This document shows positions 1 to 31,583 of a stretch of 31,583 nt of DNA, piece after piece. This DNA is from a virus. Location of the stretch: positions 1 to 31,583 of the IMG/VR virus record IMGVR_UViG_3300017613_000513. The stretch is one strand, 5' to 3'. A program made the position numbers and the translations under genes. Positions within the stretch are counted from its first letter, which is position 1; every line of letters begins with the position of its first letter. The notes below the pieces were generated by a model. It did not search any database. It worked only from the letters and a program-made list of their open reading frames with translations, and was not told where the DNA came from.

Positions 1-1
1 A

Positions 2-382
2 GTTACGGCTGGGACAACTCTCAATTTAGCCTTGGAAGCTCCAGGTATCCGGGTTGCTTTGGACACAACGAGCACGTTTACCATTGCTCAGAGTCCATGC
101 TATGCGACCGTCGAAAGCGCATCCGAAGAGGCTGATCCCGTAGGAGTGGCACTCGTGGATGTAACAGCAAGCTATTACTATTGGGCGCAAGTTTCTGGAA
201 TAGCTTTGGTATTGCAGGACGGAAATATTGGCTTTGGTGAGGAAGTGTGTCCCGGGGCAGTTGCCGGATCGGTGAAGCTTAAGAACGCGACTTTCGATCC
301 TACTATGCCGATTGTTGGCATAAAAGCCCATGCCGATGGTGTTGATACCGAATATCACGCTGTTAATCTAAAATTGCTGTAA
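2..382 (+). CDS. C-terminal part of a small phage virion protein (head or decoration type)
   Basis: The frame is open from the left edge, so the true start lies outside the window. A TTG at 32 is only an internal codon. About 126 residues are visible. They are rich in Val, Ala, Gly and Thr and contain an aromatic stretch YYYWAQ followed by a glycine-rich part and a VGIKAHADGVDTEY ending, a beta-strand-rich pattern with no membrane segment. I recall this YYxWxQ...G..TEY arrangement from small proteins encoded beside the major capsid protein in environmental tailed phages, but I cannot assign a family. It is followed after 62 bases by another structural gene in the same direction. A role in the head or in head decoration is an inference from position and composition. 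Confidence 0.6.
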   Translation, partial: VTAGTTLNLALEAPGIRVALDTTSTFTIAQSPCYATVESASEEADPVGVALVDVTASYYYWAQVSGIALVLQDGNIGFGEEVCPGAVAGSVKLKNATFDPTMPIVGIKAHADGVDTEYHAVNLKLL

Positions 383-392
383 ACTTTTAACA

Positions 393-427
393 AGTGGGGG
401 GGGCCTCAATAAGCCCCCGCTCCCACT
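393..427 (+). other. Intergenic hairpin between two virion genes
   Basis: AGTGGG at 393-398 followed by GGGGGC at 399-404 can pair with GCCCCC at 413-418 and CCCACT at 422-427. This gives a 12-bp GC-rich stem with an 8-nt loop (CTCAATAA) and a 3-nt bulge. There is no U-run after it, so it is not a textbook intrinsic terminator. The ribosome binding site AAGGAG of the next gene starts about five bases later. It could stabilise the 3' end of the upstream message or attenuate transcription. Confidence 0.55.
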
Positions 428-444
428 CTCCAAGGAGTGAAAAA

Positions 445-1584
445 ATGACTTTAGCACTTACAAATTTAGTCAGATCAAAAATGATGAATAAGATGGTCAA
501 TTTTTTCGATATTGCATTTGATTCATCTTATGCCTTTGGTGGGGAGGCTCTAACTCCGTCTACCATGGGCTTGCCGACCGGTGTGAACGAACTTTATATT
601 AACCCTCAAAATGGTTACAGCTTTCAATATGACGTAACCAATGAAAAGCTCAAGGTATTTGCACCAGCCCCACCGATTGTGATTGAGGAAGAACAAACCA
701 TAGCCTCAAATGCAATCACCTTGAATTATCCCGCCGCTGCGATTCTCAGCATGGCATCAGCAACAGCTACTCAACTCTTAATTGAACCTTCGGACACCGT
801 TGCGGCTAATGAGGTTCAGCTTGCGGCTGCTATGTCGGCAGGTGCAAGGCCGACCTTTACGTTCCATGCTTCAACTTCCGGTGTGATTGAAACCACTTAT
901 ATCACTCAAGCATGGCATGAGGTCTGGGTAAACCGGTTAGCATCTCAAGCCGTAACCGCGGCGACCCATGTGTGTGACACCAGTGAAACGCTGTGTTTTG
1001 TTGAGTCTATGCTCGTTTCCGGTACGACTGGTTCTTCACGGCCTATGTTTCTTCGGGGCGGTGATGCCGCGGCCACTACAGAATGTGAGGTGGATTTCAG
1101 TGATTCAGGTGCCGGGACAGCCGGGGATACGACTTTTACGTTTGCGGCTGGTGATGTCGTGACCGGGATTGTTTACAGTGGCATTAAACTTCCGGCCAGC
1201 GGATTTTTGAAAGAAAGATTCATTGAGGATGAAGATTTAACTATGTCTTCAGGTACAGGAGCGTCTGCTTTTCCGATCCTATTCCAGGGTATTTGCGGCC
1301 AGATCCCGGATTACACGGCCGCTGCTGAAAGGGATGCGCACAGCTTAATGATGGCTTCCGGGGATGCCGTTGGAACCGCGAAGGAATGTTCTATTGATTG
1401 GCATCTGCTAACGACTGTAGCCGGTCACCGGATCAGAACCGAGGATACCACCAGTGATGCCCTATCGCTTACTTATGTTAAGGGGCTGATGTCCGAAATC
1501 CCGGGTGTTGTACCCTTGGAAGTTAAAAATACTCAGGATTTGAGCGGATTGACGAACGTAAAGGTTATGGCGGTCAGCCGGTAG
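445..1584 (+). CDS. Phage virion structural protein, head or decoration type
   Basis: I place the start at ATG 445 because AAGGAG at 432-437 sits at good spacing. An upstream in-frame start at 394 would add 17 residues encoded by the intergenic hairpin and is unlikely. The product is 379 residues. The N-terminus is a short helical stretch. A segment around SSYAFGGEALTPSTMGL follows, resembling a motif I recall from proteins encoded near the capsid gene of environmental phages (FDSSYPTGGEPLT-like). The rest is low in Lys and Arg and rich in Ala, Thr, Gly and Ser, as in beta-rich virion proteins. No enzymatic motif is visible. It lies between the partial gene at the left edge and the neck adaptors. 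The exact role (capsid, decoration or head fibre) is not decided by the sequence. Confidence 0.6.
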   Translation: MTLALTNLVRSKMMNKMVNFFDIAFDSSYAFGGEALTPSTMGLPTGVNELYINPQNGYSFQYDVTNEKLKVFAPAPPIVIEEEQTIASNAITLNYPAAAILSMASATATQLLIEPSDTVAANEVQLAAAMSAGARPTFTFHASTSGVIETTYITQAWHEVWVNRLASQAVTAATHVCDTSETLCFVESMLVSGTTGSSRPMFLRGGDAAATTECEVDFSDSGAGTAGDTTFTFAAGDVVTGIVYSGIKLPASGFLKERFIEDEDLTMSSGTGASAFPILFQGICGQIPDYTAAAERDAHSLMMASGDAVGTAKECSIDWHLLTTVAGHRIRTEDTTSDALSLTYVKGLMSEIPGVVPLEVKNTQDLSGLTNVKVMAVSR

Positions 1585-1601
1585 TCGTTTCAAACTTTAA
1601 C

Positions 1602-1623
1602 AAGCCCGGAGCAATCCGGGCTT
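1602..1623 (+). terminator. GNRA-loop hairpin between virion genes (weak terminator or processing stem)
   Basis: AAGCCCGGA at 1602-1610 pairs perfectly with TCCGGGCTT at 1615-1623 around the tetraloop GCAA, giving a 9-bp stem. It is followed only by TAT, so termination would be partial at best. It lies 18 bases after the stop of the upstream gene and just before the GGAGG of the next one. The same short leader, AAACTTTAACAAG, precedes it as precedes the hairpin at 393-427. Confidence 0.6.
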
Positions 1624-1640
1624 TATCCGGAGGTTTTTAA

Positions 1641-2483
1641 ATGACCAGCGCCGAAATCATTGCAGCCGTTCGATACGCCATCAGAGAACCATCGCCCCAA
1701 AGAGTAAGTGACACCAATATTACCAATGCCCTGTCTCGCGGTATTAAAGTTGTTGGATTAGCTGTTAAAAAGGCCAATCGCGAATTCTGTACCCGTCGTA
1801 AAGCAATAGATTCCTATACAAACGTATTTAGTTGGCCTGATAATTGCCTACAGATTGTCAATGTTTGGGACCTTCGCACTTCCGCAATAACCATCACAGA
1901 CGCTACTAATGCAAGCCCTATCGTTATTACTGCAGCCGCTCATGGCCGGTCTGACGGTGACATCGTTCATGTCCAGGACGTTTTGGGCAATACGGCGGCC
2001 AATGGCGTGTTCGAAGTCGATAATACCGCTACAAACACGGTTGAACTTTTAGGATCAACTGGGAATGCGGCCTATACGTCCGGTGGTCTACTTTATCAGG
2101 AAAAAAAGAACATGACTTTGATTAGAAGGCTGAAAGATCAAAGTTCGGGTATGAGCAATAGCGGAGCTTGGTTTCCGAGGGGCAAGCAAATTGTAATTGA
2201 TAACGATAATTTCACCAGGGATATTGTTGTCGATTACATTCTACAATTAACCGAATTAACCGACATTCCAGATGATTACCATGAAGGTTTGGTCGCGTTT
2301 TGTGTAATTGACCTATTAATTCTACCGGATCAAAGACATCCGGAATATGCAGACAAGAACCAGACCCTACAACGCATGGTCGGAATTTTGGACACAACCT
2401 TTAGGGATATTTCGGACCTGAAAGTATCATCGGAGCCTAAACGGTTTCCGAGGGGCATAGGCTGGAATGCAATGGCAACATAA
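1641..2483 (+). CDS. Neck/adaptor-like protein with inserted E1-FCCH-type beta-barrel
   Basis: This 280-residue protein starts at ATG 1641 after a GGAGG. Residues 1-75 are helical (MTSAEIIAAVRYAIREP, then a region with LSRGIKVVGLAV) and look like phage head-tail adaptor or gp4-type connector proteins. Residues about 82-150 form a separate module with a phage-typical pattern (ITITDATNASPIVIT, AAHGRSDGDIVHV, then G..VF.V and a TSGG ending). This matches the domain databases call 'ubiquitin-activating enzyme E1 FCCH', found widely as a small barrel in phage proteins; no ubiquitin function is implied. After it the adaptor-like part resumes with a helical C-terminus. The next gene encodes a second adaptor. 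I infer a neck protein; the FCCH assignment is by pattern memory, not search. Confidence 0.6.
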   Translation: MTSAEIIAAVRYAIREPSPQRVSDTNITNALSRGIKVVGLAVKKANREFCTRRKAIDSYTNVFSWPDNCLQIVNVWDLRTSAITITDATNASPIVITAAAHGRSDGDIVHVQDVLGNTAANGVFEVDNTATNTVELLGSTGNAAYTSGGLLYQEKKNMTLIRRLKDQSSGMSNSGAWFPRGKQIVIDNDNFTRDIVVDYILQLTELTDIPDDYHEGLVAFCVIDLLILPDQRHPEYADKNQTLQRMVGILDTTFRDISDLKVSSEPKRFPRGIGWNAMAT

Positions 2484-2493
2484 GGAGTTATAA

Positions 2494-3132
2494 ATGCTAA
2501 CCCCGGTACCTGGATCGTCAACAATATCAGGCATGAACGGCCAGGACGTTATCACGGCTGTTCGAGATCTATTAAATGAAGCAGAAGTAGGGTTTTGGAA
2601 TGATACCCAAATGCTGAAATGGATCAATGCCGGTATTGTGGATATTGTTGGTAAAACTTGGTGTATAGGTACATCCGAATCAATTACACTGGCAACCGAT
2701 ACGGTTGAGTACACTCTAACAAACAGCACGATTACCACTGTTGCAGTAGTCTACAATAGCGCAAAGGGCTTGGTTATTGGCCATCCTTCAATGCTGGGCC
2801 ATGTTCATGACGTTGCCGAGCCTGTTTATTATTACATATTTAATAATAAGTGCGGAATAATTCCTAAACCTGCAGCCGCCATTGCCGGCAATACCTGTGA
2901 AGTTTATCAAATTCCTATGCCTACAGCTATCACGGTTAGCGGTAGCGTAGTTTTACCGTCTTATTTAGATGATTGCCTGCAATATTACGTGATGTGGAAA
3001 GCCTTTTTGAAAGATGATAGGCCTGAAGAAGCTGTAGGAATGGAAAACAAGTACGGAAAAGATATCGTTGCATTCAGATCGGATTTATTGCAGCAGAAAA
3101 TGAGCGAATACGAAACTAAGGCTAAGAATTAA
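2494..3132 (+). CDS. Phage adaptor protein (SU10 adaptor-like)
   Basis: AAGGAG at 2482-2487 supports ATG 2494, giving 212 residues. After a short tail the segment MNGQDVITAVRDLLNEAE, then FWNDTQMLKWINAGIVDI, follows the pattern of podoviral adaptor proteins: an N-terminal helix pair that docks on the portal, then a beta-rich middle, then a long C-terminal helix region (LDDCLQYYVMWKAF, with DRPEEA and a Lys/Gln/Glu-rich tail). In this family the ring connects portal and nozzle. The stop codon shares one base with the start of the nozzle-like gene (TAATG), implying translational coupling. Confidence 0.7.
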   Translation: MLTPVPGSSTISGMNGQDVITAVRDLLNEAEVGFWNDTQMLKWINAGIVDIVGKTWCIGTSESITLATDTVEYTLTNSTITTVAVVYNSAKGLVIGHPSMLGHVHDVAEPVYYYIFNNKCGIIPKPAAAIAGNTCEVYQIPMPTAITVSGSVVLPSYLDDCLQYYVMWKAFLKDDRPEEAVGMENKYGKDIVAFRSDLLQQKMSEYETKAKN

Positions 3133-6100
3133 TGAGACCGGCTAAATTAAATAATTTAAAAATGGTTCAGCACAACTTCAAGGGTTCATGGTTGCCTGAT
3201 GTTGATCCGGCACAAATGGGACCGGAAAATTTCAGGAAACTTGAAAACCTGCGCCCTGTTGACGGCGGACTTGAAGCTGTAACAGGTTATTCGATTATCA
3301 ATACATCTGCTATTAGCGCGTATATTAAAATCAGAGATATTTGCCAGTTACAAACTGATCGGGACGTTAAGTCTCATGTTTTGGTGCATGCTGTGGACTC
3401 TTCTGGAAATGGTCGAGTATATGAAAACAGAACGGCGATCCCGACAGCCGGCGCATTTGAGGGTACTCAACTTCATTCAGATTCTTCAGTGAACTTAACC
3501 GGTAGGCTTTCCAAGGCTCCCCAGGGACACATTGCATATTGTAATGGTGAAGAATCCATGATTTGGGCAGGGCCGCAAATGCGGCTAGTTGCGTTTTTCT
3601 TATGTAAGGATGATGCTCTTTCGCTTTCCCAGGAATTTACTGAAGCGGTCAATAACACGTTGAGCACGACCGGAAATACTGCCGTTATCGGAGCAACAGA
3701 CGAATTTATAACAAATGGTAATATGGAGGCTGATGATAATTGGCAGGCTGAAGGAACTCCTACGACGAATGAACAAAGCTCTGAGCAAGCGCATAGCGGC
3801 ACGTATAGTTGGAAATTTACAACCGATGCAGTTGATGAAGGAATAGAAACAGAAGACGGTGACGATTTTACAACTGTAACCGATACTGTTTATTATTACA
3901 GGGCTTGGATATATACCACTGAAGCCACAATAAATGTAGCAATTTTGCAAGGGAATGACGGATCTACCTTAGAGGTAGACACGGATCACAGTGTTACGGC
4001 AAGTACATGGACATTGATTTCAGGCTCTTACACAGAAACAAGCGGCGGGGCAAACGCCAAAATTCAGTTTCGTTCGCCGTCTGCTGATGGCATCGGAACC
4101 TGGTATGTTGACGATGTCTCAATAGTAGCCACTGGACGGCCATACGGATGTGTGTTTTCAACCCGTCCGTTACAGGCGGTTAAATTCACACTTAAAACCG
4201 GTTCAGTAAACATTACAAAATCAGTATTGGTTTGTGATTATTGGGACGGCACGGATTTTGCGGCGGTTTCTTCACCTTCTGATGCCACTACTTCCGGTGA
4301 TATTGCATTAGCGCAGACCGGCATTTTTTCATTCACGTCAACAGTCGGAAGTGCAAAGCCTAAACATTTTAATGGTTTATATTTGTATTGCTACAGGTTT
4401 AATTTAACTGCCGGAAGCGCCACTATTGAGCATATGTCTAACGATGCTCCCTTTCAAGATATGGTTGATATATGGGATGGAGTTTACAGGCCACCTATCC
4501 AAGCCCAAATGCTCAATGCAACGAAATGGGATGACTATACACTTCACATCAACGAATCCTCTACGCTGAATTTTCCGGTAGGTATGATTTTAGATGGATT
4601 GGCTTTTGCTACTGATATTCTGCTTTTCGCATTTGAAGAACGTATGTCCGGAATTCGATTTCAAATGTTGGGAGGGCTGGTCAATACAAATACTTCTGTT
4701 TCTGCCATGACGTATTGGAATGGTGAAACCTGGACAACTGTTGATGGTATGGAGGATGGAACCCTTTATGGGGGTGCTACATTCGGTCGGTCAGGCTCCA
4801 TAACATGGGTAGCGCCGGATGAAACATTGGAATTTCAACGTACTCTTTTTGGTACAAAGGCCTATTTTTATTCGATGGCGTTTAACGCCAATCTTTCCGG
4901 GACTAAAGGTGGGGATGAGGAAGTTTTAGTGGATATTGTTACTGGAATTCCCGCCCAACAAACAATCAAGCCTTTTAAGTTCGCAGGCCGGTTTAAAAAT
5001 CGACTTACCCTGCTTAATTATGAGGCTGGAAAAGAATCTAATCGTATAGATTACGGTATGACCGACGCTCCGAGTGTCATGAACGGCGAAGAAAGCTCCA
5101 TGAACGGGGTTCAAAGTCTGTATTTTGGTGGTAGCGAGGCTCTTACTGCTGCAACAGAGATTTATAACCGTTTCGGGTCAAGGATATTTGACCTCTATCT
5201 TGTTTTAAAAAAGATGGAGACCTATGTATTAGACGGTAATGGCCCTGAAGATTATGTTATTTACCCCGTTTCCTATAATGTCGGGTGTCCAGCGCCACAG
5301 ACTCTTGTGAATGCCGAAGTCGGGTTTGAAATGGGCGAAGATCTGACCAGAAATGTCGCAATTTGGATATCATATAATGGACCAGTGATGTTCGATGGTG
5401 CTGTCATAAAGCCGCTGAGGGGTATTCAGAAATATTTTGACCCGATAGAAGACGACTGTATTAATTACGATTATATCGATTTATCAAGAGCATGGTTTGA
5501 CGCAATCAATCAAGATTACAATCTTGGAATTCCGATTGGATCTTCCACAGTAATTAATAAGTGGGTAGCCTATAATTTTATTCAAAACAAATGGTTTGAG
5601 AAAAAAACGGGAACCGCCAATATGCCACAAGTCGGCGCATCGGTTTTTGATACCAATGGAGTGCAATATAACTACGGCGGAATTGATGTCGGTCAGCTGG
5701 TAAGGCTTGAAAACGGTACGGCCTGGAACACCACAGGAATTACATATCGAGTGGATACCGGAGATTTTTGGCCGGATAACAATATTTGGCGGCAATCTCT
5801 TGTACGTCATATCAAGCTGGTTGCCAAAAGAATTAGTGAATCGCATGTTTTAAAATTGCATTATTACCAGGATTCTAACGATGAGTTTGGAGTTGGGTAC
5901 ACAATTTATGAGGTCTCTCCAGGTTTTACGTTTCTTGATGCCGTGGTAGAAATGGGCGGTGGATTTAGTTTTCTTACCGTTCCGGTCACCACGACTGATT
6001 TGAGTTTAGGGGATGGAAACAGATTAACCAGAACCACAATTAATGTCAATCGATTGGCTTGGAACCATGGATATGGATTTGAGGTCACGACAACCACCAC

Positions 6101-6170
6101 TCAAAAAGCATTTGTACCGATAGCGTGGGGGATACTATATGAAGAACACAGACTTGACGGAATACAATAA
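3132..6170 (+). CDS. Tail nozzle-like protein with inserted carbohydrate-binding-like module
   Basis: The 1012-residue protein starts on the TAATG overlap with the adaptor. The N-terminus (PENFRKLENLRPVDGGLEAV followed by TGYSIIN) matches the beginning of podoviral nozzle or tail-tube proteins, which place a short 'run through the virion' motif before beta-propeller-like repeats. Residues about 190-334 form an insertion with the layout of a CBM4/9-type jelly roll: ITNGNMEADDNW, then AHSGTYSWKFTT, then a YYYRAWIYTT strand and the closing TWYVDDVSIV. The remainder is beta-rich with many Trp, Tyr and Asn. No catalytic motif is seen. I infer a nozzle carrying a glycan-binding decoration. The nozzle call rests on order and N-terminal pattern; the insert call is stronger. 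Confidence 0.65.
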   Translation: MRPAKLNNLKMVQHNFKGSWLPDVDPAQMGPENFRKLENLRPVDGGLEAVTGYSIINTSAISAYIKIRDICQLQTDRDVKSHVLVHAVDSSGNGRVYENRTAIPTAGAFEGTQLHSDSSVNLTGRLSKAPQGHIAYCNGEESMIWAGPQMRLVAFFLCKDDALSLSQEFTEAVNNTLSTTGNTAVIGATDEFITNGNMEADDNWQAEGTPTTNEQSSEQAHSGTYSWKFTTDAVDEGIETEDGDDFTTVTDTVYYYRAWIYTTEATINVAILQGNDGSTLEVDTDHSVTASTWTLISGSYTETSGGANAKIQFRSPSADGIGTWYVDDVSIVATGRPYGCVFSTRPLQAVKFTLKTGSVNITKSVLVCDYWDGTDFAAVSSPSDATTSGDIALAQTGIFSFTSTVGSAKPKHFNGLYLYCYRFNLTAGSATIEHMSNDAPFQDMVDIWDGVYRPPIQAQMLNATKWDDYTLHINESSTLNFPVGMILDGLAFATDILLFAFEERMSGIRFQMLGGLVNTNTSVSAMTYWNGETWTTVDGMEDGTLYGGATFGRSGSITWVAPDETLEFQRTLFGTKAYFYSMAFNANLSGTKGGDEEVLVDIVTGIPAQQTIKPFKFAGRFKNRLTLLNYEAGKESNRIDYGMTDAPSVMNGEESSMNGVQSLYFGGSEALTAATEIYNRFGSRIFDLYLVLKKMETYVLDGNGPEDYVIYPVSYNVGCPAPQTLVNAEVGFEMGEDLTRNVAIWISYNGPVMFDGAVIKPLRGIQKYFDPIEDDCINYDYIDLSRAWFDAINQDYNLGIPIGSSTVINKWVAYNFIQNKWFEKKTGTANMPQVGASVFDTNGVQYNYGGIDVGQLVRLENGTAWNTTGITYRVDTGDFWPDNNIWRQSLVRHIKLVAKRISESHVLKLHYYQDSNDEFGVGYTIYEVSPGFTFLDAVVEMGGGFSFLTVPVTTTDLSLGDGNRLTRTTINVNRLAWNHGYGFEVTTTTTQKAFVPIAWGILYEEHRLDGIQ

Positions 6171-6309
6171 AGATAATGCGTGGGTTAAAAAATTAGAAAG
6201 AGACGAGCGCAATTTTAAGATTGTTAAAGACAAAAAGGTTAAAAAAACAAAATACGTCTCTTTAAATCAAATTCGTGCAATAAGACGAGGACAGCATGGC
6301 CGATTATAA
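6139..6309 (+). CDS. Small lysine/arginine-rich ORF bridging nozzle and tailspike genes
   Basis: This 56-codon frame starts at ATG 6139 inside the end of the nozzle-like gene and ends at TAA 6307-6309 inside the start of the tailspike gene. It fills the otherwise empty 125 bases between them. A GGGGGA at 6127-6132 could act as ribosome binding site. The product is strongly basic and hydrophilic, with KKLERDERNFKIVKDKKVKK and a C-terminal RAIRRGQHGRL. Four-way stop/start overlap is typical of real genes in this operon, and the tailspike start then lies within it. No family is recognised. It may be a small assembly or DNA-associated protein, or only a chance frame in a spacer. Confidence 0.45.
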   Translation: MKNTDLTEYNKDNAWVKKLERDERNFKIVKDKKVKKTKYVSLNQIRAIRRGQHGRL

Positions 6310-7942
6310 ATTTATTGTTGCAAACGGGTACACGGGCGGTACAGACGGATATCTTGATGCTATTGATGGTGATCTATTGGCTGATGGTGACGTGGCTTTA
6401 GTCGTTCTATCATCTGGGCAAACGTCTAAGCATATTTTAGATGCTGATTCAGGGCTGACAGAGGATACCACCAACTTCACCGTAATTGCTCCCGACACCA
6501 ATGCCGGCACAAAACGATGGATTAGGGTCTGGCAGGGCGGTCGGGTTTTGATACCGGATAGCACGATAGATCAGGGGGCGGCTGGTGTGACCGGAACTTT
6601 GGCGTGGCATATTGCTAACGCATCTGGTGAAGAATGTGATGTTAAGATTTTTCAAGGTGATCATGATGTTACAACAAATATAGAAGTTCCTGTTACCATG
6701 GTGTTGAAACCGGAAAAAGGAGCTATTTTAGATGGATCTGGTGATTTACAAATCAATAGCGCTTTCGGTGTAGATATTTTTTACCAAGTTTTCGGTACGA
6801 GTATCACAGTCACATTTAAGATTGGTGGTACAACTGAAATACATCCTGAGTGGTGGGGTACTATCCCTAATGGTGCATCCAGCATTCACACAGTTTTAAA
6901 TAAAGCTATTGCAGCGACTAACTCTATTGATTCTACAAACGGTACGCAAGATCCGACGCTAATCCTCCGTCCTGGAACTTATTATACTGACCATAGCAGC
7001 ATTTCTACTATATCATGCAACGTTGATGGCCCTAAAGCTACCTTTGCGGCAACGGCGAATGTGAGCGCAACTGGATATTTGCTTCAATTTGACTACACTG
7101 AAAATGCGCGGAAGCAATTTGTTAATTTAGATGAGATTATAGGTCCAAATGTTGCAAATTGGGACTCAGACGAAGCTCAATATAACGTTGGGATAAATGT
7201 CATTGGTGGAGATAGTTGTGATATGACTATTTCACGGATATCTTCATTCGCTGTTGGATGGCAATCTGCTGGCACGGTACACGAAGAACACGTTGGAATG
7301 TGGAATGTTGATATTGACACAATTATTGCTTGCAATACGGGATTATACGTTACGTCAGGTACAACAGGCGGGACAGATGCCGGATTTGAGGCAATGAACT
7401 TCAACATACGCTATGTCAATCGCACAGGCATTCAAGGCGGCGTGGTGCTGGATTTTGACAGCAATCATGCTAACGCAAAGACTATTAACGGAAATGTTGT
7501 TCGTATAGGTTTTTTTGAACTTCACACATGGGCTGATATGCTAGGCCTTATGGTTAGGGGTGAGAATACTTTTACTAATAAATTTATTGTTGATGGTCAA
7601 CTTATTCCTCCAACCGGCACAGGAAAAATCGTTGTAATACAAAACTCAGCGCTCGAAAACATTTTTGAAACGTGTTACATGGATTGGGATCTTGTGACTC
7701 ATAGCGGCGGGTATAATATCTTTCGCCAAACTTCGAACCAGAATGCATATTATCCAGCATTATTTACAAACGACTACGGTAGGTCCGAAATTCGTAAATC
7801 CGCTGCACCAACCGAATATCCGTGGCGCGTTGGTGATATGTGTTGGAATAGTGCGCCTTCAGCTGGTGGCACATTAGGGTGGGTTTGTACTACATCAGGA
7901 ACCCCAGGTACATGGAACGTATTTGGTAGTATCGCTGCATAA
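6296..7942 (+). CDS. Tailspike / tail fibre with beta-helix receptor-binding region
   Basis: The 548-residue protein starts at ATG 6296 behind GAGGA. Residues 1-90 form an N-terminal attachment-like region. Around residue 180 the motif EIHPEWWGTIPNG appears, the PEW(F/W)GA-type linker that in phage tailspikes precedes the pectate-lyase-fold beta helix. The middle carries irregular short strands with many Asn, Asp and Gly and repeated V/I-x-I steps, as in a right-handed parallel beta helix. The C-terminus GDMCWNSAPSAGG...GWVCTTSGTPGTWNVFG is a terminal domain I know from many spikes and fibres. Whether it has polysaccharide-cleaving activity cannot be judged; no catalytic residues can be assigned by eye. 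It follows the nozzle-like gene, fitting a receptor-binding role. Confidence 0.75.
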   Translation: MADYKFIVANGYTGGTDGYLDAIDGDLLADGDVALVVLSSGQTSKHILDADSGLTEDTTNFTVIAPDTNAGTKRWIRVWQGGRVLIPDSTIDQGAAGVTGTLAWHIANASGEECDVKIFQGDHDVTTNIEVPVTMVLKPEKGAILDGSGDLQINSAFGVDIFYQVFGTSITVTFKIGGTTEIHPEWWGTIPNGASSIHTVLNKAIAATNSIDSTNGTQDPTLILRPGTYYTDHSSISTISCNVDGPKATFAATANVSATGYLLQFDYTENARKQFVNLDEIIGPNVANWDSDEAQYNVGINVIGGDSCDMTISRISSFAVGWQSAGTVHEEHVGMWNVDIDTIIACNTGLYVTSGTTGGTDAGFEAMNFNIRYVNRTGIQGGVVLDFDSNHANAKTINGNVVRIGFFELHTWADMLGLMVRGENTFTNKFIVDGQLIPPTGTGKIVVIQNSALENIFETCYMDWDLVTHSGGYNIFRQTSNQNAYYPALFTNDYGRSEIRKSAAPTEYPWRVGDMCWNSAPSAGGTLGWVCTTSGTPGTWNVFGSIAA

Positions 7943-7948
7943 TAAGTG

Positions 7949-7964
7949 TGTTTCACATGAAACA
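7949..7964. promoter_or_regulatory. Near-consensus parS-like palindrome
   Basis: TGTTTCACATGAAACA differs at a single central base from TGTTTCACGTGAAACA, the widely conserved bacterial chromosomal ParB binding site (parS). It lies in the short gap between the tailspike stop and the AAGGAG of the next gene (7966-7971). The same inverted repeat could also fold as a 6-bp RNA hairpin with loop ACAT, but there is no U-run. ParB binding is an inference from similarity only. Confidence 0.4.
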
Positions 7965-7977
7965 TAAGGAGTAAATT

Positions 7978-8346
7978 ATGGATTTAGAAAATAATCCCAG
8001 ATATCAAAGAGCAATTCAGATCATGAGGCGCTATAATCCCAGACAAAAGGCGATTTTTAACACGATTGCGGCTGATAGAGCGTTTGCAGCTACAGATATG
8101 GGAAAAAGAATCCAACTACTAAAAATGGGCATGGCCGAAAGGTCTGCAAAGCGTGATTTTGCGGAACGGAAAAAAGACTATAAACGTGCGAAAAAATACG
8201 GAACTATCGCTGAATTAATGGGGGTAGGCGATATCGGGTTAAAAACTTATTTTGGCACTCAGGATATAAAACATAAGGAAAGAATCGCTCAGATGATTAA
8301 TAAAGATCGTAAAAAACTTTATCCCGGGGCGAAATTGTTTTTTTAG
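7978..8346 (+). CDS. Small basic protein of unknown function, shares a motif with the next gene
   Basis: The 122-residue protein begins at ATG 7978 with AAGGAG at 7966-7971. It is strongly basic and helical (NPRYQRAIQIMRRYNPRQK; later RSAKRDFAERKKDYKRAKK). Near residues 82-93 it contains GVGDIGLKTYFG, matched by GVGNIGLQGYMG in the following gene at a similar place after a charged helix. No known domain is recognised. It opens the block of putative virion-interior proteins after the tailspike, so a minor virion or ejection-apparatus role is the best inference. Confidence 0.6.
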   Translation: MDLENNPRYQRAIQIMRRYNPRQKAIFNTIAADRAFAATDMGKRIQLLKMGMAERSAKRDFAERKKDYKRAKKYGTIAELMGVGDIGLKTYFGTQDIKHKERIAQMINKDRKKLYPGAKLFF

Positions 8347-8355
8347 AGGTATGTT

Positions 8356-9009
8356 ATGGCAACTCAATTTTCAGCAGTTACAGGCGGTCGGCGGCGCAGA
8401 ATTCCGTATATTGAAAGAATTAATGCTCAGACCCCACAATTGGCCCAAATGATCCAAGCGCAAAAAGCAAACCAACGGGCAGATCGTGAATTCGCATTTC
8501 GTGAGGATATGGCAGAGGACGCAAGGGAAAAAGAAAAACTGGCTATGATGCTGGGAGTTGGCAACATTGGCTTGCAAGGATATATGGGGTATAAAAAGAA
8601 TCAAGCTATTGAGAAATTGTTGACGCCTGAAGTCACAAAAGAAGTGGCTACTCCGGCCTTGAGTCCTGTTGGATATGGTGGGCCTGGTGGGGAACCTGGT
8701 GTAGGCGGGATTTCAACTCCAACAGGTGAAGGCGCGACTCCTGGACTTTTTTCAAAAGTAGGCGAATCCCTTACTTCCGGATCTCCATGGTTAGGCGGTC
8801 TGGCTGGTACGATAGGGTCAAAGGCGCTTGTAAAAGGCGATAATAAGTTTAAAAAAGCTGCTGTTGGTGCCGGTATTGGCGGCGCTACGTCATGGGTAGC
8901 ATCTGGAGGGTTGCAGAAACTATTAACCGGGGGCGGGTTCGGCGGTGGTGATCCATATGATACCGTTCTTGGTTCAATTTTTGGAGGGGCAGGAGGGTTA
9001 TTTATATAA
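8356..9009 (+). CDS. Glycine-rich putative virion-interior or ejection protein
   Basis: This 217-residue protein has ATG 8356 after GAGGT. The N-terminal third is charged and helical (RRRRIPYIERINAQ, then QRADREFAFREDMAEDAREK) and leads into the shared motif GVGNIGLQGYMG at residues 67-78. From about residue 95 it is Gly, Pro and Ser rich, and from about 140 it has alternating hydrophobic Gly/Ala segments (WLGGLAGTIGSKAL, AAVGAGIGGATSWVASGGL, and a final FGGAGGLFI). Such Gly/Ala stretches with amphipathic helices are common in podoviral injected proteins. The stop overlaps the next start by one base (TAATG). The role is inferred, not demonstrated. Confidence 0.55.
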   Translation: MATQFSAVTGGRRRRIPYIERINAQTPQLAQMIQAQKANQRADREFAFREDMAEDAREKEKLAMMLGVGNIGLQGYMGYKKNQAIEKLLTPEVTKEVATPALSPVGYGGPGGEPGVGGISTPTGEGATPGLFSKVGESLTSGSPWLGGLAGTIGSKALVKGDNKFKKAAVGAGIGGATSWVASGGLQKLLTGGGFGGGDPYDTVLGSIFGGAGGLFI

Positions 9010-10151
9010 TGGCATTGCCAGCGAGTAGATTCATGCGAGGCTTGTCCTCACAGTTTAAGGCGGCGTCCGGACGATTCAGACGCTATCCGATGTTGCGGTC
9101 TATGTTTTCTGGACGAGTAAGTACGGATACGGATATGCCGGTTAGCGATATGGTCGGCACACAACCTAGTAACGTCCTTGGTGGAGAAGGTGAGGTAACA
9201 GACTATACTGGTGATCTTGTTTCAGCCGGACGGCCTGAATCGCTATCTGGTTTCGCAAGGGATCTCGCTGGAAATGTTATCGGGGGTGCCGGCGTGCCGG
9301 CGGGAGTGGCTGCAGTATCGGGTGTGCCAGCAAAAGCAATTTTGAGTGCTGCACCTGAACTGGCTTTAAGTACTGCGTTAAGTCCTGTCTTGTTTGGTAA
9401 ATCTTTTGGTGACTACGCAACGGATATACATTCCGGATACACCGTTGACGAAGCTATGAAGGAAAGCGAATTAAGTGAAGCCGGTAAGATATCTGCTAAA
9501 CAGGCAGCCGAAGCCGATAGACCTAAGAGCTTATTCGGACTTGCTAAAGCTAGTTTAGGATACGGTAAGTTTGCGGGTGCATCGGCTGAAGATGCCATTG
9601 CCACTCAAAAAGCAATGGAGAAACTAAATTTAACCAACCCAGCCATTGAAGATCTTGTGACCGCTCCTAGTGGAGAAGGGGCTCAAGATTATTCTGACAC
9701 TATTGGCCGCGGGGTTTTGGCGAGTGGGGAAAGTGCCGATGTCGATGTAATGTCGGGGGCTTCGATAGAAGGGGGATCTCCCGGAATGGCTGGTGGAGAT
9801 AGCAGCGGGCTTTGTATCATAATAACCGTTTGTACGGATGCTGATTCGGGTATGATAGATATTGCCCGTAAATTTAGGGACAAGCACCTTGATGATATGA
9901 CCTTGGGCGGATATTATGCGATTGCCAAGATTGTAGTTCCGTTTTTGAAGCGTTCTGAACTGTTTAGAAAAATCACAAAAAGATTTTTGGTAAATCGTTT
10001 AATTGATTACGCCGTTGTTCATTTGTTAGTACATCCCGAATGGGATTATGGATATCGGACATCAAAATATGTAACAAAATGTTTTTTAGGTTTGTGCTCA
10101 TTGATAGGCAGGTTTGTAAATTGCCCTAAATTAATAGCGCAGCATAGATAG
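9009..10151 (+). CDS. Putative virion protein with CFI-box-like C-terminal domain
   Basis: The 380-residue protein starts on a one-base overlap with the upstream stop. Residues 1-35 are basic and amphipathic (SQFKAASGRFRRYPMLRSMF). Residues 80-130 are Gly/Ala/Val rich and hydrophobic. From residue 269 the sequence CIIITVCTDADSG, then IARKFRDKHL and GGYYAIAKIVVPFLKRSE, follows the CFI-box-CTERM layout (a CFI(A/I)TA-like box, an RRFRD-like helix, then a YY...P...hydrophobic helix). That domain is known at the C-termini of bacterial and phage proteins, with an uncertain role. Here the box reads CIIIT. Position before the coiled-coil and giant genes suggests an ejection or internal protein. Confidence 0.55.
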   Translation: MALPASRFMRGLSSQFKAASGRFRRYPMLRSMFSGRVSTDTDMPVSDMVGTQPSNVLGGEGEVTDYTGDLVSAGRPESLSGFARDLAGNVIGGAGVPAGVAAVSGVPAKAILSAAPELALSTALSPVLFGKSFGDYATDIHSGYTVDEAMKESELSEAGKISAKQAAEADRPKSLFGLAKASLGYGKFAGASAEDAIATQKAMEKLNLTNPAIEDLVTAPSGEGAQDYSDTIGRGVLASGESADVDVMSGASIEGGSPGMAGGDSSGLCIIITVCTDADSGMIDIARKFRDKHLDDMTLGGYYAIAKIVVPFLKRSELFRKITKRFLVNRLIDYAVVHLLVHPEWDYGYRTSKYVTKCFLGLCSLIGRFVNCPKLIAQHR

Positions 10152-10160
10152 GAGACTGTT

Positions 10161-11411
10161 ATGGCCAGATACGGCAACCCGGTTTTAGAACAGCTTCAAT
10201 TAATAGGCCGTACCACTGAAAGAGGTATGGAGAAAATGGGTAATGTCCCATTAGATATTGCCAATTTAAATATAAACCGGGCAAAACTTGAAGCTGAAAT
10301 TCAAAATCGCGCATCTGATTTAAGTTTAAGACGAGACCAGCTAACCGAAATGATTGCTATGCACAAAGCTACTCAGGCTGGTGCTGCTGAGACACGTGCA
10401 GAGACCGCAAGGGCAAATTTAGCAAGGGAGGCTGGTGCTGCCGAATCACGAGCAGAAGCAAGAAAAACCAGTGTAATACAACGCAAATTACAGGAACCCG
10501 CGCTTGAGGCAACTGAAAGACATATGGAACGCCTTGACAGGGATGTCACTATTCCTGAATTATCAGGTGGTAATACCTATAGAATAGGTCATTGGCTTGC
10601 TACGGGTAGCCGTGAGGATGATCAAGATACGATGATTGATGAGTTAGCTAAAGCCTTTGGCGGGGAGTATATGGCTCAGGGGAAAAATAAGGGCAAGATC
10701 GTTTTAAAAAATGGCAAAACTCTTAAAATGAGAGACTTGGATAAATATCCCGAAAAAGTACAAGCTATAATTCTTGGGAATATGAGCCCTGATAGAGCAG
10801 TACAGGATTTAAGGGATCAAATTGAAGAAGCACAAGAAAAAGGTGAGATAGATCCTCAATTACAACAAACTTTTGAAGAAAAATTACAACGAATTAAAGA
10901 ATTTCAAGATGATCCACAAGCCAGAATAACCGCACTTCAAAACCAAATTAACCAGCTTGAAATATTGGGCGGTCCCGGTATGAAAAAAGCAGTTGCCAGA
11001 ACTCAGGCTAAAATTGATGAAATTAAGGGAGCTGAATCCCAAAAAGCTGAACAGGCATTTGAACTGAAAAAGATTCAGAAAAAAGAAAGTGCCAAGGCCA
11101 AAGCGGAAGGATTATCAACTCTTGGTAAAGAAGCACGAGATATTGCAGCGATGTCAGAAGGTGCTATTACCGAAAAAGAAGCCATACAAGGTTTACAAAA
11201 AGACAGAAGGGCAGGTAGGATATTTACAGCATATGCAGCGGCGGTTAAATCGCTACCTATGGAGATAGAGATGGACCCGGAGCTTTACCCACAAAAGATT
11301 GCAGAATTAAGAGAACAATACGGTATCGATGAACTATTAGAACCATTGCCCTTTGATAAAAAAGAACCAACAGATGATCCTGATAATATACGGGAATTAT
11401 TGTTTAAATAA
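10161..11411 (+). CDS. Coiled-coil putative internal virion / ejection protein
   Basis: AGGAG at 10150-10154 precedes ATG 10161. The 416-residue product is largely alpha-helical and charged. A coiled coil spans about residues 55-130 (with repeated AAETRAETARANLAREAG-like units), and another spans about 215-345 (DLRDQIEEAQEKGEIDP, LQNQINQLEI, AQAKIDEIKGAESQ). Between them is a small globular part about residues 135-205 (GGEYMAQGKNKGKIVLKNGK). No signal peptide, membrane helix or enzyme motif is seen. The stop shares one base with the start of the 3355-residue gene. Long coiled-coil proteins directly before a giant gene are typical of podoviral internal proteins. The function is inferred from position. 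Confidence 0.55.
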   Translation: MARYGNPVLEQLQLIGRTTERGMEKMGNVPLDIANLNINRAKLEAEIQNRASDLSLRRDQLTEMIAMHKATQAGAAETRAETARANLAREAGAAESRAEARKTSVIQRKLQEPALEATERHMERLDRDVTIPELSGGNTYRIGHWLATGSREDDQDTMIDELAKAFGGEYMAQGKNKGKIVLKNGKTLKMRDLDKYPEKVQAIILGNMSPDRAVQDLRDQIEEAQEKGEIDPQLQQTFEEKLQRIKEFQDDPQARITALQNQINQLEILGGPGMKKAVARTQAKIDEIKGAESQKAEQAFELKKIQKKESAKAKAEGLSTLGKEARDIAAMSEGAITEKEAIQGLQKDRRAGRIFTAYAAAVKSLPMEIEMDPELYPQKIAELREQYGIDELLEPLPFDKKEPTDDPDNIRELLFK

Positions 11412-14400
11412 TGAGTCTACAAGATTATAGAAATAAATATCCTGAATACGACGACATCCCCGATGACGTTTTAGTTCAAGGATTATATCAAAAATACGGG
11501 GAAGCCGAAACACCCGAACATTTTTCTGCAAAGATTGGGTATGGGCCACCGGCACCGATAGTTGAACCCGAAACCACAGCAGGAGATGTCCTTAAAGCAG
11601 CTGGTAGGGGCATTATTCACGGAACGTTAGGACTGGGGGAATCAATTGGCGGGGGATTGGAGTATGCCGGGCATAGATTAGAGAATATCTCTGATATTTC
11701 AGAACAACGACCTGATATTGCATGGAGTATGATGACTCCGGTACAACAAGCGGAGTCAGCAAAATTAAATGAAAAATATTTAAAGGTGGGTCTTACTGAA
11801 GAAGAAGCCCGGAATCGATCGATTCACGATATTTGGAGAAAAGATAAAGCAGCCCGAAAGGATATAGGTAAAACTATCTCCCAGATGGGTAAAGTAACGG
11901 CAAAGTATTGGGGATCTAAAGCCGAAAGATTTGAAACCGCAGAACATCTCAAAGGTAAGAAAGTCACTCGTAACCCTGAAATATTACTTGATCCTCAGTG
12001 GTGGGCTTATGGAGTGGGGGATTTAGTTCCGACTTTAGTTGCAACGGTCATACCGGGTGCAGTTGCTTATAAGGGCCTTAAAGCGGCTGGTATCGCAGCT
12101 AATATGACTCCTGAATTCGCAGCGGGATTAGCCCGGGTGGGTGCCTTGGTGACTGGCGGTGCGGCTGGTGGTGCGCTTGAAGGTTCGGCTACCTACAGGA
12201 TGGTGTTAGAAGATACCGAAAACGAGCAAGAGGCCGCCCGAGCTGCAGAGGGTATGTTTCTTTTAGCTGGTGGTTTGAATGCTCTTTCGGTAGGTAAATT
12301 TTTGGCAAAAGCAGGGCCGGGATTTAAAGGTAAAATAATCAAAGGCCTTGGGGCCGGTGCATGGGAGGGTTTAACCGAAGGTCTTGAAGAACCCGCAGAA
12401 GTTACCAGCCTAATCGCGAGTAAAATCTTGACTGGTCAGCCAGTACAAGAAAACATAGCTCAGATGTTTCTTGAATCCATTGAGGACGGTCTCACAGTAG
12501 CCCCGCTTGCCGCTGTTACCGGCCTTGCTGGTGGGGGTGCCGGTGGTCAACAAGCGCAAATTGCTGAAACCACTGAAGAAGATGTTATTTGGGATGAATA
12601 CGAAAAATCTAAGAAAGAAACCCCTTTGGGTGATGATAAATTAGCCCAGGATATTCTTGAAAAAATAGCCGCTGGTGGTTTACCCCAATCTATTAATAAA
12701 CGCTTTGTAGCGCAGCAGGCAGAAGCCTTAACAAAAGTTCCTGCTTTACCTGCTGGGCAGGGTTTTCAGGTTAAAGAACCTTTTGTATCGGTTAATGATC
12801 CTATTTATCAAAGACGGATAGAAAACCAAAGAATACTTGATGACCCGAAAACGGCTGTTTTGGCAGAAATTGAACAGAACGAAGCTGTCAGAGAAGTTTT
12901 AAAGAAGGAGGCAGAAAAGCGGCGAAGGGATTTTGTTGCAAAAGACTTAGTGAAACCGTGGGGCGAACGTGAACGGCAATTAGCGAAAAAGATTCAATTA
13001 GAATACGGAAAAGGATACAAAGCCGACATTGATCGATTAAAAAAACTGGTATCAGATCGCAAATTTTGGGAAAATGAAGCCGTAAGGTTGGGTATCTTAG
13101 ATAAAGAAACAATTGCGGAGCCTCCCGTACTTCCTGAAACCTCAGAAATAGACGCCCTTTCAGACGAAGAAAGAGCCCGGCTTGTATTACCTAAAGCAAC
13201 GGATGAAGAAATAATTAAAACCGCAGAAGCGGCAAAGAAAGTTCGTGACGATCTTGCGGCAAAAGCCGAACCCGAGGTTGAAGCCGTTAAAGAAGCAGAC
13301 TACAAACTAACCGGATCACAAAAACTATCCGAATGGGTAGCTGCTGAGATAAGTAAGCGTCATTATACTAAACCAATTACATGGAAAAATCTTTTTAATG
13401 CAGCGGATAAAGCCTTTGGTGGCACGCAGGCTGAAGGTGCTTATGTTGGACGAGATGCTTATGATGCCATGGAGATGGGTGTTAACCAGCGTATTTTAGA
13501 TAGCTTAGTAATTGATACACAAGAAAATATTCAGCAGGCAGATAAGGTGATTAAGGTTCTAAAAGAAGAAATCACGTTATTACCCACACAAACCAAAAGA
13601 ACCAAAGAACAGCAAGAATATCAACAGTTTTCTACTCCCCCGCCATTGGCATATATCGCTAATTGGGCGGCTAACATTAAAATAGGTGAGTCTTATTTAG
13701 AACCATCGGCCGGGACCGGCGGACTTGCTGTATTTGGTAAAATGGCCGGTGCAGAAGTCCAGGTAAACGAACTATCCCCCCGGCGTGCTGCATTGCTAAA
13801 AACATTTTTTAAAGACGTGTTTACCGAAGACGCCGAGCAACTTGACAATATTTTACCCGATGATGTCAAACCTACTGTAATTGTAATGAATCCCCCGTTT
13901 TCCGCAACTGCTGGGCGGGTGGCGAAAAACGCGAGTAAATACGGTGCTCGTCATATTGAACAAGCTTTAAACAGATTAGAACCTGGCGGCCGATTGGTGG
14001 CGATAGTCGGCAAAGGTATGTCCGATACAGCCCCGAAGTTTAAACCCTGGTGGGCTAAAATTAGAAAGAAATATACGGTTAAGGCAAATATCGGTATATC
14101 CGGTAAGGAATATAAGAAATACGGCACAACTTTTGATAATCGGCTACTAGTTATTGACAAAACAGGCCCAAGTGAGTATAATACGGTAGTTGGAAATGTT
14201 TTGGTAGTTGAGGATCTAATTCCGAAATTAAGGGAGGTCCGAGATGACCGAATCTATGTTAGCACAACTCAACCGGCTAAACAGCCGACCCCATCACCGC
14301 CACGCGGCGAAACTCCTTCAGAAGCTGAAGGTATCCCCACAAAAGCACCTGTTGCACCAGTTTCAACTGCTGGAATTGATGATCGAGGAAGAACACCTGA

Positions 14401-17400
14401 TACCGGAGTCCCATTTGTCGAGCCTGTTCTGGGAGATCAAGGACGGCGACCCGGACAAACTGGAATCATTTCCGAATTGGGAGAGGGTGAGCCTTTTGAA
14501 CACCCCATTGGCCCAGGCCGAGGAACTGTTAGAGGAACTCAACGGTCAGTACCAGGAGCGGAACCTGTAGATATTGATTCGCTTATTGATGAAGTGGGCG
14601 AGGAAATAGGCTACAAACAACCTACCAAACAAGCAAAACCATCACTCAAAAAAGCTGCAAAACACGTTGCAAAAGGTACAGGCAAAGGACTTGACGCTGT
14701 TGCCGATTTGATCAAGGGACTTACCGAGGAAGGCCAAGTCGGCGGTCAATTAATGCACCCCGAAGTCTATGCCCAGGCGAAGCAAGGTTTTTCCGAATCT
14801 TATCAGGAGTATATAAAAGCCGGAAATGAATTGCGTGATTGGGTAAAGTACGCTCTTGTTGAGTTGAAAAATAAAGGGGCAAACTTTGATGTTGCTAAGA
14901 ATTGGGTATCCCATTTCTATAAAAATGACCTACCACAAGAATTACCGATAGGTAAGACCAAAGAACTTCAATACACTCAATCAAAACGGGCTGTAGAGGG
15001 CGAAATTTCTGATAGTCTATATAACAGCTACACCCCCCAGGTGAAAATCGCAGGAGCGAAGCCTCACCCCACCCCCCTGGCGCAATCGGCGGCTATGGCA
15101 GATACCAATGCACCCCCGGCTACATACACCCCAATGTTACCGGAAGGACCAATCAAAGAAGGTCTTATATCAGACGTTCAACTGGAAGCTGTTATAGCTG
15201 CCGGTCAAGCCCATGAACAAAAACTAGTTGCGTTAGAAAAAGAAGCACCAAAACGAAAAGGCTTTTTTATAGGCGACGGTACTGGCGTGGGCAAAGGCAG
15301 GGAAATTTCAGCTATTATGTGGGATAATTGGAACCGAGGCCGTAAAAAAGCTATTTGGATTTCAGAAAGCGCAAAATTAATTGATGATGCGAAACGCGAC
15401 CTTATTGATGTTGGCTGGAAAGAAGGTGCTGAAAAGATTTTTTCAATTAATAAAACAAAATTAGGTCAAAAAGTTACAAATAAAGAAGGTATCCTATTTT
15501 CGACATATGCCACTATGCGTGGCGGGTTTAATCAAATCCGTACCGATAACGAGGACACCTTACAAAATATGCGAATTCGTTTGAATCAAATTCGTGAATG
15601 GTTCGGAAAAGACTATGACGGAGTTATTGCATGGGATGAAAGCCATAATATGGCTAATGCAATAGCTCAGCGGGGTGTCCGCGGGGTTAAAAAGCCGTCT
15701 CAACAAGCCATTGCCGGCATTATGCTACAGCAAGAAATGTTACCTAATTCTAGGGTACTCTATGTATCTGCAACCGGTGCCACAGAAGTTTCAAATTTTG
15801 CGTATGTTCCGAGGTTAGGACTTTGGGGACCGGGTACCGCATTTGAAAAACAAGGTAAATTTATTGAAAAAGTTACATCTGGTGGCCTTGCCGGTATGGA
15901 AATGGTAGCCCGTGATATGAAAGCCATGGGTCTTTATACTGCCCGATCTCTTTCTTACGATGGCGTTGAATATCGCAGATTAGAACATCCGCTTACTGAC
16001 AATCAGAAATCCGCTTACGACGAGTTATCAAGTGTGTGGCAGCTTGTTTTAGGTAATATTAACACAGCTTTGGATCAAACAGAAGGTAAGCACAACTGGT
16101 CTGCTTTTTGGAATGGGCACCAACGATTTTTTGAAGCTGTTGTAACTTCATTTCAAATGCCGTCTGCTTTAAATGATATGGAAAAGCAAATTGCAGATGG
16201 TAATTCGGTTGTGATTCAGCTTACAAAAACAGGTGATGCACAAACCAAACGGGTTTTAGAACGCAAACAAGAAGGTCAGGAAATTGAGGATCTTGACTTT
16301 ACGCCCCGGGAACAACTGATTGATTATGTCAGAAATCATTTTCCGGTTCAACAATTTGAGGAATACGAAGACGAGGAAGGTAAAAAACGGATTCGCCCTG
16401 TTTTGGATTCTACTGGTGAACCAGTTTTAAATAAAGAAGCGGTCAAGATGCGTGAATCTCTGATTGCAAGGCTATCTTCTATCAAAGTTCCAGCGTCTCC
16501 CCTTGATATTATAGTCCAACATTTTGGTCAAGACAAAGTCGCAGAAGTGACTGGTAGGTCCCGTAGAGCGATCTTTAATAAAGAAGGTGAGCTTGTTATT
16601 GAAAAACGCACCGATAAAATGACATCGCAGGATGCTGATGCTTTTATGGACGATGAAAAACCAATTCTTGTCTTCAGCCAGAAAGGTGGTACTGGCCGGA
16701 GTTATCACTCCGATATGAGAGTCAAGAACCAAAGACGTAGGATTCATTATCTTGCACAACCGGGCTGGAGAGCGGATAAGGCTATTCAGGGGCTTGGCCG
16801 CACTCATAGATCGAATCAGGCGTCAGAACCGGAATATGTTCTTTTAACAACTGACCTGCAGGGTCAGAAGCGTTTTATTTCATCTATTGCCCGAAGACTT
16901 GATCAGCTGGGGGCGCTTACCAAGGGCCAACGACAAACAGGGTCACAGGGTATCTTCCAGGCCCGGGACAACCTTGAAAGCGGATATGCGAGAAACGCTT
17001 TAGGTAGATTCTGGGATCAACTTTTGGCTGATGAAATAGAAGATCTTGATGTCACAACATACCAAAACCAGGCTGGGTTGAAATTATTGGACGCGGAAGG
17101 CGAGGTCAAAGAGAATATGCCGGGAATGAAGCAGTTTTTAAACCGGTTGCTTTCTATGAATATTAAGTATCAAAACATTGCTTTTAATAAATTATCTGAC
17201 AATCTGGATGATATTATCCAGGAAGCTGCTGAACGAGGTACCCTAGATGTTGGTATTGAAACCATTACCGGCGACTCCATTAAAAAAACTTCTGAACAAA
17301 CGGTTTATACAGATGAGACAACCGGAGCTGAAACAAAATATGTCACATTAGATATTACCAATCCCGCTAATAATTTGTCATTTGAGGACTCAAAACAATA

Positions 17401-20400
17401 TTATTTCCAGAAAAAAAATCCTGTTTGGTATCAGAATATAAAATCTTCAAGGATATGGGTAGCATCCGATATAAGGGAACGAACAACAAGAGAAGGAGAT
17501 ATTGAGGCCTACCATACTTTAAAGGGTGCAGGTCCGTCTTCCCTGCAAAGAGTAAGTGCTGAAGATCTAAAATCAGATAAATGGGAGAAAATGACCGAAT
17601 CCCGAGCAAAAGAAATATGGGATACCGAATTTAAAAATCTTCCTGAAACTGTTACAAATACAGAGCATGTTATAACTGGTACTCTGTTACCTATTTGGGA
17701 TAGGCTTATCGGAAAAGCTACGGTCTACCGTATGCAGACTGATGAAGGCCAGAGGATTTTAGGTCGTAGGATATCTCCTAATAATTTAGGACAAACACTT
17801 AAAAATTTAGGCGTAGGTCGTGAAAAAGTTGAAATGACAGGTCAAGTTATTGCTGATAAAGTGATTAACGAAAAAGCGACTGTCCGGCTGGCTAATAAAT
17901 GGCGTTTTAAAAGATCAAAGGTTTCAGGTGAATACAGAATTGAACTTGTCGGACCGGACTATTACACACAAGATGAAGTGGTTCAAGCTGGTGGTTATGA
18001 TGAAGTTGTAAATTTTAGCACTCGTTTTTTTATTCCGATAAAAGATGCCGGCAACATAATTGATAAACTAATTAAACACAGGGAAATTGTTTCAGTTCAA
18101 GGCGGGTACACCGGGCCGTCTTTGACAGACCGTGTTGACCGTATTAAAAACGGTCTTGGAAACGAAAGAGGTTCTTTTTCATGGGCGAAATCAGAAAACA
18201 CTCCGTTAGGTGAGGATCTTCTCGAAGTCGGCAGGGATCTTATCTCACAAGGCCATACAACCTATTCCAAATGGAGGCTTGAACTTAAAAAGTTGCTTTC
18301 CGAATACTGGAATAAAATAAAATTGGCAGCTTACCATATTTACAAGGCAGCTAAAAGACCTTTAGTGAGCCAACGTGGTGAAGTAACCCTGCGTGAAGCG
18401 AAAAAAGAACCCGAAATCCAGGAAACCAAAAAAGATTTAACGGAATACGCCTCTGAAGCAGCAGATTATGCTAAATCAATTTTCGATAAGCGAAAAAAGG
18501 GCTGGAAAAAAGAACGCCCGGATACCACTGTTACCGATAGAATTATTTCAACCCTATCTCACCATGCCGAAAAAGTTCCAGCCCTCCAAAGGGTGGTGAA
18601 TGCGGGGCTTGACTGGATGGATAATAAACATCGTTTATCTACTGATATGCTTACTTCTAAAGATGATGAATCCTATGTCAAAATCATGGATACATATCGT
18701 AAGCAGGACAGGCAGGAATTCAAACGATGGAAAAGGTATATTATAAAACGAGACCGGAATAAAACAGGATATTCCGTTAAAAAAGAAGACGATACATTTA
18801 AGATTTATGATTCGGTCGGCCAGCATGTTGATACGCAAAAAACTGAAGACAAGGCGTGGGGACAGGCCGTAAAGCTCGAAGCGGAAGACTTCAAGAAAGC
18901 AGGTTTCTCCGATCAGGCGACAGACGCCCTGATAGCTTATCGATCAACCGCACACAACACCTATCATATGCTATCAGCGGGTATGGAAAACTTAATCACT
19001 AAATACAAAGAACAAGGCAAGAAATTACCCGATATAGCTGTTAGGCAGGGCGGGGATACCGTTACTGTCAATTTGGAAGTCGCTTTAAAAATGATGGGCG
19101 ATATGCGTGGATATTACATGCCGCGATTGAGACGATCCGGGCAGTATAGATTAATTGCCACCAAAAAAGGCGCAAGTCCCTATTTACAATTCTTTGACAC
19201 TAAAACAGGTATTAATATCCGTCATGCCCAATTAGAAAAGCAGGGATATAAGGTTGAGAAAGAAACTTCAAAATCTATGCCGGAGGTCGTATTTGAATTA
19301 GCGGGTAGAACTATCGGAAGTCAGCAAGTTGTAAATCAAGCCCTTGAAAACATTGGTCAAAAATCAGCAGGTAATTTATCAGAATTCGGGTTATCAACAG
19401 ATTGGGAAAAATACAAGGATGAGGATCATTTTGTGGTCCGTGGCGCATATACTTCTGAAATGCGGAAGGCGTTTGAATCGTTAGGAGGCAGGTGGTATGC
19501 CACAGGAAAAGAGACAAAAGCGTGGCATTTTGCGAATGCCCCTGCTAATATTGAAGATCAGATAGTCAGAAGAATCCATGAGGTAAAAGGTATTGATCCT
19601 GATATAGAACTGCTTTTTTCCGGGGCATTGATTCAAAACGTGGCTGATATCTGGAGAGCAAGGGGAGCCCGGTCCCGTATGATAAAAAGGGGATTGGCTA
19701 CAGGTGAAGATGTATGGTTAGGATATGAGGAAGATCCTATTATAGCTGTTGTGAAATCAGCCCACGGGATAGCCGGTGCTCAAGCCAAGCACCAAATGGC
19801 ACTTGATATGTTAAAAGCTATCGCCGGAACTGATATATCTTGGAAGACATGGAAGACTTGGCAACAGGAAGAAGGTGTTGAAAAACCTGACTATAAAGAT
19901 TATTTGAAATTCGTGAAGGCCCGAAGGATAGAGGCAGCATCCCAAAAGAACGCATTTTTAGAAGCCACCACTTATTTCAAGGATATGATGCGTAATGAAG
20001 AGGCAATTGACCGGCTTGTAGGGACATTAAAAGGCGTCGCGGTCTTAAAATATTTAGGTGGTAGGGTTTCAGCCCCGCTGGTGAATTTAACAGCACTTGT
20101 GACTTCTGTACCAGCTGGTATGAAAGGTTATGCTAATATTCCTTTAAGGTCAGCAATGAAATATGTCGGTAAGGGATCTGAGGCTTACTACAAATACCGG
20201 TGGGGCGATAAAAATAAACTGGACAAATGGACATTAAAAGCTCTTGAGGATTCTGATAAGAACGGCTGGCACCATGCACAGTACAATATGGAGGCACTAT
20301 CTGTTCTGCAGGCCAAACTCGGCAGAGGTTGGAATAAGGCTCTTGAATACTCAATGTTAATGTTCGGTGAAACTGAAAGACTAAACAGGGTTTCTACCAT

Positions 20401-21478
20401 TATTGGCTCATATATGGGTATTAAAGCGCAGCATAAGGAACAATGGAACGAATCAGATCATCAGCTAGCCTTGCAATTAGCTAAAAAAGTTTCGGATCGG
20501 TCCCATGGAGTTTACGGAAAAGCGAATCTCCCTCATTTTGCAAGGGGCTCTAACATTGCGGCTCAAGTTGCTCGATCATTTTATGTTTTTAGAACATTTT
20601 CGCATAATTACTTACTGACCATGAGAGACCTTGGATTTAATAAAAAACAGCGAACAGCAGCTTTATATATGGCACTTTCACCAGCCCTTTTTGCGGGAAT
20701 CGGCGCGAGTGTGCTTACTCCTATCATAAACATGGTGCTGAAAAAACTATTTGACCAAGACGATCCAGAAGAAGCTATGTATGAATTTTTAGAACAGGAA
20801 TTTGGATCATTCACAAGCAATTTAGCCAGATATGGTATATTTGGTATGGGTGGGTACGGTGTTTCCTTGAAGGGCTCCCTTGCTATCGGAATCACGGATT
20901 TACCTACATCTATAGCGGATATTTTAGGCGCGCCCGGAAGCGTTATCGGGGATGTTTATAAAGGTGGTAGGGCTATCACACAAGGGGATTTTGCGAAAGG
21001 AACTGAAAAAATAGCCCCATCCTTCATTGGATCTATGGTTAGAGGATGGCGGGAATACTCAGAAGGACTAAGTACCAGAACTAACGCCCCTATATTTTAT
21101 GGGGTGAAACAGGCTCGACCGACATTTCTTGAGTCGGCTTTTAGGTTTTTATCATTTAATCCAGCTGGTGTAGCTGAAATTACTGAAAAACGATGGAAAG
21201 AATTCAAGGTCGAAGGAAAATATAGGGAACGCCGCACACAAATTTACTCAAAAATCAGCCGATATTTTCTTAAACCTACCGCAAAGCGTAGCCAGGGGGA
21301 ATGGGCTGATATTTTACTTGAAATCAGAGAATACAACGAAAGAATAAGACGCAAGAAATTAATTGGTATAATGCCGATAATAACCAAAGAGTCTATTAAA
21401 GCCAATTTGAAGCGAAAATTCAGACCAAGAAAAAAAGAAATCAGAAGACGCTATAAATCAAAATACAAGGGAGATTAA
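11411..21478 (+). CDS. Giant polyvalent protein: N6-adenine methyltransferase plus Strawberry-notch helicase, DarB-like
   Basis: This 3355-residue ORF is translationally coupled to the gene before it. Visible parts in order are as follows. Residues 1-45 are a YPEYDDIPDD-type N-terminus. Residues 55-375 are Gly/Ala-rich and hydrophobic. Residues 745-940 form an N6-adenine methyltransferase with motif I EPSAGTGG (764-771) and catalytic NPPF (827-830). Residues 951-1051 are a Pro/Gly-rich linker. The Strawberry-notch helicase follows, with Walker A GDGTGVGKG (1288-1296), DESH (1409-1412), SATGATE (1453-1459) and QGLGRTHRSNQ (1793-1803). A DarB-like conserved region follows to about 2240. A GGRW...KAWHF module lies at 2692-2707. 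The C-terminal region has FGETERLNR (2985-2993), a hydrophobic helix near 3083-3114 and a very basic tail. P1 DarB, a virion-carried antirestriction protein, has a methyltransferase plus helicase. Placement among internal virion genes suggests packaging and injection. Catalytic motifs look intact; the function is inferred. Confidence 0.85.
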   Translation: MSLQDYRNKYPEYDDIPDDVLVQGLYQKYGEAETPEHFSAKIGYGPPAPIVEPETTAGDVLKAAGRGIIHGTLGLGESIGGGLEYAGHRLENISDISEQRPDIAWSMMTPVQQAESAKLNEKYLKVGLTEEEARNRSIHDIWRKDKAARKDIGKTISQMGKVTAKYWGSKAERFETAEHLKGKKVTRNPEILLDPQWWAYGVGDLVPTLVATVIPGAVAYKGLKAAGIAANMTPEFAAGLARVGALVTGGAAGGALEGSATYRMVLEDTENEQEAARAAEGMFLLAGGLNALSVGKFLAKAGPGFKGKIIKGLGAGAWEGLTEGLEEPAEVTSLIASKILTGQPVQENIAQMFLESIEDGLTVAPLAAVTGLAGGGAGGQQAQIAETTEEDVIWDEYEKSKKETPLGDDKLAQDILEKIAAGGLPQSINKRFVAQQAEALTKVPALPAGQGFQVKEPFVSVNDPIYQRRIENQRILDDPKTAVLAEIEQNEAVREVLKKEAEKRRRDFVAKDLVKPWGERERQLAKKIQLEYGKGYKADIDRLKKLVSDRKFWENEAVRLGILDKETIAEPPVLPETSEIDALSDEERARLVLPKATDEEIIKTAEAAKKVRDDLAAKAEPEVEAVKEADYKLTGSQKLSEWVAAEISKRHYTKPITWKNLFNAADKAFGGTQAEGAYVGRDAYDAMEMGVNQRILDSLVIDTQENIQQADKVIKVLKEEITLLPTQTKRTKEQQEYQQFSTPPPLAYIANWAANIKIGESYLEPSAGTGGLAVFGKMAGAEVQVNELSPRRAALLKTFFKDVFTEDAEQLDNILPDDVKPTVIVMNPPFSATAGRVAKNASKYGARHIEQALNRLEPGGRLVAIVGKGMSDTAPKFKPWWAKIRKKYTVKANIGISGKEYKKYGTTFDNRLLVIDKTGPSEYNTVVGNVLVVEDLIPKLREVRDDRIYVSTTQPAKQPTPSPPRGETPSEAEGIPTKAPVAPVSTAGIDDRGRTPDTGVPFVEPVLGDQGRRPGQTGIISELGEGEPFEHPIGPGRGTVRGTQRSVPGAEPVDIDSLIDEVGEEIGYKQPTKQAKPSLKKAAKHVAKGTGKGLDAVADLIKGLTEEGQVGGQLMHPEVYAQAKQGFSESYQEYIKAGNELRDWVKYALVELKNKGANFDVAKNWVSHFYKNDLPQELPIGKTKELQYTQSKRAVEGEISDSLYNSYTPQVKIAGAKPHPTPLAQSAAMADTNAPPATYTPMLPEGPIKEGLISDVQLEAVIAAGQAHEQKLVALEKEAPKRKGFFIGDGTGVGKGREISAIMWDNWNRGRKKAIWISESAKLIDDAKRDLIDVGWKEGAEKIFSINKTKLGQKVTNKEGILFSTYATMRGGFNQIRTDNEDTLQNMRIRLNQIREWFGKDYDGVIAWDESHNMANAIAQRGVRGVKKPSQQAIAGIMLQQEMLPNSRVLYVSATGATEVSNFAYVPRLGLWGPGTAFEKQGKFIEKVTSGGLAGMEMVARDMKAMGLYTARSLSYDGVEYRRLEHPLTDNQKSAYDELSSVWQLVLGNINTALDQTEGKHNWSAFWNGHQRFFEAVVTSFQMPSALNDMEKQIADGNSVVIQLTKTGDAQTKRVLERKQEGQEIEDLDFTPREQLIDYVRNHFPVQQFEEYEDEEGKKRIRPVLDSTGEPVLNKEAVKMRESLIARLSSIKVPASPLDIIVQHFGQDKVAEVTGRSRRAIFNKEGELVIEKRTDKMTSQDADAFMDDEKPILVFSQKGGTGRSYHSDMRVKNQRRRIHYLAQPGWRADKAIQGLGRTHRSNQASEPEYVLLTTDLQGQKRFISSIARRLDQLGALTKGQRQTGSQGIFQARDNLESGYARNALGRFWDQLLADEIEDLDVTTYQNQAGLKLLDAEGEVKENMPGMKQFLNRLLSMNIKYQNIAFNKLSDNLDDIIQEAAERGTLDVGIETITGDSIKKTSEQTVYTDETTGAETKYVTLDITNPANNLSFEDSKQYYFQKKNPVWYQNIKSSRIWVASDIRERTTREGDIEAYHTLKGAGPSSLQRVSAEDLKSDKWEKMTESRAKEIWDTEFKNLPETVTNTEHVITGTLLPIWDRLIGKATVYRMQTDEGQRILGRRISPNNLGQTLKNLGVGREKVEMTGQVIADKVINEKATVRLANKWRFKRSKVSGEYRIELVGPDYYTQDEVVQAGGYDEVVNFSTRFFIPIKDAGNIIDKLIKHREIVSVQGGYTGPSLTDRVDRIKNGLGNERGSFSWAKSENTPLGEDLLEVGRDLISQGHTTYSKWRLELKKLLSEYWNKIKLAAYHIYKAAKRPLVSQRGEVTLREAKKEPEIQETKKDLTEYASEAADYAKSIFDKRKKGWKKERPDTTVTDRIISTLSHHAEKVPALQRVVNAGLDWMDNKHRLSTDMLTSKDDESYVKIMDTYRKQDRQEFKRWKRYIIKRDRNKTGYSVKKEDDTFKIYDSVGQHVDTQKTEDKAWGQAVKLEAEDFKKAGFSDQATDALIAYRSTAHNTYHMLSAGMENLITKYKEQGKKLPDIAVRQGGDTVTVNLEVALKMMGDMRGYYMPRLRRSGQYRLIATKKGASPYLQFFDTKTGINIRHAQLEKQGYKVEKETSKSMPEVVFELAGRTIGSQQVVNQALENIGQKSAGNLSEFGLSTDWEKYKDEDHFVVRGAYTSEMRKAFESLGGRWYATGKETKAWHFANAPANIEDQIVRRIHEVKGIDPDIELLFSGALIQNVADIWRARGARSRMIKRGLATGEDVWLGYEEDPIIAVVKSAHGIAGAQAKHQMALDMLKAIAGTDISWKTWKTWQQEEGVEKPDYKDYLKFVKARRIEAASQKNAFLEATTYFKDMMRNEEAIDRLVGTLKGVAVLKYLGGRVSAPLVNLTALVTSVPAGMKGYANIPLRSAMKYVGKGSEAYYKYRWGDKNKLDKWTLKALEDSDKNGWHHAQYNMEALSVLQAKLGRGWNKALEYSMLMFGETERLNRVSTIIGSYMGIKAQHKEQWNESDHQLALQLAKKVSDRSHGVYGKANLPHFARGSNIAAQVARSFYVFRTFSHNYLLTMRDLGFNKKQRTAALYMALSPALFAGIGASVLTPIINMVLKKLFDQDDPEEAMYEFLEQEFGSFTSNLARYGIFGMGGYGVSLKGSLAIGITDLPTSIADILGAPGSVIGDVYKGGRAITQGDFAKGTEKIAPSFIGSMVRGWREYSEGLSTRTNAPIFYGVKQARPTFLESAFRFLSFNPAGVAEITEKRWKEFKVEGKYRERRTQIYSKISRYFLKPTAKRSQGEWADILLEIREYNERIRRKKLIGIMPIITKESIKANLKRKFRPRKKEIRRRYKSKYKGD
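14244..14570 (+). CDS. Possible overlapping gene in the +1 frame inside the giant ORF linker
   Basis: A 108-codon frame, +1 relative to the giant gene, starts at ATG 14244. A strong AGGGAGG Shine-Dalgarno sits at 14231-14237, right after an in-frame TAA at 14229-14231. It exactly covers the Pro/Gly-rich, apparently disordered linker of the giant protein. Its own product looks more protein-like: Leu-rich helices (HAAKLLQKLKV, HQFQLLELMIEEEHL) and a C-terminus with LFWEIKDGDPDKLESF and QAEELLEELNGQYQ. By eye its codons in the 3' half are rich in G/C third positions, unlike neighbouring genes. It may be an overprinted gene or a captured coding fragment now read out of frame. No family is recognised. 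Confidence 0.3.
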   Translation: MTESMLAQLNRLNSRPHHRHAAKLLQKLKVSPQKHLLHQFQLLELMIEEEHLIPESHLSSLFWEIKDGDPDKLESFPNWERVSLLNTPLAQAEELLEELNGQYQERNL

Positions 21479-21481
21479 ATC

Positions 21482-21904
21482 ATGGCAGGATCATCGGTTA
21501 CACAAACACTAGAAGCCTTCGGGCCCGGCCGGGATATTCAAGTCTTAACTTTTGCCTGTGTTGGGGACGATACAACCGGGGCAATTGCGGATACGGATGT
21601 CGAAACGGTTTATATGGACGCTTTAAAGGGTTGGGTATTGGGTAAAATTCAAACGCTTTTCGGTGCAACTGCACCAGACGACAGCACCGATCTGTACTTG
21701 AAAGATTCAAATAGTGTTGATCTTTTAGGCGGTGCCGGCGTGAACAAGATTATGGCGGCTGAAAATAAAGAATTTTATCCTGAAGTTGATGGTATGCCGG
21801 GGACACAACCAATTAACGATACCTTGACTTTGGATGTTGACAATCAGACAGCCGTTGACGCCCTTTACACAATAAAGTGTTTTTTTACAAGACCCGGTAA
21901 ATAA
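21482..21904 (+). CDS. Small beta-rich virion protein
   Basis: GGGAG at 21469-21473 precedes ATG 21482. The 140-residue protein is acidic and beta-rich. The arrangement (a start like SVTQTLEAFGPGRDIQVLTF, a middle with FGATAPDDSTDLYLKDSN and VDLLGGAGVNK, and a final TLDVDNQTAVDALYTIKCFF) resembles small structural proteins that recur in tailed phages, often beside tail or fibre genes. It has no signal peptide, unlike the three genes that follow. The specific role is unknown. Confidence 0.6.
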   Translation: MAGSSVTQTLEAFGPGRDIQVLTFACVGDDTTGAIADTDVETVYMDALKGWVLGKIQTLFGATAPDDSTDLYLKDSNSVDLLGGAGVNKIMAAENKEFYPEVDGMPGTQPINDTLTLDVDNQTAVDALYTIKCFFTRPGK

Positions 21905-21923
21905 CGAATAGAGGATGGGAACT

Positions 21924-24900
21924 ATGAGATATTTAACTAAATTCTTGCTTTTTATGATGATCTTTTTGCTTTGCGGTAACGCATACGCAATAGGTCCATT
22001 TGGTGGAATGTGGAAGAAAGATTCTACCAGAACATCAATCCAGCCACGTAATGATCTTCCTGTTATGTTTCCTAGGGTAACAATAGCAAATCTACCGACA
22101 GGGATACCGGCGGGGGCTATGGTAGAGGTGACGGACGGAGATGCGGCCGATGATTGTACGACCGGAAGCGGATCTACCAGGGTACTATGCCGTTATAGTG
22201 GATCGGCGTGGGAGGCTGTCGGTGACGGCGGCGGGGGGTCTACGGTTGAAGACGATGTTTTTGGATCGGGGTGGAACGCTGACACTGCGAATGCGCCCAG
22301 TCAAAACGCAGTTTACGATATTCTACATACTTACGATACCGACGATGATGGGGATATCGATAATATCGATGGTGCTGTAGGTGGTGGTGATATTACCGGG
22401 GTTGGTCCGGGCGGGACAGGGGCAGGAGATGCTCTTACGGATACCTATCTGACATCCGGGACCACCATGTTTGTTTGGGAAGGTACGACTTCCGATGCAA
22501 ATCAGTTAAATTTTGTTGTACCCGAAGCCGATCCAAGCGCAGCAACGACTGTAACCTATCCTGATCAGACAGGGACGTTTATTATAGGTGAAGGTGATGG
22601 GTATGCTGATAACACTATTTTAACTGCTGACGGAACCGGAACTCATTTAACTCAAGAAACAGCCGTAACGATTGATGATTCAAACAACATGGCTGGTATC
22701 GGGACAATTGGGTCTGGAGCAATAACTTCAAGCGGCGCTGTTGGCGGGACCGACTTGACGGCCTCAGACGATATTATCGGTCAAGACGATCTGCAGCTTG
22801 ATAGTGACGGCGCATTAATACAGCTCGGAGAAGATCAAGACATCGTTATTCAGCACGTTGCAGATACCGGGATAACGATTCTTGAAGGAACAGAGGAAAT
22901 TTTAATCTTAGAAGATGGTGGTGCCGGAAGTGCTGTTAATGAACTTACCATTTTAAGCGCGGCTACAACGGCAAGCCCCACCATCCAGCAGACAGGGGAA
23001 GCCGATATCGGGATAGATTTTGAAACCGTGAATGACGAAGAGTTATTGCAATTAGACGCTATTGCAGCCGGCACAAACAATCTTGTCATTGGCAACAATG
23101 CCAATGGTTCAAGCCCTACAATCGTAGCTGTTGGGTCTTCAGATTCTAATGTCGGTATTTCGATTGACGCGAAAGCGGCTGGTGAAATCGCAATCGGGTC
23201 TGCAGATGCTAAATTTTCTGTTGCGTCTGATGCCCTGGATATTAGCAATACGGGTGCTATCTCCGGTGCCGGAACTATTAGCTCTGGTGCAATCACGTCA
23301 AGCGGGAGCATTACCGGGAGCGGGGTTTTTGATGTAACCGGAGCAAACCCGATAACAATAGGTTCAGCCGATGTGACAGCGATTACCTTAACCACCGCCG
23401 ATGCCGGGGATGGGTCGGATGTGGTTTTACCTGCTGGATCAATACAAACCGGGGAAATCCTTGACGGAACTATTGCAGAAAACGATCTATCTGCAACCCT
23501 GGTCTTTGATGATGGTGATTTGCTTAATTTGGGCGGCATTACTATGAGCGGCACCAATGATGAGGGTCTGGTCCTACCCGCATGGGCGGATACTACGCCA
23601 GACACAGATCAACCATATCTCACCTACGATAGTGCTGCAAACGCATTAAAGGTTTTCGAAGGTGGGTGGGTGTCTATCGGTGCTACGGCAGCTCCCACGG
23701 ATGCGGATTATTTAACCCTATCGCTTGATGGTACGCTATCTGCTGAACGGGTTTTAACTGAAAGTACACAGGGTATTGATTTTACCGATAGTGGTGCCAA
23801 CGGGACGCTTACAGTTTCTATAGACGGCACAGAGGTAGATGCCATAACATGGTCAGATGGTGCGAATGCCTCGAATACTTGGACGTTTGATGTAAGTGGC
23901 ACAGATACCACTATGGTTGCTGGAAATGGAACCATGACGTTTTCCGGTCAGGTTTTAGCAACTGGTATGGACATCGGAACTAGTCAGGCTATTGTCGGAA
24001 CCACAGCAATGACAGTAGGGGATAATGCTCAAACGATTGCTATAAATTCGTCTGATTGGGACATTGGTGCTACGGGTATAGGCACAGGATTCGGGAATTT
24101 TACTTCTGATGGAATCATTGAAGGTGCAACACTGACCGAAGGTGGTCAAGCTATCTACAATGCAGGTGAAACGCCAGGAGGCGAGCTTGGTGGAACTTGG
24201 TCATCTCCAACGATAGATGACAGCGTTACCGTGGCGACTTGGACATTCACAGGAACCACAATCGCTGCCGGGATAGACGGCTCTGGAACTATATCGGCTA
24301 ATTTATTCGCCCCCGATGCGGCTGATGGTGCCGATATCGGTTCTACTACGCTTGAATTTTCGGATTTTTATGTTGCTGATGGGTCGATTATTTACTTTGG
24401 GAATGACCAGGATGTAACCTTAACCCATGTAGCCGATACTGGCTTAGACTTAAACCTTGCTCTTGGGATAGCCGATGACCAGCCTGTTATTTGGGGTGCA
24501 AATGACGACTGGCAAGTAGAATATGACGAATCTGTTGATAATCAATTTTTAATACACACCACAGGAACTTCCGCAACTGCTACCGGAGATCCGATGTTTG
24601 AAATCCTGACGGACTTTGGCAATGCTAATGGTACAAGCATGACCGCTGACCAGGAAGTTTTTGGAGTTTCAAAAGGTACTCAGGCAAGCAATGTATCCCT
24701 TTTAGCTCTTGACGAAGATGGCGATTTAACCCTTGCTGGCGCATTAACTTTCCTTGGTGGGACTGATTCGTTTATTACAATGAGCAATAACGCTTCATAC
24801 GCCGGATCAGGATACCAACTATTTTTTGAAGGTGGCAATTTAACTTCTGTTGAAAACGGCAGTGAAAAAATTGTATTGGTACAAGAGGATGGTGCGACCT

Positions 24901-26522
24901 TAACCGGGACGACTTGGAGTTTTGCGGGTGTTACGGATATGGTATTACCAACGGCCGCCGCCGATGCTTCCGGTGAATTGTCGATGTCAACTGGCAATCA
25001 ATTAAAATGGCACGATGGAACAAAGGTTGTCACAATAGACACAACTCCGACAACTGATAATTATGTTTTAAAATACGATAACGCTTCGGCTACTTTTACG
25101 CTTGAAGCGGATGAAACCGGCGGTACTCCTGCCTGGAATAGTGTTACAGATCCTACAGCAGATGTTGATATGGCACATGATGCGGGAGAAGAAACCGCAT
25201 TTACTTACACAGGAAATTATTCAACCGGATCACAATTCTTAGTTGAACAACTTACCGGTAATCCGACAGGTGGCATTCTTTTTGAAGCCAAGGGCGCGGA
25301 TAGCGATAGCACGGTTGCTCAAATCGGTGACGGTACCAATGTATGGACATTTAGCACTGCAGGGCTTCTTACCAATGCCGGTACAGCTACCTTAAACTTT
25401 GCTGCTGCTTCTGATTTGACTGTAGGTGGTGGGCAGATTGATGCCGACGATTTGGCAAGCGTTACGGCGCTTGGTGGATCGGATACAACGTTGATTACCG
25501 GCACGACCGGAACGGATACCTATGTAGCTGTCTGGAATGCTGATGGTGATTTAGTGGACGGTGCCGGGGTGCCTTATGTGGTAGGTGGCACGGACGTGGC
25601 CGATGAGGATGTGGCTAATAATATTACAATAGATTTGGCTACTTTGGCTACTACGGTAACTGTGTCTGATGACGAAAGTACAGCCGATGCTCATGAGGTC
25701 GTATTCACGACAGACAATTCGAATCTTGAATCAGATGGAACCTTTAATTACAATCCATCAACAGGAACCGTAACTACAACAGAATTTGTTGGTGGTGGTG
25801 TTGGGCTTACAGGATTAGATGGTGAAAATATAGCAAACGATACCATCGACAATGATTCTATTGATTGGGCGGACATGACGGACTTGACAACCGATGGAGC
25901 GTTAGATGCCGATGTTGTCGATGAAGCCCATATAGCTGACGATGGAATAGATTCAGAACATTATAATGATGGATCAATCGACACAGCGCATATCGCCGCT
26001 GATCAGATCACAAGCGCCTTAATTGCTGATGACCAAGTTGATTCAGAACATTATGTCGCCGCTTCAATCGATAATGAGCATATGGCAGCAAACTCGATTG
26101 ACAGTGATGAGTATGTTGATGGATCAATAGATATCGCTCATATGTCAACTGACTCTGTGGACTATGACAACACAACCGGAAGTATCAAGTCACTTACCCC
26201 GGTAACTGATGCCACAACTGATTTTGCAGCTAATTTTACAGGCGCAAATCTTTATGGGGGTACTTTTGTTTGTGACACTGATGATGGAGATTTGCAACTT
26301 CCTGCTGTTGCTGCCGGAATGAATTTTACTATTATAACGTTAGGCGCAATTCAAATAGTTGTAGAACCAAATGCTTCAGACAGTATGTTGCTGGATGGAG
26401 TGCAATTAGATGATGCTGATAGCGCCACTAATTTATCAACAGCGGGCGACATCATAGTTTTCCAATATTATAGTGCCGCCGGTTGGGTAGCGACAAGTAA
26501 CGGATGGACAGACGAGGATTAA
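21924..26522 (+). CDS. Very long repetitive fibre/adhesin-like protein with N-terminal signal peptide
   Basis: I choose ATG 21924, which has GAGG at 21911-21914 nine bases upstream. The in-frame ATG at 21915 directly follows the GAGG and leaves no spacing. The product is 1532 residues. It begins with MRYLTKFLLFMMIFLLCG and then NAYA, a clear Sec signal peptide with an AXA-type cleavage site near residue 22. The rest is rich in Asp, Thr, Gly, Ala and Ser. It has fibre-like repeats such as GTISSGAITSSGSITGSG, a module seen twice ((G/N)(E/D)QD(I/V)..HVADTG near residues 302-318 and 825-840), a C-terminal decapeptide repeat, and an ending typical of phage fibres (DLQLPAVAAGM...FQYYSAAGWVATS). Such sequences are common in marine phage tail fibres, but the signal peptide is unusual. 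Export or surface display is an inference. Confidence 0.7.
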   Translation: MRYLTKFLLFMMIFLLCGNAYAIGPFGGMWKKDSTRTSIQPRNDLPVMFPRVTIANLPTGIPAGAMVEVTDGDAADDCTTGSGSTRVLCRYSGSAWEAVGDGGGGSTVEDDVFGSGWNADTANAPSQNAVYDILHTYDTDDDGDIDNIDGAVGGGDITGVGPGGTGAGDALTDTYLTSGTTMFVWEGTTSDANQLNFVVPEADPSAATTVTYPDQTGTFIIGEGDGYADNTILTADGTGTHLTQETAVTIDDSNNMAGIGTIGSGAITSSGAVGGTDLTASDDIIGQDDLQLDSDGALIQLGEDQDIVIQHVADTGITILEGTEEILILEDGGAGSAVNELTILSAATTASPTIQQTGEADIGIDFETVNDEELLQLDAIAAGTNNLVIGNNANGSSPTIVAVGSSDSNVGISIDAKAAGEIAIGSADAKFSVASDALDISNTGAISGAGTISSGAITSSGSITGSGVFDVTGANPITIGSADVTAITLTTADAGDGSDVVLPAGSIQTGEILDGTIAENDLSATLVFDDGDLLNLGGITMSGTNDEGLVLPAWADTTPDTDQPYLTYDSAANALKVFEGGWVSIGATAAPTDADYLTLSLDGTLSAERVLTESTQGIDFTDSGANGTLTVSIDGTEVDAITWSDGANASNTWTFDVSGTDTTMVAGNGTMTFSGQVLATGMDIGTSQAIVGTTAMTVGDNAQTIAINSSDWDIGATGIGTGFGNFTSDGIIEGATLTEGGQAIYNAGETPGGELGGTWSSPTIDDSVTVATWTFTGTTIAAGIDGSGTISANLFAPDAADGADIGSTTLEFSDFYVADGSIIYFGNDQDVTLTHVADTGLDLNLALGIADDQPVIWGANDDWQVEYDESVDNQFLIHTTGTSATATGDPMFEILTDFGNANGTSMTADQEVFGVSKGTQASNVSLLALDEDGDLTLAGALTFLGGTDSFITMSNNASYAGSGYQLFFEGGNLTSVENGSEKIVLVQEDGATLTGTTWSFAGVTDMVLPTAAADASGELSMSTGNQLKWHDGTKVVTIDTTPTTDNYVLKYDNASATFTLEADETGGTPAWNSVTDPTADVDMAHDAGEETAFTYTGNYSTGSQFLVEQLTGNPTGGILFEAKGADSDSTVAQIGDGTNVWTFSTAGLLTNAGTATLNFAAASDLTVGGGQIDADDLASVTALGGSDTTLITGTTGTDTYVAVWNADGDLVDGAGVPYVVGGTDVADEDVANNITIDLATLATTVTVSDDESTADAHEVVFTTDNSNLESDGTFNYNPSTGTVTTTEFVGGGVGLTGLDGENIANDTIDNDSIDWADMTDLTTDGALDADVVDEAHIADDGIDSEHYNDGSIDTAHIAADQITSALIADDQVDSEHYVAASIDNEHMAANSIDSDEYVDGSIDIAHMSTDSVDYDNTTGSIKSLTPVTDATTDFAANFTGANLYGGTFVCDTDDGDLQLPAVAAGMNFTIITLGAIQIVVEPNASDSMLLDGVQLDDADSATNLSTAGDIIVFQYYSAAGWVATSNGWTDED
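25920..26159 (+). repeat. Eight tandem 30-base (10-residue) repeats in the fibre-like gene
   Basis: The encoded units are DEAHIADDGI, DSEHYNDGSI, DTAHIAADQI, TSALIADDQV, DSEHYVAASI, DNEHMAANSI, DSDEYVDGSI and DIAHMSTDSV. They keep Asp at position 1 (except one unit) and Ile/Val at position 10 with no spacing. The 15-base stretch GATTCAGAACATTAT recurs exactly 90 bases apart (25950 and 26040), so part of the array arose by recent duplication. Similar xxIDxxH repeats occur near the C-termini of phage fibres. Confidence 0.75.
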
Positions 26523-26523
26523 C

Positions 26524-27309
26524 ATGAAAAAAATATTAATGACATTATGTATCTTGACTCTATGCTCTTCGTCGTTTGCCGGTGGAATTACAGAAAAACT
26601 AAAGGCCGTTGTTGGGCGGCAATCGGTAGAGGAGGCAGCAGGTTATGATTACATAACTTTTTTCTGGCGAACTGAAGGCGAAACATTAGGGGATGACGAT
26701 TATTCTGATGGGGACACAACCGCAACAATTCAGGGAACTATAGCTATTAATAGTACCCAGGTTAAAGTAGGTACCAATTCAATTGATCTTTTTACGATGT
26801 GGGGAAGGTACGAATTTGATATATCTTCTAGTGATATACTTAGTGGATCGGAATGTAGAATCGGATTTTGGCTTTACATGGATGGTGATGATGATTCTGT
26901 TAGGTTTATTCATGCCGAAGACGGCACCGATTCTAGTGATTATTTTGACATAGAGCGCGCTTCAAGTAGTGGCGAGGTTCGACTTGATTGGAAAATAGAT
27001 GGTGGTACTGTAGTTATTGCGACAACAGACGCCAACATGTCTGAAGATACGTGGTATTGGATTGAAGTATATTGGAATTCGGCTACTCCGACAAGGCAGG
27101 TGCATATATTTGACGACTCCAGTAATGAACAAGGATCAGGAGCAACTAATTCGAGTTCATTCACCACTATCGCATTTGCAACAGGTACTTTACAAATAGG
27201 AAATGCGATTGGCGTAACTCCTAATTATAATTTAGATAATATAATTTTTAGCAATGACTCTTCTCAGAGTTTATATGCAATTCGGAATGAAACAGTGTCA
27301 CCACGGTGA
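26524..27309 (+). CDS. Secreted LamG/concanavalin A-like protein
   Basis: ATG 26524 follows GAGGAT one base after the previous stop. Residues 1-19 (MKKILMTLCILTLCSSSFA) form a signal peptide with probable cleavage before GG. Cys in the h-region does not fit a lipobox. From about residue 40 the 261-residue product follows the LamG/ConA-like lectin layout: FFWRTEGE with a SDGDTTATI-type strand, VKVGTNSIDLF, then SECRIGFWLYMDGD, a VRFIHAEDGTDSSDYFDIE strand, DTWYWIEVYWN, and a final NYNLDNIIFSNDSS. This jelly-roll fold usually binds glycans. Position after the fibre-like gene suggests a related adhesin or surface protein. No hydrolase residues are identified. Confidence 0.65.
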   Translation: MKKILMTLCILTLCSSSFAGGITEKLKAVVGRQSVEEAAGYDYITFFWRTEGETLGDDDYSDGDTTATIQGTIAINSTQVKVGTNSIDLFTMWGRYEFDISSSDILSGSECRIGFWLYMDGDDDSVRFIHAEDGTDSSDYFDIERASSSGEVRLDWKIDGGTVVIATTDANMSEDTWYWIEVYWNSATPTRQVHIFDDSSNEQGSGATNSSSFTTIAFATGTLQIGNAIGVTPNYNLDNIIFSNDSSQSLYAIRNETVSPR

Positions 27310-27314
27310 TTATT

Positions 27315-27643
27315 ATGGCGAAAATATTTCTGTTGTTTTTAATTTTATTAATTCCATTTGAAGTAATGGGAGAATCATTATTCTTTTCCCAGATTTTGAA
27401 AATCAAGGATGGGCAGGATTAACCCATGGTGCAACTGGGGGCGATGATGATGGTACAGCTAATGCTGGAATAAACTTAGGTGATAATTATGATGATGCGT
27501 TAGATCCCGCAAGTTCTTGGCCAAGTGGCGTTAGTATTCTTGATCAGGATGACTATGGTTCTGGTTGGGAAATCGGCGCTTATGTGTATCTTTTTTCATC
27601 ATCACTCAATAATATATCAGGCCAAAAGTTTACAATACAATAG
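27315..27643 (+). pseudogene. Frame-disrupted, truncated signal-peptide LamG-like gene
   Basis: ATG 27315 begins MAKIFLLFLILLIPFEVMG, a third apparent signal peptide, but this frame stops after 35 codons (TAA 27420-27422). The -1 frame carries on from TTC 27386 as FPDFENQGWAG, then GGDDDGTANAGIN and SSWPSGVSILDQDDYGSGWE, up to TAG 27641. This looks like the first strands of a LamG-like domain similar in layout to the preceding gene. One missing T in the run TTTT at 27384-27387 would join the two parts into about 109 residues. The joined product would still lack the second half of the domain. It may be a decaying paralogue, a sequencing error in a T-run, or a switchable tract. Confidence 0.5.
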
Positions 27644-27652
27644 GAAATAATT

Positions 27653-28090
27653 ATGCAAGAAAGACGGTTACAAAAAATACTCTTCCACGGGCCTAATCGC
27701 AGACAATCAGGTCTTGAAAAGTTGCGTGAATTGACTAAGAATTTACCGCCCTTAGTCGTTAAAAGCAAAGAAGGCAAAGAAGTGGTTTACGGCTCTGAAG
27801 AAGGATCATATTATGGATACGGGATTTTCAAAGATGACGAGGTTGCCGTCCAAAGGGTATTTATGGCAAAGGGAGAGAAAATTCCTGAGCACGCTCATCG
27901 TGAAAAAGAGTTTGGTGTTGTTTATAAAGGTGGGGTGCGTGTGAAGTATGGGGGTAAAGAGAAAGATTACTATAGATCAGATTGGATGATTTTTGAGCCT
28001 AACGAACTGCATAGCGGAGTGATCCTTGAAAATTGTTGGATGATTCTTTTGACTATTCCACCTGCGGAGGATTATCCTGATGACAAATAA
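27653..28090 (+). CDS. Single-domain cupin protein
   Basis: The 145-residue protein starts at ATG 27653 after a weak AGGAAA. Residues about 70-135 carry both cupin motifs. Motif 1 is GEKIPEHAHREKEFGVVYKG, with His-x-His, Glu and the closing Gly in the standard spacing. Motif 2 is FEPNELHSGVILEN, with Pro, His and Asn. The metal ligands (two His and a Glu in motif 1, a His in motif 2) therefore look intact. The N-terminal 60 residues are basic (RRLQKILFHGPNRRQ). Cupins range from isomerases to small-molecule sensors, so the substrate is unknown. It overlaps the holin-like gene by 11 bases, so it is probably part of the late operon. Confidence 0.7.
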   Translation: MQERRLQKILFHGPNRRQSGLEKLRELTKNLPPLVVKSKEGKEVVYGSEEGSYYGYGIFKDDEVAVQRVFMAKGEKIPEHAHREKEFGVVYKGGVRVKYGGKEKDYYRSDWMIFEPNELHSGVILENCWMILLTIPPAEDYPDDK

Positions 28091-28298
28091 CTTGAACGGT
28101 TGGAATGAGTGGGGTAAGCATGTTTTACGGGAACTGGAGCGACTTGATAGCAACATCGACAAAATCAATGTCCGGTTGATAGGGATAGAAAAAAATATTG
28201 CTGGATTAAAGATTAAAGCTCGCATGTGGGGAGCATTAGGGGGGGCGGTTCCGGTTGCGCTTGCTATCTTGGTCTATATCGTAAAAAAGATGATCTGA
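28080..28298 (+). CDS. Holin-like / XhlA-type small membrane protein
   Basis: GGAGG at 28066-28070 precedes ATG 28080, which lies within the end of the cupin gene. The 72-residue product has a soluble N-terminal helix (HVLRELERLDSNIDKINVRL, likely coiled coil) followed by one membrane segment GALGGAVPVALAILVYIV at about residues 51-68, and a short Lys-Lys-containing end. This one-helix layout with a coiled N-terminus is common among phage holin-associated (haemolysin XhlA-like) proteins at the end of late operons. No endolysin is in the window, so lysis function is only inferred. Confidence 0.55.
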   Translation: MTNNLNGWNEWGKHVLRELERLDSNIDKINVRLIGIEKNIAGLKIKARMWGALGGAVPVALAILVYIVKKMI

Positions 28299-28462
28299 TG
28301 ATTGAATCGGTTTGTAAGAAAAGGTTGATTTCACTTGAAATCGACCGATTAGAATGTATAGCATGTACCGATAAGTGTGAGTATGGAGAGGATTTAATTA
28401 AAAAATTTGCAGAATATGAAATGGAAGAGAAAAAGGCAAAGTACGATAGTCCCGACTGTTAA
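28298..28462 (+). CDS. Small cysteine-containing protein of unknown function
   Basis: I start this gene at ATG 28298, which overlaps the preceding TGA by one base (TGATG). The longer in-frame start at 28226 would run antiphase through the membrane segment of the previous gene. The 54-residue product has Cys at CKKR, then the cluster RLECIACTDKC (a CxxC plus a Cys) and a final Cys, with a charged helix FAEYEMEEKKAK. The cysteines could bind zinc. No ribosome binding site is evident, so expression would depend on coupling. Confidence 0.5.
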   Translation: MIESVCKKRLISLEIDRLECIACTDKCEYGEDLIKKFAEYEMEEKKAKYDSPDC

Positions 28463-28553
28463 GATATGGGTGCTTATCGGAATTTGCTATTTAGTGTTTT
28501 GGACTTTGAAAATTGTGCGTGTTGCTTTATGCCCATATCATAAACAAAATTGA
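28416..28553 (+). CDS. Possible tiny membrane protein overlapping the previous gene
   Basis: A 45-codon frame from ATG 28416 to TGA 28551-28553 overlaps the end of the small cysteine-containing gene in another frame. It encodes a basic start (MKWKRKRQ), one hydrophobic segment (KIWVLIGICYLVFWTLKIV) and a short basic end. Nested small membrane genes are common at the end of late operons (for example spanin pairs), but no lipobox is seen and the ribosome binding site is weak. Its end overlaps the converging leftward gene by 27 bases. Confidence 0.3.
   Translation: MKWKRKRQSTIVPTVKIWVLIGICYLVFWTLKIVRVALCPYHKQN
28463..28539. repeat. 8-bp inverted repeat at the convergence of the two gene blocks
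   Basis: GATATGGG at 28463-28470 is the exact reverse complement of CCCATATC at 28532-28539, with 61 bases between. It begins right after the stop of the 54-codon gene and sits where rightward and leftward transcription meet. The spacing is long for a terminator hairpin and there is no U-run, so any function is uncertain. No clear bidirectional terminator is visible in this area. Confidence 0.3.
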
Positions 28554-28724
28554 ATATATTAAATAACAAAGCGCACCAATAAAAACAATCTGGACCAAAA
28601 CATCAGGCCAAATGACTTTAATCCATTTTTTGTAATTTATTACACGCCCACAAGTAAAGCAAACTGGAGCGATTTCTATAGCTGGGCCACCACATTTAGG
28701 GCATACTATTTCTTTGAGTTTCAT
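28527..28724 (-). CDS. Zinc-ribbon plus transmembrane small protein
   Basis: On the minus strand ATG at 28724 follows a near-perfect AGGAGG at ideal spacing. A longer open frame upstream starts within the next gene and is rejected. The 65-residue protein has a compact zinc-ribbon-like pair CPKCGG and CFTCG at residues 8-25, then a basic WIKVIW stretch and one membrane helix VLVQIVFIGALCYLIYSILF. It is probably anchored in the inner membrane with the zinc ribbon in the cytoplasm. It is the last gene of the leftward block. No specific function is recognised. Confidence 0.65.
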   Translation of the reverse strand: MKLKEIVCPKCGGPAIEIAPVCFTCGRVINYKKWIKVIWPDVLVQIVFIGALCYLIYSILFMIWA

Positions 28725-28741
28725 TTCAACCTCCTTTTGAT

Positions 28742-28846
28742 TTATCCCCGTATCCATAAAACCACCAATCCAATCAAAAACATCATAAGTGCGCCTGATA
28801 CAGCACACGCAAGCCTTCCAATTATAATCATTGTTTTACGTTTCAT
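28742..28846 (-). CDS. 34-residue single-helix membrane protein
   Basis: ATG at 28846 overlaps the stop of the upstream gene by four bases (ATGA), with GAGGAACC at good spacing before it. The product is MKRKTMIIIGRL followed by a Gly/Ala/Leu/Val-rich membrane segment (AVSGALMMFLIGLVVLW) and a short end. It sits exactly in the gap between two clear leftward genes, and the next gene has its own AGGAGG right after it. The coupling and ribosome binding site make it credible despite its size. Function unknown. Confidence 0.55.
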   Translation of the reverse strand: MKRKTMIIIGRLACAVSGALMMFLIGLVVLWIRG

Positions 28847-29082
28847 TTCGGTTCCTCATAATTTTTCAATATTTCAACTGCCCATACCGCATTTTGAAAC
28901 GTAATTGATCCAGACAGAGCGCAGATCGCGTCGAATATCAAAACGGAAAATTCAACATTAAATCCGTTTTTCGAATAACAGAATTCATTATTGAAATATC
29001 CGTTATATTCAAGCGTTCTAACACTTTTAAATCGCTTCTTACCGGCTTTCCTCCGCTGGGGCAGGGTTCGTTCAATATTCAT
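28843..29082 (-). CDS. Conserved-looking 79-residue protein of unknown function
   Basis: ATG at 29082 overlaps the stop of the HNH-type gene by four bases (ATGA), with AAGGAAGGG upstream. The N-terminus is basic (LPQRRKAGKKRFKSVRTLEY). The rest contains a moderately hydrophobic stretch (VEFSVLIFDAICAL) and ends IAVEILKNYEEPK-like with WAVEILKNYEE. No membrane helix or metal motif is certain. It is embedded in the tightly coupled leftward operon, so it is probably a real early protein. Confidence 0.55.
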   Translation of the reverse strand: MNIERTLPQRRKAGKKRFKSVRTLEYNGYFNNEFCYSKNGFNVEFSVLIFDAICALSGSITFQNAVWAVEILKNYEEPK

Positions 29083-29417
29083 TTTGTGTGTCCCTTCCTT
29101 TTACTTTCAATATATTCCATAAGTGTTTGTATCAATGGCCGATTATCGTTATCGGTTTCCTGGATATATTGAATTAGATTGCTAATTATGATTTCTTCAA
29201 CCTGCAGTTGCTTTTCCGATTTTGGATCATGAAAGCTGGGATGTAACGAAATGGCAGCGTAATCATGGCTTTTAATACCGGTTCCCGCACCCCAATAAGA
29301 CCGCCTGACATGATGAGCTTCAACACCAGTCCATCCTGAAAGACAACATGGTTTTCGCCGGATAAATTTCAGGTATTTTTGATTTCGATATGTCTTAGGT
29401 TTCGGGTCTGATATCAT
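29079..29417 (-). CDS. HNH-type nuclease-like protein (Ref / DUF968-like)
   Basis: I prefer ATG at 29417 (MISDPKPK), giving 112 residues. A TTG at 29432 would overlap the upstream gene by ten bases and is an alternative. Near the N-terminus KYLKFIRRKPCCLSGWTG resembles the cysteine-containing start of phage HNH proteins. It is followed by VEAHHVRRSYWGAGTGIKSH, with the His-His pair and the G-x-G-x-K turn seen in Ref- and DUF968-type nucleases, and then AISLHPSFHD with further His. These nucleases act in phage recombination or DNA processing, Ref being RecA-dependent. The exact subfamily is not certain. It follows a DUF1351-like gene in a recombination operon, which fits. Confidence 0.6.
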   Translation of the reverse strand: MISDPKPKTYRNQKYLKFIRRKPCCLSGWTGVEAHHVRRSYWGAGTGIKSHDYAAISLHPSFHDPKSEKQLQVEEIIISNLIQYIQETDNDNRPLIQTLMEYIESKRKGHTK

Positions 29418-29422
29418 TTGAG

Positions 29423-30454
29423 TTAAACCCAACCGATTGAATGCCTTGCATCATCTATGATTTGTTCGAGTTGCGTCTGCATATTTTCAAGGACAGACAT
29501 AATTGTTTCTGACTGAATCGTCGGAAATTCCGGGGTCGCTTCAACTTCTGCAATCCAGGCAAGGGCCTTTTCCATATCCGGCATTAAAGCGGCTTGCCTT
29601 TCAGCCTTCTCCTTTTCCGCTTGCTCATGTTCGGCTTTTTCTAGTTCGGCACGTTCAGCGTCTTCTTTGGCGTCTTTTTCAGCCTGGATACGGGCATTTT
29701 CAGCCGCTTTCTTTTCAAACGCTTCTCGTTCCTTGCGGTCGATCTCTGCTTGCTTCTCACGCTCAATTTCAGCCTTTTCTTCGTCAATTTTGCGCTGTGC
29801 TTCGGCAAGCTCATCTTGATCGGCTTTGATTTTTGCTGCCGCTTCTTCCTGTTCAAGCTTGATTTTTTCAAGCCGATCTTCTTCCGCTTTTCTATCAGCG
29901 GCTTCTTTCGCAAGACGTTCGTCTTCAATCCGTTTTTCTTCAGCGATACGGGCTTGCTCTTCCGACCATTTGCGCTCTGCTTCAGCCTGAATGTTCGCAA
30001 AATCTCCATCCGGCATCTCAGCAACTTCCTGATACGGTAACGGCGCATTGTATCCAGCAAGTGAATTCATCCTATCGTCAATCTTCTCCTGCCATTTGCG
30101 CTTTTTTTCTTCTTCAATGGCCTTCAGCTTGTCGTCGTACACATCCCGCTTATCACCTAATGTCTTGACAATAGGTTCAATAATACCGTTCATTCTTCGT
30201 TTTTTTTCGTCAAGATCCTGGCAAACTGCTAAAGCATCGGCCTTTAGATCCTTGTGCCTGTTTTTTATTGCGGTCTTGATATTTTTAGCACGAATGTGGA
30301 CCACCTTAACCTCTTCATACCCTTCACCGTCCGGACCGATTTCCATTTCATTACAACATTTTTTTAGCTCTGCAATATTAGCAGGGCTCAACCCTTGTAT
30401 TCCGAATGGAATTATTTCAGTTGATTCTTTTTCTACTACTTGTGTTTCTGTCAT
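29423..30454 (-). CDS. DUF1351-like coiled-coil protein
   Basis: ATG at 30454 overlaps the preceding stop (ATGA). The 343-residue product starts with a globular region (IQGLSPANIAELKKC, then VVHIRAKNIKTAIKNRHKDL and KKRRMNGIIEPIV). It continues as a long Glu/Lys/Ala-rich coiled coil from about residue 150 to 290, and ends with a helical cap (LAWIAEVEATPEFP). This layout matches the DUF1351-like phage proteins usually found beside single-strand annealing proteins and exonucleases. A role in recombination or replication accessory functions is inferred from neighbours. The coiled coil uses unusually many Ala/Glu/Lys codons with internal near-repeats. Confidence 0.6.
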   Translation of the reverse strand: MTETQVVEKESTEIIPFGIQGLSPANIAELKKCCNEMEIGPDGEGYEEVKVVHIRAKNIKTAIKNRHKDLKADALAVCQDLDEKKRRMNGIIEPIVKTLGDKRDVYDDKLKAIEEEKKRKWQEKIDDRMNSLAGYNAPLPYQEVAEMPDGDFANIQAEAERKWSEEQARIAEEKRIEDERLAKEAADRKAEEDRLEKIKLEQEEAAAKIKADQDELAEAQRKIDEEKAEIEREKQAEIDRKEREAFEKKAAENARIQAEKDAKEDAERAELEKAEHEQAEKEKAERQAALMPDMEKALAWIAEVEATPEFPTIQSETIMSVLENMQTQLEQIIDDARHSIGWV

Positions 30455-30609
30455 TCTGCATCCTCCTTTCCTTCGTTATAGCGTTTTTCCATGCACGTTT
30501 CGCAAGGATCAATTATTATTTCACTTCTGTATAATTCTGCGTCAAGATCGTTTCCACAGACATTGCAACAAACAGAAAAATTTTCAATCGTGGTTAATTC
30601 AATTTCCAT
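30451..30609 (-). CDS. Small two-CxxC putative zinc-binding protein
   Basis: GGAGGGAGCCG before ATG 30609 decides the start over a longer frame. The 52-residue protein reads MEIELTTIENFSVCCNVCG, then a short charged part and IIIDPCETCMEKRY. The two CxxC pairs, 22 residues apart, suggest a zinc-binding knuckle. Tiny proteins of this type are frequent in phage early operons, between recombination genes. It overlaps the upstream 59-residue gene by 11 bases and the DUF1351-like gene by four. Confidence 0.6.
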   Translation of the reverse strand: MEIELTTIENFSVCCNVCGNDLDAELYRSEIIIDPCETCMEKRYNEGKEDAE

Positions 30610-30778
30610 CGGCTCCCTCCTTTCCTTCATCACAGTGTTTTTCCATTATGGCTTTCATGGGTCCGCTATACGAACCCTCCAATGTCACCTCATCCAGTTC
30701 AAACGGTTGGTCCGTTGCTTTTGTGACATACTCTATAACAGCTTTTTTGATTTCCATTTCGTTTAATTCAATTTTCAT
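30599..30778 (-). CDS. 59-residue acidic protein of unknown function
   Basis: ATG at 30778 follows a strong AGGAGGCATC. The product MKIELNEMEIKKAVIEYVTK continues with an acidic middle (ATDQPFELDEVTLEGSYSGP) and ends EGKEGADGN. It overlaps the next gene by 11 bases, and the GGAGG of that gene lies within its end. The pattern of an N-terminal beta strand and helix with EGSY is seen in small phage proteins, but I know no function. Its good ribosome binding site and coupling support it. Confidence 0.6.
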   Translation of the reverse strand: MKIELNEMEIKKAVIEYVTKATDQPFELDEVTLEGSYSGPMKAIMEKHCDEGKEGADGN

Positions 30779-30795
30779 GATGCCTCCTTTTTTAA

Positions 30796-31317
30796 TTACG
30801 CAAATTGTAAATATTGATTAACAATTTCATTCAACATGATACCTGATTGTTTTTCTTCTGTCATATTGTCCCATTGATCTTTTGAAATATCATTAGGTCG
30901 TTTAGGTTCTAAAGTGTTTTTGTAAACGTTTTTAATAAGTATATCAATTGTTTTAGAATAGAGATCTTCAAATTCTCCCTGCTGCATTTTAGCAAAACTA
31001 ATCGATCTTGCTTCTATTCTGGATGTCTTATCTAACCTAATAACAAGATCAAAATATCCAGCCAAAATAGCAATGTCTTTTCTAAACCTTTCAAAGTTTT
31101 TTTCAGGAGTACCATATTTTGAATTAATTTCTCCGGGCTCCCAATTATCAAATCCAATGTTAAGCAAAGCAAAATATTTACGGTGAAAAGCAGGGTTGCG
31201 ATATTCTTTAAAATCAGCATGAACATGGTTACCAAACTTAATCTTATTGTACCATTTTTGACTGTCTGGGTCAGTCGGTAATAAGCCGGATAAGGTTTTA
31301 CTTAACACCACTTCCAT
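30796..31317 (-). CDS. DUF1367-like phage protein
   Basis: I choose ATG at 31317, with GAGG at suitable spacing, over an in-frame GTG at 31329. The product is 173 residues. Characteristic stretches of the DUF1367 family are visible: SGLLPTDPDSQKWYNKIKFG, then EYRNPAFHRKYFALLNIGF, ERFRKDIAILAG and ARSISFAKMQQGEFEDLYSK. The family occurs in lambdoid and related phages between recombination and replication genes. Its biochemical role is not established. The start lies within the end of the exonuclease gene (20-base overlap), indicating one operon. Confidence 0.7.
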   Translation of the reverse strand: MEVVLSKTLSGLLPTDPDSQKWYNKIKFGNHVHADFKEYRNPAFHRKYFALLNIGFDNWEPGEINSKYGTPEKNFERFRKDIAILAGYFDLVIRLDKTSRIEARSISFAKMQQGEFEDLYSKTIDILIKNVYKNTLEPKRPNDISKDQWDNMTEEKQSGIMLNEIVNQYLQFA

Positions 31318-31583
31318 TTTTAACCTCACTAAGTAAATAAAACATATCCTTTATAAATTTATCTACACCCTCATTGAGTTCTTTGATTTCCTTCTCGTCA
31401 CGCTCGACCCGAACCACAATCAAGGGGTATATATCCTTTATAAATGGGCAATACATAACATAATCGCACCATTCTCTTTCCGATATTCCGAGCCCGTATT
31501 GCATTTGTCTGCGCCTGTCAGTGGAGATATTACCGTTATCTCTCATGGCTACAAAGGTTGAAGGAATAGCGCATTTAATTTCA
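31298..31583 (-). CDS. C-terminal part of YqaJ / lambda-exonuclease-type nuclease
   Basis: The frame runs off the right edge, so the start is not in the window; about 94 residues are visible. The first codons read EIKCAIPSTF, giving the E-x-K of the PD-(D/E)XK catalytic core. They are followed by a QMQYGLGISEREWCDYV segment where lambda-type exonucleases have a conserved Gln-containing helix and Trp, then a strand with YPLIVVRVERDEKEI and a C-terminal helix. This is the pattern of YqaJ-like viral recombinases, which resect double-strand ends 5'-3' for a single-strand annealing partner. The partner is not visible here and would be expected outside the window. Confidence 0.7.
   Translation of the reverse strand, partial: EIKCAIPSTFVAMRDNGNISTDRRRQMQYGLGISEREWCDYVMYCPFIKDIYPLIVVRVERDEKEIKELNEGVDKFIKDMFYLLSEVKNGSGVK

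Follow-up and report, generated by a model that had tools for sequence, protein, structure and literature searches.

A 44-residue N-terminal leader, which in the DNA analysed here opens a giant protein combining a predicted adenine methyltransferase with a predicted Strawberry-notch helicase, is a portable element that starts otherwise unrelated last-slot proteins, and in related phages it is near-obligatorily paired with a short C-terminal tail on the protein encoded just upstream. Both the leader and its pairing with the tail are newly described here. The DNA in question, hereafter the window, is a 31,583-base IMG/VR virus record that gave no match, near or distant, when compared as DNA with isolate phages. 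The enzyme families of the giant, the fold of its methyltransferase, its gene slot, the leader and the tail–leader pairing were all established by computation. The features on which the argument draws are listed below.

2494–3132, plus strand: SU10-type podoviral head–tail adaptor (PF24175, E=7e-15)
8356–9009, plus strand: Gly-rich 217-aa protein, candidate gp14-like ejection protein (by position, size and 19% Gly)
9009–10151, plus strand: 380-aa protein with a weak CFI-box-like C-terminus (NF041770, 17.9 bits)
10161–11411, plus strand: 416-aa gp15-like-slot protein, carrier of the tail (A/E/K/R/Q/L-rich, helical composition)
11373–11393, plus strand: C-terminal tail DDPDNIR, a degenerate NDPLGIR, of the 416-aa protein
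11411–21478, plus strand: giant polyvalent protein gene (single ATG frame, 3355 aa)
11411–11542, plus strand: N-terminal leader, giant residues 1–44 (MSLQDYRNKYPEYDDIPDDVLVQGLYQKYGEAETPEHFSAKIGY)
11861–12760, plus strand: Gly/Ala-rich hydrophobic region, giant residues about 151–450, strongest at 201–223
13328–14290, plus strand: predicted N6-adenine methyltransferase, residues about 640–960 (STPP, EPSAGTGG, NPPF)
15062–16024, plus strand: predicted Strawberry-notch helicase, first half (AAA_34), residues 1218–1538 (Pfam E=8.6e-107)
16499–17263, plus strand: predicted Strawberry-notch Helicase_C_4, residues 1697–1951 (Pfam E=1.2e-88)
19937–21370, plus strand: PLxRFG / tail-700 domain, giant residues 2843–3320 (NCBIfam)
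20657–20743, plus strand: hydrophobic, membrane-helix-like segment, giant residues 3083–3111
21356–21475, plus strand: basic C-terminal tail of the giant, last 40 residues, net +13

Ahead of the giant, genes of the window encode proteins of 217, 380 and 416 aa, and the stop of the last of these overlaps the start of the giant gene; medium-sized genes likewise precede the giant in relatives and isolates. An SU10-type adaptor was found in 30 of 50 related records, always on the giant's strand (30/30) and upstream of it in 26 of the 30, at a median distance of 16 kb, and the remaining four maps could be circularly permuted. The giant gene comes last, behind the gp14- and gp15-like genes, and is the largest; its product has the C-terminal hydrophobic helix and basic end of a gp16-like protein. 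We conclude that it occupies the T7 gp16 slot of a gp14–gp15–gp16-like ejection operon, in which the 217-aa protein may be the gp14-like member. The initial annotation had proposed that the giant stands in place of the podoviral ejection protein and had called for a comparison of gene order; the last-slot position is indeed kept in related phages and the leader is common to other podoviral last-slot proteins, both of which support the proposal. Its further suggestion, that a CFI-box protein and a coiled-coil protein may form an export apparatus for the giant, fared less well. The CFI-box label of the 9009–10151 product falls away, its 17.9 bits lying under the NCBIfam cut-off of 40, and the upstream neighbour of 416 aa is now re-read as the gp15-slot, tail-bearing protein. 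The 380-aa protein itself has a homologue in the same place in one relative (G033_9 of G033, E=3e-19).

Several other genes of the window deserve mention in their own right. The 122-aa (7978–8346) and 217-aa (8356–9009) proteins share a 48-residue stretch with 35% identity (E=4e-5), a likeness that suggests partial duplication. At the end of the late block, positions 26524–27309 encode a 261-aa protein that seems to carry a signal peptide (MKKILMTLCILTLCSSSFAGG) and has weak family matches only; a cupin-domain protein (27653–28090, E=9e-8) follows the late block, and the minus strand encodes a NinB recombination mediator at 30796–31329 (E=3e-42).

The leader has the consensus YPQYNDxSDxxLADxLHxKFYSD. 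An HMM built without the window recognized the window leader over residues 1–43 with 39 bits (E=3e-14), and tblastn matched it to Vibrio phage FGH (E=4e-5). The window copy is divergent and lacks the YYSD core, having YGEAE instead. The leader gave no Pfam match in the window, and it is known to PHROGs as the N-terminus of phrog_10691. The same element also starts the last-slot proteins of Vibrio phage FGH (2634 aa), Thalassomonas phage BA3 (2631 aa), Ruegeria phage 45A6 (3912 aa) and Pelagibacter phage HTVC106P (927 aa). Methyltransferase motifs were found in the FGH and BA3 proteins and LPD38 in those of FGH and 45A6, the latter with helicase matches too; the HTVC106P protein showed no methyltransferase motifs, LPD38 or helicase matches.

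A leader-motif scan of viral contigs returned at least 119 stretches (L169–L287). Among the matches listed, 79 of 80 had E<1e-3, and in every ORF whose 5' end is complete the leader was strictly N-terminal, its motif never lying more than 33 codons from the upstream stop (76/76). The bodies that follow it range from 485 to 3912 aa as last-slot proteins and fall into at least 19 clusters without detectable BLASTP similarity to one another. From position 54 onwards, one such body finds its matches in proteins of other phages, and the leader taken alone matches different phages; since body and leader of a single protein point to different sets of phages, leader and cargo recombine independently. 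None of 48 leader records contained a contractile sheath, for which the control did match, and an SU10-type adaptor was present in 18 of the 48. The T7-type portal PF12236 was absent from all 48 and equally from the control, which makes this particular result uninformative. For Shewanella phage X14, a podoviral morphology has been documented (PMC9011153). Leader-like matches in a crAss-like phage (E=8, internal to a gene) and in ICP2 and Edwardsiella phage GF-2 (E about 1) were discarded as due to chance or as unproven. On contig IMGVR_UViG_3300042987_000727, a leader-like sequence lies at a protein C-terminus (L228, residue 478 of 509), and the same contig holds an ordinary N-terminal leader gene (L222).

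Proteins encoded just upstream of leader genes come in many sizes and end in NDPLGIR or a close variant. The strict tail pattern was present in 56 of 74 of these proteins, compared with 0 of 907 other ORFs at the same loci. With a tail matrix built without the window but trained on leader-locus tails, and 3135 C-termini as background, the tail exceeded the 99th background percentile at 109 of 110 leader-selected loci (60/61 when non-redundant). The search was also run in reverse: scanning DNA for the tail with TAA after it yielded 69 new loci (L292–L360), and in 64 of them the next gene starts with the leader. Of the five exceptions, three fall in frames too short to count as genes, and the other two have weak leader matches. 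In the window, the upstream protein ends in DDPDNIRELLFK, and DPxx[ILV]R occurs within the last 25 residues of only one of 18 ORFs, the 416-aa protein. Its DDPDNIR tail is degenerate, scoring 12.9 on the matrix, a value reached by 0.4% of the 3135 background C-termini (p about 0.004), and resembles that of L182 (NDPADIRQFIN); both members of the pair are present in the window. In Ruegeria phage 45A6 (L167) the frame abutting the leader ends in NDPLGLR, and the annotated upstream gene is in another frame; a sequencing frameshift or annotation error at 12434–14000 of this locus is probable. Covariation between tail and leader reached a best z of 5.6, for tail I/L with leader column 5, which is suggestive and confounded by ancestry. 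Leader strength and tail strength were not correlated (Spearman -0.18, p=0.08). The tail and leader strings gave no match in the papers searched, which is weak evidence of novelty as short peptides are seldom printed.

We then consider what the leader carries in the window. The initial annotation had described, from the letters alone, an uninterrupted frame of about 10 kb with hydrophobic Gly/Ala ends, a very basic C-terminus, and the catalytic motifs of an N6-adenine methyltransferase and a Strawberry-notch-type helicase, and all of this was borne out. The 3355-aa frame at 11411–21478 (plus strand) encodes a protein of 374.8 kDa with a pI of 8.9, as computed from the ORF. Every motif named was present with sensible spacing: EPSAGTGG at residue 764 and NPPF at 827 in the methyltransferase, and Walker A GDGTGVGKGR at 1288, DESH at 1409, SAT at 1453 and QGLGRTHRSNQ at 1793 in the helicase. 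Hydrophobic stretches were seen at about 151–450 and at 3083–3111, and the net charge of +13 over the last 40 residues compares with 0.5 ± 2.9 for random 40-residue stretches (family tails).

The methyltransferase assignment draws on PHROG DNA methyltransferase families (8e-13) and the PADLOC model mad2 (2e-12), and STPP, EPSAGxGG and NPPF are kept in 37 aligned relatives, with most motif residues invariant. The fold of METHYLTRANSFERASE was modelled with AlphaFold2 over giant residues 560–1080 and has a confident core (281 residues with pLDDT ≥90); its best PDB matches are type I restriction–modification HsdM chains (7eew with E=1e-10, 2okc, PacII and EcoKI), with M.TaqI-type adenine methyltransferases lower in the list. 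By motif order and the Rossmann fold of the model, the domain is a predicted N6-adenine, HsdM-like methyltransferase. The helicase combines AAA_34 and Helicase_C_4 with Walker A, DExH and motif VI, and is by these matches a Strawberry-notch SF2 enzyme. The model and the decisive Pfam matches leave both catalytic regions in the fold classes first proposed for them.

The PLxRFG/tail-700 match reached 115 bits against an NCBIfam cut-off of 100, and the same region also matches phrog_11358 (PHROG, E=2e-31); the predicted model of the C-terminal 1126 aa was poor (pLDDT 52). As regards similarity to T7/P22 gp16, a sequence search of the PDB gave no match. Neither a transglycosylase (SLT) domain nor an HExxH metallopeptidase, common in polyvalent proteins, was found in the giant, and none of the LPD models matched the window itself. 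Homology of LPD38 to the PLxRFG region, expected from their like layout, was dropped at an hhalign probability of only 0.4. With a methyltransferase, an SF2 helicase and a PLxRFG region in one long polypeptide, encoded among virion genes with the SU10 adaptor (2494–3132) upstream on the same strand, the giant falls into an established class, that of the polyvalent DNA-protection proteins (Iyer et al. 2017).

A search for related loci with the window proteins alone found nothing, and for that reason viral contigs were scanned with a degenerate form of the helicase motif QGLGRTHRSNQ, which gathered 59 loci. Nearly all lie in ORFs of great length that can be aligned with the window across methyltransferase and helicase, with roughly 32–54% identity in their helicase stretches. 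In the pooled set, at least 52 giants of uncultivated phages cover the methyltransferase and Strawberry-notch helicase with motifs kept; because so many share this core, these giants form a subfamily and the window protein is not a singleton. Whole frames in the relatives' records are mostly 2300–5600 aa, and the regions after the helicase measure 790–1840 aa in the complete cases. These regions carry LPD38 in 15 of 33 and PLxRFG in 10, and some C-termini also carry RadC, PBECR3, ART-PolyVal and LPD3/23/37/39, assignments that by domain matching place them in the polyvalent-protein vocabulary (PMC5512222). Of the Strawberry-notch giants retrieved, those of the window and L061 are the only ones with the leader, which is thus not needed for this cargo class. 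The protein upstream of the L061 giant ends in ...NSDPLGILN, and the tail was found upstream of none of 17 leader-less giants (Strawberry-notch and other). Among isolated phages, the only Strawberry-notch-type case found is a distant one, the 5391-aa protein of Bacteroides phage BS-TP4, whose gene adjoins the portal gene.

The enzyme pair extends well beyond phages. The methyltransferase–helicase query matched 756 plasmid records, 117 of them over at least 80% of its length, and 350 of the 756 are predicted conjugative. Methylomonas has a 9.7-kb gene with the same enzyme pair adjoining conjugation genes, and Agrobacterium a 4.3-kb gene. In prokaryote genomes the pair falls into three size classes: about 1500 aa with short ends, 2400–3000 aa with a C-terminal extension, and a phage-type class with about 500–2100 aa before the core and 860–1850 aa after it. 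As versions of about 1500 aa without long extensions occur on plasmids and chromosomes, the pair is not by itself virion-specific. The phage giant looks like a mobile DNA-protection pair set within virion-protein extensions.

The simplest explanation for tail and leader is that they bind each other, since they are conserved together on consecutive, otherwise unrelated proteins. We regard as more likely than not a general plug-and-socket arrangement in which a C-terminal NDPLGIR peptide of the gp15-slot protein binds the 40-residue leader and many uncultivated short-tailed phages swap their injected proteins; the swappable cargo would run from pilot proteins of about 500 aa up to giant methyltransferase–helicases, all using one docking interface. 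For the window itself, the reading that we favour, and consider fairly probable, is that the giant is the last and largest ejection protein, docked via tail and leader, injected, and protecting the genome by N6-methylation. The 416-aa gp15-slot protein would dock by its C-terminal DPxxIR tail onto the 44-residue leader; the docked giant would be built into the virion interior and leave with the ejection complex. At infection, its hydrophobic segments and basic tail may help bring it to the cytoplasmic mouth of the channel, where the Strawberry-notch ATPase could track along the entering duplex as the methyltransferase N6-methylates its adenines, hiding the genome from restriction. Physical docking, packaging, injection, a coupling between the two enzymes and the resulting protection against restriction are what we infer from the arrangement described above.

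The pairing could instead be a translation effect in which the tail codons hold the ribosome-binding site of the next gene, as the two genes abut or overlap, with GGA/AGA/AGG codons immediately ahead of the start. We find this highly improbable. All six tail codons vary synonymously, and selection therefore acts on the tail peptide rather than on a ribosome site; moreover, the tail is often separated from the stop by at least one residue, is confined to its place among the ORFs of the same loci, with 0 of 907 others carrying it, and a ribosome site would not conserve the protein sequence of a downstream leader.

It is also conceivable, and in our view unlikely, that the giant is not packaged at all and acts late inside the cell, modifying progeny DNA or combating rival elements, its place in the late operon being due to chance. 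Packaging is indeed deduced indirectly, and the same enzyme pair exists as free proteins on plasmids and chromosomes. However, the leader, the slot, the basic tail and the tail–leader pairing are common to podoviral last-slot proteins, and the analogous JC1 gp69 is proven to be in virions (PMC9144972). Somewhat more unlikely still is that the giant, virion-borne and injected, is chiefly an entry motor, a translocase that pulls the genome in with the methyltransferase secondary. Enzymes of the SF2/SNF2 type do translocate on duplex DNA (PMC5512222), and gp16-slot proteins lie at the cytoplasmic mouth of the channel (PMC8954989), but methyltransferase and helicase are retained together as the core of 52 giants and also in plasmid and chromosomal proteins about 1500 aa long, for which no such motor is needed, and this speaks for a modification role; moreover, leader proteins of other phages fill the slot without a detectable helicase.

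If the tail–leader pair does serve as a docking interface, phages could exchange the last-slot protein without redesigning the ejection complex. The pair would be a reciprocal short signature of proteins that short-tailed phages may load and inject, and would allow injected effectors to be read straight from metagenomes. The question of ejection-protein recruitment and mosaicism becomes a simple peptide-binding test.

A packaged methyltransferase–helicase giant is already a known kind of protein, given the precedents of podovirus JC1 gp69 and P1 DarB. Mass spectrometry of CsCl-purified JC1 virions detected gp69, a DarB-like protein of 4515 aa, along with gp67 and gp68, whose genes immediately precede that of gp69 (PMC9144972). 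Like the window giant, gp69 is a giant with a methyltransferase followed by an SF2 helicase, encoded by the last gene of the virion block, and, as in the DarB-like giants of Bcep22/JC1 podoviruses, this last gene follows those of two virion-associated proteins. Our domain scan of gp69 gave SLT, an Eco57I-type methyltransferase, an SNF2-like helicase, LPD3 and LPD38. Between the two, gp69 is set apart by its N-terminal transglycosylase, SNF2-like helicase, HEAFH zincin-type site and LPD38; the window giant combines a Strawberry-notch helicase with a PLxRFG tail and the leader, and contains neither HExxH nor SLT. Only the methyltransferases of the two align, weakly (E=0.006); a likeness of the Gly/Ala-rich region to JC1 in an iterated search was set aside as open to composition bias. 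Membership of the window giant in the DarB family proper was rejected, since its helicase is of the Strawberry-notch branch and gp69, a close homologue of Bcep22 gp75, aligns with it at the methyltransferase alone and not over its full length.

P1 DarB, of about 250 kDa, has an N-terminal signal that directs it into the capsid; for a reporter, the first 30 residues of DarB are enough (PMC9024508). It shares with the window giant a methyltransferase and a helicase, is believed to be injected, and has an N-terminal capsid-targeting segment; it differs in belonging to a myovirus, in its length of about 2000 aa and in its packaging partners DarA, Hdf, DdrB and Ulx, and no P1 record was among the leader matches. 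The DarB analogy drawn in the initial annotation is supported as to the way of working, which has a podovirus precedent in JC1 gp69 and for the window giant would mean virion packaging and shielding of the injected DNA against type I restriction; it fails for descent, as by sequence comparison the window giant is a Strawberry-notch variant and an orthologue of neither protein. To the few experimentally supported injected DNA-protection proteins it would add a Strawberry-notch branch that is common in uncultivated phages. Iyer et al. 2017 noted the pairing of adenine methyltransferase and Strawberry-notch helicase in a few cases (PMC5512222), compared with the 52 phage giants and 756 plasmid records found here. 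Their polyvalent proteins have LPD-type domains, as do the relatives of the window giant, and a description of the leader–tail pair was not found for them (PMC5512222).

The T7/P22 gp14–gp15–gp16 proteins resemble the window in gene order, in having the largest protein in the last slot, and in the C-terminal hydrophobic segment and basic end of that protein. Homologues of gp16, of 609–1337 aa, keep C-terminal membrane helices, and in T7 infectivity depends on the basic C-terminal residues of gp16 (PMC8954989). Unlike the window giant, these homologues are not mentioned in the review as having a methyltransferase or a helicase (PMC8954989). In T7, the N-terminal tape of gp16 binds and stabilizes the C-terminal domain of gp15 (PMC8954989), and this contact, between the C-terminus of gp15 and the N-terminus of gp16, falls at the very places where the window carries the tail and the leader.
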